A stretch of 64,000 nt of DNA. Source: Colwellia sp. Arc7-635. Its GTDB lineage: Bacteria > Pseudomonadota > Gammaproteobacteria > Enterobacterales > Alteromonadaceae. Numbering within the stretch: the stretch's first letter is position 1; the number at the start of each line of letters is the position of its first letter. Below the pieces are notes generated by a model. The model searched no databases. It was not told the DNA's origin and saw nothing but the letters and a program-made list of their open reading frames with translations. Shown one piece after another: positions 1 through 64,000 of the stretch. The stretch is taken from contig NZ_CP034660.1 in assembly GCF_003971255.1 (NCBI RefSeq), forward strand, positions 3,038,001 to 3,102,000. The letters run 5' to 3'. The position numbers and the translations under genes are program-made.

Positions 1-135
1 TAACATGCAGCATTTTAATCAGTTTCGACAATTATAATTCCCCGTCACCTACTCATTAGGCGACATTGTTTAAGCATTTGGTTTATGTATTCATTGGACT
101 TTCGCTCGGAGTTAATTCGAGGGTAGTTTTTAGTA

Positions 136-831
136 TTACCTTGGCGGATCGATATTATTAGCAATACTGGTATTTAAACGAAACCATCCCGCAATAGCAT
201 AACGATCGCGTAAAGCGGGTAACACCTCATGAGGAAATTCTTCGCTTAAAAATACCACTATAGTACCAAAGCTTGGTGTCACCGTTATTTTATTATGCTC
301 AATAATAGCTGAGTTAGCTAAAGATTGATCATAAATCACTAATTCACCACCATCATCACGCGACCAGTTTTGATTAAGATAAACCACCACCGATAACACA
401 CGGTTGCCTTCACCTTTAAAGGCATCTTTATGTTTTTTATAAAAATCACCTTTAGCATAATGAGAAAAATGACTTTCAAAAGAAAATAAGCCTAAAAACA
501 AGCGTTTATTAAGATACTCTTGCAGTAACCTCGTCCATTTAATCCAGGCACAACCGGCACTGCTATTACCGTTTATCCAGCAAATTTCATCGGTACGAAT
601 AAAGTCATTAATAGTATGGTCTTTGGCTCGACCAATCCCTGCTCGCTTAAAGTTTTCTTCAGGTAATTCGGTAATACGTTGCAATAGCAAAGTCGTTAAA
701 TTTTCAGGTAAAGCTTGAGGGCGAATACTGTAGCCTTTCTCAACAATGTCATGCGATATTAATTCAAAAAGTGCTTCAAGCACTAAAGGGTCATCAGCGC
801 TAATTGTCGTTTGGGCTAAGCTCAACGACAC
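136..831 (-). CDS. 2OG-Fe(II) oxygenase, prolyl-4-hydroxylase-like
   Basis: Predicted cytoplasmic non-haem iron dioxygenase of the prolyl 4-hydroxylase/SM-20 group, which couples 2-oxoglutarate decarboxylation to hydroxylation of a substrate; the substrate cannot be told from sequence. The iron-binding triad is visible as H134-x-D136 (HKDAF) and H201 (FPHEVLP), followed by R210 in RYAIAGWF, the usual 2-oxoglutarate-binding arginine. The double-stranded beta-helix strands between them (RVLSVVVYLN, GGELVIYD) fit the family, and 231 residues is a normal length. No signal peptide is seen. The only plausible start is a GTG at the 5' end of the open frame; the AGACAGG before it is close to the codon, so initiation may be weak. 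It is monocistronic, followed on its 5' side by about 170 bases of AT-rich DNA. Confidence 0.85.
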   Translation of the reverse strand: MSLSLAQTTISADDPLVLEALFELISHDIVEKGYSIRPQALPENLTTLLLQRITELPEENFKRAGIGRAKDHTINDFIRTDEICWINGNSSAGCAWIKWTRLLQEYLNKRLFLGLFSFESHFSHYAKGDFYKKHKDAFKGEGNRVLSVVVYLNQNWSRDDGGELVIYDQSLANSAIIEHNKITVTPSFGTIVVFLSEEFPHEVLPALRDRYAIAGWFRLNTSIANNIDPPR

Positions 832-1001
832 CCTGTCTTAGGAAGGAAAACTAACATTATATTGTTAATCTAATAAAGTGGAATATCCTGCATAATAACA
901 CTATGTATCGATATTCGCTTAGGATTTAGTTATCACAAATCAATTTAACTATTTACACTAATATCTCAGCAGTAAGTTCATTTAAAAACTCCCTCTATAA
1001 C

Positions 1002-1997
1002 CTACTGAGGTATTACTAAATGATTAACTATTTTTCTATCTAAACTCTCAAACCAAGTCTCTGGCATTTGCTGTAGAACTTGCGCTAGTATTTGATCAGC
1101 TACGTTTTTATCTTGGATTGACGTTAATGAGGTTGACGATATTTTCGCCCATAAATAACTTTTTGCTAACAGCTGCTCTTTATTAGCCTTTGCTTGTGTA
1201 AACTGTTGCCAATACAGTAAGGCGGTAGATAGGTAAGCCTTTTGATACTTTCCTGACGCGGCTATTTCATACCAACGTAAGGCCTGACTTTCATCAACAT
1301 CCATACCAATGCCTTGGTCATAAAACTGCGCTAAAAGGTATGCTGAACTCGGTGATTTTTCACTAGCAACCCGCTGTAACCAATTAAAAGCTTGCTGATA
1401 ATCTTGAGGAAAGTATTGCCCATCAAAATACCATTGAGCAAGTTTTTTTTGAGCACTTATCGACCCCTGTTGAGCGGCCTCAAGGCAAAGGCGCTGCCCA
1501 GCAATTAAATTAATTTCAATACCATCACCGCTAAGTAATAACTCCCCCGCCTGAAATGCCCCCTCAGCTATGCCTTGCTCAAACGCTTTTATAAACCAAT
1601 GATAGGCTAGCTTTTTATTTTGCTCAACGCCCTGTCCTTCTAGAAAACATTGCCCTAATGCTTGCATAGCCCCAGGCATATTATTTTTTGCTGCTTTTTG
1701 ATACCACTGACATGCAGTTGCACGGTTGAGAGGGATCCCCCAACCTAGATCGTAAAATAACGCAACATTAAACTGCGCAAGGCCATTGTCTAAATCTGCC
1801 TGCTTTTTAAAAACAACTAATGCGTCTTTATACTTTTGCTTTGCGAGTAATATCTGTGCATTGTTTAACGGACTTGCCCAATCATCAATGTTATTAGCAA
1901 AAACGGGCAACTTGAAAAGCACTATCAACACAATAAAACCAAGGAAGATAATCAATCGACCTTGATTTTTTTTATACTTATTGGCTTTAATCATCAT
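1002..1997 (-). CDS. Sel1-repeat (TPR-like) protein with N-terminal membrane anchor
   Basis: A 331-residue protein with a positively charged start, one hydrophobic segment (about residues 14-34, signal peptide or anchor) and then about five Sel1-type repeats of roughly 36 residues (residues 70-280). The repeats show the A-x-x-x-L-G/Y...G-x-G...D-x-x-x-A-x-x-W-Y/F-x-x-A-A pattern, for example ACQWYQKAAKNN and ALRWYEIAASG. Sel1 repeats are protein-protein scaffolds and the partner here is unknown; the domain is probably periplasmic. Its ATG overlaps the TAA stop of the upstream tail-collar gene by one base (TAATG), indicating translational coupling as the third gene of a minus-strand operon. 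A second ATG follows immediately after the first, so the exact start is uncertain by one codon. Confidence 0.8.
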   Translation of the reverse strand: MMIKANKYKKNQGRLIIFLGFIVLIVLFKLPVFANNIDDWASPLNNAQILLAKQKYKDALVVFKKQADLDNGLAQFNVALFYDLGWGIPLNRATACQWYQKAAKNNMPGAMQALGQCFLEGQGVEQNKKLAYHWFIKAFEQGIAEGAFQAGELLLSGDGIEINLIAGQRLCLEAAQQGSISAQKKLAQWYFDGQYFPQDYQQAFNWLQRVASEKSPSSAYLLAQFYDQGIGMDVDESQALRWYEIAASGKYQKAYLSTALLYWQQFTQAKANKEQLLAKSYLWAKISSTSLTSIQDKNVADQILAQVLQQMPETWFESLDRKIVNHLVIPQ

Positions 1998-2704
1998 TAA
2001 TTACGTGACGGAAACACACCTTGTGTGGCAATTAACCAAGTTAGAGCAAGATAAGGGCCGCGAATATTAAAGGACTGACTACTACCATTAGCATTAACAA
2101 CAGTACCTGATGTTGAACTGACATCTACACTCAAATTTAACGCTATTGCTTCGGCACTCATATCAACATTAGGTATACCGCTACTATAAATATTCTCCCT
2201 ATTCGGGCTATTGGCTAAAACAGCGTTAGTTGGCGTATTAGTGGTACTATTTGAAGCCAAGGCGCGTAAAGCTATTGTGGTAGCACTCGTGTCGACCGCA
2301 TTGCTCGTTGTGGTTGTTGCCGTATAATTATGAGACGGCATTTGTAGAGCATTTAAAATATGAGTTTCTGCACCAGCCTTCTGACCTAAACGGTAATTAC
2401 CAAGTCCGGGCCCTTGGCCCTGACCAATAGGAGAGCGGCCACGTAAATCAGGTAAGCCAAAAGTTGTTCGACCATCGCCACCATAGGTTGTACCCAAAAT
2501 AGCAAATAGCGCTGAATTACTTGAAATAGCCAGTAATTGCCCTTCAGCTTTTGCCCAACCTCGAATGGAAAAATCACCACCAAAAGCACACATACCTGCA
2601 ATATAAGGCTGTGAAGAACAAGCAAATGCCTTTATTGGCACTGTAATAGCAGTAAGGCTTAAGCCCAAAATACAACTTAGTTTTATAACTTTTAATGCTT
2701 TCAT
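1997..2704 (-). CDS. Secreted phage-tail-collar domain protein (microcystin-dependent protein-like)
   Basis: A 235-residue exported protein with an N-terminal signal peptide (residues 1-28, ending near AFA) followed by a tail-collar domain. The conserved block is visible at residues 30-100: PYIAGMCAFGGDFSIRGW, LLAISSNSALFAILGTTYGGDG and TFGLPDLRGRSPIGQG. This is the architecture of the MdpB/microcystin-dependent protein family, in which the collar fold of phage tail fibres is found in cellular surface proteins; the function is not established. The Shine-Dalgarno AAGGAT lies 8 bases before the ATG. It sits 29 bases downstream of the frameshifted PEP-CTERM gene and overlaps the Sel1 gene by one base. 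No other phage gene is nearby, so this is not a prophage remnant. Confidence 0.8.
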   Translation of the reverse strand: MKALKVIKLSCILGLSLTAITVPIKAFACSSQPYIAGMCAFGGDFSIRGWAKAEGQLLAISSNSALFAILGTTYGGDGRTTFGLPDLRGRSPIGQGQGPGLGNYRLGQKAGAETHILNALQMPSHNYTATTTTSNAVDTSATTIALRALASNSTTNTPTNAVLANSPNRENIYSSGIPNVDMSAEAIALNLSVDVSSTSGTVVNANGSSQSFNIRGPYLALTWLIATQGVFPSRN

Positions 2705-2733
2705 TTTGATTATCCTTAATTTGTAAAAATCAA

Positions 2734-3593
2734 TTAACTATTGGTTCTGCGTTTTACTTGCTTGACTTGCCATAAAACAGCCACACCTAGAAAAAGCATT
2801 AAAGTACTAGGCTCTGGCACTGGTAAAGGGGGTTGTACGGCAGTTAGATTATCAGCAGATAAAACACTGATAAAGGCACTACTGCGCCCATTAAAAAAAG
2901 CATCACTGCTAAACGCTGCACCGTCCATTTTCACCAACGCTGAGAAGTTATTTACAGCTCCTGCCGCCAACGTAATATCGAAAAGAAATGTGCCATTATC
3001 AGACAACGTAGCTCCGGAAGTTATTTGATCTACACCATTGACCTCATCGCCAAAGCGAAAATCGGAGGTAGAGTCGGAAGCGAACATTTCATTGAGTAAA
3101 TTATCAAAAAGGTTAACTTCTGCATCAACATAAACATCTGTACCGTCAGCGTCATAAGTTCCTGGACCATCGGCATCGGCAAAAATAGAAAAGGCTAGTG
3201 CAAAAAATATTTGGTAGGTATCAGTTACCGAGCTATTCATTAATGAAAAATCAATATCAAAAATAAAATCAGGTGCTTCACCAACATCCAGCGAAGTTGA
3301 AGATACAAGAGCATCGACACCAACACCATCACCAAAATCAGTTAATATTCCCCTAGAGGGTTTGTACCAACAGGTGTCACATCATTAACGGCTGTTAGTA
3401 GCGAATTCCCACCAATAATTGCATTAATATCAGCACGCTGGCTAGCACTTCCTATTACAGATACAGAATCAGCGATGCTGAACTCTGCAGTCCCTGTGAT
3501 AGTGAGATCGGTTGAAATTAAACTGGCGCTAACGGTTGGTGTAATCAAACCTAACGCAAAAACCATAGAACAAAATCTTATAACTTTACGCAT
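2734..3593 (-). pseudogene. PEP-CTERM exported protein gene split by a frameshift
   Basis: Two frames together make one PEP-CTERM protein of about 286 residues. The N-terminal part (bases 3593-3352) carries a signal peptide (MRKVIRFCSMVFALGLI...VSA). The C-terminal part continues in the next frame, reading GILTDFGDGVGVDALV onward, and ends with the sorting tag VPEPSTLMLFLGVAVL followed by the basic tail KQVKRR. The shift falls at a run of four G (minus strand, bases 3350-3353): a fifth G would restore one continuous frame, whereas as read the first frame stops six bases later at TAA 3342-3344. I chose ATG 3593 because AAAGG lies 9 bases before it but abuts the earlier ATG at 3602. PEP-CTERM proteins are exported and handled by an exosortase, not encoded here. 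This is a real mutation, a slippage site or a sequencing error. It heads the operon with the collar and Sel1 genes. Confidence 0.8.
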
Positions 3594-3937
3594 CCGTGTC
3601 ATCCTTTTATAAGTAGTCTCGGCTGAATAAGCAAGCTTTACGCCACGCCATTAATTGTTCATAAAAACAGCGATATATAAAATATTTAAAAATGACAAAA
3701 ATCAAAGTGTAAAAATTACTGACGAATACGGAGTTATATTTGCTGCGCTAGACAGCTTTATAATGGCTTAAAATGCAAAATGGGGATGACTTGAGAAATG
3801 AGTATGATTGAATAGCACGCTATTACGGTGAAAATTATATGTGTAGTAATTTGAGAAACTAAGCACCAAAGTCTATTAAATGGCGAGTTAGTAACAATAA
3901 AAAAAGTGATTAGTTGTAGTTGAGTTAAAAGTAATTA

Positions 3938-3970
3938 AATTGTAAGGCACATTCACTGTACCTTACAATT
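3938..3970 (-). terminator. Probable hairpin terminator of ybiT
   Basis: A 10-bp perfect stem (AATTGTAAGG at 3938-3947 with CCTTACAATT at 3961-3970) and a 13-base loop lie 56 bases beyond the ybiT stop. On the minus strand the stem is followed by TTTAATTACTTTT, a broken U-tract. The rest of 3594-4025 shows no gene. Confidence 0.45.
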
Positions 3971-4025
3971 ATCAACTCGAGCTTATTTCATTCTTCCATG
4001 AACATAATCTGTCGTATTATAACGA

Positions 4026-5630
4026 CTAAGCAGTTTTCTTTGCTTGTGCTTGGTTATCAAGGTATTCATCTAATGAGCCTTGAAAATCAATTAATTTTTT
4101 ATCTTTGATATCGATTATGCGCGTCGCTAAGCTTGAAACAAACTCACGGTCATGACTAACAAAGATTAAAGTGCCTTCAAAATCTTTTAAGGCATTATTT
4201 AATGCGTCGATAGCTTCTATATCCATGTGGTTAGTTGGCTCATCCATGATCAATACATTGATATCGGCCATCATCAACATACCAAATAATAAACGGTTCT
4301 TTTCACCACCTGAACAGTTGCGCGCTTTTTTATTGGCATCGTCATCGGTAAATAACATACGCCCTAACATACCACGAACACTTAAATCATTATGACAAGG
4401 TCTACGCCATTGAGACATCCAATCCATTAAAGTGAGGTCATTATCAAAAAAGCGTCCGCTATCTTGTGGACAATAGCCTACTGAAGCATTTTCAGACCAT
4501 TTAACTACGCCTTCAATATGCTCTAACTCACTCATCAAACAACGTAGTAAGGTAGTTTTACCAACACCGTTTTCGCCGATTATAGCCAATTTCGCGCCAG
4601 CTTCGAGTAGTAAATTACCCTTTTCAAATAATATGCTGCCATCAAAACCGTGACTTAAGTTCTCTAACTCTAATGCTTGGCGGTGCATTTTTTTGCCTGG
4701 AGCAAAGGCAATTTTAGGGGTAATACGACTTGACGATTTGACATCATCAAGCTTAATTTTATCCATTTTCTTAGCACGAGAACTTGCTTGTTTCGCTTTT
4801 GAAGCATTCGCACCAAAACGGTTAACAAAATCTTGTAACTCAGCAATTTCTTCGGCTTTTTTAACATTACCTGATAATAACTGTTCACGTAACAACGCAG
4901 ACTGTTGTAAGAAGAACTCATAATTACCAGGATAAATACGTAATTCACCGTAATCAATATCTGCCATATGGGTACAAACAGAATTCAAGAAATGTCTATC
5001 ATGAGAAATGATAATCATGGTGCATTTACGTTTGTTCAACTCACCTTCTAACCAACTGATGGTATGAATATCCAAGTTGTTGGTTGGCTCATCAAGTAAT
5101 AAAATATCTGGATTAGCAAATAAAGCTTGAGCAAGCAAAACACGTAACTTCCAACCTGGAGCGACTTGCTGCATTGAACCGTAATGAAAAGACTCTTCAA
5201 TACCAGCTTCAAGTAAAATTTCGCCAGCACGACTTTCTGCTGTATAACCGTCCATTTCAGCAAATTGGCTTTCTAAGTCACCAACACGCATACCATCAGC
5301 TTCGCTCATTTCAGCTTGTGCGTAAATAGCATCTCTTTCTTGTTTAACTTTCCATAATGGCATATCACCCATGATCACAGTATCAATAACATTATGTGCT
5401 TCAAAAGCGAACTGATCTTGGCCCAAAGTACTGACTTTGTTGCCAGTACTTACTGATACATTACCTGAACTTGGTATTAAATCACCACTCAGTATTTTCA
5501 TAAATGTAGACTTGCCACAGCCATTCGCGCCGATCAAACCGTAGCGGTGACCATTGCCAAATTTAGCCGAAATGTTTTCAAATAACGGCTCTGCGCCAAA
5601 TTGCATAGTAATGTTCGATGTAGTGATCAA
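4026..5630 (-). CDS. ybiT: ABC-F family ATPase YbiT
   Basis: Soluble ABC-F protein with two ATP-binding cassettes and no membrane segments; ABC-F proteins act on the ribosome, and YbiT is a translation factor family of gammaproteobacteria. The first cassette has Walker [10 protein letters not shown] (about residue 34), a signature region in the VAPGWKLR block and Walker [12 protein letters not shown]. The 80-residue inter-domain linker (P-site tRNA interaction motif region) is rich in K and A. The second cassette has Walker [10 protein letters not shown], signature CSGGEKNR and Walker [12 protein letters not shown]. At 534 residues, and from memory very close along its length to E. coli YbiT (530), assignment is firm. 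It is monocistronic, with a hairpin after the stop. Confidence 0.95.
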
Positions 5631-6272
5631 AAGGTATTCCTATTTTCCGTTAGTTAACGTCATTAACAAGTCAGTGCTAACGGATAGCTATAAAGTGAGA
5701 GTTAATACTGTAATTTTTTGATAACAAAGCTAGTTATATCAATATATACTTGCTCGGCCATCATAATAAAGCCGCGCATTATACAGTAAGAACGCTCTGA
5801 TCCCCATCGAAACTTCACATTTAAGTGATTATTTTATAATCAGTGCATTATCCTTTACTCTCATAGTAATTAGCCTTGTTTCAATAAATTAAAAACTTGC
5901 TTTAAAATAAAGCACAAACGCTGTTCGTAAGCAGGCCTATTTATATGTAGTCATATAAAAACATCGACTGAAACTCACAAGAAAATCCTACTTTTATTCA
6001 TAACTAAACTTAAGGATGCCCGTATATTATTTGCACATTGGCTATAATCATGTCGGCAATAATCCAACCATAGTAATTAAATAGCATTTTTTAATACTTT
6101 CAAAAAAAGAAAATCGAATAACCGCCTCGATATGAATATTCGCATAAAACCAAAACTGGCTAATAATAAAAACAATACTTCTTGCATTAGCTATAGTTAA
6201 AAGATAAAAAGTCTTCTGCTTTTTGAAATAACAACGTTACCCAAACAATTTTGTAATAATTAAGGTCCGGTT
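5631..6272. other. Intergenic region between ybiT and the PEP-CTERM metalloprotease
   Basis: 642 AT-rich bases between divergent genes. I see no open frame with a ribosome-binding site, no strong hairpin and no repeat. Promoters for both flanking genes must lie here but no clear -35/-10 pair stands out. Confidence 0.5.
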
Positions 6273-6929
6273 ATGAATATATTAAAATCGCTAGTTTTAA
6301 CCTTTGGAGTATTTATTGCTTCTCATGCCAATGCAGGTTTCATCACCACCAATGAAGCTGATCTCGATGCCATTTTTTCTCAAAGTAGCTTTGAGAATAT
6401 GCCTATCGACATTCGAATTGGCGCGGTATCAGAATTGATTTTTCCTGGATTTTTAGATATCACAAGCGATGCAGAAGTTAATCAACTCTTTAATATGCAT
6501 ATTGGTGGAAGGGACGTGGTGAATTTTTATTTTATAGATAGCATTAATATCTGTGGTGGCACTGTATCAAGCTCAATTGTCGGCTGTGGTGAATTTCCAG
6601 GTAATGATTTTGTTGTTGAATCTTCTTTCGCCGCAGGCAGTTTTGGTGGTGAGTTATTAGCCCATGAATTAGGCCATAACTTAGGATTAAATCACCGAGT
6701 TGGTGGCTTAATGAACCCATCTCTTAATAACGATACAATACTGAGCAATAACGAAGTTACCACTATTCGAAATAGCAGTTTAGTACAAACTGACGGACAA
6801 GGTTTTTGGATTAATATCAGTCCAGTATTGATTGTATCTGCCGCAAGTATACCTGTACCAGAGCCAAGCACACTAGCACTACTGTTACTTGCTACCGGAT
6901 TCTTAGTTAGAAAAAATATCAAAAAATAA
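6273..6929 (+). CDS. PEP-CTERM-anchored metzincin-like zinc metalloprotease
   Basis: A 218-residue exported protein with three recognisable parts. Residues 1-21 are a signal peptide ending at SHANA. Near residue 130 is ELLAHELGHNLGLNH, the HExxHxxGxxH zinc site of metzincins, followed by LMNP, which can supply the Met-turn methionine. The C-terminus has VPEPSTLALLLLATGFLV and basic RKNIKK, a classical PEP-CTERM tag for exosortase processing. The predicted role is a surface-released or envelope-tethered peptidase; its substrate is unknown. The catalytic domain, about 170 residues, is short compared with many matrixins, and two cysteine pairs (near CGG and GCGEF) could form disulfides. A second exported protein gene follows on the same strand after 72 bases. 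Confidence 0.85.
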   Translation: MNILKSLVLTFGVFIASHANAGFITTNEADLDAIFSQSSFENMPIDIRIGAVSELIFPGFLDITSDAEVNQLFNMHIGGRDVVNFYFIDSINICGGTVSSSIVGCGEFPGNDFVVESSFAAGSFGGELLAHELGHNLGLNHRVGGLMNPSLNNDTILSNNEVTTIRNSSLVQTDGQGFWINISPVLIVSAASIPVPEPSTLALLLLATGFLVRKNIKK

Positions 6930-7001
6930 CTTATAAAAACTCAAGAGATCTATATTCAGCAAATATTAACTGGTATAGATTTCTTACTCCATGGAGCAAT
7001 T

Positions 7002-7454
7002 ATGCAACTTGGCAAATCAATTTTAATCGTCGTTTTTCTTTATTTCAGCTCTCTAATTACTGCACATAGCAATGAAACAACACCACTCGATAACTGGCTT
7101 GAATTCTGCCCAAATAGCCAATTATGTTTTGAGCATCCACTGAGTTTGATCCCCGCCGACGTGCAAGTCATTGATTCAATAACGGGTCAACTAGACAATA
7201 AAAACATCAGTTTAGTTTACGATTTAGGGCGTTATGCATCAAAATTTCCAGAGTTTTCTAGTGCTAGTTATGAACTCGTAAACATTGACGATTATGAAGG
7301 TAAAATATTAATTCAGCAGAATAAGATGGCACTTACCGTTCCTAATATCTCTGGGGGAACAGCTTTTTCTATGTTGATAGAATTTAAAAACACCGTAGAT
7401 TTAGAGCAAGGTAGACGGATTTTTAAATCGGTTAAATTCAACCTTATAAAATAA
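7002..7454 (+). CDS. Small exported protein of unknown function
   Basis: A 150-residue protein with a clear signal peptide (about residues 1-22, hydrophobic FLYFSSLITAHS). The mature part holds two cysteines six residues apart (FCPNSQLC, near residue 36) that could pair, and ends with a basic, beta-rich stretch (RRIFKSVKFNLI). I do not recognise a family. It lies 72 bases downstream of the PEP-CTERM metalloprotease gene on the same strand with no obvious terminator between, so co-transcription and a shared envelope role are possible but unproven. Confidence 0.65.
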   Translation: MQLGKSILIVVFLYFSSLITAHSNETTPLDNWLEFCPNSQLCFEHPLSLIPADVQVIDSITGQLDNKNISLVYDLGRYASKFPEFSSASYELVNIDDYEGKILIQQNKMALTVPNISGGTAFSMLIEFKNTVDLEQGRRIFKSVKFNLIK

Positions 7455-7718
7455 TTTCCAGTAAATAACGCTAGAAAAAGCATAGTTCCTAAATAGAGCT
7501 ATGCATTATGTTAATATTAACCTGTGTAAGAGTAAGGCACCCCTGTTTAATATTAAAATGCAGTCGAATATAGTTTCTGTAAAGGTAAAATCAGCGCACT
7601 TAAATAATTACGGTATAAAACAATGATGTTGTAAGTTCAGCAACATTATCGATTGATATATATAGAATTAAATATATTCAGAAGTTACTCAAAGATTTAA
7701 AGATTTTCAGAAAAGTAA

Positions 7719-7994
7719 TCACGCAAAGTAGTGATTTGCTGTTGGATTCTTTTCTAAATATTTAACAATATACGAGCACTGCGCTACAGCCTTTTTATTG
7801 TCCTTTTTAATCTCCTCAAGCACTGCTTCCAACAGAGTTTTAGCCAAACCTTTTCCAGCCAAAACTTCAGGCACGATTGTATGAGTTAAATGCATGTTGC
7901 CATTTTGTTCATCGTAGGTGATATAAGCTATGCTTCCATCGATATGGTATTCGTATTGGCTTGCTTTTTTATTATGAATCAGAGTGTATGACAT
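7719..7994 (-). CDS. Small GNAT N-acetyltransferase, YjdJ/PF14542-like
   Basis: A 91-residue single-domain acetyltransferase-like protein of the short GNAT family typified by E. coli YjdJ. Visible features are the strand MHLTHTIVPE, the acetyl-CoA pyrophosphate loop LAGKGLAKTLLEAVLEE (the G-x-G/A region) and the conserved C-terminal CSYIVKYLEKNP with the family cysteine. The start at 7994 is chosen because AAAGGA lies 6 bases upstream. The frame stays open further upstream (to 8111), but that extension is made from the C-terminal tail of an interrupted diguanylate cyclase and the end of an inserted element, not from a GNAT N-terminus. The substrate is unknown for this family. Confidence 0.8.
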   Translation of the reverse strand: MSYTLIHNKKASQYEYHIDGSIAYITYDEQNGNMHLTHTIVPEVLAGKGLAKTLLEAVLEEIKKDNKKAVAQCSYIVKYLEKNPTANHYFA

Positions 7995-8077
7995 GCTTTT
8001 TCCTTTAGTAAGTTGAACGTTACCGTTATCTGATTGTTCGTTATTTTTTGTCGACTTTTTAACACTGTACATATTTA

Positions 8078-8388
8078 TACCCAAGCCACTTGAATATGCA
8101 GGATTCAGCAAGTCGAGAAAGGGTTAGCACCAAGGCATTGATTGAAGAGAATGGTTGTTCCATTGTCGAAATCAATAACGCCGGAGATGACCCTTTATCG
8201 CCTTGCCCGAAGGGAGCTAAGCTAGAAAACCAGCTCCGCGTTGCATACAGGGATGTATGTACTTAGCTTTTGTCTGGAGCAAAAAAGCTGTGCAGCACTT
8301 GATAAGGGAATGACCATTGTCTTCGTGCTGCGCCTTGACCTGATTTCCTAGCTTAGCTCTGAAACTCCATCTTCAAGTGGTTTGGGTA
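8078..8388. mobile_element. 311-bp MITE-like element inserted in a diguanylate cyclase gene
   Basis: A non-coding element with terminal inverted repeats: the left end TACCCAAGCCACTTGAA (8078-8094) matches the complement of the right end (8388-8372) with one mismatch in 17, and similarity continues inward for several bases. It is flanked by a TA duplication (8076-8077 and 8389-8390), as for Tc1/mariner or IS630-type elements. No transposase frame is present, so it would depend on an enzyme supplied in trans. Removing the element and one TA joins the two flanks into a continuous GGDEF C-terminus, which supports both the boundaries and the duplication. Confidence 0.85.
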
Positions 8389-9345
8389 TATCTCGGCTTT
8401 ATCGATCAGGTTTTCCGCTGACAAGTAATTTGTAGGACCCGTTTGCGCGTAGCCGATACTCATTGTCAGTTTATTTAAATGATGATGCACCTCTTCAGAT
8501 AAGCGTTGCCCATAAGTATTTTTAACTTGCGTTTCGGTGCAATTCGAAAAAACGATACAAAACTCATCACCGCCATACCTAAAAGAATAGTCTTCGACTC
8601 TCGTAATTTTTTGAATTATTTGTGCGACAGAAATTAATATTTCATTACCTTTTTGGTGACCTTGGCAATCGTTAATTTGTTTGAAGTCATTAATATCGAT
8701 ATAAGCTATTGTCACCGGCTCCGAGTGTCGCTGTGCAGCACTTAACACAGACGTGAAAATATCGTTTAAATTTCTCACATTCAACAAACCGGTCAGAGGA
8801 TCTCTCGTTACCTGCTCTTTTAAATGCTCTACCACCGCTTCACGTTTCGATTCATATACATAAACCATTGACCAAATGGCTGCGATAGCAAAGCCGAAGT
8901 TACCCATTACAATCCAACTGACCTCTGAGTCCATCAGCCAAACAAGTCTACCAAGAATAGCGAAAACGATAGATACGCTTATTGCTGTTAATATAGTACC
9001 AACCCTGCGACCTAGCAGTAAATATGATAAAATTGGAAAGATAAAAAGCCACGAAAACAGCCCTGATTTAAAACTCGCAATGAAAATACCGTATAAGACA
9101 ATAAAATAGAAAGTTAACAAGTAGATAAGAGACAAACGTTGTAAGTGCTTTGTCGTACTCACTTGACTTAATATCCAGCACCACAAAAGCCCTACGGTTG
9201 CTTCTACAAAAGCAAAAACGTGTAACCCTACGCGCACATTATTAATAACAAAAACACCTGCTGCAAAAATAGTAACAATCAATAGGATACGTAATGCAGA
9301 TCGGCGGTAATCGTATTCTTCTGGCTTCATCATCAAATTGACCAT
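8353..9345 (-). CDS. Membrane diguanylate cyclase with C-terminus replaced by an inserted element
   Basis: A 330-residue protein with about six membrane helices (residues 15-165) and a GGDEF domain (residues 180-320) that would make cyclic di-GMP from two GTP. RDPLTGLLN starts the domain, DINDFKQIND holds the metal-binding aspartate, RYGGDEF is the intact active-site loop, and RVED five residues before it is a good inhibitory I-site. The last 12 residues (IYPNHLKMEFQS) are encoded by the inverted repeat of the 311-bp element. The normal final helix, of the MY-x-x-K-K type, is stranded beyond the element at bases 8075-8040. The active site is complete but the domain end is missing, so activity or stability may be lost; it could equally be called a pseudogene. 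Confidence 0.85.
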   Translation of the reverse strand: MVNLMMKPEEYDYRRSALRILLIVTIFAAGVFVINNVRVGLHVFAFVEATVGLLWCWILSQVSTTKHLQRLSLIYLLTFYFIVLYGIFIASFKSGLFSWLFIFPILSYLLLGRRVGTILTAISVSIVFAILGRLVWLMDSEVSWIVMGNFGFAIAAIWSMVYVYESKREAVVEHLKEQVTRDPLTGLLNVRNLNDIFTSVLSAAQRHSEPVTIAYIDINDFKQINDCQGHQKGNEILISVAQIIQKITRVEDYSFRYGGDEFCIVFSNCTETQVKNTYGQRLSEEVHHHLNKLTMSIGYAQTGPTNYLSAENLIDKAEIYPNHLKMEFQS

Positions 9346-9753
9346 TAATTATACTGTTATAAAAGTTAGCTGAACTATGCAGTAAAAACATGCGAATTTT
9401 CAGTAATAAGACTTAATAAAATAATGTAAATACATCAGTACGTATTATCTAGAGTTGAGATTAACTATGATATTATCAGCGCTAAGATTATGGATAATTG
9501 ATTAACAACAACGTTCATTCATATTGCCCATATTATTAAATGAAAATTTTTACTGATACTCAACAGCAACCATATTGCAGGAAGTGTCACATTACTGACA
9601 TTTATTGCTATTTCATCGTTTTATAATAGCCCATCGAATTGGATTATCTAAAATTAATTGTACATTTATCAACGTTGGATTTAACCTTAACGACTACTCA
9701 CCGACTTTATCTACTAAGATTATTTACAAAAGTTATTTACGCAGGAGACCACT
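9346..9753. other. Intergenic region between the diguanylate cyclase and cbpA
   Basis: 408 AT-rich bases between divergent genes. I see no open frame, repeat or strong hairpin, and no convincing heat-shock (sigma-32) promoter before cbpA. Confidence 0.45.
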
Positions 9754-10725
9754 GTGAATTATAAAGATTATTATAAAATTATGGACGTGGATAAAGCCGC
9801 GTCTCAAGATGATATTAAAAAATCATACCGTAAATTAGCACGAAAATTTCATCCTGATGTCAGCAAAGAAAAAGATGCCGAAAGTCGATTTAAAGATATA
9901 AATGAGGCTTACGAAGTATTACGCGATAAAGAAAAGCGCGCCGCTTATGATCAGCTGGGTAGTAACTGGAAGTCCGGTCAATCAGGTTTTACGCCACCAC
10001 CAAGTTGGCAAGACCAATACCATCAAAGTAATGGTCAGTCTGCGCCCGGCGGGCAAGGTGACTTTAGCGACTTCTTTGAATCATTATTTGGTGGTGGTTT
10101 TGGTGCAAACCCACATGCTGCTCGCGGACGAAGAGCAATGCAAGGACAAGATAGCAACGCAAAAATACTCATTGATTTGCAAGATGCTTACAGCGGGACA
10201 ACACGTAACTTCACGTTACAAGATCAAGTTGTCAATGAACATGGACAAATGCAAAACAAAGAACGTACCCTGAAAGTTGCTATTCCAAAAGGTATCAAAC
10301 CAGGTCAAAAAATTCGTTTGCAAAAACAAGGGCAAGCGGGTGTTGGCGGTGGACCAAATGGTGATTTGTATATTGAAGTTGGTTTTAATCCCAATCCTTT
10401 ATATGTTATTGAAGGGGCAGATATTACTACTGAACTTACTATTAGCCCATGGCAAGCAGCGCTAGGTGAAAAGGTGAAAGTACCAACACCTACCGGTGAT
10501 ATTGATTTAAGCTTACCTAAGTTGATCAGCAGCGGTAGTAAAATGCGCTTAAAAGGCCGTGGTATACCAAGTAAAGTTGTTGGTGATTTTTTTGTAAAAC
10601 TAAAAATAGTTTTTCCAAAAAGCTTGTCCAATGAAGAAGAAGCTTTGTATCAAAAGTTAAAAGCGCTTGCGACGAATACCGATAATACTGAGAGCAAAGA
10701 CAAAAAACAAAAAGCAGATGTTTAA
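9754..10725 (+). CDS. cbpA: DnaJ-class co-chaperone CbpA
   Basis: A 323-residue type II J-protein (J domain, G/F-rich region, two C-terminal substrate-binding domains, no zinc-finger cysteines), the CbpA architecture; CbpA stimulates DnaK ATPase and in E. coli also binds curved DNA. The J domain (residues 1-68) has helix II KKSYRKLARKFHPD with the essential HPD motif and ends with AAYDQLG. The G/F segment is at residues 95-125 (FESLFGGGFG). C-terminal motifs KVAIPKGIKPGQKIRL and GDLYIEVGF are typical. Translation starts at a GTG preceded by CAGGAGA. No cbpM modulator gene follows; instead a hairpin terminator and a convergent Crp-type regulator gene lie downstream, with dnaK beyond, suggesting a chaperone pair. 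Confidence 0.9.
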   Translation: MNYKDYYKIMDVDKAASQDDIKKSYRKLARKFHPDVSKEKDAESRFKDINEAYEVLRDKEKRAAYDQLGSNWKSGQSGFTPPPSWQDQYHQSNGQSAPGGQGDFSDFFESLFGGGFGANPHAARGRRAMQGQDSNAKILIDLQDAYSGTTRNFTLQDQVVNEHGQMQNKERTLKVAIPKGIKPGQKIRLQKQGQAGVGGGPNGDLYIEVGFNPNPLYVIEGADITTELTISPWQAALGEKVKVPTPTGDIDLSLPKLISSGSKMRLKGRGIPSKVVGDFFVKLKIVFPKSLSNEEEALYQKLKALATNTDNTESKDKKQKADV

Positions 10726-10770
10726 AATGATAATCAGCGATAAGCTTTAAGCGAGCTGTAGAACTAACGA

Positions 10771-10806
10771 ACTGTCACTATTAAGTTAATAGTGGCAGTT
10801 TTTTTT
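10771..10806 (+). terminator. Rho-independent terminator of cbpA
   Basis: A 14-bp stem (10771-10784 with 10786-10799, one T-G pair) is followed directly by a run of eight T. It is placed 45 bases after the cbpA stop and before the convergent regulator gene. Confidence 0.85.
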
Positions 10807-10853
10807 ACGCTGCTGTTAGTGGTTCGAGGGACAATATTGACTTATCACTGAAT

Positions 10854-11621
10854 CTATTCAGCCTTAACCGCGGGTGCGTTAGACAAAGTTTGTGTGTATT
10901 TCGCGGCTTTTTCCAAAGCTTCTAAATCTTTAATAATTAATTGATTACGTTTTTTATCAATGATGTCTGCTTTTTTCCAATGCTGTAATTGCTTATTAAT
11001 TACTTGCCTGACAGAGCCGGTCATGCGCGCTAATGTTTCATCGTTTAGACCATTAACTAAATGATGCTGGTGCTCTTCTGCCCTAGCTCCCGTATAAAAT
11101 TTAATTTTATTAATATGCTCTAAAATAATACGGCTTAAACGCGTCGTAACATCGTGTAAAACTAAGCTGCTGGCCTGCTCTTCTTTTTCACGCATTTTCT
11201 TGGCTAAATAAGGCATAAACTGTTGATTAAATTCTGGGTATGTCCATAACCAATGGCGCATGGTCGACAGTTTTACCGATAGCAACTTTACTGTAGTTAA
11301 AGGAGAAACAATAACGTGATGCGGTTGATCGTCCAACAACACCATCAAATCAAAACAGTCACCGGCGTAAAGCATATCGAGCGTGGCTTCTCTACCTGTT
11401 TCAGGATTACTTTGTTTAATCTCTACGCTGCCATCAAGCACAACAAAAAAACGTTGTGTCAGCAAGTCAGCATTAAAGTAATCACCTTTATGCCATTCAT
11501 CGAGTTGAAACTCTTGCTGAAAATCTTCAATTAACCGTGCGGGTAGATCAGCAAAAATATTAGCTTGCTTAACCAACACTGGACTGGCTTTTTGAGGTAA
11601 ATGAGTCGTGTCTTTATTCAT
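10854..11621 (-). CDS. Crp/Fnr-family transcription regulator
   Basis: A 255-residue regulator with an N-terminal cyclic-nucleotide-binding-type beta barrel (about residues 20-130, with FFVVLDGSVEIKQ and MLYAGDCFDLMVLL), a long dimerisation helix and a C-terminal HTH_Crp domain (residues 150-225). The recognition-helix region reads LNDETLARMTGSVRQVINKQLQHWKKADII. The phosphate-binding cassette lacks the RxS residues that bind cAMP in CRP, and there is no Fnr-like cysteine cluster, so the effector cannot be named. It is convergent with cbpA and divergent from dnaK; the shared upstream region holds an 18-bp palindrome that could be its operator. Confidence 0.85.
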   Translation of the reverse strand: MNKDTTHLPQKASPVLVKQANIFADLPARLIEDFQQEFQLDEWHKGDYFNADLLTQRFFVVLDGSVEIKQSNPETGREATLDMLYAGDCFDLMVLLDDQPHHVIVSPLTTVKLLSVKLSTMRHWLWTYPEFNQQFMPYLAKKMREKEEQASSLVLHDVTTRLSRIILEHINKIKFYTGARAEEHQHHLVNGLNDETLARMTGSVRQVINKQLQHWKKADIIDKKRNQLIIKDLEALEKAAKYTQTLSNAPAVKAE

Positions 11622-11807
11622 AGATACAATGATGTAAACCCTAGCGTTAGAAGAGTTTTATTCTACCGCGTTGTATTGAGTTAGCAAAAGCTATTATTTG
11701 CTTATAGCGATTATAAAAATTGTTTAGATATAAAAAACACAAAAATAAACATTTGATTTATAAAGCTAAAAAAACAGCTTATATAAAAAACAGATAAAAC
11801 ATCATTA

Positions 11808-11825
11808 CTGTCATATTTGTGACAG
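11808..11825. promoter_or_regulatory. Palindrome CTGTCA-N6-TGACAG, candidate Crp/Fnr-type operator
   Basis: A perfect 6-bp inverted repeat with a 6-base spacer, the geometry of Crp/Fnr-family sites, in the 366-base divergent region between the Crp-type regulator gene and dnaK. It could be autoregulatory, control dnaK, or both. The half-site TGTCA differs from CRP (TGTGA) and Fnr (TTGAT). Nothing else notable is seen in 11622-11996. Confidence 0.45.
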
Positions 11826-11996
11826 AAGCATTATCCAATCTTACGTATTATAGCCCCACTAACCAAGCACCTAACATTAAACCAGCAAGTTTAGCCGGTT
11901 TATAACAAGATGCTTCTACGGTCAAATTGCTTACTGGAAAAATAGCCATAAGCATCAGGCCTTTTTATAAAGTTCTTTTAAGAATAGGTGATTATT

Positions 11997-13901
11997 ATGT
12001 CTAAGACTATTGGTATTGATTTAGGTACAACAAACTCATGTGTAGCAGTGATGGAAGGCGGCGTTGCAAAAATTATCGAAAATGCAGAAGGTAGCCGTAC
12101 CACACCATCAATTGTCGCTTATGCCAACAATGAAACATTAGCGGGTCAACCGGCAAAAAGACAATCGGTGACAAACTCAACAAATACATTATTTGCGATT
12201 AAACGTTTAATTGGTCGTAAGTTTTCAGATAAAGAAGTACAAAAAGATATTAAGCTAGCGCCTTATAAAATTGTCAAAGCAGACAACGGTGACGCTTGGG
12301 TTGAAGTGAACGGTAAAGCCCTATCGCCACAAGAAGTGTCAGCTCAAATTTTACGTAAGTTGAAAAAAGACGCGGAAGCCTATTTAGGCGAAACCGTCAC
12401 CGACGCGGTAATTACCGTACCGGCTTACTTTAACGATTCACAGCGTCAAGCAACCAAAGACGCAGGTAAAATTGCCGGACTTAAGGTTAAGCGTATTATC
12501 AACGAACCAACGGCGGCAGCTCTAGCCTATGGTGTTGATAAAAATAGTAAAGCTGACCAAAAAGTCGTCGTTTATGATTTAGGTGGCGGTACCTTCGATA
12601 TTTCTATTATTGAAATAGCCAATGTCGATGGTGAAAAACAATTTGAAGTATTAGCAACCAACGGTGATACATTTTTAGGTGGTGAAGATTTTGATTTACG
12701 CCTTATTAATTATCTTGCTGATGAATTCAAAAAAGAAAACGGTATTGACGTGCACAATGATCCTTTAGCTTTACAGCGTATTAAAGAAGCGGCTGAAAAA
12801 GCAAAAATTGAGTTGTCATCAGCAATGCAAACTGACGTAAATTTACCTTACGTTACCGCAGACGCTAGTGGTCCTAAGCACTTAAATGTGCAAGTGACTC
12901 GAGCAAAACTGGAGTCTTTAGTTGATGACTTAGTAAAAAGTACCATTGCACCGTGTGAGCAAGCATTAAAAGATGCCGGTTTAAGTAAAGCTGATATCAG
13001 CGAAGTAATTTTGGTGGGTGGTCAAACACGTATGCCAAAAGTACAAGAAGCCGTTAAAGCATTCTTTGGTAAAGAACCACGTAAAGATGTCAACCCAGAT
13101 GAAGCCGTTGCTATGGGCGCAGCTATTCAAGCGGGTGTGTTATCAGGAACAGTGGGTGATGTGCTATTACTTGATGTAACGCCATTATCACTAGGTATTG
13201 AAACCTTAGGTGGTGTCATGACCAAGCTTATAGATAAAAATACCACGATACCAACGCGAGCATCTGAAACGTTTTCTACCGCTGAAGACAACCAGGCTGC
13301 CGTAACGGTTCATGTGCTACAAGGACAACGTGAAATGGCGACAGATAATAAGTCGCTAGGACAATTTAACTTAAGCGATATTGCTCAAGGTCCACGCGGT
13401 TCAGTGCAAGTTGAAGTCACTTTCGATATCGATGCAGATGGTATATTAAATGTATCAGCGAAAGATAAAGCAACGGGCAAAGAGCAAAGCATTAAAATTA
13501 CCGCTTCAAGCGGCTTAACCGAAGATGAAGTGAATCGTATGGTTAATGATGCAGAAATGCACGCTAGTGAAGACAAAGAAAAGCGCGAATTAGTTGAGCA
13601 ACGTAATCAAGCCGATCAATTGATTCATACCGTGCAAACAGCAATGACCAGCTTGAGCGAAGAGCAACAAGGCGAGCTTAATACATTGATTGAGCAACTT
13701 AAAATGGCAGTTAATGGCAATGATAAAGCTGCTATTGTCATGCGACAAACGGCACTACAAGACGCTTACACAAAAGTGATGCAAACGGCACAAGAGCAAC
13801 AACAAGCTCAAGCAGAACAACATCAAGGTGAAGCTGCCAATGATAGTGCTAAAAGTGAAGATGTTATTGATGCGGACTTTGAAGAAGTAAGCAACGGTTA
13901 A
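11997..13901 (+). CDS. dnaK: Hsp70 chaperone DnaK
   Basis: A 634-residue Hsp70 that binds and releases unfolded protein segments in an ATP-driven cycle. The nucleotide-binding domain begins [15 protein letters not shown], has [16 protein letters not shown], the phosphate-2 motif [12 protein letters not shown] and [10 protein letters not shown], and ends in the linker [13 protein letters not shown]. The substrate-binding domain follows, and the C-terminal [10 protein letters not shown] is the usual tail motif. I take ATG 11997 as start because it has AGG about 8 bases upstream and matches the family N-terminus; a GTG three codons earlier is also open. dnaK is usually followed by dnaJ but here it is not, so it may be a second dnaK served by the nearby cbpA. 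A strong terminator follows. Confidence 0.95.
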
Positions 13902-14010
13902 TCTTAACGCTTAAGGGCTTAATAGCTAAATCGAGCTCAGTTAGGTTGAATTGTGTTAAGTGAAGTTGAATTGAACTGAGTTAAGTTAAGTTTGTAGCAA
14001 TAAAAAAACA

Positions 14011-14040
14011 AAACCCTAATAATTAATTATTAGGGTTTTT
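14011..14040. terminator. Palindromic terminator after dnaK
   Basis: A 28-bp perfect palindrome (14-bp half AAACCCTAATAATT at 14011-14024) with A-rich sequence before and a T-run after. It lies between dnaK and the convergent PEP-CTERM gene and could work in both directions. Confidence 0.85.
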
Positions 14041-14106
14041 ATTGTCTAGTACTTCATTATTCGAACATTATAGCTGAACACTTGAGCATGAACGCTTCAA
14101 CATTCA

Positions 14107-15252
14107 TTAAGCCGCTATTGCTAAACGCTTGTGTTGTATTTTAGTCGCTATAGCTTGTGTTATTTTAGTACGATAAAGTACAACAAAGGCTAATAGCAAC
14201 AGTAATGCAGTTGCTGGCTCTGGTACTGCTGTCGCAGGAAGATTTTCTTCTTGTGATGGGTATAAACCATTCCACAGGTTGAATTGTCCACCACTGCTTG
14301 TCCAGCTTTTTGCAATAACTTGGCCGCTTAAATCACCACCTAAAATGGTAAAGTCTGCTTTTGGCGCTAAAATGTGACCATAAAAACCACCATGATCCAT
14401 CGTTACCGACTCAGCTTCATAGAAGTTATAAATGATATTTGATGGTATATTTTTTTGAGCACCTTGATACTTTAAATCACCCGTATAATTTTGGGCTAAT
14501 TCATTGTGATAGTTGACCGAGTCAAAATGAACATCAGTACCACTAACATTAACAATAATAGGTGTTGAGGCATCAATATTAGTCGCATAAAAATCTGTGG
14601 CGTTTTTTAATGCTTCACCCGTGATATTTAATACTAACGTACCATCAGAGTTTACAAAGTCACTGTCAGGGGTAAAGATGAATTGTGATGTACTAGTCCA
14701 CCATTCATCACCTTTAGCCACTAAATCACCAGTAGTTGCTAACATGGAAAGCTCAGTAGACAAATTTTCTAAATGATCAAAAGCCGCATTAAAATTAATG
14801 GGATTAGTGTCGTAGTTTTTTATTTCACCAACGTTAATCACCGGATTTTGACCTTGAGCTAAATCGTTAGGACTTACGATTTCAGTCTTGCCTTTAAAAA
14901 AAGAACCACCTAAAACTAAGTTACCTTTGATATTATCAACTCTGTATTTTTTAACGGTTAAATCGCCTTGAACGACAAGCACATCTGAAACCGCAGAATT
15001 GTTCTGACCAAATTGTACGCCTTCACGACTGGTGTTTGGTTCATAATTTACAGCTACATCCAATGCGTCTAGGTTCGCGTCGCCGCCAACTGCTATTTTA
15101 CCTTGCGAGTCAGAATAACCCTTGTGGTTAAAGTCGCCTTTAACAAAAATGTTATAATCTTTGGCAACACCAAGATCGACAGCAAATACTTGTGCATTAA
15201 CAAAACATAAAACGAGAATACAAAATTTATTAAGTTTATTAAGTTTATTCAT
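14107..15252 (-). CDS. Choice-of-anchor A family PEP-CTERM protein
   Basis: A 381-residue exported surface protein. Residues 1-24 form a signal peptide (FCILVLCFVNAQVFA). The mature part starts LGVAKDYNIFVKGDF and shows the choice-of-anchor A pattern of repeated short beta segments such as GKIAVGGDANL, VVQGDLTV and NLVLGGSF, a domain that is joined to different C-terminal anchors in different bacteria. Here the anchor is VPEPATALLLLLAFVVLY, a PEP-CTERM tag for exosortase handling. Unusually, about 20 residues (TKITQAIATKIQHKRLAIAA) follow the membrane segment instead of a short basic end. The function is probably in extracellular matrix or surface structure. The PrsT-like TPR gene lies upstream on the same strand, 200 bases away. 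Confidence 0.85.
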   Translation of the reverse strand: MNKLNKLNKFCILVLCFVNAQVFAVDLGVAKDYNIFVKGDFNHKGYSDSQGKIAVGGDANLDALDVAVNYEPNTSREGVQFGQNNSAVSDVLVVQGDLTVKKYRVDNIKGNLVLGGSFFKGKTEIVSPNDLAQGQNPVINVGEIKNYDTNPINFNAAFDHLENLSTELSMLATTGDLVAKGDEWWTSTSQFIFTPDSDFVNSDGTLVLNITGEALKNATDFYATNIDASTPIIVNVSGTDVHFDSVNYHNELAQNYTGDLKYQGAQKNIPSNIIYNFYEAESVTMDHGGFYGHILAPKADFTILGGDLSGQVIAKSWTSSGGQFNLWNGLYPSQEENLPATAVPEPATALLLLLAFVVLYRTKITQAIATKIQHKRLAIAA

Positions 15253-15458
15253 TACTACCTTACAAACAACTAATTTACGCGGATATTACGCGAATAAAAA
15301 ACCGAGCGGATTTTAGAACAAAAAAGCACCAAAATCAAGATAATATAAAATCTAGATATTGCCAATTCGACGCCACTAAAACACAACAGTTTTTAAGTTT
15401 AAGTTTCAACACAGATTATAAAACGCGCAACAACCTAAGTTATGGCTAACTTTATAGC

Positions 15459-18221
15459 CTAGGTCATACTATTTAATAGCTCAACCGCTTTTACTTTTTC
15501 ATCAAAATCAATATTACGCTTTAATAATTTATCTAATAAATCTTTCGCTTCAAATGGCCTATCAAGCTTGCTAAGTGCATAAGCTACATGATAAATAATC
15601 GTTGGTGACTGAGTATTTTTAGCTTGCGCTAGCCTCAAATAATATAAGCCTTGCTTGTACTCTTTATTCAACACTAATAACCAACCATAGCTATCAGAAA
15701 ATACGTAATTTTCTGGCGACAGTGCGTAAGCTTTTTCAGCATGCGCTAACGCTTTTGCATCATCTACATTTCGGTATAGCCCTACCAAGCGATGATGCGT
15801 CATTGAATGTTGAACATGCAACAATGAATCTTCCAACAGTGTAATCGCTGCTGCTGCTTTATTTTGTTGCTCTAACGTTGATGACAATAAATAAATGGCG
15901 GCTAAGTCTTGCGGATATTGCTTGATCCAAGCTTCTAAAACAGTGACCACTTCGCGGTATTTTTCTTGGCTAATTAACACGCCAATGAGCGATTTAAGAT
16001 GTTTATCTGAGCCCGTTTTGTGAAATAGCGCGCTGATCAAATGCTCCGCTTTAGCATAAGCTTTAGTTTCAAATAATAGGTTGTATTCAAATTCTAACAA
16101 CGAAATGTTGTTGCCTAATTGTTGTTTTAATTTTTTCAAACTCAATGCTGCATTATCGTATTGTTTTGCATTAAGTTGATATTGCATGACTAAAAACAAG
16201 TATTCATCTCGAGCAACATCAAGATTTTTAAGTTGCTCAAGAACTTGCGCTTGTTTCGCTAAATTCTCGGTTTGACTATAAAAAAGAAATAACCTTTTCA
16301 ACAAACGCGCATTGTTATAATACAAACCGAACAATACCCCGGTAAACTTATCTGCATTTTTAATATCATTTACAGCCAAGGCCAAACGTACTTTAAAGTC
16401 TAAAATATTAGTATTTAATCTATTATCAGGATAAACCTCAGCCAGTAATGACGCCGCTTGAGTGTATTGGTGATCTCGTAAATATAATTCGATTAATGAA
16501 CTTGCGGTATCAACACCTTTATATTTTTCATAATTCAATGCCAACGTCTGCATCGCCGTTGTATTGTCACCTTGCTCAATAGCTAACGCAGCTTTCAACT
16601 GATTAACTTTTTTATCATTGCCTTTGATTTGATTGATAAACGCATTGGCTGCATTATAATTTTTTTCATTTAGTCTAATACTAGCTAAAGCTAATAAAGC
16701 GGGTGTAAAGTCAGGATCAAGAGTTAAGGCTTGTTGCATAAAAACTTCTGCCTTTGCTGTGTTTCCTGCTTTTAAATAGAGCTCGGCCGCAACATCATGG
16801 CTATAAGGATTCAGCGGATATTGTGCGATTAAATTTGAGACAACAATGCCCGCTTGTTTCAATTCATTTAACGAAATAAGCAGTTTTGCTAATTCGATAT
16901 CAAGTTGATAGTTATCAGAAATATCGCTATTTTCCTGCAATATTTTTTTTGCTTCTTCATTTCTTTGTTGTGCAACATAAACAGCAACGAGGTGATTTCT
17001 TATTGAATTGTTTTTAGGAAATAAGCGAAAAGAGCTTTCTAATCTTTTTTGATATTCTTCAAAGGGTTCAAACTCTCTGGCTAACGACACTAAACGCACG
17101 GCCGCAAATTCATCATTAGGCTCACTTTCAACGTATTTTAAATAATACTGATAAGCACTTTTGTTATTTCTCTTTTTTAACTCAGTTTCAGCCAATAGCT
17201 TATAAATAGAAGTATCATGTTGATTATTTAATTTATAAGCTTGGAAATGACTAAATGCACTTTCATATTGCGTATTGAGATAGCTAACGTAGCCTTTTAA
17301 TAAATCGACTTGATTATTTGGGATACTGTCCTCATCAATAGTTGATAATTGATCTCGAAGATCTCGTAAAATCTGCTGTGTTTCATTTTGTTGCCCCGTA
17401 TCTACATCAGTATGAGCACCAATAATAGTGGCATGTAGTAAGTTAACAAAGGGATTATCTGGCATTTTATTACGTAGTAGTAGAATGATCTCTAATGCCT
17501 CATCCGAACGTTTTAACTTTTGTAGCAAAGACGCTTTACCCAGCAAGCTCAGCGTATGCTCACTGTCTAATATTAATAATTTGTCGTAAGTAGCTAGCGC
17601 TAAGTCACTCTCTGCGTCAGCTTCATATATACGTGCAAGTAATAATTGCGCAGGAATATTACTGTCATCATCACTAATAACGTCCTGCACTAAAGTCTTA
17701 GCTTGATCATTTTTTTGTTGACGAAAATAAATATCCGCTAAGGTAAGTTTTGCATCAATAAAATTAGGGTTAATGACAAGCGCTTGATTAAGCAAAGTAA
17801 TAGCTTGATCATATTGCTCTTTTTCTTTAATTAGTTTGGCTTTTAATGACAATAATATCGCTTGGTTTTCAATCGAATAACGAGCGATAATAGCTAGACC
17901 TTCATCTACTTTATTTAATTGAATTTTACAGGCAATTAAAACTGGTAGTATTTCACTCCAATCGCCGCCACTATTTAGCGCTATTTCATTTTCTTTTTCT
18001 GAGGATAAGCAATCTTCTTGCTGAAAGTATATTTTTCCCAGGAGAATTCTTGCGGGTAAGAAGTCTGGAGATGTTTTCAGACCGTTTTTTAAGTGAATTT
18101 TTGCTGCGGAGTAATCTTTTTCATAAAAAGCTTTTAGCGCTTTTTCGTAACTATCACCAACCTGTGCTGCAAAAGTAAGTAAAGGGAAAAACAATACTGT
18201 TAAAGCAAAAAAACATCGCAT
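15459..18221 (-). CDS. Large exported TPR-repeat protein, PrsT-like
   Basis: A 920-residue protein with a signal peptide (MRCFFALTVLFFPLLTFAA) followed by about 20 tetratricopeptide-type repeats over its whole length, for example AITLLNQALVINPNFIDA and AEVFMQQALTLDPDFTPA. Length, export signal and repeat content match PrsT, the TPR protein associated with PEP-CTERM/exosortase systems, and it lies next to a PEP-CTERM gene. PrsT proteins are often lipoproteins, whereas no lipobox cysteine is seen here, so the assignment is by architecture and context. The start at 18221 is chosen because AAGAGG lies 8 bases upstream and the signal peptide begins there; the frame is open for 26 further codons. 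No exosortase or EPS genes are in the window. Confidence 0.75.
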   Translation of the reverse strand: MRCFFALTVLFFPLLTFAAQVGDSYEKALKAFYEKDYSAAKIHLKNGLKTSPDFLPARILLGKIYFQQEDCLSSEKENEIALNSGGDWSEILPVLIACKIQLNKVDEGLAIIARYSIENQAILLSLKAKLIKEKEQYDQAITLLNQALVINPNFIDAKLTLADIYFRQQKNDQAKTLVQDVISDDDSNIPAQLLLARIYEADAESDLALATYDKLLILDSEHTLSLLGKASLLQKLKRSDEALEIILLLRNKMPDNPFVNLLHATIIGAHTDVDTGQQNETQQILRDLRDQLSTIDEDSIPNNQVDLLKGYVSYLNTQYESAFSHFQAYKLNNQHDTSIYKLLAETELKKRNNKSAYQYYLKYVESEPNDEFAAVRLVSLAREFEPFEEYQKRLESSFRLFPKNNSIRNHLVAVYVAQQRNEEAKKILQENSDISDNYQLDIELAKLLISLNELKQAGIVVSNLIAQYPLNPYSHDVAAELYLKAGNTAKAEVFMQQALTLDPDFTPALLALASIRLNEKNYNAANAFINQIKGNDKKVNQLKAALAIEQGDNTTAMQTLALNYEKYKGVDTASSLIELYLRDHQYTQAASLLAEVYPDNRLNTNILDFKVRLALAVNDIKNADKFTGVLFGLYYNNARLLKRLFLFYSQTENLAKQAQVLEQLKNLDVARDEYLFLVMQYQLNAKQYDNAALSLKKLKQQLGNNISLLEFEYNLLFETKAYAKAEHLISALFHKTGSDKHLKSLIGVLISQEKYREVVTVLEAWIKQYPQDLAAIYLLSSTLEQQNKAAAAITLLEDSLLHVQHSMTHHRLVGLYRNVDDAKALAHAEKAYALSPENYVFSDSYGWLLVLNKEYKQGLYYLRLAQAKNTQSPTIIYHVAYALSKLDRPFEAKDLLDKLLKRNIDFDEKVKAVELLNSMT

Positions 18222-18696
18222 ACTAAAAACCTCTTTTAAGAAAATCACACCTAGAATAGATGAACGTAGATTAAATATCATAAAGAGCTCGATGCACAAT
18301 AATAAGAATCTATAACCGCCAGTGAGTAATTACAGTATGAAGGCTCACGTAAAAGTCACTCGGTTGTGCAATTGTATAGAATTCATCTATCGACACAATC
18401 TTTTATTAGCCATCAGGCTATTGAAAGCAAATCACTATTTTAAATAGTCCTATTGTTACAGCTTATTATTGCAGCTGATTGCTGCAGTTTATTGTTGATA
18501 ACACATAGGCTATTTCATCATTCGAACATTCATTGTTAATTAGCGATAAAAGCTTGGCTTGAACAAGGCGACTACTCATTAAGCTGTCTATAAAGCCGTT
18601 TTAGATCAAAGTTTTTCCGTTAAACTTTCGATAAAATAGTGTCAGTTAGAAAAGTATAAAAAAACTAACCTTTCATCTACCGACAAGAGCAAGCTA
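18222..18696. other. Intergenic region with degenerate 13-bp repeats
   Basis: About 475 bases between divergent genes. Near 18451-18500 there are three to four loose copies of a 13-base unit of the type ATTGNTGCAGNTT. No gene or terminator is visible. Confidence 0.4.
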
Positions 18697-19035
18697 ATGA
18701 CGATGAATAACTCACTACAAAACCCACACCAAGATAGTGTTTCTTTTGGTAATGTATACATCATGACCCATTCAATTTTCTCAAATATGATCAGAATCGG
18801 TTGTACGCCTTGTGACACAAAAGACTACGCAGAGTCACTATCAGAAAAAAGCCCTGGTCACTATGATCTGTTTTACTCTTTACCTTGTAATAACCCATGT
18901 CAGGTTAAGAAACAAATGAGTGAACATTTTAGTAAAAACAACTACATCAATGAATTTTATGAAGTTTCTCCGCAAGCGGCAAAAAGTATATTAACAAGAG
19001 AAGTCATGAGAATACCGTCTTTAAGCTGCCATTAA
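18697..19035 (+). CDS. Stand-alone T5orf172/GIY-YIG-like domain protein
   Basis: A 112-residue protein that is almost entirely one domain resembling T5orf172, a GIY-YIG-related nuclease-like fold. Visible elements are FGNVYIMTHS (the GIY/VYI strand), MIRIGCTPCD (the YIG-like strand, here RIG), then LSEKSPGHYDLFYSLPC and the helix VKKQMSEHFSK before NEFYEVSPQAAKSIL, an order that follows the family consensus. The arginine normally following the T-P segment is absent, so nuclease activity is uncertain. ATG codons at 18697 and 18703 both fit. It stands alone; no restriction or recombination gene is adjacent. Confidence 0.65.
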   Translation: MTMNNSLQNPHQDSVSFGNVYIMTHSIFSNMIRIGCTPCDTKDYAESLSEKSPGHYDLFYSLPCNNPCQVKKQMSEHFSKNNYINEFYEVSPQAAKSILTREVMRIPSLSCH

Positions 19036-19405
19036 AGAGCGTAGAACGCTAGCTAAAAGCAAGTCAGACAAAATTGAAATGAATAACAACTAGTTTTTAC
19101 CCGCGCTCAACGATAAAACCTAATAGCAGATGCTAGTGATAAAAAGTTCCCTCTTCGAGACAACAAAGGCAGCTAAAAAATAGTTCGTCAATTACTATCA
19201 GTGGTTCTGTCAACCACACGTTTAACGACCCTGTTTGATTTTTTTCTGGTTTTTCTGCGGAAAAATCAGCTGTTTTTATGTGCTGTATTCATATAGAATC
19301 GCCCTGTAACATTTACAGCATAAAGTTTTTCAAACGAGAAAGTCTCCTTCTGTAAAATTTAACTCGCTCGACCTTCCTATTCCTTTCTAAAATGACCCAA
19401 TATAA
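19036..19405. other. Intergenic region upstream of the MYG1-family gene
   Basis: 370 bases without a supported gene. A hairpin-forming segment, 9-bp stem CTGGTTTTT/AAAAATCAG with loop CTGCGG, lies at about 19246-19269. Nothing else stands out. Confidence 0.4.
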
Positions 19406-20287
19406 ATGACTCAAATGAATGATATAACGATAGCAACGCACAACGGTAATTTTCATGCAGACGATGTTTTTAGTATCGCTGCACTTAAGCATGTTTTCCC
19501 TGCTTTCAATCTGATACGCACCCGTGATTTAGATATTATCGCTAAAGCTGATCTTGTGATCGATGTTGGCGGTGAATATGACGCAGAGGCAGGACGTTTT
19601 GATCACCATCAACGCGGTGGAGCCGGTGCGCGCGAAAATGGCATTCCTTATTCTTCATTTGGTTTAATTTGGCAAAAATACGGTGTAGAAATATGCCAAG
19701 GTAGCGAAGAAGTCGCAAATTCAGTTGATGCTGGTTTAGTATCGACTATCGACGCTATTGATTGTGGGCATGTTGAAGGCGTTGCTCAGGGTATAAGCCT
19801 TAGCCAAACTATTTCAATGTTTAATCCGACTTGGCAAGAAGATAGTCATTTTGACACTTGCTTTGATGAAGCCGTTGATTTTGCAGCCCGTGTACTAACT
19901 CGCTTTATTGCATCAGCCGCTGGTGGTATTAGCGCGAGATCAATTGTTGCTGAAGCCATTGAAAAAGCAGAAGACCCGCGAGTAATCGTCTTAGAAAAAT
20001 ACACACCATGGAAAAGAACCGTACACGCTTTATCTGACCAAGCTTTGTACATGGTATATCCGTCAGATTCTGGTCAATGGCGTATTCAAACCGTACCTGT
20101 TGAACCCGGTTCATTTGAAGACAGAAAATCTTTGCCTCAACCATGGGCTGGATTATCTAATCAGGCGTTACAAGAAGCTACAGGTATTGAAGATGCAATG
20201 TTCTGCCATAATGGTTTATTCATTGCGGGTGCTGAATCATTTGAAAGCACAATGAAAATGGCTGCTATCGCCCTGCAAGCCGAATAG
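19406..20287 (+). CDS. MYG1/UPF0160 family protein
   Basis: A 293-residue protein of the MYG1 family, DHH-phosphoesterase-like metalloenzymes; eukaryotic MYG1 is a 3'-5' RNA exonuclease, while the bacterial role is not settled. Metal-binding motifs are visible: THNGNFHADDVF (residues 11-22), DLVIDVGGEYD with the DxG aspartate, and RFDHHQRGG, the DHH-like motif. The C-terminal half contains WRIQTVPVEPGSFEDRKSLP and FCHNGLFIAGAESFE, both typical of the family. It has no signal peptide. It is monocistronic, followed by a structured palindrome. Confidence 0.85.
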   Translation: MTQMNDITIATHNGNFHADDVFSIAALKHVFPAFNLIRTRDLDIIAKADLVIDVGGEYDAEAGRFDHHQRGGAGARENGIPYSSFGLIWQKYGVEICQGSEEVANSVDAGLVSTIDAIDCGHVEGVAQGISLSQTISMFNPTWQEDSHFDTCFDEAVDFAARVLTRFIASAAGGISARSIVAEAIEKAEDPRVIVLEKYTPWKRTVHALSDQALYMVYPSDSGQWRIQTVPVEPGSFEDRKSLPQPWAGLSNQALQEATGIEDAMFCHNGLFIAGAESFESTMKMAAIALQAE

Positions 20288-20306
20288 AATAACGATAGTA
20301 AGCTAA

Positions 20307-20354
20307 AAGGCATTAATCCGCTTAGTGAGCAGCGCTGCTCGCAATTAATGCCTT
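20307..20354. terminator. Nested hairpin after the MYG1 gene
   Basis: An outer 11-bp stem (AAGGCATTAAT at 20307-20317 with 20344-20354) encloses a perfect 14-bp palindrome GAGCAGCGCTGCTC (20327-20340). It sits between convergent genes and probably helps terminate transcription, but no T-run follows on either strand. Confidence 0.5.
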
Positions 20355-20530
20355 ACAATACAAAAACCTATCCTGAATAAAAATTAAGTTCAGGTTCTGA
20401 TACAAGCTAAATATCTACATCTAATCACATGTTTGATACTTTTAATTTATCAGTTTTAATTTATCGGTTTTACTCTAAAATATTAGTCTGAAGACTCAAA
20501 TAAAAAGCACCTGGAAACCTTGGCTTAAAA

Positions 20531-21313
20531 TCAGCCTACAGCCTTTAATTTCATAATATTTAAAAATAACCTCGGGTCAATAATTTCAGCAAGCATGACC
20601 TTATCAGGCAAGCAGTCGTCATCAACATAGTCGACAAAATCGCCAGCAGAATCAAAAACTAAAATATCTAGCGCTAGTCGGTCCATGCCATACAAACCTC
20701 GGTGGATCATATCAGCAGAAAAAACCAGTAAATCGCCAGCTGCTAAGTTAATTTTTTTTCCTGTGCTTAGGTCGTCACTACTGAGCCTGCCCTTTTCTTC
20801 TTCACGGACATTAAATTCTTCTTCATTGTCCCAGCGTTTATGAGTTCCTGGCACTAACTCCATGCCAAGCTCATCAAATAATGGCACGCGAAGGTGTAAG
20901 ACCTGTGTCTCTTGAATCGCTAGCTTTTGCCCTTCAACATCATGATCATACTGACAATCTCGATGCCAAAAATCTTTTTGCTTTGGATTAACCGGATTAA
21001 AAAATAGTTGAGTATTCATAAAGGCGGGGTTATTGGCAATAACAGTATCAACAATCTTCATGACCTTTTTTGAACTAATAAAGTTAAAAAGCTTTACTCT
21101 GTCAGGACTTGCTAAATATTGACTGCCGGTGATTAAAGAAGAATTAAACGCCTCCTCTTGATAGAACTTAGCATTATCTTGTTGCCACAATTGATGAAAT
21201 TTTAAGACTACCGCTCTCAATGATGATATTTCGTCTGCGTCAAAATAATCTCGAATAACAAAGTAACCTTGCTGCTCGTAATCCCGCTGCAATTGACTCA
21301 AATCGTCTGCCAT
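20531..21313 (-). CDS. Phytanoyl-CoA dioxygenase (PhyH) family protein
   Basis: A 260-residue Fe(II)/2-oxoglutarate dioxygenase of the PhyH superfamily, which hydroxylates varied small molecules; the substrate is unknown. The iron site reads H-x-D in FWHRDCQYDHD (near residue 119), with the distal histidine in FSADMIHRGLYGMDRLALDILVFD, where the arginine after it would bind 2-oxoglutarate. The N-terminus QRDYEQQGYFVIRDYF is typical. No signal peptide is seen and the gene is monocistronic. The upstream region holds a 208-bp TIR element. Confidence 0.85.
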   Translation of the reverse strand: MADDLSQLQRDYEQQGYFVIRDYFDADEISSLRAVVLKFHQLWQQDNAKFYQEEAFNSSLITGSQYLASPDRVKLFNFISSKKVMKIVDTVIANNPAFMNTQLFFNPVNPKQKDFWHRDCQYDHDVEGQKLAIQETQVLHLRVPLFDELGMELVPGTHKRWDNEEEFNVREEEKGRLSSDDLSTGKKINLAAGDLLVFSADMIHRGLYGMDRLALDILVFDSAGDFVDYVDDDCLPDKVMLAEIIDPRLFLNIMKLKAVG

Positions 21314-21462
21314 TAATACCTACTGCCTCTACTTATTATAATACCTGATAATGCTATTAGCTGCCCAACACTGAAATAAAAAGCGCTATCTCAGGCAAAT
21401 TACATCTTATTAAAAAGTGTGCCATTTAGCTTTTATTTCAGCAATCATGAAAGCTGAAATTA

Positions 21463-21670
21463 TACCAAATGTAATAAATTATTGATCAATTTTAAGCGCG
21501 GATAAATGGTTCAAGAACAAGGCGCTTGATTGATTCTTACATGGATGTAAGTCATTAGCGCAATGCAGGAGCATATTGCCGAGTAATAGCGGGCTATTGG
21601 GATTGAAAGCAACACAGTTATTGACGATTTAAACCGCCTTAAAAAGATCGATTGCTTATTTCAATTGGTA
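21463..21670. mobile_element. 208-bp MITE-like element with TA duplication
   Basis: A non-coding element with imperfect terminal inverted repeats: TACCAAATGTAATAA at the left matches the complement of the right end, TACCAATTGAAATAA, and the similarity extends over about 34 bases. It is flanked by TA on both sides (21461-21462, 21671-21672). The right junction overlaps a palindrome at 21663-21680. Size, TA target and TACC ends resemble the 311-bp element at 8078, suggesting a related mobilising transposase. It lies in the 821-base gap between phyH and the transglycosylase gene. Confidence 0.7.
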
Positions 21671-21747
21671 TAATACCAATTCAATAAAATTTATTCGCTA
21701 TTAAAGCTATAATTTTTGGCAATAATTTAAGGCTTTATTCTAGAGTG

Positions 21748-21773
21748 TTTTTCTTAGGTATTTTTCTTAGGTA
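21748..21773. repeat. Tandem repeat, 13 bp x 2
   Basis: TTTTTCTTAGGTA occurs twice in direct succession. The surrounding AT-rich DNA has no supported gene. Confidence 0.8.
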
Positions 21774-22077
21774 TTAGTCTTAACTTTATCATGCGTTTGC
21801 GATTTAATATCTAATGATATTGTTTCGAACTGTGGTGTGGTTAATGATTTTTTCTTTTAAATATACCTTCTCGTGCTGACAAAAAATTAACATTAACAAT
21901 ATCAGTAACTGAGCCCTTTCGCTGTTGTCATTAAAGAGTGCTAATAGATCAGAAAAACAGAGCAATTTGAGATAACTCACTGAGCATATTTTTACTTTTT
22001 TCACTCTAAGTATGATTTAAAGATTGTTATCGGAGTAAAATTTAGCGATGGTACTCGTACTGATATTTTATTGTAAA

Positions 22078-22110
22078 TTTCCGTTTAATTTCCATTTGAT
22101 TTCCGTTTAA
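22078..22110. repeat. Tandem repeat, 11 bp x 3, upstream of the transglycosylase gene
   Basis: Three exact-length units, TTTCCGTTTAA, TTTCCATTTGA and TTTCCGTTTAA, end 24 bases before the start codon at 22135. The 11-base period puts the copies on one face of the helix. Confidence 0.8.
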
Positions 22111-22134
22111 ATTATAACTAAGGACTCATCATTT

Positions 22135-23421
22135 ATGCACTCTTCCAATCATCTTATAAAAAAAGTAAGTAAATTTTTTCATTACCGAAAACTTCTCACT
22201 GTAAGCGCATTTCTTCCCTTATTGGCTCAAGCAAGCATTGCCGATGAAAATTTCCAACAATGTAAAGTCAATTTAGCCGAACGAGCCCAAAGCGCAGGAT
22301 TTTCATCTTATATAACCGAAACAGTTATCGACGGTATTGCTCCGATTGAACGCGTTATCGCGCTAGATAAAAAACAACCTGAATTCACCCAAACCTTTGA
22401 GCAATATATTAAGACTAGAGTCAGCACTTATCACTTGCGCGTAGGTAGAGAAAAACTAATACAAAACAAAGAATTATTTGATGATTTAGAAAAAAAATAC
22501 GGTATCCCACGTCAATACTTAGTCTCATTCTGGGGCTTAGAAACCGTTTTTGGTAAACACAAAGGTAAAATGTCGGTTCTCAACTCATTGGCAACACTGG
22601 CCTGTGATCAACGCCGCAGTGAGTTTTTCACCTTAGAGCTATTAAATTTATTCACTTTAATAGACACTGAAAAAGTATCGTTAGAGCAACTAAAAGGTTC
22701 TTGGGCCGGTGCCATGGGTCATATGCAATTTATGCCAACGGCATTCTTACAATATGCAATTGACGCCGATAATGACGGTAAAGTCGATATTTGGCAGAGT
22801 GAAGCTGACGCCTTAACAACAGCCGCCAATTATTTAAATAAAATCGGTTGGCAGTCGAAAGAACGTTGGGGAAGAGAAGTTAAACTACCAGAAAACTTTG
22901 CTTTTGATAAAGTCGCTTTTGACCAATATTATCCACTGAGTTATTTCCAACAACTAGGCGTACTAAAAACAGACAGCAAACCATTGTCTAATTATGACAT
23001 TAAGGCTGAGTTGTTTCTCCCTTCAGGTCATAAAGGGCCAGCATTTTTGTTATACCCTAACTTCAATGTCATTATGAAATGGAACCTTTCAAAAAGTTAT
23101 GCTTTGTCGGTTGGTATTTTGGCGAACAAATTAGTCGGGGCTAAAGGTGTTGAATTTTTACAAAAATCGCCAACACAGGAAAAGCCTTACAGTATTGTTC
23201 AAATGAAAAATCTACAAAGCCAACTTAATACCTTAGGATTTGAAACCGGTGAACCCGATGGTATCTGGGGACCGAAAAGTAGAGATGCTATTCGCTCATT
23301 TCAACTACAGCACGCGCTTATCGCTGACGGTTATCCCAATAAAACGGTATTTTCAACGATTGAGTCGGTCATCAGCAAAGCTGAAGTTATTGCACCTAAG
23401 CTCAATCAAGCCAGCGAGTAG
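22135..23421 (+). CDS. Lytic murein transglycosylase (MltB-type) with peptidoglycan-binding domain
   Basis: A 428-residue periplasmic enzyme that cleaves the MurNAc-GlcNAc bond with formation of 1,6-anhydroMurNAc. An N-terminal signal peptide (hydrophobic LLTVSAFLPLLAQAS, residues 19-35) is followed by an SLT_2 domain (about residues 40-330). The catalytic glutamate is in YLVSFWGLETVFGKHKG; SWAGAMGHMQFMPTAFLQYA and DADNDGKVDIWQS are hallmark motifs. The C-terminal 70 residues (QSQLNTLGFETGEPDGIWGP to FQLQHAL) form a PG_binding_1 domain. No lipobox is present, so it is probably soluble, unlike E. coli MltB. It is monocistronic, with an 11-bp triple repeat just upstream. Confidence 0.9.
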   Translation: MHSSNHLIKKVSKFFHYRKLLTVSAFLPLLAQASIADENFQQCKVNLAERAQSAGFSSYITETVIDGIAPIERVIALDKKQPEFTQTFEQYIKTRVSTYHLRVGREKLIQNKELFDDLEKKYGIPRQYLVSFWGLETVFGKHKGKMSVLNSLATLACDQRRSEFFTLELLNLFTLIDTEKVSLEQLKGSWAGAMGHMQFMPTAFLQYAIDADNDGKVDIWQSEADALTTAANYLNKIGWQSKERWGREVKLPENFAFDKVAFDQYYPLSYFQQLGVLKTDSKPLSNYDIKAELFLPSGHKGPAFLLYPNFNVIMKWNLSKSYALSVGILANKLVGAKGVEFLQKSPTQEKPYSIVQMKNLQSQLNTLGFETGEPDGIWGPKSRDAIRSFQLQHALIADGYPNKTVFSTIESVISKAEVIAPKLNQASE

Positions 23422-23616
23422 ATAAGCCACTTTTATGTTTAGATAAAACTAAGATAAGAGACAAGGTGAGTAAGTCAGTGATAAAAATTTATTGATGAAC
23501 GGTTCTCATTAATAAATTTAATATTATGGCAAAGTACATAAAAGTAGAGTCTGTTTACTCATTAGTTTCTCTACTTTTCATTCTGACCATTAAAGTACAC
23601 AGCTTGAGTGTTGAAT

Positions 23617-24396
23617 ATGTTATTTGAAATAGTATTTCTGTTTCTCGCCGGCCTTTTTGGCGGAGTACTTAACTCCATTGCAGGTGGTGGAAGTTTCATT
23701 ACCTTCCCTGCACTTATCTTTGTTGGTATACCTCCTATTGTGGCAAATGCAACCAACACATTTGCTTCTTGCGCTGGCTATATGAGTGGCACTTATGCTT
23801 TTCGTAAAGAGCTCTCCCAACATAAAGGCGGTCTGCTGAGAATTGTAATCATCAGTCTATTGGGTGGCGCTTCTGGTGCTTGGTTATTACTGCAAACACC
23901 TGAAGCCGTATTTCGCGATGCTATTCCGTGGTTATTACTATTTGCTACCGTGCTCTTTATTTTTGGTGGACAGATCAATACTCTCCTGAAAAATATAACC
24001 AAAAAACATCAACATGCTTCAGCCATCGGTGCCGTTTTATTAACTGTATTATTATTGGCAGTGTCTGCTTATGGCGGCTTTTTCAATGCAGGGCTAGGTA
24101 TCGTAGTATTGAGCTATTTGGCATTAGCAGGCTTCACTAATATCAATACGATGAACGGATTAAAGTTACTAATCTCTTCAACCATTTCACTCATTGCCAT
24201 CGTTCTGTTCATTTATAACGATGTCATTGCTTGGTACCAAGGCGTAATCGTACTATCTGGCACCTTAGTCGGAGGTTATGTAGCGGCAGATTTATCACGA
24301 AAAATGCCCCAAAAGCATGTCAGGCGCTTTGTTATTCTCGCCAGCATCGCCACCACCGTATATTTCTTTTATGATATTTACCTAAGCTCTAGATAA
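23617..24396 (+). CDS. TSUP-family (TauE/SafE) membrane transporter
   Basis: A 259-residue integral membrane protein with about eight hydrophobic helices, belonging to the TSUP family that exports sulfite, sulfoacetate or related anions. The duplicated family motif is visible early as AGLFGGVLNSIAGGGSFITFPAL and again in the second half as SAYGGFFNAGLGIVVLSYLAL. The ATG at 23617 is taken as start; a GTG at 23608 is in frame and neither has a strong Shine-Dalgarno. The substrate cannot be told, and no sulfur-metabolism gene is adjacent. Confidence 0.85.
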   Translation: MLFEIVFLFLAGLFGGVLNSIAGGGSFITFPALIFVGIPPIVANATNTFASCAGYMSGTYAFRKELSQHKGGLLRIVIISLLGGASGAWLLLQTPEAVFRDAIPWLLLFATVLFIFGGQINTLLKNITKKHQHASAIGAVLLTVLLLAVSAYGGFFNAGLGIVVLSYLALAGFTNINTMNGLKLLISSTISLIAIVLFIYNDVIAWYQGVIVLSGTLVGGYVAADLSRKMPQKHVRRFVILASIATTVYFFYDIYLSSR

Positions 24397-24902
24397 GGCG
24401 CGCTTGGTATTCAAGTAAAATCAATAGCTTACACAGTTAATAACATTCATAGTTCGGTTGTTAATATTGCTTAAACAACGCATCAACTTTTCAAAGTAGC
24501 TCTATCAGATAAGCAACAACAGGTTAGCGCGGTTAACTTTTAGGTGCCCAAGTAGAGCTTTTATTTTTATCGTATTATTTAATTATCAATATAAAAGACC
24601 ATAGGCTTATGTTAGCTAAAAACGTGTTAGTTTAAAGCGGCTAAAATTAAAAATCAGTACCTGTATTTTGATTAAAAATAGCCCTACTTAATTCATCACT
24701 AAGTTATTTTCCGCCACTAAACTGCTATTTCAAACAAGCTTAACGTTCATTAGCATATCGGCTTATCAACATTAATTTGATCTTCACCTGATAAAAACGC
24801 ACAATCCTGGGCTGAGCTATAAGAGTGGGCTTTAAACTCAACGCAAAGCTCATAAAACAAAGCATCAGCATGCCGTAATAGTAAGTAATCAGAGTAGAAA
24901 TC
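24397..24902. other. Intergenic region before the SPOUT methyltransferase gene
   Basis: 506 AT-rich bases between two plus-strand genes. I see no convincing gene, terminator or repeat. Confidence 0.4.
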
Positions 24903-25460
24903 ATGGATCCAAAAATACAACTTAGTAAAGAAGAGCTCAGAGAAAATAAGCTGACTCGAGATGAATATTTGTCAAAGCCTAAAATTCCTTTAGTGGTGGT
25001 ATTAGACAACGTCACTAACAGCTACAACATTGGCGCATTCATTCGTTTGGCTGATGCTTTTGCTATCGAAAAAGTCATTGTATGCGGCGCTGGTGCGCTC
25101 ACTATTTCAGATAAGAAAATGAAAAAGGCCTCAAGAAACGAAGCTAAATGGGTTTGTGTTGAATATAGTGATAGCACAATTTCAAGTTTACAAACCTTAT
25201 CAGACGATGGCTATTCCATCTTCAGTGTTGAGTTATGCCGAGAGTCTGTTGATTATACTAAGGTAACTTATCCAGAAAAGTCAGTTTTAGTCTTGGGTAA
25301 TGAGCGCAAAGGTGTGAGCGAAGACGCATTAAAGTTCAGCCAACAGCAAATACACATTCCTATGTTTGGTATGGGTAATTCGTTAAATGTTTCGACCGCA
25401 GGTGCTATTGTTCTAGCAGAATGTGCTAATCAAATTAGAACTAGCCAAGCTCAAAGCTAA
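24903..25460 (+). CDS. TrmH/SpoU-family RNA 2'-O-methyltransferase
   Basis: A 185-residue SPOUT-superfamily methyltransferase that would transfer a methyl group from S-adenosylmethionine to a ribose 2'-OH of tRNA or rRNA. Motif 1 is NSYNIGAFIRLADAF (asparagine and arginine conserved), motif 2 VLVLGNERKGVSE, and motif 3 IPMFGMGNSLNVSTAGAIVLAE, the trefoil-knot cofactor site. Only a short charged N-terminal extension precedes the catalytic domain, so the RNA target (TrmH, RlmB or TrmL type) cannot be decided. Downstream is a 10-bp AGCTAAGTTA repeat. Confidence 0.85.
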   Translation: MDPKIQLSKEELRENKLTRDEYLSKPKIPLVVVLDNVTNSYNIGAFIRLADAFAIEKVIVCGAGALTISDKKMKKASRNEAKWVCVEYSDSTISSLQTLSDDGYSIFSVELCRESVDYTKVTYPEKSVLVLGNERKGVSEDALKFSQQQIHIPMFGMGNSLNVSTAGAIVLAECANQIRTSQAQS

Positions 25461-25482
25461 GTTAAGCTAAGTTAAGTTAAGA
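25456..25482. repeat. Tandem repeat AGCTAAGTTA x 2 plus AGTTAAG
   Basis: Two 10-base units and a half unit overlap the end of the SPOUT methyltransferase gene (stop at 25458-25460) and run into the spacer. Confidence 0.7.
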
Positions 25483-25663
25483 AAATACCATTACGCATGT
25501 CAAAATACAGGTACAACAAATAGCATTCTGTCTGGCATAAAAACACCTTCTCAGCTCACTTCATACATGTCGAGAAATCATTAAATTTTTTGATTAGTGA
25601 AATCAACACCTGTTAAAGTGAGTGATAACTTTTCTTATAACCACGCCAATAAAAGGACCTAAC

Positions 25664-26272
25664 GTGATCAGAATTTCATTACTCATTATTACCGTATTAA
25701 TGTCGTTGCAACTGCTCGCAGCGAATACTAAAGGGCAATATATTCAGCCTAATAATTTATCGCCTAAAGTGCGCATTGAAACCTCAATGGGTAATATTAT
25801 CCTTGAGCTTAATCGTTATAAAGCTGAAATTACCGTTAATAACTTTTTAGGATACATAACACGAGGGCAATACGATAAAACATTGATCCACCGTGTTGAG
25901 GAAGGTTATCTCATTCAAGGGGGCGGTTTTATGACTGACTATACCGATGTCGAACCAGACGAGCCTATATTTAATGAGTCAGGCAACGGGCTAAAAAATA
26001 AAGAAGGTACTATTGCGATGGCTAAACAGTTAAGTGATGCACATTCTGCCACGAATCAGTTCTTTATTAACTTAAATGACAATAGCAATTTAGACCCCGG
26101 GCGTTCATGGGGCTATGCTGTTTTTGGCGAAGTGATAGAAGGATATGAAATACTAAAAGCAATGGCGTTAGTAGAAGTTGGTTATAGCGAAGAATTAGGC
26201 TATACAACAGTACCGAAAAAAATGATCACGATAATAAGAATGGTTATTCTTGATGAAGAGAATGACGCTTAA
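25664..26272 (+). CDS. Periplasmic cyclophilin-type peptidyl-prolyl isomerase
   Basis: A 202-residue peptidyl-prolyl cis-trans isomerase of the bacterial cyclophilin type (PpiA/PpiB-like). The GTG at 25664 is chosen because AAGGA lies 8 bases upstream and the protein then begins with a signal peptide (IRISLLIITVLMSLQLLAA). Domain landmarks are VRIETSMGNIILELN, LIHRVEEGYLIQGGG with the catalytic arginine in the family's F/H-R position, TIAMAKQLSDAHSATNQFFINL and YAVFGEVIEGYEIL. The substrate-pocket phenylalanine/glutamine (NQFFI) is intact. It probably assists folding of exported proteins. A bidirectional terminator separates it from convergent mscS. Confidence 0.9.
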   Translation: MIRISLLIITVLMSLQLLAANTKGQYIQPNNLSPKVRIETSMGNIILELNRYKAEITVNNFLGYITRGQYDKTLIHRVEEGYLIQGGGFMTDYTDVEPDEPIFNESGNGLKNKEGTIAMAKQLSDAHSATNQFFINLNDNSNLDPGRSWGYAVFGEVIEGYEILKAMALVEVGYSEELGYTTVPKKMITIIRMVILDEENDA

Positions 26273-26370
26273 TTGATATATTTGACAGAACTATTATGCT
26301 TTTTCATTGTTTCACCAAAGGTGAATTAAAAAATAATTAAGTAAAGAGCCACCAAATTCAGAAAATAAAA

Positions 26371-26407
26371 AAAGGCAGCCAAGCTAAAGTAAGCTCAGGC
26401 TGCCTTT
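26371..26407. terminator. Bidirectional terminator between the cyclophilin gene and mscS
   Basis: A perfect 10-bp stem AAAGGCAGCC/GGCTGCCTTT (26371-26380 with 26398-26407) has A-rich DNA on the left and TTATTATTTTT on the right, serving both convergent genes. Confidence 0.85.
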
Positions 26408-26424
26408 ATTATTTTTACTAGCTA

Positions 26425-27240
26425 TTAGCTATCTTTATGAATATGAACATCCATTTGTGGGAAAGGAATATTCAATCCTTCAGCACCAAAAGTTTTATAT
26501 ACTTTCTCATTCATTTCAAAGTATACGCCCCAGTAATCTGGCGCATTTACCCATGCTCTAACAGCAAAGTTCACTGAACTGTCTGCTAATGCTGAAACAG
26601 CGATAACAACTTCAGGATCTTTTAAAATACGTGCATCTTCATCACATAAACGTTTGATAACAGCTCGGGCTTTATCCAAGTCATCACCGTAACCAACGCC
26701 AATAGTCCAATCAACACGTCTTTTTGGCTCAGTTGAATAGTTAACCATTGATGAAGTCGATAAGCCACCATTAGGAATAATGATAGTTTTGTTATCAGGC
26801 GTTTTCAAAATAGTATTGAAAATCTGAATTTGAGAAACCGAACCTGTGTAACCCTGTGCTTCTATAACATCACCAACTTTAAATGGTTTGAAAAGCAGAA
26901 TCATCACACCGCCAGCAAAGTTCTGTAGCGTACCAGACATTGCCAAACCTACGGCTAAACCAGCAGCACCAAGGATAGCGATAAACGAAGTCATTTCAAT
27001 GCCTAACATACCAAGCACAGTAATAACTAACATTACTCTTAACAGACCATTAACAATGCCTGTTAGGAAAGGCATTAACGATGGATCTGTACCCGCTTTA
27101 GTTAATGCACCTTTTACTACGCGATTAAGAACGCTTATTACCAATCCACCAATGATCCATACCAGGATCGCACCAATCAATTTCGGTCCGTAAAGGACTG
27201 CCATGGCCGTCATTTGGTCAATAATTTCTTCTGTATTCAT
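26425..27240 (-). CDS. mscS: Small-conductance mechanosensitive channel MscS
   Basis: A 271-residue inner-membrane channel that opens on membrane tension to release solutes during hypo-osmotic shock. Three membrane helices are visible: residues 17-37, 63-85 and the pore-lining TM3 ILGAAGLAVGLAMSGTLQNFAGGVMI, with its alanine/glycine packing pattern. The beta domain begins FKPFKVGDVIEAQGYTGSV, and IPNGGLSTSSMVNYST and FPQMDVHIH are conserved family landmarks. Length and sequence correspond to E. coli MscS (286). It is monocistronic. Confidence 0.92.
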   Translation of the reverse strand: MNTEEIIDQMTAMAVLYGPKLIGAILVWIIGGLVISVLNRVVKGALTKAGTDPSLMPFLTGIVNGLLRVMLVITVLGMLGIEMTSFIAILGAAGLAVGLAMSGTLQNFAGGVMILLFKPFKVGDVIEAQGYTGSVSQIQIFNTILKTPDNKTIIIPNGGLSTSSMVNYSTEPKRRVDWTIGVGYGDDLDKARAVIKRLCDEDARILKDPEVVIAVSALADSSVNFAVRAWVNAPDYWGVYFEMNEKVYKTFGAEGLNIPFPQMDVHIHKDS

Positions 27241-27701
27241 ATTTTTTCCCTGATTTATTTATAGAGTTTTAAGTAGGTTTAAACCTATTGATTTTTGCTC
27301 TATTTAATTTTTTGTCATTTATATAACGTGACTTTACTTGATTAATTCCTGCAAGTTAAAAGTCACAGTACGTAATATAGGATAAAAGTGATAATTTTTC
27401 TTAAAAATTTTCGCTCAATAGCCTATATCTGCTGTATTCCATGAATTATTTACTTAAATAAAATCTAAATGACGATAATTTAGCCTTATTCAGCAGAAAT
27501 ATAATGCTTCGAATGACAAATAACAAACAATTAAAAGAGAGTTAGAAGAGAGCTAACAAGGAAATATTGACTACAAATTTTGAACAAAAAACTTAAGTGC
27601 TGTAAATAAAAAACCAAGACAATCAGACCCAATAGGTCATGACTGCCTAACGTATTATTCATTAGCTAGACTTACGCTAATATCGTTCGCTTCTACATGT
27701 C
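27241..27701. other. Intergenic region between mscS and the helical-protein gene
   Basis: 461 bases with no supported gene. The A-rich stretch near 27580-27620 contains a weak 4-bp hairpin (GACC-N5-GGTC) only. Confidence 0.4.
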
Positions 27702-28157
27702 TTAAATATCATCCATACGATGCGCTGCATGCATAAGTTGTTGAGATTTTAGCGACTGGTGCTGGATTAAGTTTTCGAGATGCGTTTTTACCGTTTCACC
27801 TGTAACCAGTTCCTTAATGGTGAATAACCAATCATTAAGCTGTTCTCTCACCTGTGTTGTCATATCAAGCATAGTCTCAATATTTACATCAGTTTTTTCT
27901 TTAAATGTAATAATAAGCGCTGATATATCATGTTCAATATTCTCATCCAGCCAGGTACTTAAAACACCAATAGATTCATCGCGGATTAAATTCTTAATAT
28001 CGAGAATATTCTCTGTTTGCTTTTCAATAATATAATACAGAAAAATGCGGGTTCGCTCGTCCTTTGTCTGATCTAAAAAATGGCGGTATAGATCATTCAG
28101 CTCTTGATTAATTTGTGTTACATGTTGATAAATTTCTTTTAATTGGTGATATCTCAT
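27702..28157 (-). CDS. All-alpha protein of unknown function in the NsrR-linked unit
   Basis: A 151-residue cytoplasmic protein predicted to be almost wholly helical, with four or five amphipathic helices (about residues 2-30, 36-62, 70-90, 93-117 and 120-148). It has no cysteine, signal peptide or membrane segment. Scattered His/Glu pairs (ELNDLYRHF, EKQTENI, HQSLKSQQLMHAAHRMDD) would allow a four-helix bundle of ferritin or hemerythrin-like type, but no diagnostic metal motif is present and I do not name a family. It follows the ferredoxin-NADP reductase gene by 38 bases on the same strand, so both are probably co-transcribed. Confidence 0.65.
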   Translation of the reverse strand: MRYHQLKEIYQHVTQINQELNDLYRHFLDQTKDERTRIFLYYIIEKQTENILDIKNLIRDESIGVLSTWLDENIEHDISALIITFKEKTDVNIETMLDMTTQVREQLNDWLFTIKELVTGETVKTHLENLIQHQSLKSQQLMHAAHRMDDI

Positions 28158-28195
28158 TTAGTACTCCTTGCCTTGGCAGGCAGTAGCTTGATCAC

Positions 28196-29233
28196 TTAAT
28201 TAGTGGCTACATGCTCTGTGTTAAGTAAATTTTGTAAAATCGGACTCGTTGTTGTGTACAGTGTTGCCACACGTTTTGTCGTGTCCATTGACTGCTTAAT
28301 AGCAAAAGCGGCTAATGCAGACTCATGAAAGCCACTTAAAATTAAATTTCTTTTACCTGGATAGTAATTTATATCACCTACAGCATATATACCCGTAATA
28401 GATGTTTGAAACTTCTCAGTATCAACACAAATTTGATGACGGTTCATTTCGAAATTCCAATTAGCAATAGGGCCAATTTTTGGCGAAAGGCCAAACATAA
28501 CCAGCAAGTGATCAACGTCAATCGTTCTTTTTAAGCCCGATGATTGCACAATAAGCTTACTAAGGGACTCTCCATCTTTTTTATAATCAACAACTTGTCC
28601 GCTGAGAAATTGCATGTCATAACTGGCACACAGCTGCTCCATTTTTTCGATACTTGCTGCAGATGCTCTAAAGTTGGTACTTCTGTGGATCAAAAGAACG
28701 CTTTGCGCAATAGGTTGCAATGTAAGTGCCCAATCAAAAGCACTATCACCACCACCAAGTACCACAACATTTTTATCTTTATATAAGTTTTTATCTTTTA
28801 CGCTATAAAAAAGTTGGCTGCCTTCGAATACTTCAATGCCTTTAACTTTTAAACGTACTGGCTCAAAAGCCCCACTGCCAGCGGCAATAATAACCGCTCT
28901 GCATTCTATTAAAACATCTTTGTCTGTTTTAACAAAAAATAGATCGTCTCTTTCTTTATCTATATCAATAACTTTTTGTGATAACAAATATTCTGGATTA
29001 AAAGGAGACGCTTGTTTTTCTAAAGCATCTATTATTGACTGAGCTGAAGCGACAGGAACCGCAGGAATATCATAAATAGGTTTGTCTGGGTAAAGTTGCG
29101 AGCACTGCCCTCCAAGTTCAGAAACACTATCAACAACTATCGCTTTAAGCCCTTGCAAACCTAATTCAAACACTTGAAATATGCCAACAGGTCCAGCACC
29201 AATAATAACAACATCAGTTTTTAAATTTTTCAT
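28196..29233 (-). CDS. Ferredoxin--NADP reductase, thioredoxin-reductase-like
   Basis: A 345-residue flavoprotein of the thioredoxin-reductase-like ferredoxin-NADP reductase family (Bacillus YumC type), which moves electrons between NADPH and ferredoxin. The FAD site is VVIIGAGPVGIFQVFELG (residues 9-26), followed by GGQCSQLYPDKPIYDIP, a family signature. The NADPH site is VVVLGGGDSAFDWAL (about residue 151), and the C-terminal FAD contact is GIYAVGDINYYPGKRNLI. The redox CxxC of true thioredoxin reductase is absent, as expected. It is the first gene of a two-gene unit and is divergent from a 52-codon gene and nsrR, hinting at a link to nitric-oxide or iron-sulfur stress. Confidence 0.88.
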   Translation of the reverse strand: MKNLKTDVVIIGAGPVGIFQVFELGLQGLKAIVVDSVSELGGQCSQLYPDKPIYDIPAVPVASAQSIIDALEKQASPFNPEYLLSQKVIDIDKERDDLFFVKTDKDVLIECRAVIIAAGSGAFEPVRLKVKGIEVFEGSQLFYSVKDKNLYKDKNVVVLGGGDSAFDWALTLQPIAQSVLLIHRSTNFRASAASIEKMEQLCASYDMQFLSGQVVDYKKDGESLSKLIVQSSGLKRTIDVDHLLVMFGLSPKIGPIANWNFEMNRHQICVDTEKFQTSITGIYAVGDINYYPGKRNLILSGFHESALAAFAIKQSMDTTKRVATLYTTTSPILQNLLNTEHVATN

Positions 29234-29378
29234 ATTGAGTGTTCCTTATTTTTGATTTTTGACTTTAAATTTTTGATAACTCATTAACTGAAATAATTTA
29301 GGCTAAACTAGCTTTAATCCAATCAATAGATACTTTTTATATGTACCTTATCTTACGCTTGCTATATCATACATGTCA

Positions 29379-29388
29379 AATGTACATT
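29379..29388. promoter_or_regulatory. AATGTACATT palindrome, weak candidate regulator site
   Basis: A perfect 10-bp palindrome in the 171-base region between the divergent reductase and small-protein genes; ATGTAC recurs at 29341-29346. It is only loosely like the AAATGCATTT-type NsrR consensus. Confidence 0.25.
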
Positions 29389-29404
29389 AAGAGTAACTTC
29401 GCAT

Positions 29405-29563
29405 ATGAACTTATTAAAAAATATATTAAGTTGGCTTACCAAAACGACACAAAATAAAGTGGATAAAGAAAAGCCTACATTGACTTTATACCCGGTAGAT
29501 AATTACCAAGAGTCCAATTTAGAGGGTTATTTATCCGGCTGTTGTATTAATAATATCTATTAA
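29405..29563 (+). CDS. 52-residue small protein with C-terminal Cys-Cys
   Basis: A complete 52-codon frame from ATG to TAA. The protein begins with a short amphipathic helix (MNLLKNILSWLTKT), has a lysine-rich middle, then TLTLYPVDNYQESNLEGYLS and ends GCCINNIY with adjacent cysteines. AAGAG lies about 11 bases before the ATG. I do not recognise a family. It is transcribed away from the reductase operon and toward nsrR, so it may belong to an NsrR-controlled set; the CC pair could bind metal or react with NO, but this is inference. The short length and modest ribosome-binding site limit confidence. Confidence 0.5.
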   Translation: MNLLKNILSWLTKTTQNKVDKEKPTLTLYPVDNYQESNLEGYLSGCCINNIY

Positions 29564-29825
29564 ATACGCAAACCGCGTGGGTACCCTAAAACATAAGGTT
29601 ATTGTTCAAGTAGTTTATTAAAAAATCACACTGAGCAGTGAATGCTAAACGATAATTATTACTACTTTAAGTGCATAGCTAATGCGTATTCAATTAACGA
29701 CTAATAAGTTATTTTTACAGTCAATTTAAATTTAAACACAATAAAAAGTGCTTTAAAGCACGATAATTCAACGCTATTTTTAGTAAATAGTGACAAAAGA
29801 TAACAGCGAACTAGCAGGGAACTAT

Positions 29826-30260
29826 ATGCATTTAACTCGACACACTGACTACGGAATGAGAATTCTTATCTATCTTGCTCTGTTACCAAAAAATGAAAAA
29901 GCGAGCATTGATACCATTAGTGCTTTATATGATATTTCTAGAAACAACGTAAACAAAATTGTTCACCAATTAGGTAAAGAAAACATAATTGAAACACAAC
30001 GGGGAAAAGGCGGTGGTTTTTTCTTAAAGTTAGCTCCTGAAAATATACGTATCGGAGATATGATAATTTTAATGGAGAACAGTTTAGAAATCATTGATTG
30101 TGAAACACAAAAATGTCGTATTGTAGCGGCTTGTAAATTCAAAGGTATTCTCAATGAAGCAAAAAAATCATTCATTGATACCTTAAATAAATACACTTTA
30201 GCTGATCTGATGGAAGGCTCTAGAGATGATCTTATTAACATATTTAAATTATCTCTTTAA
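29826..30260 (+). CDS. nsrR: Rrf2-family nitric-oxide-sensing repressor NsrR
   Basis: A 144-residue Rrf2 regulator. The winged helix is at residues 1-75 (MHLTRHTDYGMRILIYLAL and ISRNNVNKIVHQLGKENII). The iron-sulfur ligands appear as C-x4-C-x5-C in DCETQKCRIVAACKF (about residues 90-105), the spacing I recall for E. coli NsrR, and the C-terminal half FIDTLNKYTLADL is also characteristic. NsrR holds a [4Fe-4S] or [2Fe-2S] cluster that reacts with NO and releases repression. The start at 29826 is chosen because AGGGA lies 8 bases upstream and the family begins MxLT; the frame is open for 12 more codons. It is near a ferredoxin reductase operon and a small CC protein, likely regulon members. Confidence 0.88.
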   Translation: MHLTRHTDYGMRILIYLALLPKNEKASIDTISALYDISRNNVNKIVHQLGKENIIETQRGKGGGFFLKLAPENIRIGDMIILMENSLEIIDCETQKCRIVAACKFKGILNEAKKSFIDTLNKYTLADLMEGSRDDLINIFKLSL

Positions 30261-30473
30261 AAAATAGCCGCTTGAATACTCCCCAAAGTACATAGCGAGT
30301 TGAAATTAGTAAAGGCGAGCAATCTGCTCAAAATACATCCACTATATTTACAATAAGTGTACTTTACTGCAAACAAGGCTTAACCATAGCAAAATTTACG
30401 CTACATCAATGCTTTCTAGCCCTTACATGCTACAATATTGACTATACTCATTGTAACAATATTCTCTATTATC

Positions 30474-31343
30474 ATGGCCAAAAAACCACTCACTATTCGC
30501 AGTAAAACCATATTCGACGGTATTTTCACCAAATACGTTTTAAAGTTTCTTTTTACCCTTTGGTTCAAGATTGCCGGCTGGCAGCTTTGCAAGAATGCCC
30601 CTGAGGGAGCCGGCGTTTCAATTGCGGCACCGCACACCTCGAATTGGGACTTTTTTTACGCGCTTGGCGCCGCTATTCAGCAAGATGTGAAAATATACTT
30701 TTCTATTAAAGATAGCATTTGCCGAGTTCCCGTATTAGGTACTTGGCTAATGTATCTTGGCGCTATCCCTATTGACCGCTCAGAACAAGGCGTTGGCCAA
30801 GTTCAACAAATTAAAGACTTTATTGATAGCCAAAAATTAAACCGAGTGTTTTTCTTGTTTACTCCAGAAGGCACACGTGGCCCAGTAACAAAATGGAAAA
30901 CGGGCTTTTACCATGTTGCACAAGGTTGTAATTTACCGATATTTTTAGCTAAAGTGGATTATTTGAGTAAAGAATCAGGTGTTTTTCATACCTTTAAATT
31001 AACCGACAACAAAGAAGATGACATTAAAGCGATACAGGCCTCTTATGAAAGTATTCGCGGTAAGTTCCCTTTACATCAATACCCTGCATATACAGGAAGC
31101 ATACCTAAATTGTCAGAAGCAGAAACCAAAATCATTAAAGCGATGTATTCCTGTAAAGGCGTAGCCACTAAAATGGAAATCACCGCAAAAGCGAAACTGG
31201 GTGAATTATCAACAACCATGTTAGATTATTTAATTGAAAAAGGTATGCTAGAAAAAGTATCGCCTTCAGCTAATAATGAACCTAGCTATCAATTAACCTT
31301 TGCAGGAAAAGGTTGTTTCCTGCATTTATCGCCAAGCGTTTAA
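30474..31343 (+). CDS. Lysophospholipid acyltransferase-like protein with C-terminal winged-helix-like tail
   Basis: A 289-residue protein. The N-terminal 210 residues are a PlsC-type acyltransferase: APHTSNWDFFYAL carries the catalytic HxxxxD, FTPEGTRGP is the phosphate-binding block, and PIDRSEQG lies between; hydrophobic stretches suggest a membrane-associated enzyme acylating a lysophospholipid or similar acceptor. The last 80 residues (from ETKIIKAMYSCKGV) look like a small winged-helix domain: MEITAKAKLGELSTTMLDYLIEKGMLEKV followed by a strand pair ending YQLTFAGKGCFL. This combination is unusual. The ATG at 30474 (MAKKPLT) is preferred to an upstream TTG, because the family starts near here. 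It follows nsrR by about 210 bases. Confidence 0.75.
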   Translation: MAKKPLTIRSKTIFDGIFTKYVLKFLFTLWFKIAGWQLCKNAPEGAGVSIAAPHTSNWDFFYALGAAIQQDVKIYFSIKDSICRVPVLGTWLMYLGAIPIDRSEQGVGQVQQIKDFIDSQKLNRVFFLFTPEGTRGPVTKWKTGFYHVAQGCNLPIFLAKVDYLSKESGVFHTFKLTDNKEDDIKAIQASYESIRGKFPLHQYPAYTGSIPKLSEAETKIIKAMYSCKGVATKMEITAKAKLGELSTTMLDYLIEKGMLEKVSPSANNEPSYQLTFAGKGCFLHLSPSV

Positions 31344-31716
31344 TTACTCGTTATTTTGCAAACGACCAAGTTGATATGAGAAAAACGGTCTAAATATAAG
31401 CTCTAAGCCTGAGTTTATTAGCTATTTCCATCAGAAAATCATAAAAATATATCAATGAAATAATCAGTTTTATTTATCAAGGATGATAAATAAAACATTA
31501 GTGAGCGTCGGTAATATTCAAAACAAACAGCAAATCACATAGCTAAAGTAGTAGCGCATTTACCTTTACCACGCTTAAGGCCGATGTATTAATTAAAGAA
31601 AACGCTTCTCGCTGTGCAAAGTTTATTCAACAAGAGAGCAAGTATCTCTCTTTGCATTTAAAATTAATCCTGTTGCAATACTCATAACAACTCTAAAGCT
31701 AAAGTTTGTTTACTAT
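31344..31716. other. Intergenic region after the acyltransferase gene
   Basis: 373 bases between convergent genes. No complete frame or strong terminator is visible. Confidence 0.4.
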
Positions 31717-34700
31717 TTAAGGATGTATTAAATTTAACTTTCTTTCACTGATTAACTGCTGCACTTTGTCATGATTTAAATCATGTAAATCTGTTGAATC
31801 TAAGCTAGAAGTTGTCTCGATAACACACCATGTATTTCTGCCCTTTTCTTTTGCTTGATATAAAGCAAAATCTGATAAAACACTCGCTATTTTTTCTGCT
31901 GACTGCGCATTGAGTTGCTCTTCATCAGGATAAGAAATCGCGCCGATAGAGCAGGTATACTCCAGTAGCGTTGATTCTGAAATACTGACATTTTTATTAC
32001 AAATAGTTTGGATCATACGTTGGCAGATTTCGGGAATTGAGCTTTTACTATTAACTTGGCAAACCATAACAAATTCCTCACCTCCCCACCGTGCAAGCGT
32101 ATCACCCACTCGACATTGAGACTGAAGAACCTTTGCAAAATGTTGTAAAACAATATCACCAACATCATGGCCATATTCATCATTTACATTTTTGAAGTTA
32201 TCTAAGTCAAAAAATAAGAAAGCATACGCAGCGGAGTCGCTGGAAATAGATTTACGGTGAATTAACCTTTCATCAAGTTTGCTTAACGTATTTTGTAAAT
32301 ATCTTCGGTTATAGCAACCTGTCAGAGGATCAAGATAAACATCTTTTTTCAACGTTCTATTTTGACAAAAAGCAATAATGGAATATGAGACAACAACAAT
32401 AATAAAAATAAAAATGATCAACATCAACAGTTGTGGCCACCATAATCGCCAAATAGGTGTAGATATCACGATCTTTAACTGAGCCTCTTGTTCAGCTGAA
32501 GACCATTGACCATTAACCTTCATTGACACCCTAAGCAGGTAATTACCGCTATCTAGGCCAACATAACGCCCCTGAGTATAGTTAGTGTAAAACCAGCTAG
32601 CATCAACACCCTCCATTTTATAACGATAATTTATCTCTTTACTTTGATGAGAAAACTTACCTACATAGCCAAATTCTAAGACATTATTTTGCCAATCTAA
32701 CGATAATGAGGTTAACTTCTCATAAGCCGTATCTGTTTCAATAGGATGACCATTTTGGTTTAGTCGGGTAAAATATACCTTATTAACTTCTATTTTTTTC
32801 GAAAGGTTTTCAGGGTTGAAAATGGTCAAGCCATACTGGCTACCAAACCACATATCCCCATTAAACATCTTATGATGAGCAACAAGCCAAAAACTTAAAG
32901 GTAAATTGTATTCTTTACCGTAAATATGAAAAGTTTCCGTTAAGGTATTAAACTTAAATAAGCCTTTTTTAATAATATAACCATATAAATTCCCCTTATC
33001 ATCTTGCTCTGTAGCCTTGATAGGAAAACCAACATTGGTAAACTTCTCTTCGAATGTTTCATTTTTAGGGTCGAATAAATCAATGCCATTACTATCATTA
33101 ACGACCCAAATTTTTCCGCTTTCTTCCGGTAATAAATTAAGAATTTTATTCTCTGACGGTAGTTTTTTCTCATAACGGCTAAATTCATGAGTGATTTCGT
33201 TATAATGATTCAGCCCTTTCATTGTCCCTAGCCACAACTCTTGATCGACATAAAGTAACTTAAGAATAAAGTTTGAACTGATACTGCTCGCTAGCTCACT
33301 GTTATGTTGGAACTGTTCAACAAGCCCTATATTTTTATCAAATAGTAACAATCCCTTATCATAAGTGGCTAACCAAAGAAGGCTGGGATTAGTTGCATGC
33401 TCAACTATGTCACCAATTTTTGCGTTCAATGAAAAATACTCTTCAACCTTCGTTCTTGTTGAGTCTAATGCACTCAATGATCCGTCTAAACTGGCCAACC
33501 AAAGTGTCTCACTAGAGTCTTCATAAATAACATAGGGCATCGAGGCCTTAGGATCTGCAAATGGAATAAAGCGCTTTGTGGCTTCATCATAATGATGTAA
33601 ACCTACTTCACTTTTAGTGCCCAGCCAAATAGTGCCATCTTTAGTCTGATAAATTGGGCGAATATTGTTACTGATGAGTCCTTGCCCTAAATCAGACTGT
33701 TTTGTAATACTGGTGAATAGTTTTGGCTCAATAGCACCTAAATCCCCCCCTAAGGTAAAGGCTAATAATTGCTTTCTTTTACTAAAAAGGAGACCACTTA
33801 AGCGTATATCACTAAGAGGATTTAAATCTGATGCGGAGCTAAAATGAGACTCAACTAAGCCTGATCGAATCGAAAATTGAGTTAGTCCAATACTTGGACT
33901 GTGAATTAACCAAAGTTGCTGCTTAATATTTTCATAAACAAAATTAGTAATAGGCTTGTTTTGATAAGGTATTAATGTCGAAAATTTCGTGGTTTGCGCA
34001 TTAAACTGTAACAAACCGCGATATTGTGTCGCGATATAGAGCATTCCATCAATTTTTATTATTTTATTAATACTTAAGGCGTGTTCTGATGTTGATTGAT
34101 AAGGATATACGGTAGTTTTGTGGGTATTTAAGTCCAATAAAACCAGTGCCCCTTCTATACCAAACCAGCATTCTTTTTCTTGACAAAAAACAGCCCCGGT
34201 TAATATTTGTTTATCATCGTCCAATGGGATTTCAGTGAAGGTGTCTTTTTTAAAGTGAATTAATCGCTGATCCGAAACAAAAACTAATTCATTATTATTG
34301 ACGAAAGCAAGTGGCTGAGTCTTTCTCCAACCGCCAATGCTGTTAACTGAAGATGAGCCTTTACCCTGTACATGAACAAATTTATTCGTTAACTTATCAT
34401 ACTTATTTAAGCCACCATCGAGCGTTCCCACCCATATAACGCCATTATCCCCTTGAACGATGGCTGAAATATTTGCGCCTATAATTGATGAATTTTCTGG
34501 CGTATACAGAATGAGTTGTTCACCCATCCACTTTAATAAGCCACGTTGCGTTCCAAGCCAAATAAAACCATCGTCATCTTCAATAAAGCCGTTATTGGCA
34601 GCTTCATGTAATTGCTCTAGCTGTTTATAAGTTAGTTCATTCGCAACAGTACTAGTAAGAGAAAAGTTTGGCAGTAAAAAGCACAGTAAAAATAAAAAAA

Positions 34701-34722
34701 TGCACTGCTTAAACATAATCAC
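31717..34722 (-). CDS. Periplasmic beta-propeller sensor / diguanylate cyclase
   Basis: A 1001-residue membrane sensor. It has a signal peptide (residues 3-27), then about 620 residues of two-component-regulator propeller repeats (GFIWLGTQRGLLKW, GVIWVGTLDGGLNKYD, TIWLGTKSEVGLHHYD, ELWLGTMKGLNHYN), a Y_Y_Y domain (about 660-750), one membrane helix (LLMLIIFIFIIVVVSYSIIAF) and a GGDEF domain (about 800-980). The active site is RWGGEEF with RVGD five residues before as an I-site, and LYQAKEKGRN ends the domain intact. It should bind a periplasmic ligand, perhaps a saccharide as for related hybrid sensors, and control cyclic di-GMP. It is monocistronic. Confidence 0.9.
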   Translation of the reverse strand: MIMFKQCIFLFLLCFLLPNFSLTSTVANELTYKQLEQLHEAANNGFIEDDDGFIWLGTQRGLLKWMGEQLILYTPENSSIIGANISAIVQGDNGVIWVGTLDGGLNKYDKLTNKFVHVQGKGSSSVNSIGGWRKTQPLAFVNNNELVFVSDQRLIHFKKDTFTEIPLDDDKQILTGAVFCQEKECWFGIEGALVLLDLNTHKTTVYPYQSTSEHALSINKIIKIDGMLYIATQYRGLLQFNAQTTKFSTLIPYQNKPITNFVYENIKQQLWLIHSPSIGLTQFSIRSGLVESHFSSASDLNPLSDIRLSGLLFSKRKQLLAFTLGGDLGAIEPKLFTSITKQSDLGQGLISNNIRPIYQTKDGTIWLGTKSEVGLHHYDEATKRFIPFADPKASMPYVIYEDSSETLWLASLDGSLSALDSTRTKVEEYFSLNAKIGDIVEHATNPSLLWLATYDKGLLLFDKNIGLVEQFQHNSELASSISSNFILKLLYVDQELWLGTMKGLNHYNEITHEFSRYEKKLPSENKILNLLPEESGKIWVVNDSNGIDLFDPKNETFEEKFTNVGFPIKATEQDDKGNLYGYIIKKGLFKFNTLTETFHIYGKEYNLPLSFWLVAHHKMFNGDMWFGSQYGLTIFNPENLSKKIEVNKVYFTRLNQNGHPIETDTAYEKLTSLSLDWQNNVLEFGYVGKFSHQSKEINYRYKMEGVDASWFYTNYTQGRYVGLDSGNYLLRVSMKVNGQWSSAEQEAQLKIVISTPIWRLWWPQLLMLIIFIFIIVVVSYSIIAFCQNRTLKKDVYLDPLTGCYNRRYLQNTLSKLDERLIHRKSISSDSAAYAFLFFDLDNFKNVNDEYGHDVGDIVLQHFAKVLQSQCRVGDTLARWGGEEFVMVCQVNSKSSIPEICQRMIQTICNKNVSISESTLLEYTCSIGAISYPDEEQLNAQSAEKIASVLSDFALYQAKEKGRNTWCVIETTSSLDSTDLHDLNHDKVQQLISERKLNLIHP

Positions 34723-35167
34723 CTACACATAATTCAAGTTCCAAATTAACTACCTTTTTCGATTTAATATATAAGTGTTTCAACATACAATAGAGAGTAA
34801 ATGCTTTAGATTCAATATTGTAAACAAAAATAAATTAAAATCTAGCGGCATAAAGCTTATTTTAAATAAGTACTGTAGGGATATTAGCTAGCAAGTTATG
34901 TGTTAATTTATCGTGCTTAAAATTCAATAAGATTCTTTGAGTTTATAAGTTTTAGTTTAGTTTAGTTTAGTTTAGTTTTTAAATAGATCTGATAATACAA
35001 AGCGACTCACATTAATTTTTATATGTTTAAAAGCAAGAATAAATTAGGCCCCAAATATTAAGTTCTTAATTTAGCTAATCACTTTCAGTATAGGCAACAG
35101 CTTAGTATCTAAAACTCTATTATTCTAGCTTCGAATTGACATATATTAATTCAATGTAAAATCATCA
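34723..35167. other. Intergenic region containing a TTTAG tandem repeat
   Basis: 445 AT-rich bases between two minus-strand genes; apart from the repeat at 34951-34975, nothing supportable is seen. Confidence 0.4.
34951..34975. repeat. Tandem repeat TTTAG x 5
   Basis: Five perfect 5-base units followed by a T-run, about 190 bases beyond the 3' end of the ferric-reductase-like gene's intergenic partner, in non-coding DNA. Confidence 0.85.
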
Positions 35168-36508
35168 TCACCTCATATCAAATAGCTCAGAATGAAAGTC
35201 ATCGTTTGTAAGTCCTTTTTTTATAAAACCTTTACGTAAATTTTCCCCAAATTTTTTAGGTCCACAAAACCAAATCGTGGCATTTTTCCAATCGGATACT
35301 TGTTCGCATATTTGCTCTGTGTTTAATCGCCCGTCTTTATTAGCCACTAAAAGATGTAACTTTACATCTACTCCTTCACAAGCATTTTTAATCGCATTAA
35401 TAAACGACTCATCAGGTTCATTGGTGCTGTAAAAAAGATCGATACATTCACTGTTTTGTCTATTAAGTTTTTTTGCTGCTAAATCCTCAATACGGGCGAT
35501 AAATGGGGTTATACCAATGCCTCCAGCAACCCAAATTTGTCGAGTTTTACCGGCACTAAAGTCAAACTGTCCATAAGGCCCTTCAATTTCAACTGAATCG
35601 CCTATTTTTAAAATACTCGGTAACGTTTTTGTATAGTCACCAAGACCTTTAATAAGAAATTCAATTTTAGCGTCGTGATCCCAAGCTGATGAAATAGTAA
35701 ATGGGTGATGCCCTTCTTCTTTATCAAAGGTAACAAAGGCAAATTGACCAGCCTGATGACCACTCCAACTATTCTGCAAATCAATACTAAGACCCAACAC
35801 GCGATTGTCCTGGTGATACAACATATTTTTTATGTTACCCACGCAACGTCTAGAAACACCAATTTTTCGTGAAAGGGAAATAAATGCAGCAACCGTTCCA
35901 CTGATCATTAATAAGACGAGCAATACAGCTATAACTTCATCCCAATAATCAACTTTCATGAGTATGATCGAGTGAAAAACTAGAAACAGATAAATAACAG
36001 CGATAAAACGATGAGTTTTGAAAAAGTATCGGTAAGGAAACCATTTTACTAAGGCTACAACAATAAATAATATCATGGCATAAAATGCCCATTCACCTAT
36101 TGATTCAGCAAGACCGTGTTGTGCCTTAAAAAAACGTAATATAGTGAGTGTTTCTTCATGCGACCTATGACGAGCAGGCTTATTCATTAAACCCCAGTCA
36201 ACTAACCATTTTGGCACCATTACCCATAAGTAATGTAAAACTGAAAAAATAAGCCCGGTGATGCCTAGCCATTTATGTAGTCGATACGTTTTATCAAGCC
36301 CGCCAAGCATAGGTTCAATAATAAGCGGGCGAACGGCTAAAATCATACCAATGCTCATAACAGCTATTGCCATAATACCAGTGTAATTAATCATCGCTTT
36401 TCTTAGGGGGAAAAATTGATATGTTGAAAATAAGATGGGGTCTGCAAACAACCAGAGTAAGGTCAGACACAGAAGAGTGATATAAAGGATTAATTTTATG
36501 TTTTTCAT
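35168..36508 (-). CDS. Ferric-reductase-like membrane flavocytochrome
   Basis: A 446-residue protein with an N-terminal six-helix ferric-reductase-like membrane domain (residues 5-200) and a C-terminal FAD/NAD(P)H domain, the layout of Fre/NOX-type transmembrane electron carriers. Haem-ligand histidine candidates are in LHKWLGITGLIFSVLHYLW and in KTHRFIAVIYLFLVFH, pairs spaced across two helices. FAD binding is marked by HPFTIS, and the nucleotide site by WVAGGIGITPFIARI and IWFCGPKKFG. It probably passes electrons from NAD(P)H across the inner membrane to ferric iron or another acceptor. The start at 36508 (MKNIKLILY) is preferred, as AAAGG lies upstream and the membrane domain begins there; the frame is open 20 codons further. 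Confidence 0.85.
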   Translation of the reverse strand: MKNIKLILYITLLCLTLLWLFADPILFSTYQFFPLRKAMINYTGIMAIAVMSIGMILAVRPLIIEPMLGGLDKTYRLHKWLGITGLIFSVLHYLWVMVPKWLVDWGLMNKPARHRSHEETLTILRFFKAQHGLAESIGEWAFYAMILFIVVALVKWFPYRYFFKTHRFIAVIYLFLVFHSIILMKVDYWDEVIAVLLVLLMISGTVAAFISLSRKIGVSRRCVGNIKNMLYHQDNRVLGLSIDLQNSWSGHQAGQFAFVTFDKEEGHHPFTISSAWDHDAKIEFLIKGLGDYTKTLPSILKIGDSVEIEGPYGQFDFSAGKTRQIWVAGGIGITPFIARIEDLAAKKLNRQNSECIDLFYSTNEPDESFINAIKNACEGVDVKLHLLVANKDGRLNTEQICEQVSDWKNATIWFCGPKKFGENLRKGFIKKGLTNDDFHSELFDMR

Positions 36509-36788
36509 GATGATAGTACCTTTTTTACAACGTGTAAAACAGAGGCTGAACTGGTTTAGTTGTGCCATAAGAAATATGATTTTTTATGGCACAGCAAAAC
36601 ATAGCATGAGATCACAAGGTGAAACGCTAAGTTCTAAACTAATTTTATACGGGGTAATTATATGGTTCTTTGATCGAAAACTTGTTTTACCCAACGTTTA
36701 GCAGAAGAAGTAAAAATATAGCGGGAAATATTTTGACGCGCAGACATTTAAAGTTGTTGGCAACTTTGCCCTTCGTCATTGGGTATTG

Positions 36789-36816
36789 TGTAATGTGTAA
36801 TGTGTAATGTGTAATG
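36789..36816. repeat. Tandem repeat TGTAATG x 4
   Basis: Four perfect 7-base units in the non-coding DNA upstream of the ferric-reductase-like gene. Confidence 0.85.
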
Positions 36817-36830
36817 ATCAACTGATATAG

Positions 36831-37079
36831 ACATTGTCAAATCAAGCGCTACTTTCCATCATTAATATTGCCTATGTCGGCAGTAGAGCCATTATTGCAT
36901 TATCAATGCCTAATGGGGCGTGTATCATTTATTCGGAGCATGGACTGGTGGTTAGTAGCCCAAGCCAGCTTAAAAAACAAATCGAACAACTGCCATCTTA
37001 ACAAGGATTAATGAAATTACGCCCTGAGTTAACTGTTAGCTGGAATGTATCGAAAATTTACCGACTCATTGAAAAATAA
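36831..37079 (+). pseudogene. Possible gene remnant with internal stop, family unknown
   Basis: One reading frame runs protein-like for 56 codons, containing VGSRAIIALSMPNGACIIYS and VVSSPSQLKKQIEQLPS. It meets TAA at 36999-37001, then continues in the same frame (GLMKLRPELTVSWNVSKIYR) to a second TAA at 37077-37079. There is no suitable start codon with a ribosome-binding site. Composition resembles the C-terminal end of a real protein with one nonsense change, but I recognise no family and chance is possible. The rest of 36509-37143 holds only the TGTAATG repeat. Confidence 0.3.
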
Positions 37080-37143
37080 TATAAAGTAACGGCTCCCCAC
37101 TTACCTAACGAATAATAGAATAGATAAGCAGAGGTTTCATACA

Positions 37144-38907
37144 TTACATCCAAGATTTACCAGAAATTTCGACTTCATATAAAGTGCGGTTAATCAGCTG
37201 TATGCCGTCAGCTTCTTTAATAAAAGGAACATTTACCGCACCAGAGGCCAAAATAAAACTAATCGAACATAACTTACGACGTTTCATGAACTTACTTTGC
37301 TTTAAAACCGTTTGTTGAACTTTAAATATGGGGAATACGAAATGGTCTACACCGAAAATGCCTTTTCGGACGTATAAATACTGCTCATCAATAGCATAGC
37401 CCCAGCGCTTCCATCGCATAAAAATAACGACACAAGCAAAAATAAATACACCGGTGATTGGCAAAATCAAGGAGTAGTTTTGCACAATAACGAGCAGCGT
37501 TAGTGCCACTAAATAAATTGGCGCACATAACGCTCCAATGTAACGAATAAAAAATCTTTTGCTGATCGCAGTAAAGTTAATATTCTGTAAGCCACTATCT
37601 GGATAAACATCAAGGGTGAGACTAAGGGCTTCATTGGGAGTAACAGATGGGACAATTATTTTATCGGTTATATTTGAGACACCGCCATTTTCCATGCCAC
37701 TCATTTGAGCATTAGACTGTTCAAAACGAAGATTAACTCTACCTAACAACATATCAAGCCAATCACGTTTATGGGCAATTTGCTGCAGCCGAGAAAGGCG
37801 CATACTAACTTCGTGCTTCGTCAGCAATCCACTGCGTCTAATGTAACGGTCTTCAACTTTGCTTAAAGTAAATCCATAAAAAGTCATGATCGAACCAAAA
37901 ATAGAAAACAAAGAGAGCAGTAACATCACCATCATCGTCATTGATAACGTATATAAACCAAGTTGCCACATAGAATGTGTTGATGGGTCAAATAGTTTAC
38001 CTGGGTCAAGTCCAAACTCTTGTAAGAAGTCACCTATATACTGACTCAAATTTTCATAAAATGGTGCTAATGCCCCTAAAAATATCCAAATTCTGTTGCT
38101 CGTAACACCATGAATCACTAAGTCTTTGATTGAGCGAGTATTAATAATCTCTTCTTCACCACTACAAGCAGTTTCAATCGAATTATTATCAGATGAATCA
38201 AGCGATTGATGTGTCGCTTCGATATGTTGTCCCATGATTTCTTGTTTTAGTTTTTCAGCAAACCCCAACTCAAGCGCGACAACTTTTGCTTCCTGTTTAC
38301 TAGAGCCTGCAGTATCAAGCGTTAAACAGGCAAATCCCATGACGCGATAATAAATTGGCTGTTCAATTTTTACATTTTGAATACGTGAAAAAGGTAAGTT
38401 AGCATGCTTTTTACTTAAAACACCGGAACGAATTTCAATGCTATTTTTACTTAATCGAAACTGGAAGAAATAGAAACTTAATAATGCTGAAGTTATCAAT
38501 AAAGCAATTAACCCAATAACGACGGGAAAGCCAATCCAAGGGTTGTCCTTAATAGAGTTATAACTAAGAAGCAATGCGGGAGCAACATAAATAAACTGGC
38601 CTATAATGCCCTGTATAAAGCTAACACCAAAGTAAACGATAGCGATTGGTGACAGGCGATGCCATTGATTTGTCGCATACGCTGTTTTTTCGTTATCTAC
38701 TGTCTTATTCGCTGAGTTATCAGCTGAGCTATTTACTGAGTTATTTACTGAGTCACTGTCGACCTTATTGACTTCATTAATCTCAGTATTGTCTTCGGTA
38801 TTTTTTTCTCTCTTACCTTCTAACTCATCCTCTACTTTATTTTCTGTTTTATTTTCTACATTGCTTTTGGCATTCATTTCATCAGTATCGGACTTCATAT
38901 TAACCAT
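37144..38907 (-). CDS. YdbT-like membrane protein with bacterial PH domains
   Basis: A 587-residue membrane protein with three bacterial PH-like (bPH2/DUF304) segments and about six membrane helices, the architecture of Bacillus YdbT. PH-like blocks start near SIEIRSGVLSKKHANLPFSRIQNVKI (about residue 158), DRYIRRSGLLTKHEVSMRLSRLQQI (about 350) and EQYLYVRKGIFGVDHFVFPIFKVQQT (about 505). The first 80 residues are an acidic, Asn/Lys/Val-rich linker with degenerate repeats (SVNNSVNSSADNSANKTVDN), not seen in the usual family. It overlaps the 3' end of the upstream YdbS-like gene by 8 bases, implying coupled translation and complex formation. Its function is not established; the Bacillus pair is linked to antimicrobial resistance. 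Confidence 0.8.
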   Translation of the reverse strand: MVNMKSDTDEMNAKSNVENKTENKVEDELEGKREKNTEDNTEINEVNKVDSDSVNNSVNSSADNSANKTVDNEKTAYATNQWHRLSPIAIVYFGVSFIQGIIGQFIYVAPALLLSYNSIKDNPWIGFPVVIGLIALLITSALLSFYFFQFRLSKNSIEIRSGVLSKKHANLPFSRIQNVKIEQPIYYRVMGFACLTLDTAGSSKQEAKVVALELGFAEKLKQEIMGQHIEATHQSLDSSDNNSIETACSGEEEIINTRSIKDLVIHGVTSNRIWIFLGALAPFYENLSQYIGDFLQEFGLDPGKLFDPSTHSMWQLGLYTLSMTMMVMLLLSLFSIFGSIMTFYGFTLSKVEDRYIRRSGLLTKHEVSMRLSRLQQIAHKRDWLDMLLGRVNLRFEQSNAQMSGMENGGVSNITDKIIVPSVTPNEALSLTLDVYPDSGLQNINFTAISKRFFIRYIGALCAPIYLVALTLLVIVQNYSLILPITGVFIFACVVIFMRWKRWGYAIDEQYLYVRKGIFGVDHFVFPIFKVQQTVLKQSKFMKRRKLCSISFILASGAVNVPFIKEADGIQLINRTLYEVEISGKSWM

Positions 38908-39445
38908 GGGTAATAGTGTCCTTATGCTGCAAAATATACTGACGCAATTTTTGCGCTTTTGACAATGCTAAACCCGGAATTTCAAAGGTATGTAAAGCGC
39001 CACCGGCACTAAAAACTTGCAACGTCGCAAGGCCTATTTTTCTATCTATAGGGCCACGCTTTAATTCAATATGCTGTATTCTCGTTATAGGTTGCGTTAC
39101 TTTTTTTCTAAAAATCCAACCAGATTGAAAACTCAAGTCATACTCTCGTAATGCATAAGACTTTAATGGATCAGCAATTTTTTTGTACAGAGTAAAAAGC
39201 AAACAAATGGCGGTCAATACGCTTGCGCCAATCGTCAGGCCAATGTGAAGGTCTACATACCAATCAAACCAAGGCTGTAATCTCACAAATGTAAGTATTA
39301 ACGCCGAAAAAATAGTAAGCGCTGAACCAATTTTAAAGTTGGTTGCGGCATAACTAGGATCTAAAGGTTGCATTTCTATTTCATAAATATCGGGCAAGTT
39401 AGCGTCAAATACTTGTGGATTTATTTCAGAGACGATATCCGTCAT
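38900..39445 (-). CDS. YdbS-like PH-domain membrane protein
   Basis: A 181-residue protein with two membrane helices (about residues 38-57 and 65-87) followed by one bPH2 domain: REYDLSFQSGWIFRKKVTQPITRIQHIELKRG and LATLQVFSAGGALHTFEIPGL are typical of YdbS. It is the first gene of a two-gene operon whose second member, the YdbT-like gene, overlaps it by 8 bases. The pair is conserved in distant bacteria as an envelope complex; the molecular role is unknown. Confidence 0.85.
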   Translation of the reverse strand: MTDIVSEINPQVFDANLPDIYEIEMQPLDPSYAATNFKIGSALTIFSALILTFVRLQPWFDWYVDLHIGLTIGASVLTAICLLFTLYKKIADPLKSYALREYDLSFQSGWIFRKKVTQPITRIQHIELKRGPIDRKIGLATLQVFSAGGALHTFEIPGLALSKAQKLRQYILQHKDTITHG

Positions 39446-39934
39446 GACAAATTCCTTGTTGTGCCAACGTCTAATGGTTGGTTTTTATAATTTTTGTATA
39501 CTATATCAAAGGTGAACAGAATTTTGAGATGTTTATCCCCGGTGAAATAAAAGCATAGCTCGAACGAGAAATTTTAAAATTAATAGTTAGAAGTTAAGAG
39601 CAAAAAAAAACGACCTCACCTATGACAATTGTTAGCTAAAATATAGGTTGAGTAGTTCAGATAAGCTAGCAAAACTTTATTCCCTAAATATAAATTAAGT
39701 ACTGAATATATTTGAGATTTCTATCTTTAATGCTAACTCTATAGTGCCGCTAGCTTTAGGTTTAACTTACTACATAACTACTTTTTTAGTGCGCAGTGAA
39801 AACAAAAACCACCAAGAGAAATTAACGATAAATGCCACTGTTAGTTTTTATTAATTAACTGAAATTTTTTATTCGTTTTCACTATCTAATTTGAACAAGG
39901 TTATTAAGTTTTTATAAATTTAAAGGAATGGTAA
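39446..39934. other. Intergenic region between the YdbS-like and MBL-fold genes
   Basis: 489 AT-rich bases between divergent genes. No gene, repeat or clear promoter stands out. Confidence 0.4.
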
Positions 39935-40792
39935 ATGAAAAAGTCATTGATAAAACTGTTAACAGGAGCCCTACTCATTATAGGCTTTAGTACACAAGCG
40001 CTTGAAATTGAAGATTTAGGTGATGGTTTGTACCGCTTTATCGACGACAGGCACCGCTCTGTGTTTTTAATCACGCCGCAAGGTGCCATTGTTACCGACC
40101 CACTTAATAAAAAAGCCGCTACTTGGCTGAATGAACAAATTAAAAGCCGTTTTAACGTCCCGGTTAAGTATGTCATTTATAGTCATAATCACAGTGACCA
40201 TATCTACGGCGCAGAAGTATTTAAAAGCCCGCAGACCACCTTTGTTACCCATAAATTAAGTGCGCAAGATATTAAAAATACTCAAATGAAAACCGTAACG
40301 CCTGATCTAACCTTTGATGACGAGTTAGTACTAACCCTCGGAGATTCAAACGTTAAACTTAATTACCATGGACCAAATGACGGCCGTGGTTCAATAAGTA
40401 TGTTGTTTGAAAAGCAAAAAACCTTATTTGTCGTTGACTGGATATTAATAGGTAGAATGCCATGGCAAAAACTATGGAGTTACGATATTCAAGGTATGAT
40501 CAATTCAACAAAAAGCGTCCTCAACTATGATTTTGACACCTTTGTTGGTGGTCACGCTGACATAGGAAATAAAGCCGATGTTAAACGCTATTTAAGTTAC
40601 ATAGAGCAATTATACAGCCAAGTAACAGCTGGAGCTTTAGCCGGTAAAACACTTGATGAAATAAAACAAAACATTAAGTTAGACGAATTTAAAGACTTTA
40701 GACAATATCAAGCTTGGCTACCGCTTAACATAGAAGGTGTTTACGAGCGATTAATGGAAGAATCAGGCATGGGCTGGCGCAGCGATTTGTAA
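39935..40792 (+). CDS. Exported MBL-fold metallo-hydrolase
   Basis: A 285-residue metallo-beta-lactamase-fold hydrolase with a signal peptide (KSLIKLLTGALLIIGFSTQA, cleavage near residue 22). The zinc motif HxHxDH is visible as YSHNHSDHIYGAE (about residues 85-97); the third histidine is not in the usual GHT form but may be in YHGPNDG, a bridging aspartate is in FVVDW, and FVGGHADIG supplies the last histidine. Its substrate is unknown; a beta-lactamase role is not supported. AAAGGA lies 9 bases before the ATG. It is monocistronic. Confidence 0.85.
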   Translation: MKKSLIKLLTGALLIIGFSTQALEIEDLGDGLYRFIDDRHRSVFLITPQGAIVTDPLNKKAATWLNEQIKSRFNVPVKYVIYSHNHSDHIYGAEVFKSPQTTFVTHKLSAQDIKNTQMKTVTPDLTFDDELVLTLGDSNVKLNYHGPNDGRGSISMLFEKQKTLFVVDWILIGRMPWQKLWSYDIQGMINSTKSVLNYDFDTFVGGHADIGNKADVKRYLSYIEQLYSQVTAGALAGKTLDEIKQNIKLDEFKDFRQYQAWLPLNIEGVYERLMEESGMGWRSDL

Positions 40793-40920
40793 CTAATATA
40801 AGTTATACATACCAGCGGTTTAATTAAAATAAAGCCATTGTTCGGCGCTTAAAAATCTACTTAGCGTCAGGGTGCTAACAACACCCTGAGAGTTATTGGA
40901 TTAGGCTTCATTAATTTGCA

Positions 40921-40960
40921 CCTAGTTAATCTAAGCCTGGTTAATCTAAGCCTAGTTAAT
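40921..40960. repeat. Tandem repeat CCTAGTTAATCTAAG, 15 bp x 2.7
   Basis: Two near-identical 15-base units (one change) and a 10-base partial, in the 314-base gap between the MBL and ACT genes. A separate hairpin CAGGGTG/CACCCTG lies at 40868-40888. Confidence 0.8.
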
Positions 40961-41027
40961 CGCTGCCTCTGCACTTATCCTTACATGCGACTCAACAAAC
41001 TTCACTGAGTACTTTTCATTGCCATAT

Positions 41028-41075
41028 TTTCGCTTAACGTTTCAACGCTTAGCTAAGTGTTATCGTTAAGCGAAA
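41028..41075. other. 48-base long hairpin between convergent genes
   Basis: An outer perfect 12-bp stem TTTCGCTTAACG/CGTTAAGCGAAA (41028-41039 with 41064-41075) encloses an inner 8-bp stem (41044-41051 with 41054-41061, one G-T pair). It lacks a T-run on both strands, so it is an untypical terminator; it could be a processed RNA structure. Confidence 0.6.
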
Positions 41076-41106
41076 CAATGAAGAAATAGCACCGCTCTTT
41101 CAAGTT

Positions 41107-41520
41107 TTAATCAACAATGCCTTCTTGAGTTAACGCTTTGAGTTCAATTAATGCTTGCTCGGCATCTTTCGCGGCAACAAAAACATGATCATGATAAAAA
41201 GCAGCAACAACATTTGCACTGATATTAGCTTTGGTTAATTTAGTAGCAACCGCAGCAGTTAAACCAACGGCATCAAGGCTAGAGTGAACGTTTAAGGTAA
41301 TACATTTAAAAGTCCCTGAGTATGAAATATTAAATTCATCGGCTTTTTCTTTAGTCAATATAACGGTTAGCCCCTCTTTTTCTTGAAAAGTACTGATAGG
41401 CTCTAGCGATAATACTTGTTTAAAGTCATAGGTTTCAAGCGTACTAAAAATATACTCACTCTCTACTAACACAGGTGTCATCGACGCGATTAATTTTGTT
41501 AAGTTTTTTTCGCCATGCAT
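41107..41520 (-). CDS. ACT-domain protein (DUF2241-like)
   Basis: A 137-residue cytoplasmic protein made of two ACT-like halves. ACT domains bind amino acids as allosteric sensors. The N-terminal part LTKLIASMTPVLVESEYIF and the middle EGLTVILTKEKADEF resemble DUF2241/ACT_7 proteins, and the C-terminal half FKCITLNVHSSLDAVGLTAAVATKL and VVAAFYHDHVFVAAKDAEQAL is a recognisable ACT fold. The ligand is unknown. It lies 52 bases downstream of the SMR exporter gene on the same strand with no terminator between, so it may be in the transcript controlled by the guanidine-II riboswitch. Confidence 0.8.
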   Translation of the reverse strand: MHGEKNLTKLIASMTPVLVESEYIFSTLETYDFKQVLSLEPISTFQEKEGLTVILTKEKADEFNISYSGTFKCITLNVHSSLDAVGLTAAVATKLTKANISANVVAAFYHDHVFVAAKDAEQALIELKALTQEGIVD

Positions 41521-41572
41521 AATTTTTTCCTTAGCTTATTAATTTAATGGTTATATTAGTTTATTAATTGTA

Positions 41573-41887
41573 TTAGTTAGATACTTTCAAACCGACGACA
41601 CCGATAAAGATCAAGCAAAAGCAAAGTAACTGCTGCGTTGAAAGTGGCTGTTCAAAAAAGTAATGGTTTATGATTGAAATTGAAGACGCACCGACAGCCA
41701 GCCAAACTAGATAGGCATGGGCAACAGGAATGTCTTTTAATGCTATCGAAAACAGCACTAAGCTTAAAGCCATTGAGAAAATGGCAAAGACAACATAAGG
41801 GATATTTGTAAAAGATTCAGATTTTTGAATACCAACTAACCAGCCAGCTTCTAAAATTCCTGCGATAAATAAGATGAACCAAGACAT
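41573..41887 (-). CDS. gdx: SMR-family exporter, probable guanidinium exporter (Gdx/SugE type)
   Basis: A 104-residue small multidrug resistance protein with four membrane helices. The essential membrane glutamate is E13 in IAGILEAGWLVG, matching the SugE/Gdx N-terminus, and AHAYLVWLAVGASSISI is the helix-3 packing motif. SMR proteins work as antiparallel dimers exchanging substrate for protons. Sequence alone would leave Gdx (guanidinium) versus drug exporter open, but a guanidine-II riboswitch directly upstream makes guanidinium the likely substrate. The ATG is preceded by AGAG seven bases upstream, within the riboswitch-controlled segment. An ACT-domain gene follows. Confidence 0.88.
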   Translation of the reverse strand: MSWFILFIAGILEAGWLVGIQKSESFTNIPYVVFAIFSMALSLVLFSIALKDIPVAHAYLVWLAVGASSISIINHYFFEQPLSTQQLLCFCLIFIGVVGLKVSN

Positions 41888-41894
41888 GTGTACA

Positions 41895-41952
41895 CTCTAT
41901 TAAATATAGGGGTCGTCCCCTTAAGAAAATAGAGCGGTGAGGTCGTCCTCAC
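41895..41952 (-). promoter_or_regulatory. Guanidine-II (mini-ykkC) riboswitch
   Basis: On the minus strand two hairpins carry the diagnostic ACGA tetraloops: P1 GTGAGG-ACGA-CCTCAC (41952-41937) and P2 AGGGG-ACGA-CCCCT (41921-41908), separated by 15 bases. Each loop would bind one guanidinium ion and the two loops kiss. The linker holds CTCTATT (41934-41928), perfectly complementary to AATAGAG (41901-41895), which contains the ribosome-binding AGAG of the exporter gene. This suggests translational control: ligand binding frees the ribosome site. Confidence 0.92.
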
Positions 41953-42213
41953 ATCGATACAGATTTAGCCGTTAGTACTTTAGCAAATAAAATAAAAAAA
42001 GTGAAACAACAATTTAAACGACATATTATCGTACAGACTTATGAATAATTTAGAAATAACAGGTAATTTTAATCTATAAACTTGTCATCTTCGTCACCAT
42101 ACTCTCTTATCGCCCTCCACTATTCATCATAAGACAAGGCTCAAAACTTAAGAGACAAAAGCCAACAAAGTGGTCATTCCCACTTAGCATCACATTCAAC
42201 ATGATATGAATAC

Positions 42214-42630
42214 CTACTTTATTAAATTATTTTTTAAGATCTGTATCAATTGAATGAAATCGTCAATTTTTTCTGTTGGAATATCATTAACCATCTTATT
42301 GAAAACACATTTCTCAGCTGTTCTAAATAGTCCTATTATTTCCACCCCCTTAACAGATAAGGTCAATAAGTGGCTGCGTTTGTCATTTACATTATCTGTT
42401 TTTGTGATCAGTTCTTGATTCACTAACTCTTTAATTAACCTATTAATTTGAGCTTTATCACGGCCCATAAAATCAGCTAACTTTTGTCCAGTACAATCAT
42501 CAATTATTGATATTACCTTTAATGATTTCAAATGCATCGGAGATAAGTCTATTGCTAATTGTTTTATCTCTTGCTTCATATTACTGCGTACAGCGTGCAC
42601 TAAACTAAAAAGTGCTTCACTTAATTCCAT
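42214..42630 (-). CDS. MarR-family transcription regulator
   Basis: A 138-residue winged-helix repressor. The DNA-binding part is at residues 45-100: LADFMGRDKAQINRLIKELVNQELI (helix-turn-helix) and TDNVNDKRSHLLTLSVKG (wing with the conserved D-x-R). N- and C-terminal helices would make the dimer. The ligand is unknown. It is divergent from a small membrane protein and a siderophore-interacting protein, and an inverted repeat over their promoter is its likely operator. Confidence 0.88.
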   Translation of the reverse strand: MELSEALFSLVHAVRSNMKQEIKQLAIDLSPMHLKSLKVISIIDDCTGQKLADFMGRDKAQINRLIKELVNQELITKTDNVNDKRSHLLTLSVKGVEIIGLFRTAEKCVFNKMVNDIPTEKIDDFIQLIQILKNNLIK

Positions 42631-42668
42631 AGATATTCCTAAACAAATTCAATGAACATCAAAAACTA

Positions 42669-42699
42669 GTTGACAATATCAACCAACTTAAAATATAGT
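42669..42699 (+). promoter_or_regulatory. Sigma-70 promoter overlapped by a MarR operator candidate
   Basis: TTGACA (42670-42675) and TATAGT (42694-42699) are 18 bases apart, 35 bases before the ATG at 42734. An inverted repeat GTTGA-N5-TCAAC (42669-42683) covers the -35 box, and TTGTCAA recurs at 42705-42711, so repression by the divergent MarR protein is likely. Confidence 0.65.
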
Positions 42700-42733
42700 A
42701 GACTTTGTCAACCTTATTATATCGGATGTTGTT

Positions 42734-42922
42734 ATGCAACTAAAAATGAAAAACCTATTCGTAATACTTTTAGTCATGCTGATATTAGTTGACATCATAG
42801 CGGCGATAATTATGAAGTCGATTATGCCAGTAGAACTGACGGTAGGGCTTACATTCTCACTCGCCATGACATTAATGATAAAGCCAAAGCTTGGAAATTA
42901 TTTAACCCGCGTACCTGCTTAA
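42734..42922 (+). CDS. Small two-helix membrane protein
   Basis: A 62-residue protein with two hydrophobic segments (FVILLVMLILVDIIAAIIM and VELTVGLTFSLAMTLMI) and a basic end; a second start at the MKNLF methionine is possible. I do not recognise a family. It is the first gene behind the MarR-overlapped promoter and is followed after 33 bases by the siderophore-interacting protein gene, so it is likely a real part of this unit. Confidence 0.6.
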   Translation: MQLKMKNLFVILLVMLILVDIIAAIIMKSIMPVELTVGLTFSLAMTLMIKPKLGNYLTRVPA

Positions 42923-42955
42923 TACGTTCATTCAGACAAAAAAGAGGAAGATATT

Positions 42956-43687
42956 ATGGGACCAACAATGCGTATGACACGGGTTTTATCCGTTAATGAT
43001 ATATCGCCACACATGAGAAGGATTATACTAACGGGTGATTCACTTACTGACTTTCCTGAAAACAAAGAAAGTGCTCACGTAAAAGCCATTTTCCCTGATC
43101 CTAATGCTAATGCTAATATCAAAAAGCCTAAACTTGGCTTATATTTGGGTTTTAAAAAGTATATGCGATCTTATACAATTAGAGCTTTTGATAAGAAAAG
43201 CTTAGCATTAACTATCGACTTTGCGGTAAATGACCACCGTGGCCTAGCAAGTAATTGGGCACTTGAGGCTAAACCTGGAGACTATCTTGGCATCGCAGGA
43301 CCTGGCGAAGCAAAGCATTCAGATTTAAATGCTAATAATCATTTGTTTTTTGGTGATATAACCGCACTGCCTGCCATTGCGGCTACCCTAGAGAAATTAC
43401 CTAAAACGGCAATGGGACACGCTTATATACAAGTACCAGATAAGCGAGATAAACAGTCGTTAATTAGTCCTGCTGGAGTTGAGGTTCATTGGTTGGTAAC
43501 CGCAAACAAATTAACCGAAGATTTTTTAATAGGCCTTAAATCAATCGGTAATGATCTTGATGACAGCGCTATATTTATAGCGGCTGAAACCAGCATAGTT
43601 AAGCAATTAAAAGTTCACTTAAATCAGAACTGTCGTTATAACAAGTCAAAACTGTATGCCAGTGCATATTGGAACCAGAAAAGATAA
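42956..43687 (+). CDS. Siderophore-interacting protein (ferric-siderophore reductase)
   Basis: A 243-residue flavoprotein of the SIP/ViuB family, which reduces ferric siderophores in the cytoplasm to free iron. The FAD-binding barrel has MRSYTIRAFDKKSLALTIDF (the R-x-Y-T motif) and GLASNWALEAKPGDYLGIAGPG; the nucleotide-binding half has HLFFGDITALPAIAATLE and ends ASAYWNQKR, the usual Y-W ending. GAGGAAG lies 7 bases before the ATG. It is second in a MarR-regulated unit. MarR rather than Fur control is a little unusual for SIP; no Fur box was noticed. Confidence 0.9.
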   Translation: MGPTMRMTRVLSVNDISPHMRRIILTGDSLTDFPENKESAHVKAIFPDPNANANIKKPKLGLYLGFKKYMRSYTIRAFDKKSLALTIDFAVNDHRGLASNWALEAKPGDYLGIAGPGEAKHSDLNANNHLFFGDITALPAIAATLEKLPKTAMGHAYIQVPDKRDKQSLISPAGVEVHWLVTANKLTEDFLIGLKSIGNDLDDSAIFIAAETSIVKQLKVHLNQNCRYNKSKLYASAYWNQKR

Positions 43688-43786
43688 TTCACCCTAGGCA
43701 AAAGAGAGTAATTAAACCTTTGGAGCAACAATGGGCGACTTCAAAGGTTAGCAGGAAACAATCACCCTATTTTACTAGAGGTAGAG

Positions 43787-43894
43787 ATGTCATCAGCACG
43801 AAAAACATTGTTACTTATCTTTACTTATATTTCACTCTTCGCTCTAGTATCCCCTGTTCTTTACTCTATTCTTAACCTTATTTTTTATTCTTAA
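43787..43894 (+). CDS. Possible 35-residue single-helix membrane protein
   Basis: A complete frame MSSARKTLLLIFTYISLF... ends in TAA and is almost one hydrophobic helix. AGAGGTAGAG just before the ATG gives a good ribosome-binding site. It lies 100 bases after the SIP gene and overlaps the convergent gene end by four bases. The length makes chance possible; no family is recognised. Confidence 0.4.
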   Translation: MSSARKTLLLIFTYISLFALVSPVLYSILNLIFYS

Positions 43895-44253
43895 TCCTGC
43901 AACAACTTAGGATAAGCGACAACCCAATCAGAGCTTTCATCGCCTTGTCTATCGAATTTATATTTAATAGCAGAAAAACCACAAAGCTTTACAAGGCCGT
44001 TAAAATCGAAAGGTTGTTTTACACCTGCTTTTGACGCCATAAATGCAGCATCGCTTGGTATAGAAATTTTCTCATGTTCAGCAGAAATGACAAATGCGGC
44101 TTCAGCTAATATTAAATCATTATTATGACACTTAATAATCGCGGCATTGCCTAAGCTATTGCCGTCTAAATCTTTAAACTCAAACTCTTCTGGATGATTA
44201 ATTTCAATAACATCACCATCATTTAGTTGATATGTAATTAACATGTTTACCAT
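43891..44253 (-). CDS. Conserved-looking protein of unknown function
   Basis: A 120-residue cytoplasmic protein with no signal peptide or membrane segment. It is acidic and mixed alpha/beta, beginning MLITYQLNDGDVIEINHPEEFEF. The C-terminal half has FDFNGLVKLCGFSAIKYKFDRQGDESSDWVVAYP. I do not recognise a family. It is flanked by convergent iron-uptake genes and a 441-base spacer. A second in-frame ATG at the fourth codon is an alternative start. Confidence 0.55.
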   Translation of the reverse strand: MVNMLITYQLNDGDVIEINHPEEFEFKDLDGNSLGNAAIIKCHNNDLILAEAAFVISAEHEKISIPSDAAFMASKAGVKQPFDFNGLVKLCGFSAIKYKFDRQGDESSDWVVAYPKLLQD

Positions 44254-44694
44254 AATCTCATTCTCCCAGTTTAATTTGTATTTTTGTGGGGGGCTATTTT
44301 CCCCCTACCGAGTAAGTCAACCTGATGACATCTTACGTTAAAATAACAAACGTTCATTGATATAGACACATCTAAAATAAGATATTCCTGTTAATTAATA
44401 AGTTCGTCACTTTATTCGGTTTAGTCGGAAAAGTTAATATTGGCAAAATAAATCGCGGTAGATGTCCCAAATTAATTTTTAACAATGAGCTTCGAGCTAA
44501 CTTAGAAGAAATGATGAAGAGTAAAGAAACCTTATCACCTACTCACAGACTCTTGCTTATATTGAGATATATCTATGTGATATATCCATGAAATACTGAT
44601 GGGGTAAAAACGTATGAAGCGTTTAAAAGTAAAAAGGCATTATCTAGATAGTAGATAATGCCTTTTAGCTGTTTTTTGAGCTTTTTCTTTGCTG
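44254..44694. other. Intergenic region before the first alginate lyase gene
   Basis: 441 bases. A frame open for about 60 codons on the plus strand (about 44395-44595, with NELRANLEEMMKSKETL) lacks a start codon and is at most a remnant. A terminator ends the region. Confidence 0.35.
44632..44666. terminator. Terminator of the PL7 gene
   Basis: A perfect 15-bp stem AAAAGGCATTATCTA (44632-44646 with 44652-44666) and a five-base loop, with T-rich DNA on both outer sides; 28 bases beyond the lyase stop. Confidence 0.85.
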
Positions 44695-45741
44695 TTATTG
44701 TTGAGCCGCTGTTTCACTCAATGTAAGCGCCGAGAATGATACGCTAGTATAATCACCGTTTACTTTATCTACTGCCCAATTGCCCGTACCTGAACAACCA
44801 GCATACCAAATGCCATCAGCGTCTTTGGTTGAACATTGGTTATAGGCTCCTGCTTTAAAATAGAGCCAATCACCGGTGTAACCTGCGATGTTATCTTTTT
44901 CATCCACCTTGCCATAAGCATCGATATTATTTGAAAGGTCAATATCATAGGTAACCGTGTTTTTGTCTTTTTGAGTAAATGTTAGTTTCATGATATTGCC
45001 AACAACATTTATCGTGTAACTGAACGCTTCACCTAATGCGATGCCTGAGCTTTTTGGATCATTTGGGTTTTCCCAAGTATTTCCCCAAATAGGGTAAGCG
45101 ATGTCCGTTCTATCAGAGTTATCTTTGGCAAGATTGCGCTCATAGGTCCAAAATACCGAACCAGTATCGTGATTTGGCCATTTTTTGTAATAAATCTTTA
45201 TCGGTTCATTGCCCCAGCCAAACCCTTTGCCTTCTGCAATAACTTCTTTATCCTTTCCGGCATGAATTTGTCCAACTACCACAGAATAAGCAGGTTTTTT
45301 CGGGTGTTTAGCACTTTTAGCAACATGATTTACTTTTAAGGTTGCGTCTAATCGACCACCTATTTGATTAAAGTAAGCCGCATCTGGATGTGCAGCAATA
45401 GCGAAGTTGTTACTGTAAGATTTAGTGCCAATAGAAGTATCTAGCCCACGGATCATTTGTCTTAATTCGCTACGAGTATTAGATGATGCTCGTGTTGTTA
45501 CCGCTTTATTTGGTGAGGTGAATACCATCTCGCCATTGGTATCAATATAGAAAAAATCAGGATGTTGATAACTTTGTAATGCCTTAGTGTCGATATCATC
45601 AGCCTTACCATTGTTATCACGGTCTAACGGAATAGTAATTTTCCAATGAGAAAGATCAAACTTTCCAGCGGGAACATCAGATGTGCTAGCACAACCTGTC
45701 ATCAGTAAAGCAAGGGTAATAGTAGATACAGCTTTAAACAT
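44695..45741 (-). CDS. PL7 alginate lyase lipoprotein
   Basis: A 348-residue lyase of polysaccharide lyase family 7 that cleaves alginate by beta-elimination. A lipobox (LLMTGC, Cys17) predicts a membrane-anchored lipoprotein, probably surface-exposed. The three PL7 hallmark regions are present: RSELRQM (residues 90-96), GQIHAG (QIH at 158-160, with the catalytic His) and YFKAGAYNQ (about 294-302). It is a single catalytic domain without a binding module. A terminator separates it from the upstream large lipoprotein gene, so it probably has its own promoter. Confidence 0.93.
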   Translation of the reverse strand: MFKAVSTITLALLMTGCASTSDVPAGKFDLSHWKITIPLDRDNNGKADDIDTKALQSYQHPDFFYIDTNGEMVFTSPNKAVTTRASSNTRSELRQMIRGLDTSIGTKSYSNNFAIAAHPDAAYFNQIGGRLDATLKVNHVAKSAKHPKKPAYSVVVGQIHAGKDKEVIAEGKGFGWGNEPIKIYYKKWPNHDTGSVFWTYERNLAKDNSDRTDIAYPIWGNTWENPNDPKSSGIALGEAFSYTINVVGNIMKLTFTQKDKNTVTYDIDLSNNIDAYGKVDEKDNIAGYTGDWLYFKAGAYNQCSTKDADGIWYAGCSGTGNWAVDKVNGDYTSVSFSALTLSETAAQQ

Positions 45742-45861
45742 AAAGCACTCCTGTATATTAATATATATTTTTATTTATCGTTTTTGTTTGTCGTTGTTAC
45801 TTATCGTATTTATTAGCTAGTGTCAGTAGTTAGCTGTAAATAAAACGCTGCCGTTTATGAA

Positions 45862-45890
45862 AAAAATAGCGCCATTAAAGCGCTATTTTT
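45862..45890 (-). terminator. Terminator of the large alginate-locus lipoprotein gene
   Basis: An 11-bp perfect stem AAAAATAGCGC/GCGCTATTTTT (45862-45872 with 45880-45890). On the minus strand it ends in a T-run, 24 bases past the lipoprotein stop. Confidence 0.85.
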
Positions 45891-45913
45891 ATTATCAATT
45901 TAACGACTACATG

Positions 45914-48175
45914 CTATTTTGCTTTTTTAGCAACAACCGCTTCAGCAGTCGCTGAGTTATAAGGTGATGCCGTATTATCATCATCTAACGAGTCGCCTTC
46001 GGCGTAACCTTCAAAGTTATCTTCGAATAAGACTGTTGTGCCAGCCAGATCAGAAAACAATTTGAATTCATCAAGATAATAAGCCGCATCACCAGAAACC
46101 GAACCATTATCACCTAATTTAAAGATAACGGTTTGAACACCAATAGCTACGTCACTCAATGACTCAGACACAGAAGCAAAAGCTGAAGTAGTAACACTGG
46201 TGCCGTCAATAGTAAGCGTTAACATTGGCGCAGCAGTTGCCGAAGCGTTTGTTGCATCCCAAGTTAATTCAACGTCAGTCCATTTGTCAGCAGTAAATGG
46301 GATCGTGATATCAACACCTTCATTGTTACGTATAACATAACCACTGTTTTGAATACGTAAATCGATTAGTGCATTACTGGTACTTGTTGATGAGCCAAAT
46401 AAACCAATGTAAGCATCTTTTTCGATCGCCGCTTCTTTTAGGAATGACACCGTTAATTTACCAGCAGCGATAATATCACTTGAAGACAACTTATAACGTA
46501 ACTCACCGGCGTCATCGTCCATATTGTCGGTAATTCTTGCCGTAAGATTGTCAGGGTTAGTTTCACTGTTTCCGCTTGTACTTCCGCTAAGCAATTCAAC
46601 AAACGCTTCAGCGGTCGCTGAATTGTATGGAGAAGCTGGGTTATCAGTATCTAATGACGCGCCATCATCATAACTTTCAAAGTCGTCACCAAATTGAACC
46701 GTTGTACCGGCAATATCAGCATAAAGTTTGAAGTTATCAAGATAATAAGCGGCATCGCCAGAAACCGAACCATTATCACCTAGTTTAAAGATCACGGTTT
46801 GAACACCAACAGCAACATCGCTCAATGATTCAGACACTGAAGCAAATGGCGAAGTAGTAACACTAGTGCCATCGATAGTAAGCGTTAACAATGGTGCAAC
46901 GGTAGCAGAAGCATTAGTCGCATCCCAAGTCATTTCAACGTCAGTCCATTTATCAGCGTTAAATGGAATGGTGATATCTACACCTTCATTATTGCGTATA
47001 ACATAACCACTATTTTGAATACGTAAATCAATTAACGCATTGCTGGTACTCGTTGAAGAGCCATATATGCCAATGTAAGCATCTTTTTCAACTACCGATT
47101 CTTTTAAGAACGATACCGTTAATTTACCGGCAGCAATAATGTCGCTAGAAGATAGTTTGTAACGTAACTCGCCCGCATCATCGTCCATATTATCAGTAAG
47201 TCTTGCTGCTTTTGTTGGTGCTACATCTTCTGCACCGGTAATGGTATAAACAATTTCTGCCGCAGTACCATCAGCAGAGCTAATAGCCACAGTATCAGTG
47301 ACAATATCATTGGCATTAACCAATGAAGCTACTGTTGCGTTGCTAATATCAAGCGTATACGTCCATTCACCTGTTGCTAGTACTGAGAATGTGCCAAAGG
47401 TTGTGGTTAAGTTAGCTTGAGCTTCAAGTACGTTTTCATTAGCATCGTCATCGCTAACAACGATTGTGCCGGTAACAGCATCGCTAACATTGTTGGCAAT
47501 TGTTACTGTCAAATCGCCTGAAAATGTTGCTGGCGTATTCGCAGAAGCAGGAGCAATAACGCCAGTCGCTGCAGAAGTAAGCGTTTCTGTATATCCATCA
47601 AGATCACTATAAGCAGCAGTAGCAACGACGGTTTTTCCTATTTCATCATCGGTCAGCGCAAAGGTAGATTCTGTAGCATCAACAATAGCAACACCATCTG
47701 CAAGCCAACTATAGACTACGCTTTCAGGGTCAAAATCATTGTCATCTAGTACCGTCGCAGTCAGTAGTTTACCTGACTCTAAAGTACCTGATACTTCAAC
47801 CAAGCCGATAAAATTGATTAACACATCGGGCGTAGGGTTAGAGGTAATAACTTCACTATGGTTATCATTATCAGTGTACGAAACACTAACTTTTATGTTT
47901 GTGCCTGCTTGTGCGTCAGTTAATACTAGAGAGCTTGATGTTGCGCTAGCAATTGCTACATCGTCTGCCATCCAAGTATAAGAAACGGCTGATGCGTCTA
48001 AGCCATTAGCATCAGTTAACGTTGTTGTGAGTGTTTCGCCAACTTTAGCTTCCCCTGATAGTGAAAGCTGACCAAACGAGTTGCCATTTTTATCAGGCAA
48101 TGTATCTGTATTACAACCAACTATTGCTAAAGCAATCGTTGATATAGCAATCGTTTTATTCATTAACTTTTTCAT
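45914..48175 (-). CDS. Large multi-domain lipoprotein with duplicated ~200-residue domain, alginate locus
   Basis: A 753-residue protein with a lipobox (ALAIVGC, Cys21). Domains in order: two Ig-like modules (about 30-115 and 118-210, each with a YTWMADD or YSWLADG strand), a VCBS-like module (about 215-315, FGTFSVLATGEWTYTLD), then two nearly identical domains of about 200 residues (about 320-535 and 545-750) that each run TDNMDDDAGELRYKLSSSD to PYNSATAEA and look like jelly-roll sugar-binding modules. No catalytic motif is seen. Position between two PL7 genes suggests surface binding of alginate. The DNA copies differ at many silent positions, so the duplication is old and maintained. The promoter carries an ATTGGTTGACA motif shared with the TonB receptor gene. 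Confidence 0.75.
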   Translation of the reverse strand: MKKLMNKTIAISTIALAIVGCNTDTLPDKNGNSFGQLSLSGEAKVGETLTTTLTDANGLDASAVSYTWMADDVAIASATSSSLVLTDAQAGTNIKVSVSYTDNDNHSEVITSNPTPDVLINFIGLVEVSGTLESGKLLTATVLDDNDFDPESVVYSWLADGVAIVDATESTFALTDDEIGKTVVATAAYSDLDGYTETLTSAATGVIAPASANTPATFSGDLTVTIANNVSDAVTGTIVVSDDDANENVLEAQANLTTTFGTFSVLATGEWTYTLDISNATVASLVNANDIVTDTVAISSADGTAAEIVYTITGAEDVAPTKAARLTDNMDDDAGELRYKLSSSDIIAAGKLTVSFLKESVVEKDAYIGIYGSSTSTSNALIDLRIQNSGYVIRNNEGVDITIPFNADKWTDVEMTWDATNASATVAPLLTLTIDGTSVTTSPFASVSESLSDVAVGVQTVIFKLGDNGSVSGDAAYYLDNFKLYADIAGTTVQFGDDFESYDDGASLDTDNPASPYNSATAEAFVELLSGSTSGNSETNPDNLTARITDNMDDDAGELRYKLSSSDIIAAGKLTVSFLKEAAIEKDAYIGLFGSSTSTSNALIDLRIQNSGYVIRNNEGVDITIPFTADKWTDVELTWDATNASATAAPMLTLTIDGTSVTTSAFASVSESLSDVAIGVQTVIFKLGDNGSVSGDAAYYLDEFKLFSDLAGTTVLFEDNFEGYAEGDSLDDDNTASPYNSATAEAVVAKKAK

Positions 48176-48253
48176 TATTATAATCCTACTATTTTTTTGG
48201 TAAAAAATTTCGCTGCTATTTGGTTAAGCATTAATACTAATTTGTATAGCCGA

Positions 48254-48265
48254 TTTGTCAACCAA
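48254..48265 (-). promoter_or_regulatory. TTGGTTGACAAA operator candidate, lipoprotein promoter
   Basis: On the minus strand ATTGGTTGACA, about 80 bases before the lipoprotein start, equals the sequence before the TonB receptor gene, and differs by one base from the full dyad at 50493. It contains a TTGACA -35-like box. Confidence 0.5.
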
Positions 48266-48346
48266 TATGTACGAGCAGTAGTTAATTTAATCATTTTATA
48301 GCAAGGAAATGATGTTAAAAAAGATCATTTCTTACATTTTCATCCC

Positions 48347-48877
48347 TTAAATACCCTTTAATTTTATTGAATCCATACTTTCTCTGGCTAGGGCTAACCA
48401 CTTGTTTTTGTATTTTTTATCGGTAGTAGTAAATGAAATAAAAGTTAATTTTCCGTCAACAGGTAAAACATAAGTAAGATTAAATTGGTATTTACCAATA
48501 GATTTGATCTCGTACTCGAATACAGCAACTTTAGTTCCTAATCGGCTATACACCTTGTCTTTTTTCCAACGAGCTTTGTCATTAGCTTTACGCAAGACAT
48601 TAGATAACGACTTATGAATTTTATTCATGCTTTTCTTATCCGCTGGGGTCGAATACTGCGTAAAAGTAAAGCTTACTGACTTATCTTTATCGCTAAATGC
48701 AAAAGCTGGAGGATTTTTTTGTTTGCCATAACGCTTGTCTAAAGCGGAGTCTGATAAAGCATTGAACTCTGTTGACAACTCGATAACGAGCTTGTCGTTA
48801 AAAAAGTGTTCTGTGCTAGTTTCTGCAGCCATGCTAGTAAAGCTGAACAAGCAAAGTAGAAAATATAAATTTTTCAT
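48347..48877 (-). CDS. Small exported protein in the alginate locus
   Basis: A 176-residue protein with a signal peptide (MKNLYFLLCLFSFTSMAAE, residues 1-19). The mature part is basic and beta-rich, with FAFSDKDKSVSFTFTQY, YSRLGTKVAVFEYEIKSIG and LTFISFTTTDKKYKNKW, a pattern reminiscent of small periplasmic proteins that sample membrane or lipid ligands; I do not name a family. It lies 23 bases downstream of the PL7-CBM32 gene on the same strand, so it is probably co-transcribed. Confidence 0.7.
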   Translation of the reverse strand: MKNLYFLLCLFSFTSMAAETSTEHFFNDKLVIELSTEFNALSDSALDKRYGKQKNPPAFAFSDKDKSVSFTFTQYSTPADKKSMNKIHKSLSNVLRKANDKARWKKDKVYSRLGTKVAVFEYEIKSIGKYQFNLTYVLPVDGKLTFISFTTTDKKYKNKWLALARESMDSIKLKGI

Positions 48878-48900
48878 GGTTAATCTCTTATCTTATTGTT

Positions 48901-50304
48901 TTAATGTGGATAACCGCTATGGCTATTCTCGATTTGATAGAATGTTGCACGCACAAAATCATGTGCATCGCCAGAATTATTTTGGTTATAAACCCCGGCT
49001 TTAAAATACATATATTGGCTGCCTTGGTCATATCCACTTGTTGTCATATCAACGATTTGTTCAAACTCACTGCCATCGGCTTTGATCACTTTCACCGTAA
49101 GTTTATGGCCTGATACGGTTATTGAGTAACTGAATTTTTCATCTAGCGGAATACCATCAGTGGGGTTACTTGCGCTATTCGTGCGGCTACCTATGATGTC
49201 GTAATAAGCATCGTCACCACCAAGGGCTTCATGCGCGAGATAGATACTACCGTTTGAATTTCCTGGCAGTTTTCGGTAGTAAAGTCGAGCGGGCTCATCA
49301 TCATTTGCATGAATTTGCCCAATAATAACGCGGCCTATTTGATAGTCTTCGCCCGTAGTAGTTACACTATTAACCGCTAACTCAGCATTGAGTTCGCCGT
49401 CAATACCGCCAGCATTGTCTAAGTCTGTTTGTGGTGCTGTAGAAAACACCCAGTTATTCTTATTAACCCCTTGAGTTTGCTCACTTGTGTCGCCTCTGCG
49501 TAACATTTCTCGTAACTCTGAGCGTACATAGTTGGTATTAGTCGAAGTGCGATAGCCTGAAACTGAGGTGGTAAATACCAGCCCACCATCTTTTGACAAA
49601 GTAAAAAAGCGTGGATCTGAATAACCATCGGCAAGAGCGGTTTCCTTAATGCTGTCTGACTTGCCGTTACTGTCTTCATCAGTTGGTACACTTAAATACC
49701 AATCAATTAATTCGATGTTATGACTAACGTCTTTTTGGCAACCAAAGGCTTCAACTTCCAGAATACTACTTGGTTGAGAAACATCGCTACCAGCGAGTTC
49801 TATACGTAAATATAGCGCTGTTTCTGTCCTTAACTGGTCTAGATGAATAACATCAGGAAATAATGAATTCTTTTCGCTTTGTGTTTTACTATTGAGTAAT
49901 TGCCAATTTTCTTGGTCTTTTGAGCCATATATATTGAATAAATGTGCATACTCTACATTTTTCCAAGTGATAATTAGCTGCTTTAGCATTGCTGGCTCTG
50001 AAAGCGTTAGTAATAAATTGCTATCAGTTGTGTCAGCCTGCCAACTAGAAGCATTAGTTTTATTGCCATCAAATAAAGCCGCGGCCTCAGCACCTGTCGA
50101 CTCATCATTTATTGACAAAATTTGTAATGGATAACTAACGTCACAGCTTATGTCATCAATAATATCAGGCGTGGTAACAGGATCAATGACCTGTTTTGGA
50201 ACAGCTATTGTTGTACTATTATTACTTGGGCTGCCCCCACAGCTAACCAAACCAAATAAGCTCACGAAAGTAACGAAAGTAAAAAAATTCTTATGTATTT
50301 GCAT
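48901..50304 (-). CDS. PL7 alginate lyase with N-terminal CBM32-like domain, lipoprotein
   Basis: A 467-residue lipoprotein (lipobox GLVSC, Cys22). Residues 55-195 form an F5/8 type C (CBM32-like) module: WQADTTDSNLLLTLSEP, IITWKNVEYAHLFNIYGSKD and LYLRIELAG. The PL7 catalytic domain follows (about 198-465) with RSELREM (261-267), GQIHAND (QIH 330-332) and YFKAGVYNQ (near 438). Binding module plus enzyme suits attack on alginate in cell walls or gels. It is the promoter-proximal gene of a two-gene unit and is divergent from the TonB receptor; the shared 513-base region holds operator candidates. Confidence 0.93.
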   Translation of the reverse strand: MQIHKNFFTFVTFVSLFGLVSCGGSPSNNSTTIAVPKQVIDPVTTPDIIDDISCDVSYPLQILSINDESTGAEAAALFDGNKTNASSWQADTTDSNLLLTLSEPAMLKQLIITWKNVEYAHLFNIYGSKDQENWQLLNSKTQSEKNSLFPDVIHLDQLRTETALYLRIELAGSDVSQPSSILEVEAFGCQKDVSHNIELIDWYLSVPTDEDSNGKSDSIKETALADGYSDPRFFTLSKDGGLVFTTSVSGYRTSTNTNYVRSELREMLRRGDTSEQTQGVNKNNWVFSTAPQTDLDNAGGIDGELNAELAVNSVTTTGEDYQIGRVIIGQIHANDDEPARLYYRKLPGNSNGSIYLAHEALGGDDAYYDIIGSRTNSASNPTDGIPLDEKFSYSITVSGHKLTVKVIKADGSEFEQIVDMTTSGYDQGSQYMYFKAGVYNQNNSGDAHDFVRATFYQIENSHSGYPH

Positions 50305-50492
50305 AGGTGTCCTAACGGCTAAAGTGAATTAAATACCACAAGGTGGTGTATTTAATGTGTGCTGACGGTATATTTTAATTAGTGTTTTTCGTCAGTTTTC
50401 ATTAGGCTTTTACTCAAGCAAACTTGTCATAAATAGCACAAATTTTGCTGTAAAATTGCCTAGCTAAGGTTTTTTACACTATGCAACACGCC

Positions 50493-50504
50493 TTGGTCAA
50501 CCAA
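50493..50504. promoter_or_regulatory. TTGGTCAACCAA dyad, GntR/FadR-type operator candidate
   Basis: A perfect 12-bp palindrome (TTGGT-N2-ACCAA) in the divergent region between the PL7-CBM32 and TonB receptor genes. The form resembles hexuronate-type GntR regulator sites such as UxuR/ExuR, which read TTGGT..ACCAA. No regulator gene is in the locus. Confidence 0.55.
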
Positions 50505-50741
50505 AAATAAAACTTTGGTCATGCTCTTCGCAGTAAATAAATTTATAAAGTCTTAATTTCATCCTGCATTCATTATAATCACGTCAAATTATGTACTTTA
50601 TAATACGGGACACTGACAAATGATGATGAAAAACCAGATTAACTATAGTCTCATCATTATAACAAAACCAAAAATTGGTAATGACATTATTAATCATTGG
50701 TAACATACATGACGGTAATTATAATGTCATAAACAAGCAAA

Positions 50742-50753
50742 TTGGTTGACAAT
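50742..50753 (+). promoter_or_regulatory. TTGGTTGACAAT operator candidate, TonB receptor promoter
   Basis: Lies 65 bases before the receptor start; ATTGGTTGACA is identical to the lipoprotein promoter copy at 48254-48265 and overlaps a -35-like TTGACA. Confidence 0.5.
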
Positions 50754-50817
50754 TATGTTTTATATTGTTTGAATAAAATACAACGAGTATAAAAACTATA
50801 ATGAATCGGAAATATCA

Positions 50818-53800
50818 ATGGCTACTTTCAATAAGTTAAATAAAATTAGCAGAGTTGTGCGCAAGCAGGCTAGCTATCCAAGACAATTTTTGTGTGCATC
50901 TACATTACTTTCATTACTTGCTTTTCCAGCGACAGCCGCTGAAGAAAGTGAAACTGAAATCAAAGTTGATGCTGACATTGAAGTAATTGAAGTAAGTGGG
51001 GGCTTACGACGTACTATGACTCGTTCATTGAACGAGAAAAAACACAGTACAGCAATTGTTGATGCAGTAGCCGCAGCAGATTTTGGTGATTTACCTGGTT
51101 TATCACTGTCTGATGTTATTGAAAATATTTCTGGTGCGTCTGGTCACCGCCTCAAAGGTAGTCAAAACGAAATATCAATTCGTGGTTTAGGCTCTTATTG
51201 GGGTTACTCAACTTTTAATGGTAGAACAATTACCAATGCCGGCGCTGGTCGTGCGGTAAACTTCAAAAAATTTCCGTCTGAACTTGTCGACAAGGTTGTC
51301 ATTTATAAATCTCAACAAGCTGATTTAGTCGAAGGCGGTACCTCAGGTACTATCGACGTAAATTCTCTACGTGCTGTTGATTATGGTGAAGCACAAACCA
51401 CGGTTCAAGCAACAGGCGTTTTTAATTCTTATTATGATGATGTCGACGGTGATAGTTCGCCTTGGGGTAAAAAGCTTATTATCTCAACCGTTCAACAATG
51501 GGAAACTGATAGTTTAGGCGATATGGGTTTTACGTTAGGCCTTAGCCATTCAGACTCATCAAACCCAGAAGAAAATTACGGTGGTAATTCTCAAATGGCA
51601 GTATGTGCATTACGTGCTGCCGATGGTTCAAATCTTGTAGGTGGTAGTAATTGTGCTACGGGTCAACAAGGGGTGAGTTCAGGCCGTGTTGGTCGTGAGC
51701 CTGAGTTGGGTATAGATACCGACTTAGCTGATTTTGACCAAAGCAGTATTTTCTATGTACCGAACGACGCTTACTGGCGAACTGGTGAAGATGAAGATGT
51801 ACGTACCGGTGCAGTATTTACCTTTCAGTGGATACCTCGTGATGATTTAGAAATTAATTTCGATTATGAATACTCTGACTTAGAGTACACCGAAAAACGT
51901 ATGGAATTAGCGTTAGATTCTCGCATCGATGATCTGGCCGATCATATTATTGCTGACGATCACACCTTACTATACGCAACGGGTGAAGCACGCCCGACTT
52001 TACAAGGTGAAAACCGTAACCAAGTTGATGAATATCGTGGTGGTGGTATTGAAATAGAATATGCCCCAACTGAAGATTTAACGCTTGCCCTTGATCTATC
52101 TTACTCAGAATCATACCGATATCGCTTACGCCAAAGAACTAAGTTTCGTTCAACAGAGCGTTATAACTATGCACTAGATTTCCGCGGTCGTAATGTTCCA
52201 ACGTTAACATGGTTAGATAACAGCCGTTTAGGTCCTGGTGATGATGGCTTTGCCTCTTCAGAAGCATTTGACGCAAGTGACATGACTAATTTTGTTAATG
52301 ATGATCATGCTTACGTGGAATACCGCCGCGCTCATGAACATCGTAATGATGATATTTTTGCCATCAACCTAGACGGTGAATATCAACTAGATAACGATTA
52401 CTTTTCAAGTATTAAAGTCGGTGTTCGATACTCGAAAGAACACCTACTTGATTTTGTGACCAATGACGTATCGTTAGTGATTGCTGATGGTTCACAAAAA
52501 TATGGCGCTAGTGACAACGAAGATAATAACTGGGATGAATTAAATCCTGGAGCTAACTCCGAACTTATTAATGGTATTATCGATGGTTGTCAAAATGGCC
52601 ACTCAAATAACATCCAATTTACTGAAGAACCTGGTAGTGGTGGCGATGCAACGCGTTATGCAACTTATGATCACAAGTGTTTTATCGGCCAAGTTTTAGG
52701 GCAACTGCCTGGCGCAACAAGCACCGACTTTTATGATATTGGTGAACGTGAAGATGGCCGTGACGGTGCTGACCGTGACGTAACCGAAACCATCACAGCC
52801 GGCTATGTTATGGCTAACTTTGATGCTGAAATCAGCGGCATACCGGTATACGGTAATGTTGGTGTTCGTGTGGTAAAAACAGAAACAGAATCTCAAGGTT
52901 GGGGTGACAAAGTTTATATCACTACCGATGAAGACACAGGCACTTACAGCGCGCTAATTAACCCAACAGGTGATATTGAGCGTGTAAATTTAGCCTCAGA
53001 ATATACCGAAGTGCTACCTAGCTTAAACTTAACTTTCCACGTAACTGATGAATTTTATGTTAGAACAGCCGCCTATCGTTCTATGTCTCGTTTTCAACTA
53101 AATGCGATGTCGGCAGGGGTAAGTTACGAAACTTGTGAAGATGAAGATGACACTATTTGTGATCCTGCAACAAATACTGATTATTCTTCTGTTATTCGCA
53201 GCGGTGAAGCCAACGGTAACCATTTAGACCCGTACACTGCACTTAACTACGACTTGTCTTTTGAATATTATCCATCAGAAGATGCGGCTTTAACCTTAGC
53301 GCTTTACCATAAATCATTTACTGGTGGCTATAAAACCGAAACAGAACAACGTGACATTACTGTCAATTTAGATGGTGTAGATACAATTTATACCGGTGTT
53401 AGTCATTTAGTTAAACAAACCTCTGACGATAACTCAATAATCAAAGGCATTGAAATAACAGGGCAAAAACATTTTGTTGAATTACCTGAACCGTTTAATG
53501 GTTTAGGTGCTAAGTTTGCCTGGAACTATGCAAGTTCTAACTTTGTTACTGATGAACCCGCAAGTGCTGGCATTGTGCCTGATGCGAACTTATTTGGCTT
53601 CTCAAAAAATGTCGCGTCAGCGTCTGTTTACTGGGAAGGTGATGACACCACGGTTCGCTTAATGTGGAAGTATCGCTCAAAATATTTACAGCCTAATAGC
53701 TTACCATTTCCAGACCGCTCACATCGATATGTACAAGATGCGGTTTACATGAACATGTCAGCTAAATACAAGGTTAATTCAAGTGTTAGTGTGTTCTTAA

Positions 53801-53916
53801 AAGGACTTAACTTGACCAATGAACCACAAGTGATGACCCGAGGTAACGATACGACTATTGCAGATTACTCTCGTTCAGGCACTAAATGGGAATTTGGCGT
53901 AAAAGCTAAGTTTTAA
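50818..53916 (+). CDS. TonB-dependent receptor, probable alginate oligosaccharide importer
   Basis: A 1032-residue outer-membrane receptor of the large carbohydrate-type TonB family (TIGR01782-like). A signal peptide (about residues 20-40, LCASTLLSLLAFPATAA) precedes the plug domain: VIEVSGGLRRTMTRSLNEKK, SLSDVIENISGASG, ISIRGLG and VDKVVIYKSQQADLVEGGTSGTID are classic. The barrel of about 22 strands fills the rest and ends with the aromatic GTKWEFGVKAKF. Adjacency to two PL7 lyases and a shared promoter motif point to alginate oligosaccharides as substrate, moved with energy from TonB-ExbBD encoded elsewhere. It is monocistronic. Confidence 0.92.
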   Translation: MATFNKLNKISRVVRKQASYPRQFLCASTLLSLLAFPATAAEESETEIKVDADIEVIEVSGGLRRTMTRSLNEKKHSTAIVDAVAAADFGDLPGLSLSDVIENISGASGHRLKGSQNEISIRGLGSYWGYSTFNGRTITNAGAGRAVNFKKFPSELVDKVVIYKSQQADLVEGGTSGTIDVNSLRAVDYGEAQTTVQATGVFNSYYDDVDGDSSPWGKKLIISTVQQWETDSLGDMGFTLGLSHSDSSNPEENYGGNSQMAVCALRAADGSNLVGGSNCATGQQGVSSGRVGREPELGIDTDLADFDQSSIFYVPNDAYWRTGEDEDVRTGAVFTFQWIPRDDLEINFDYEYSDLEYTEKRMELALDSRIDDLADHIIADDHTLLYATGEARPTLQGENRNQVDEYRGGGIEIEYAPTEDLTLALDLSYSESYRYRLRQRTKFRSTERYNYALDFRGRNVPTLTWLDNSRLGPGDDGFASSEAFDASDMTNFVNDDHAYVEYRRAHEHRNDDIFAINLDGEYQLDNDYFSSIKVGVRYSKEHLLDFVTNDVSLVIADGSQKYGASDNEDNNWDELNPGANSELINGIIDGCQNGHSNNIQFTEEPGSGGDATRYATYDHKCFIGQVLGQLPGATSTDFYDIGEREDGRDGADRDVTETITAGYVMANFDAEISGIPVYGNVGVRVVKTETESQGWGDKVYITTDEDTGTYSALINPTGDIERVNLASEYTEVLPSLNLTFHVTDEFYVRTAAYRSMSRFQLNAMSAGVSYETCEDEDDTICDPATNTDYSSVIRSGEANGNHLDPYTALNYDLSFEYYPSEDAALTLALYHKSFTGGYKTETEQRDITVNLDGVDTIYTGVSHLVKQTSDDNSIIKGIEITGQKHFVELPEPFNGLGAKFAWNYASSNFVTDEPASAGIVPDANLFGFSKNVASASVYWEGDDTTVRLMWKYRSKYLQPNSLPFPDRSHRYVQDAVYMNMSAKYKVNSSVSVFLKGLNLTNEPQVMTRGNDTTIADYSRSGTKWEFGVKAKF

Positions 53917-53939
53917 GCCTTAATACATCAAACCATGAA

Positions 53940-53963
53940 GGTGAGCAGTTTATACTGCTCACC
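53940..53963 (+). terminator. Hairpin after the TonB receptor gene
   Basis: A perfect 10-bp stem GGTGAGCAGT/ACTGCTCACC (53940-53949 with 53954-53963) and a four-base loop, 24 bases past the stop. No T-run follows, so it may stabilise the transcript end instead of terminating it. Confidence 0.55.
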
Positions 53964-54390
53964 AAACACATCTTAATACTGTTAAAAAGTTACTATTAAA
54001 AAGTTAGCGCGTCACCCATAATAATTACTACAAGTTAACTAAAATGCCTTATCAAATTTCAGCTAACGCGACTGTAGAATTTATATTTTTTAAAATACAG
54101 TCTTAAAAATGACTGTAAAATAGACCTTGAATCACAATCCTATGTGAATTCTGAAGTTGTTTCATATCTAAATAACACTTTTATTTAACCTCAGACACTA
54201 AAAAACTAATGAGTAATTTGGCTTTTGAGTAATCCTACAACCTATTGTGGTAGAGCGACCTATTACTAGTTAGGAGGCAAAATTAACTATGCCACTACAA
54301 AATTTAAAGTGAGTGTTCAGCTAATTCTTTCAGCTAATCCTTTAACAAAACCTAATGAGTAAAGCCCGTTAGGTTATAGCTTTGAACAGC
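53964..54390. other. Intergenic region with an ATGGGTGNC motif copy
   Basis: 427 bases between convergent genes, no gene seen. One ATGGGTGAC copy (minus strand, 54011-54019) belongs to the dispersed motif described in the findings. Confidence 0.4.
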
Positions 54391-55485
54391 TTACTTTATT
54401 GGCGATGGCTGACCATGTGGACTTGAGCGTAAATATTGTTTAGGTGCAATTACTGTAGCACCTAACTCTGCTGCTGCATGCCAAGGCCAGTGCGGGTTAT
54501 ATAAAATACCACGAGCAAGCGCGACACCATCGGCTTGCTGCTCGGCGATAATCTCCTCGGCTTGTTGCGCCTCAGTAATTAAGCCCACCGCTATAACAGG
54601 CATTTTTACAACCGCTTTTATAGCGGTTGCAAATGGCACCTGAAAGTTTTTAGCGACAGGTATTTGTTGCTCAGGGCTCAAGCCCGCAGTACTAACATGA
54701 ATAAAGTCACACCCTAGCGAATCAAGTGCTTTTGAAAGCACTATCGATTGCTCTAAATCCCAACCTCCTTCTACCCAATCGGTTGCCGAAATACGCAAAC
54801 CCACGGCTTTTTCACGGGGAAATACCGCTCTTACCGCTTTAAAAACCTCAAGTAATAAGCGCATTCTATTTTCTAGGCTACCGCCGTAGTTATCATCTCG
54901 CTTGTTTGAAAGGGGTGATAAAAACTGATGTAACAAGTAGCCGTGCGCACCATGCAACTCTATTAAATCAAGGCCTAGTTCATCAGCACGTTTAGCAGCA
55001 CTGACAAAGTCTTTAATTAATGAATCAATATCCGCTTGGCTCATTGCTTTTGGTACTAGGCTATTATCATCGTAAGCTATTGCCGATGGTGCAAGCGTTT
55101 GCCAGCCATTTACGTCATTAGGTGCAATAGCACCAACATCTTCCCATGGCTTACCCGTAGAAGCTTTACGCCCTGCATGCGCTAGCTGAATACCAATAGG
55201 CATAGTGCTGTATTGTCTCACTGCTTTTAAGCTTTTATCTAATGCTTGTTGAGTTTCATTATTCCACAGCCCTAAATCGCCGTAGCTAATACGCCCTTCT
55301 GGGTTTACTGCTGTAGCTTCTAAAATAAGTAAGCCAGCACCGCTTAAGCTCAATTGACCTAAATGAATCGTATGCCAATCACTAGCAGCGCCATTGTTGG
55401 CTGAATACTGGCACATAGGTGCAATAATAATACGGTTCTCTAACGTTACTTGCCCAAGTGATAAAGGCGAAAATAGTTGGCTCAT
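54391..55485 (-). CDS. namA: Old yellow enzyme, YqjM/NamA-type ene-reductase
   Basis: A 364-residue FMN-dependent NADPH dehydrogenase of the YqjM (thermophilic-like) OYE class, which reduces activated C=C bonds and quinones. FMN contacts and the class cysteine are seen in RIIIAPMCQYSANNG (Cys near residue 25), and LAHAGRKAS, IELHGAHGYLLHQFLSP (His pair for the substrate) and VAVGLITEAQQAEEI with ALARGILYNPHWPW follow in order. Its physiological substrate is unknown; a stress role is common. AAGGA lies 8 bases before the ATG. It is monocistronic. Confidence 0.9.
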   Translation of the reverse strand: MSQLFSPLSLGQVTLENRIIIAPMCQYSANNGAASDWHTIHLGQLSLSGAGLLILEATAVNPEGRISYGDLGLWNNETQQALDKSLKAVRQYSTMPIGIQLAHAGRKASTGKPWEDVGAIAPNDVNGWQTLAPSAIAYDDNSLVPKAMSQADIDSLIKDFVSAAKRADELGLDLIELHGAHGYLLHQFLSPLSNKRDDNYGGSLENRMRLLLEVFKAVRAVFPREKAVGLRISATDWVEGGWDLEQSIVLSKALDSLGCDFIHVSTAGLSPEQQIPVAKNFQVPFATAIKAVVKMPVIAVGLITEAQQAEEIIAEQQADGVALARGILYNPHWPWHAAAELGATVIAPKQYLRSSPHGQPSPIK

Positions 55486-56471
55486 TGTTAATCCTTAAAA
55501 ACATGCATAAAAGTGCGGAAAATAAAAATAAAATACGAAGTGGCAATCAAAAAGGCTCACTAAGTTATCTAAACTCAGGATGATAAATCTATCTCAAGGA
55601 ATGATTTTCAGTGCTATCCACGTTGAATTTACTTGCAATAGCTCCGCTATTGACGTGTAAATTTGCCTTTTTTAACTAAAATTCTGGCTGGAGAAATATA
55701 AGTATAAATATCACTAAAGCCTTAACAGGTTATTAAGTTACTTAATCAGAGTTCAAGTTAAGTAACTTATAATCACGACTACCACTATTAATGGGGATAA
55801 AATTACATTTTAATAGTGCTAAGAAAAGTATAAGTAATGTCATTATTGGTAAAAAGAATTCAATAATGATCTAGCTTTAGATACTGAATGACTATTTACC
55901 TTTAAACAAAGGAACAATACAAAGCCTTACTGTGACTACTAGCGCTAAGCTGTTGTTTATGTAGCCCATTAAAGTTAAAAAGGTTAAGCGTGCCACCCAT
56001 GATAACTGATAGTAACAATGGCATAATTGCCGGATAAATATTAAAAAACGCAGCGGCTCACCATATCACAGTAGATGATCCAATTACGCCAAACTATCAC
56101 GCTTTAAACGTTCTATAGCTAAAACCACCTCGCGCATCCAAACCTACACTTTTAACAATAAATACAACAACTTAAAATACACCCAACGAAACCTGCGATT
56201 AAATATATCGACTAATTTACACGCTGAGTTATTTTTTTTAAAATAAATGTTGCACAAATTTAAAACTCACATTATTATCCTGCCGCTTCTTGATGATAGC
56301 CAATCCGAGTACATTACAAACTTAATTTGTAGCAAGGCAATGAGCAACTATCCAAGAGTGAACTTGACGGTGCATAAGCACTATTGATATCACTTAACTG
56401 ACTCGTAGATAAACCTTATCCGAGCGGTTGCTTAGAACGTATTAGGTACGTTCTTTTACTCGGAGAATACC
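55486..56471. other. 986-base non-coding region before the decarboxylase gene
   Basis: No supported gene. It contains a nested stem-loop at 55626-55663 (AATTTAC...GTAAATT outside, CAATAGC/GCTATTG inside), an ATGGGTGGC motif copy on the minus strand (55992-56000), and the decarboxylase leader structure at 56420-56463. Such a long spacer next to a polyamine enzyme gene could hold a regulatory RNA or leader. Confidence 0.5.
56420..56463 (+). promoter_or_regulatory. Nested hairpin leader at the decarboxylase ribosome-binding site
   Basis: An inner 8-bp stem AGAACGTA/TACGTTCT (56434-56441 with 56447-56454) is enclosed by CCGAG/CTCGG (56420-56424 with 56459-56463). The outer right arm overlaps the Shine-Dalgarno GGAG (56462-56465), so folding could limit translation. 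Confidence 0.6.
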
Positions 56472-57701
56472 ATGGCTTTATCAACGAAATTAAAAGGCTT
56501 CCAAATCAAAGTACCTGCAGTTACGGCTGCGGCTAACGAAAGCGAATGCTTTGCTTATACGCAACCGACCAACCAAGAAGTTGAACAACTAGCAGCGCAA
56601 TACGGTGCGCCTTTAATGGTGCTTGACTGCGAAGCTATTCGCCGCCAATACCACGCCCTTAAAAATGCACTACCGAGCGTAACTCTACACTTTGCCTTAA
56701 AGCCTTTGCCATTAGCAGCAGTTGTTCGCACATTATTAGCAGAAGGCGCAAGCTTTGATCTTGCCACCAGCGGCGAAATTGATTTAGTGGCAAGCGAAGG
56801 CGTACCAAGTGAGCGCACCATTCACACCCATCCTATCAAACGCGATAGCGACATCCGTGATGCACTCGCTTATGGTTGTACTGTGTTTGTAGTGGATAAC
56901 ATGAACGAACTAGAAAAATTTATTGCTTACAAAGATCAAGCAGAAATTTTGGTACGTTTAAGTTTTCGCAACAAAGATGCATTTGCTGATTTATCTAAAA
57001 AGTTCGGCTGCAGTCCTGAGACTGCCATCGAAATTATTACCAACGCGCAGCAGCTAGGCATCAGAATCAAAGGTTTATCGTTTCATGTTGGTTCACAATC
57101 ACCAAACCCAACTAAATACGTAGAAGCAATAAACGCCTGTGCGAAAATAATTTTACAGGTAAATGAACTAGGCTTACCGGCATTAAGCACATTAGATATA
57201 GGCGGTGGTTTTCCAGTGCCTTATAGCGCTGACGTATTACCAATTGATGTGTTTTGTGCGCCAATTAACGACGCCCTTGCACAATTACCAGAAACCATGC
57301 AAATACTTGCTGAGCCTGGTCGCTTTATAGTTGCAAGTTGCGTAACCAGTGTGGCATCAGTCATGGGTCAAGCCGTGCGTGAAGGTAAAACATGGTACTA
57401 CTTAGATGACGGTATTTACGGCTCATTCAGCGGTTTAATGTTTGATGAAGCGGCATACCCTATCGACAGTGCAAAACAAGATTTTACGCGTTTTGAATCG
57501 GTACTAGCAGGTCCAACATGCGACAGTATTGATGTAATAAGCGAGTCAATCATGCTACCTAAATTAGACAATGGTGATTTAATTATTAGCCGTATGATGG
57601 GCGCTTATACGCTGGCGACAGCTACCGATTTTAACTTTTTCAAACGTGCAGAAGTCGTGGTATTAAATGAGCAAATACACAGCCAAGAATTAACGGGCTA
57701 A
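56472..57701 (+). CDS. Fold-type III PLP ornithine/lysine decarboxylase
   Basis: A 409-residue decarboxylase of the alanine-racemase-fold group (eukaryotic-type ODC family), which makes putrescine or cadaverine from ornithine or lysine. The PLP lysine is K77 in FALKPLP, H205 in SFHVGSQS stacks the ring, the GGGFP loop is at 244-248, EPGR at 281-284 holds the phosphate, and C350-D351 in AGPTCDS is the catalytic cysteine and substrate-binding aspartate supplied across the dimer. An N-terminal extension of about 25 residues precedes the barrel. ODC versus dual L/ODC specificity cannot be settled. The leader is structured and a strong terminator follows. Confidence 0.9.
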   Translation: MALSTKLKGFQIKVPAVTAAANESECFAYTQPTNQEVEQLAAQYGAPLMVLDCEAIRRQYHALKNALPSVTLHFALKPLPLAAVVRTLLAEGASFDLATSGEIDLVASEGVPSERTIHTHPIKRDSDIRDALAYGCTVFVVDNMNELEKFIAYKDQAEILVRLSFRNKDAFADLSKKFGCSPETAIEIITNAQQLGIRIKGLSFHVGSQSPNPTKYVEAINACAKIILQVNELGLPALSTLDIGGGFPVPYSADVLPIDVFCAPINDALAQLPETMQILAEPGRFIVASCVTSVASVMGQAVREGKTWYYLDDGIYGSFSGLMFDEAAYPIDSAKQDFTRFESVLAGPTCDSIDVISESIMLPKLDNGDLIISRMMGAYTLATATDFNFFKRAEVVVLNEQIHSQELTG

Positions 57702-57750
57702 AAGCTTAGCCAAAGTCTCCTTTCCTAAATAGTCAGGTTTGGACACATAC

Positions 57751-57779
57751 AAAAAACGCAGTTTAATACTGCGTTTTTT
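57751..57779 (+). terminator. Terminator of the decarboxylase gene
   Basis: A 12-bp perfect stem AAAAAACGCAGT/ACTGCGTTTTTT (57751-57762 with 57768-57779), 50 bases past the stop. An ATGGGTGGC motif copy lies further on at 57931-57939; the rest of 57702-58030 shows nothing. Confidence 0.88.
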
Positions 57780-58030
57780 CGTTCAGCAATACATAAATCG
57801 TTAGCAACCATCAATAACAACCATCAATAACAATGAAAACTCATTCAGACAAACCTCACCAATAAGGTGGCTGTACTGTTATTTGTTAAACCTAATTTAT
57901 ATTTATTGAGGTAAATATAAACATTTTATTATGGGTGGCCTGATAAAAACTTTGCCTGATGAAAATTTAAAAATTCGACAGATACTTTAAAATTTTATTT
58001 TTGTTCTCAGGTTTCACTAAATGGTTCTAA

Positions 58031-58723
58031 TTAAGCATGTTCAACGCGCATAATTTGATTTTCAACATCAATTAAATGACCTGTTTTAAGCCAAACTTTC
58101 GCACCTTTTATACCTGCTTTAGCCTTGATTTCGCCATTCACTGGCACACGCAACCAACTGTGCTTAATTAAAGTATCATTTTGTTCATCTAATGAGCCTG
58201 ACAATACAAATAATTCAGCGCCATTTTTTACATCGAGTGTTATGGCCGTTTCAGGTTCAAAGTTTAATAAACTCACCTCTTCAATAGCATCTTTATATAA
58301 AGGGGTAATATGTACTCCCTTAAACACGGCATGTTGAACACTACCCATAAAGTTTGTTTGTAAACGAACATGTGTTCGGTCACTTGGTTCAAATTGCCAT
58401 AACTTTACTAACATAATACAACCAACATCTGAACTTGGCTGATGCTTTGATTGGGGAGGGTTTCTTATATAAGCACCAGCAGGAAAGCTGCCATGCTCGT
58501 CTTGAAATACACCATCAAGGACAATAAATTCTTCGCCACCCGTGTGAACATGAGGTGAAAATTCACTACCAGGTGCATATCGTACTATAGTCGTTGCTCG
58601 AGCAACTTCCCCACCTACTCTATCAAGTGGTTTTCTATGTACACCTAGCATGGGGGATTCAACCCATTCAAGAGAGTCGCTATGTACAACAACACGTTGG
58701 CTAAAATCTGCAGAAATTTTCAT
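58031..58723 (-). CDS. Two-cupin protein, ChrR-like
   Basis: A 230-residue bicupin. The first cupin (about residues 20-115) has the metal-binding FSPHVHTGGEEFIVLDG (H-x-H...E) and GAYIRNPPQSKHQPSS with the last histidine, resembling the C-terminal cupin of ChrR anti-sigma factors. The second (about 130-225) is degenerate, with AELFVLSGSL but no H-x-H. The zinc-binding anti-sigma N-terminal domain of ChrR is absent, so this is a stand-alone cupin, perhaps a sensor or small-molecule enzyme. It lies downstream of the VOC gene, separated by a terminator. Confidence 0.82.
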   Translation of the reverse strand: MKISADFSQRVVVHSDSLEWVESPMLGVHRKPLDRVGGEVARATTIVRYAPGSEFSPHVHTGGEEFIVLDGVFQDEHGSFPAGAYIRNPPQSKHQPSSDVGCIMLVKLWQFEPSDRTHVRLQTNFMGSVQHAVFKGVHITPLYKDAIEEVSLLNFEPETAITLDVKNGAELFVLSGSLDEQNDTLIKHSWLRVPVNGEIKAKAGIKGAKVWLKTGHLIDVENQIMRVEHA

Positions 58724-58746
58724 TTTTTTTCCTTAATTTAACGAAT

Positions 58747-58777
58747 AAAAAAGGCCGATAAACTATCGACCTTTTTT
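58747..58777 (-). terminator. Terminator of the VOC-family gene
   Basis: Stem AAAAAAGG-C-CGATA with its complement (58747-58760 with 58764-58777, one mismatch) and a three-base loop; a T-run lies on the minus-strand exit, 19 bases beyond the VOC stop. Confidence 0.8.
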
Positions 58778-58796
58778 ATTGTGTTTATATTAATGA

Positions 58797-59165
58797 TTAA
58801 GTCATATGGAAGAAACACAGTTTGTTTCCATCTAAGTCATAAACATATGAACCGTAAAAGAAATCAAAACGTTGTCCTGGCTCACCAGCGTCACTAGCAC
58901 CTAGTTCAATTGCTTTATTGTAAAGCGCTTGTGCACCTTCAATAGAACCGCCTGGAATTGCAATTTGTTGACCATTGCCACATGTTTGCTCTTCATCATT
59001 ATGAGGAGTACATATCGCTAACATTGCCCCGCCCGCTTCTGTTCCATAGAATTTAATTCTATCCATTTCCATTACTCTTTTACCGTCAACTAAAGTAAGT
59101 AAAGCATCGTAAAAAGAAACGGCTTTATCTAGGTCTTTTGAACCAATAGTAGTATATCCAATCAT
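58797..59165 (-). CDS. VOC-family (glyoxalase/bleomycin-resistance-like) protein
   Basis: A 122-residue single vicinal-oxygen-chelate protein, probably a dimeric metal-dependent lyase, dioxygenase or binding protein of unknown substrate. The N-terminal strand-helix YTTIGSKDLDKAVSFYDALL and the C-terminal FFYGSYVYDLDGNKLCFFH (E/K at the metal position is changed to NK) fit the fold. The start at 59165 is chosen because AAGGT lies 7 bases upstream and the domain begins MIGYTT; the frame is open for 54 further codons across a promoter. That promoter has a 22-bp TetR-type operator filling the -35/-10 spacer. Confidence 0.85.
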   Translation of the reverse strand: MIGYTTIGSKDLDKAVSFYDALLTLVDGKRVMEMDRIKFYGTEAGGAMLAICTPHNDEEQTCGNGQQIAIPGGSIEGAQALYNKAIELGASDAGEPGQRFDFFYGSYVYDLDGNKLCFFHMT

Positions 59166-59224
59166 TGTTAGTACCTTCATTCTGTAAATTAAATTATGAA
59201 ACATATTTTGTTTCGAGTAACTGA

Positions 59225-59254
59225 ACAATAGACTACCTACCAATAGGTAGTCAA
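59225..59254 (-). promoter_or_regulatory. VOC-gene promoter with embedded TetR operator
   Basis: On the minus strand TTGACT (59254-59249) and TATTGT (59230-59225) are 18 bases apart. The dyad GACTACCTA-N4-TAGGTAGTC (59231-59252) occupies the spacer, the classical position for a TetR repressor site. Confidence 0.75.
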
Positions 59255-59472
59255 CAGTTTTTTTAAATTTTATTGAATAACATTCAAAAAAAATCACACG
59301 AAAAAGCACGAGAAAGACCATTAACAATTTGATTTTTAATAGTTTAATTATCCACCTACATTTCTTATAAAAAATAGAGTTATTCTCAAAGCAGCCTATT
59401 TTAGGTTTTAAAAATGTTGAATATATGAAATAAAAATTGACTTTTTATTAAACGAAGCTCAAGGTACAATCA

Positions 59473-59491
59473 ACTACCACTCGATAGGTAG
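59473..59491 (+). promoter_or_regulatory. TetR operator copy before the CmcJ/NvfI-like gene
   Basis: ACTACC-N7-AGGTAG has the same half-sites and spacing as the core of the VOC-promoter operator (59232-59250). It directly follows a TACAAT -10-like box (59465-59470), 33 bases before the start codon. Confidence 0.7.
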
Positions 59492-59523
59492 GTACCCTAT
59501 TAAGGTTAATTAAAGAGAATTTT

Positions 59524-60348
59524 ATGAAATACGATGTAGAGAAAACAAAACTTCATTTTATTAAAAGTGAGTCAACTGGTACCCCTTTTATTAACTATTC
59601 AGGGCATGATGAATTACAAGAATATAGCGAAGATTATAGCTTTCAAGAAGTCGAAATTATTAACGCCAGAACATTACCAGAAGGTAAAATATTTGGCTTG
59701 GATAAAGAAGCTTTTAAACTTGCAACGTTTAAGCCGACAGAAGTTGATTTTTTAAATGTTGATGCTGTAAAAGACTCTTATTATTCAGATGTAGCAGCCT
59801 TAGTAAAAAAAGAAACGGGCGCAACAAATGTGTTTGTTTTCGACCACACAGTTCGTCGTGGTATTAAAAACTCTAATCGGCACCCTGCTTATCATATTCA
59901 TAACGACTATACGTTTGAAACAGGCGAAAGTAGAGCGTTGTCTGTATTAGGTAAAGATGTATTAGCGCGTTTCTCCGGTAAAAGAATGATCCAAATAAAT
60001 GTTTGGCGATCTATCGATGGCATAGTTGAAAAAGATCCCTTAGCGTTAATGGATGCGACCACGCTAGACATTAAAGATTTAGTACGAACTAAAATATCTT
60101 TTAACGATATAAAAACGGCTGAGAAGCATCGAGGAGAAATCTTCGCATTAAAACAAAATCCGAATCAAAAATGGTATTACTATCCAAAAATGGATGCCGA
60201 TGAAGCGATTTTAATCAAAGGGGTTGATACTGATAATTTGAATGCTCTTTTTGCAATGCATACCGCTTTTTCACTATCTGATCAGAATGAAAATTCGAAA
60301 CCAAGGCAAAGTATAGAAACGAGAACTTATGCTTTCTTCGATGAATAA
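59524..60348 (+). CDS. CmcJ/NvfI-family oxidoreductase-like protein
   Basis: A 274-residue protein of the CmcJ/NvfI family, whose known members act in cephamycin methoxylation (CmcJ) or as a fungal Fe(II)/2-oxoglutarate endoperoxidase (NvfI). Family landmarks are FVFDHTVRRG, the H-x-D-like HIHNDYTFE (about residues 121-130), MIQINVWRSIDGIVEKDPLALMDA, and the later AMHTAFSL (His) with RQSIETRTYAFF (Arg), so an iron triad plus 2-oxoglutarate arginine is plausible. Bacterial homologues outside antibiotic clusters have unknown substrates. It is divergent from the VOC gene and followed by the tetR gene; all three carry the same operator, making a small TetR regulon. Confidence 0.8.
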   Translation: MKYDVEKTKLHFIKSESTGTPFINYSGHDELQEYSEDYSFQEVEIINARTLPEGKIFGLDKEAFKLATFKPTEVDFLNVDAVKDSYYSDVAALVKKETGATNVFVFDHTVRRGIKNSNRHPAYHIHNDYTFETGESRALSVLGKDVLARFSGKRMIQINVWRSIDGIVEKDPLALMDATTLDIKDLVRTKISFNDIKTAEKHRGEIFALKQNPNQKWYYYPKMDADEAILIKGVDTDNLNALFAMHTAFSLSDQNENSKPRQSIETRTYAFFDE

Positions 60349-60443
60349 TATTTGTGGTACTACATCGCGTTATTATGTTGATTATTTTAATGAAATTAGG
60401 TCAATCAACTGCGTTTAGCAAAAAATCAAATCCCTTGTAATGG

Positions 60444-60462
60444 ACTATCTAGTGTTAGATAA
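60444..60462 (+). promoter_or_regulatory. Third TetR operator copy, before tetR
   Basis: ACTATC-N7-AGATAA matches the ACTACC-N7-AGGTAG operator at 9 of 12 half-site positions with identical spacing, 28 bases before the tetR start, indicating autoregulation. Confidence 0.55.
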
Positions 60463-60490
60463 TTACTCGTCTAGTAATAGGAATATGATC

Positions 60491-61009
60491 ATGAGTAAAA
60501 AAGAAGAGCTGTTAAAAGTCGCGGAAGACAAAGTACGTAAAGGCGGCTATAACAATTTCAGTTTTAGAGAAATTGCCAACGAAGTTGGAATTAAAAGTGC
60601 CAGTGTGCATTATCACTTTCCCACAAAAGCTGATTTAGGCGCTGAGCTAGCGCATCAATATACTGACGCTTTTTTAGCGGCATTAGGTGATGTTGACGAC
60701 ATTAAAGCAAGAGGCGAAAACCCAATTGATATTTACACACAAATTTTCAAAGGGGCTTTGTTAACTGATAATAAAATGTGCTTATGTGGGTTATTAGGCG
60801 CTCAAAATGAAAGTTTGCCAGAGAAAGTTCAAGTTGAGGTAAAGCGCTTTTTTGCTAAAAACCTAGCATGGTTAAACGCTGCACATACCGCTAATGGAGA
60901 AACTAATCCTTCTCATGCAGCAATAACCACGGTTAGCTTACTTGAAGGTGCAATGATGATAAGTAAAGCGCTTAATGATCATAGCTACTTTACGCTTGCT
61001 ACTCAGTAG
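60491..61009 (+). CDS. TetR-family transcription regulator
   Basis: A 172-residue TetR-type repressor. The N-terminal helix-turn-helix is at residues 1-50 with GGYNNFSFREIANEVGIKSA and SVHYHFPTKADLGAELA, all typical; the C-terminal ligand domain includes CLCGLLGAQNESLPEKVQ, with two close cysteines (MCLCG) that could sense an electrophile. The start at 60491 (MSKKEEL) is chosen because AGGA sits about 8 bases upstream and the open frame before it runs through the operator; an ATG at 60485 is too near the Shine-Dalgarno. It probably controls itself, the CmcJ/NvfI-like gene and the VOC gene. Confidence 0.88.
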   Translation: MSKKEELLKVAEDKVRKGGYNNFSFREIANEVGIKSASVHYHFPTKADLGAELAHQYTDAFLAALGDVDDIKARGENPIDIYTQIFKGALLTDNKMCLCGLLGAQNESLPEKVQVEVKRFFAKNLAWLNAAHTANGETNPSHAAITTVSLLEGAMMISKALNDHSYFTLATQ

Positions 61010-61100
61010 TGAAACAGTCCTTATTAAAAAATAAGCTATAGATGTTCGCCATTTACTAACGCAATGTAGCGTTGGTGATTTGTCCAATGAGTTTTAACGA

Positions 61101-61140
61101 ATTAACCTGAGTATTAATCTGAGTATTAACCTGAGTATTA
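61101..61140. repeat. Tandem repeat ATTAACCTGAGT, 12 bp x 3.3
   Basis: Three 12-base units (one with a single change) and a partial, in the 677-base gap after tetR. Confidence 0.85.
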
Positions 61141-61239
61141 ACAGACTAGTTAATTCTTTGTCCTAGGTATTGATAAATCATTAAATTTTAGTTGTGCTAC
61201 CCCACCTTTTTTATACTTGCACTGAATTCATGAGAGTTG

Positions 61240-61581
61240 ATGAAAGAAACTTATGCGCTATTCAAACATACTTTAGCATTCGCTAAACCATGTGCTTTTT
61301 TTAAACCTATATTTTCACTGAACTCACATAAATTCTCTGCTGTATCTACCGCATCAGTGAATATACTTTCAAAGTCAGTCGTGAGTTTTAACCAGCTTTC
61401 ATTACTGATGTATAGCCTTGCTAATGAAGGAAAATTAAGCGTAGTTTATCGGGGGAAATATAGACAAGCTACTATGGGTAGCCTGATAAAAATCAGCCGG
61501 TTAAAAATCATAAACTTAAAGCAAGTCAGAGCAAATCGAAAAGTTAATCTATTATTTAAAGCAGTCTTGGTTAACGATTAG
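61240..61581 (+). CDS. Doubtful open frame of 113 residues
   Basis: The frame starts with ATG after a weak AGAG and encodes a basic protein without recognisable domains (MKETYALFKHTLAFAKPCAF...). The dispersed ATGGGTAGCCTGATAAAA-type motif (61474 onward) lies inside it, which argues that this is intergenic DNA. I keep it only because nothing else occupies 61010-61686. Confidence 0.2.
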   Translation: MKETYALFKHTLAFAKPCAFFKPIFSLNSHKFSAVSTASVNILSKSVVSFNQLSLLMYSLANEGKLSVVYRGKYRQATMGSLIKISRLKIINLKQVRANRKVNLLFKAVLVND

Positions 61582-61686
61582 CCAATGACACATTAAATGC
61601 ATGTTTAGCGATCGCATTACGATGATCAAACGTATATCATTGCAACGTTTTCACCTTTAAGCATTTAATCGTTCTATAAAATTTTG

Positions 61687-63159
61687 ATGAATAACAAACC
61701 AATGCCTTATCAACCTCTTTTATCAAGCCCAACCAAAGTCGCCATTATTGGTGGTGGTGTTGCGGGATCTACAATTGCGTTGCGCTTTGCTGAGCTTGGA
61801 CTCGATACAACGTTAATCGAAAAAGGCCCAAGTTTGGTTAATGGTCCACCAATATGTCATTTACATGCGGGAGGTAATCTATATCGAGAAATTTCTGACG
61901 AACAATGTCTTATCTTGCTCAAACAATCGATTGATACCGTAAAAGTTTACCCTGCCTGCATAAACGTAAGGCCCACGATCATTGCATTGCCCAAATCAGA
62001 CAAAGGCCAACCTGAAGACTTATTACCTAGGTTAGAAAAACTACGTGCCGAATACGAAAAATTGGTAAGCGATGACCTATCTAATAAAGTGATTGGCGAA
62101 CCAGCAGACTACTTTCAATGTTTTACTCGAACCGACATCGACCTTTTGGTCGGTATGCCTATTCCAAAAACTGCACAATGCGCAACAGACTGGCTAATAG
62201 CTTTTGCCAATCATACTAATTTAGACGCTATTAAATTTCCCATCGTGCTGGTACAAGAATATGGTATGTCTGCTTTTCGTTTAGCTGCGATAGCAACATT
62301 AGCCATTGAGCGCCTTGCCAATTGTCATTTGCAAACGAATCGTAAGGTGGTTGCGATATCAGCACACAACGACCATGTTGGCTGGCATATAACCACTGAA
62401 GATGACAATAGCGAGCAGCATCATCAACAATTTGACTATGTAGTTAATGCCTGTGGTTTTAAAAGCGGTGAAATTGATGACATGCTCAAAACCAAGCGCA
62501 AACGTATGGTCGAGTTTAAAGCGGCCTATGTTGCTCACTGGCCACAATACCAAGGCGCATGGCCAGAAATCGTGTTTCATGGTGAACGTGGAACACCGCA
62601 AGGCATGGCACAATTGACGCCCTACCCTAACGGTTATTTCCAACTACACGGCATGACACAAGATATTACCTTGTTCGAAAAAGGTTTAGTGAGCAGTTCG
62701 GCCAACAGCGCCCAGCCTCAATTGGCAGCTAAGTTTATCGAAAAAATTGACAATCAATGGCCAGCCCATCTAGTAAACCACCGGACTTTAGGCTCGATTG
62801 ACCATATCGCGCAATATATGCCGAGCTTTAGCACCGCAACAGTTGCAGCCAAGCCCATGTTTGGCGCACAACAAATTCCGGGACAAGATCCAGACTTGCG
62901 CGCAGCAGACGTGTCATTCGACAATAAACACTATGCCCGTGCCGAAATAGTCAAAGCATCATCGGCATTAGAAGCCGCTGATGCAATTTTAGCCGACCTA
63001 GTTTGTTGTGGGCTGGTTGAGGAGTCTGCACTGACCGCTGCTTATAAGCATCACTATTTCCCGGTCAGTCAGCAAAGCAGCGACGCTGACGTCACAAAAC
63101 GGGCGATAGAGCTCGCCCAACAGCGTGAATACCCAAGCGCCCTGGCACTAAATTTTTAG
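61687..63159 (+). CDS. FAD-dependent oxidoreductase of unknown substrate
   Basis: A 490-residue flavoprotein with an N-terminal Rossmann site KVAIIGGGVAGSTIALRFAELG (GxGxxG at about residues 21-26, with the closing acidic residue in TLIEKG), a DAO/NAD(P)/FAD-type fold and FDYVVNACGFKSGEID as the second FAD contact. It continues with TPYPNGYFQLHGMTQDITLF and a helical C-terminal region. The segment GPPICHLHAGGNLYREIS near residue 50 recalls the catalytic/FAD-contact region of malate:quinone or L-2-hydroxyglutarate-type oxidases, but I cannot assign a substrate. ATG 61687 is preferred to a TTG just before. Its end overlaps that of convergent gph by 12 bases. Confidence 0.78.
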   Translation: MNNKPMPYQPLLSSPTKVAIIGGGVAGSTIALRFAELGLDTTLIEKGPSLVNGPPICHLHAGGNLYREISDEQCLILLKQSIDTVKVYPACINVRPTIIALPKSDKGQPEDLLPRLEKLRAEYEKLVSDDLSNKVIGEPADYFQCFTRTDIDLLVGMPIPKTAQCATDWLIAFANHTNLDAIKFPIVLVQEYGMSAFRLAAIATLAIERLANCHLQTNRKVVAISAHNDHVGWHITTEDDNSEQHHQQFDYVVNACGFKSGEIDDMLKTKRKRMVEFKAAYVAHWPQYQGAWPEIVFHGERGTPQGMAQLTPYPNGYFQLHGMTQDITLFEKGLVSSSANSAQPQLAAKFIEKIDNQWPAHLVNHRTLGSIDHIAQYMPSFSTATVAAKPMFGAQQIPGQDPDLRAADVSFDNKHYARAEIVKASSALEAADAILADLVCCGLVEESALTAAYKHHYFPVSQQSSDADVTKRAIELAQQREYPSALALNF

Positions 63160-63837
63160 GAGTTTAAAGGCTGCAACAAATTGATTAAAGTTATCAAAGC
63201 ACCAGCTTGGTTGGTACTGGCTGATATCTTCACCATAATTGTAACCATAGGTTAATCCAACGCTTGCCATACCGGCTGCCTGGGCCGCTAAAATATCATT
63301 TTTAGAATCACCAATCATGACACATTGCTCAACCGTCACATCCAATTTTGTCAACGCGCCAAATAGAGGATCCGGATGTGGTTTTTGTACTGGGAACGTA
63401 TCGCCGCCGATCTGTATTTCAAACAGACTACCTATTGCTAAACCATCTAAAATAGGTTGAATAAATTGCTCTGGTTTATTAGTAATAATGGCCAGTCGAT
63501 AGCCCGCTTGCTTTAAACTAATTAAGCCATCACGTACTCCGTCATACAAAACAGAGTTGACACAAACACATTCTTTATAATGGGCTAAAAACTTAGTTAG
63601 CGCGTCTGCAGCATAAGCATTATCGAGTGTTTCATCAATTTCTGCAGAGCCTGACAATGCCCGTTCTGTCAATATTTTAGCGCCATTACCCACCCAACTA
63701 CGGATCATATCTTCATCAAATTCAGGTTTATTTAAATCGGCTAACATTCGATTTATCGCTAATGCGAGATCCGGAGCGCTGTCGACTAAGGTGCCATCTA
63801 AGTCAAATAACAATACGTTTTTATCTTTTAATTCCAC
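63148..63837 (-). CDS. gph: Phosphoglycolate phosphatase (HAD superfamily)
   Basis: A 229-residue HAD phosphatase that removes phosphate from 2-phosphoglycolate, a by-product of DNA repair. Motif I is LLFDLDGTLVDSAPDL with both catalytic aspartates, motif II is AIITNKP, the lysine is in QKPHPDP (motif III), and motif IV is CVMIGDSKNDILAAQAAGM. The alpha-helical cap lies between residues 20 and 85. Length and sequence match Gph. Translation starts at GTG with AGGGA five bases upstream. In E. coli gph sits in the dam operon; here it is convergent with an FAD oxidoreductase, so the context differs. Confidence 0.92.
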   Translation of the reverse strand: MELKDKNVLLFDLDGTLVDSAPDLALAINRMLADLNKPEFDEDMIRSWVGNGAKILTERALSGSAEIDETLDNAYAADALTKFLAHYKECVCVNSVLYDGVRDGLISLKQAGYRLAIITNKPEQFIQPILDGLAIGSLFEIQIGGDTFPVQKPHPDPLFGALTKLDVTVEQCVMIGDSKNDILAAQAAGMASVGLTYGYNYGEDISQYQPSWCFDNFNQFVAAFKLLKI

Positions 63838-64000
63838 TGTGTTCCCTGCTTCTTACGTTATGTGAGGAATGTTACCTGAACTCAAAGCATTAGTGCAGTA
63901 GTTCATGCATTTCGTAAAAAAATAAAAGCAGATGATTGCGAGTTACTCGGCGGTGTAACTAGGACACCCATTCTACATTGCTACGTTTTTTGTTAACCGA

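What the first reader, a model, noticed from the sequence alone, without database searches (positions are those of the whole stretch)
41107..41952. Guanidine-II riboswitch with visible anti-Shine-Dalgarno switch
Two ACGA-loop hairpins 15 bases apart are diagnostic of mini-ykkC. The linker CTCTATT is perfectly complementary to AATAGAG containing the exporter's ribosome-binding site, giving a concrete on/off model. The downstream gene is a Gdx-like SMR exporter, consistent with known guanidine biology.
Basis: partly seen in the sequence, partly recalled or inferred. Interest (0 to 1): 0.7.

Follow-up and report, generated by a model that had tools for sequence, protein, structure and literature searches.

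The report
Guanidine-II riboswitch controlling exporter–ACT operon
A short, well-known type of RNA switch that senses guanidine sits in front of an exporter gene and most likely unblocks its translation when guanidine builds up; the switch is ordinary, but the exporter belongs to an unusually divergent branch that is often paired with a second, amino-acid-sensor-like gene of unknown role.

Summary
On the minus strand, 41954-41908 is a guanidine-II (mini-ykkC) aptamer: Rfam RF01068, 46.3 bits against a gathering score of 32. Its linker is complementary to the exporter's ribosome-binding region (9 bp, of which CUCUAUU/AAUAGAG is the perfect core). This pairing is more than chance. Across 57 relatives, cognate linker/leader pairs beat re-dealt pairs in 5000 of 5000 trials. 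In the window-type subset, positions outside the anchor covary (84 of 108 paired; 69.5 ± 3.1 when re-dealt). The on/off model is not new: the literature proposes it, and anti-SD mutants of the Pseudomonas aeruginosa switch are locked ON.

The exporter is not a typical Gdx. It lies in a long-branched clade (100/100 support) that keeps E13, W16, S42, Y59 and W62 but changes about 20 otherwise near-invariant positions; all 23 members detected in the family lie at a guanidine-II aptamer. And 15 of those 23 are directly followed by a tandem ACT-domain gene, as here (41520-41107). I found no report of this pairing in the held papers. The switch is a new member of a known kind; the SMR–ACT pairing is the part worth following.

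The parts
41908..41954 (-). Guanidine-II (mini-ykkC) aptamer, RF01068
   Evidence: Rfam 46.3 bits, gathering score 32, E 5.1e-6
41937..41952 (-). P1 hairpin, 6 bp, ACGA loop
   Evidence: Sequence and fold
41922..41936 (-). Linker; its first 9 nt (41936-41928, CGCTCTATT) are the anti-SD strand
   Evidence: 9-bp complement to 41901-41893; fold and covariation
41908..41921 (-). P2 hairpin, 5 bp, ACGA loop
   Evidence: Sequence and fold
41893..41901 (-). SD strand AATAGAGTG; GAG is 7 nt before the ATG
   Evidence: pairs with the linker in the predicted OFF state
41573..41887 (-). SMR exporter, 104 aa, divergent Gdx-like clade
   Evidence: Pfam Multi_Drug_Res 63 bits; nearest solved structure Gdx-Clo; tree and diagnostic residues
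41107..41520 (-). ACT_3 + ACT_7 protein, 137 aa, 52 nt after the exporter, own SD AAGGA (41532-41528)
   Evidence: Pfam 76.8 and 48 bits; VC0802 (1zvp) family; follows the SMR in relatives
41023..41080 (.). Inverted repeat downstream of the ACT gene; possible transcript end
   Evidence: 17-nt arms, 88% complementary; function inferred

Best explanation
It is a guanidine-II riboswitch acting as a translational ON switch for a two-gene operon (SMR exporter, then ACT protein). Without guanidinium, linker nucleotides 41936-41928 pair with the ribosome-binding region 41901-41893, forming a 9-bp helix that encloses P2 and hides the SD. When guanidinium binds the two ACGA loops, P1 and P2 form a loop-loop kiss. 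That pulls the linker out of the helix, frees the SD, and the exporter is translated and removes guanidinium. Shown here: the aptamer, the complementary strands, their covariation, the gene order and its conservation. Inferred: ligand binding, the kissing state and the ON direction (all from studies of the class), guanidinium as the exported substrate, and co-transcription of the ACT gene.
For: Rfam match well above the cut-off; the only aptamer in the genome. The fold has P1 + linker:SD helix + P2 at -27.2 kcal/mol, z -4.7; keeping the linker strand unpaired costs 9 kcal/mol, and the SD core goes from fully paired to partly open. Cognate linker/SD duplexes average -6.6 kcal/mol against -5.15 ± 0.26 re-dealt, 0 of 5000. 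Outer pairs switch among U-A, A-U, U-G and C-G, with 84 of 108 paired against 69.5 ± 3.1 re-dealt, 0 of 10000. Literature: putative anti-SD in the linker (PMC9094411); in P. aeruginosa, anti-SD mutants C7/C8/C32/C34 are constitutively ON and ligand-pocket mutants OFF in a RelE initiation assay (PMC9561414). The exporter keeps E13, W16, S42, Y59 and W62, the substrate-site residues of Gdx-Clo (PMC7695847).
Against: No binding or expression data for this RNA. Energy models cannot score the kissing state. About half of the relatives in the same family lack clear linker:SD complementarity, so the platform is not universal. Re-dealing controls do not remove relatedness fully. The exporter falls below the SugE equivalog cut-off (74 against 126 bits).
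Confidence: 0.88

Rival explanations
1. The hairpins regulate transcription (attenuation) rather than translation.
For: P1 and P2, each followed by U-rich sequence, match a crude terminator pattern.
Against: Stems have only 5-6 bp and the tails are interrupted (CGCUCUAUUU, AUAUUUAAUA); the covariation is with the ribosome-binding region; the class is described as exclusively translational (PMC9561414).
Confidence: 0.06
2. The aptamer has drifted to another guanidino compound, matching the divergent exporter.
For: Its exporter clade is far from typical Gdx (branch 1.61, 100/100), with changed residues near the site (A60L, T63L, G64A).
Against: The loops are canonical ACGA with flanking G and C, as in aptamers in front of typical gdx genes; the guanidinium-contact residues of the exporter are kept.
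Confidence: 0.06
3. The ACT gene is an unrelated neighbour with no part in guanidinium biology (a rival to including it in the module, not to the riboswitch itself).
For: The ACT family is widespread (127 of 299 family genomes) and mostly sits elsewhere. It is absent after the SMR gene in 8 readable riboswitch loci of other families of the class, and 8 of 23 members of the divergent clade lack it.
Against: It directly follows the SMR in 19 genomes, plus one with an SMR remnant. These are in at least two SMR lineages of the family, and a further SMR-ACT pair occurs in Cellulophaga.
Confidence: 0.45

Closest known systems
Guanidine-II riboswitch (mini-ykkC, RF01068), E. coli sugE and P. aeruginosa examples
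   Same: Two ACGR-loop hairpins, anti-SD in the linker, translational control of an SMR gene
   Different: The P. aeruginosa model also uses 5'-flank nucleotides in its P0 helix (PMC9561414); here the linker alone gives 9 bp, with only minor pairing predicted to the 5' flank
Gdx / SugE guanidinium exporters (Gdx-Clo, 6wk5)
   Same: SMR fold; E13, W16, S42, Y59 and W62 kept; riboswitch-controlled
   Different: 34% identity; about 20 otherwise near-invariant positions changed, including GXG to AXG in TM3
VC0802 (1zvp) ACT_3/ACT_7 protein; more remotely CASTOR1
   Same: 124 bits to VC0802 over almost the whole length. D111 aligns with CASTOR1 D304, which contacts the guanidinium group of arginine
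   Different: The CASTOR1 match is weak (E 0.015). D111 is invariant in unlinked homologues too, so it does not mark the operon copies

Membership tests
Guanidine-II riboswitch | Two hairpins with ACGR loops at short spacing; score above the Rfam cut-off | tested here: met
   46.3 bits against 32
Guanidine-II riboswitch | Upstream of guanidine-related genes | tested here: met
   SMR gene 20 nt downstream
Guanidine-II riboswitch | SD-sequestering helix with an anti-SD outside the loops | tested here: met
   9-bp helix, covariation
Guanidine-II riboswitch | Binds guanidinium and raises translation | not testable with these tools
   Needs probing and reporters
Gdx subtype of SMR | E13, W16, S42, Y59, W62 | tested here: met
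   All present
Gdx subtype of SMR | NCBIfam SugE equivalog cut-off | tested here: not met
   74.4 bits against 126
Gdx subtype of SMR | TM3 Gly-X-Gly fulcrum | tested here: not met
   A64-V65-G66
Gdx subtype of SMR | Exports guanidinium | not testable with these tools
   Needs a transport assay
Qac subtype (EmrE) | Gly or Ala in place of W16 | tested here: not met
   W16 present
CASTOR1-type arginine sensor | CASTOR chain matched over its length | tested here: not met
   137 aa; only query residues 81-135 match CASTOR1, E 0.015

The most novel reading that the evidence does not exclude
The riboswitch controls a two-part module in which a divergent SMR exporter works with an ACT protein that binds guanidinium or a guanidino compound such as arginine. 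The protein would tune the exporter or its metabolism, making a protein-level sensor behind an RNA-level sensor of the same group.
Probability: 0.15. Interest if true: 0.6.

Novelty: new member of a known kind. Interest (0 to 1): 0.32.

Why it matters
The switch adds comparative support (covariation across species) to a linker anti-SD mechanism that the literature still calls putative for E. coli. The wider lead is the gene pair: a riboswitch-bound SMR branch with a changed core and a conserved ACT partner could reveal a new regulator or substrate in guanidine biology, where the physiological source and handling of guanidine remain open.

Tried and rejected
Terminator reading of P1/P2: weak pattern matches only. 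A MAFFT alignment of leaders (A1) put the SD strand out of register between species, so pair counts were not made on it; registers were anchored on the first five linker bases and only the outer pairs were tested. Use of CASTOR1 D304 as a mark of the operon copies: rejected, because D111 is invariant in all 72 homologues compared. Viral contigs: no relative of the exporter found. Plasmids: only relatives below 60% identity, about 40% in the best rows, several annotated SugE. The original papers on the class (Sherlock 2017, Reiss and Strobel 2017) are not held.

Full report
Observation. The minus strand carries P1 (41952-41937), a 15-nt linker, P2 (41921-41908), 20 nt of leader and the exporter's ATG at 41887. 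Rfam calls it guanidine-II with 46.3 bits (gathering 32), the only RNA-family hit in the window and the only RF01068 hit in the 4.74-Mb genome. The predicted fold is P1 followed by a 9-bp helix between CGCUCUAUU and AAUAGAGUG that encloses P2, at -27.2 kcal/mol, better than all 200 shuffles.

More than chance. RF01068 was found in 4 of 17 genomes of the genus and 72 of 299 of the family. I extracted aptamers with their leaders. For 57 distinct leaders, the duplex energy of linker with its own downstream leader averaged -6.6 kcal/mol; re-dealing linkers among leaders gave -5.15 ± 0.26 and never reached the real value in 5000 trials. In 27 leaders of the window type, I fixed the register with the first five linker bases only and then counted the next four positions: 84 of 108 were paired against 69.5 ± 3.1 re-dealt, 0 of 10000. 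Pair types include U-A, A-U, U-G and C-G, so both sides have changed. These controls do not fully remove relatedness.

Platform diversity. The linker:SD design is not general in the family. By energy model only, other leaders hide the SD with the P2 arm or with sequence 5' of P1. Leaders before 'MFNTVLIANR' carboxylase-like genes and before the 'MNWLLL' SMR group show little linker complementarity. This fits the P0 helix proposed for P. aeruginosa (PMC9561414).

Known mechanism. The linker anti-SD and ON-switch model is published as a proposal (PMC9094411; review PMC12186494). In the RelE assay, mutating anti-SD nucleotides of the P. aeruginosa switch gives constant initiation, while ligand-pocket mutants stay off (PMC9561414). 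The window's switch is therefore a new member, not a new mechanism. Keeping the linker strand unpaired costs 9 kcal/mol in the model and partly opens the SD; the ligand-bound kissing state itself cannot be scored this way.

The exporter. It matches Pfam Multi_Drug_Res, is nearest to Gdx-Clo among solved structures and keeps E13, W16, S42, Y59 and W62, which hold guanidinium or position its glutamate in Gdx-Clo (PMC7695847). Yet it scores 74 bits against a 126-bit SugE cut-off and is 34% identical to Gdx-Clo. A tree places it in a 19-member clade on a 1.61-long branch with 100/100 support. About 20 positions nearly fixed in the other riboswitch-linked SMRs differ there, for example A17L, K21Q, Y22K, G25S, A60L, G69S and G74N, and the TM3 GXG fulcrum is AXG in most members. 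In the family search, 22 proteins at 50% identity or more, plus one at 42% that the tree puts in the clade, all lie at a guanidine-II aptamer (G280 by a long-linker form). The tree lacks Qac and other subtypes, so whether this clade is inside Gdx is open.

The ACT gene. 52 nt after the exporter lies a 137-aa protein with ACT_3 and ACT_7, related to VC0802/1zvp. The ACT family occurs in 127 of 299 family genomes, mostly elsewhere in the genome. It directly follows the SMR in 15 of the 23 divergent-clade loci, and also in four genomes of another genus with an SMR outside that clade (G159, G077, G111, G139). The last three have guanidine-II aptamers with longer linkers that Rfam missed. One more genome keeps aptamer and ACT with the SMR mostly deleted (G161). 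In other families of the class, nine riboswitch loci have an SMR gene; eight of them hold the sequence downstream, and none has the ACT gene. A Cellulophaga contig has an SMR-ACT pair without a detected riboswitch. The SMR tree needs at least five label changes on well-supported branches, so the pairing was gained or lost repeatedly. D111 aligns with CASTOR1 D304, which contacts arginine's guanidinium, but the match is weak and D111 is invariant in unlinked homologues as well. The guanidino-sensor idea is thus only a lead. I found no paper in the held library linking guanidine riboswitches to ACT proteins: the one paper holding both terms cites ACT domains only in its reference list. Subscription papers are mostly not held.

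Verdict. The riboswitch is real and its model is very likely right, and it is ordinary for its class. The exporter clade and its ACT partner are the parts that may be new.

Noticed in passing
L108 (- strand), L282, L283, L284, L288: Guanidine-II aptamers with long linkers (28-50 nt) that RF01068 scores below its cut-off or misses. In L108 the linker holds GTGGCCT...AGGCCAC with GGTTGT/ACAACC, which could form a pseudoknot.
   Followed up: partly
L020, L029, L031, L047, L049, L050; L052, L055: A glyoxalase-family (PF00903) gene follows the riboswitch-controlled SMR gene in two separate SMR groups.
   Followed up: partly
L066 1733-2230: Aptamer and linker:SD strands kept, SMR gene reduced to a remnant, ACT gene still present downstream.
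   Followed up: partly
L023 1950-2650: The ACT gene after the SMR is split by an inserted stretch with stop codons.
   Followed up: no
L030, L035, L039, L058, L061, L065: Guanidine-II aptamers before carboxylase-like genes (MFNTVLIANR) share AAGACGAGT right after P2, which contains a third ACGA.
   Followed up: no
L038, L048: The SMR gene is followed by an exported-looking protein of about 230-250 aa; the L038 copy has no Pfam match.
   Followed up: partly
window 42168-42185 (-): Terminator-like hairpin between the MarR gene (42630-42214) and the riboswitch, suggesting the operon has its own promoter; none was found there by the consensus scan.
   Followed up: partly
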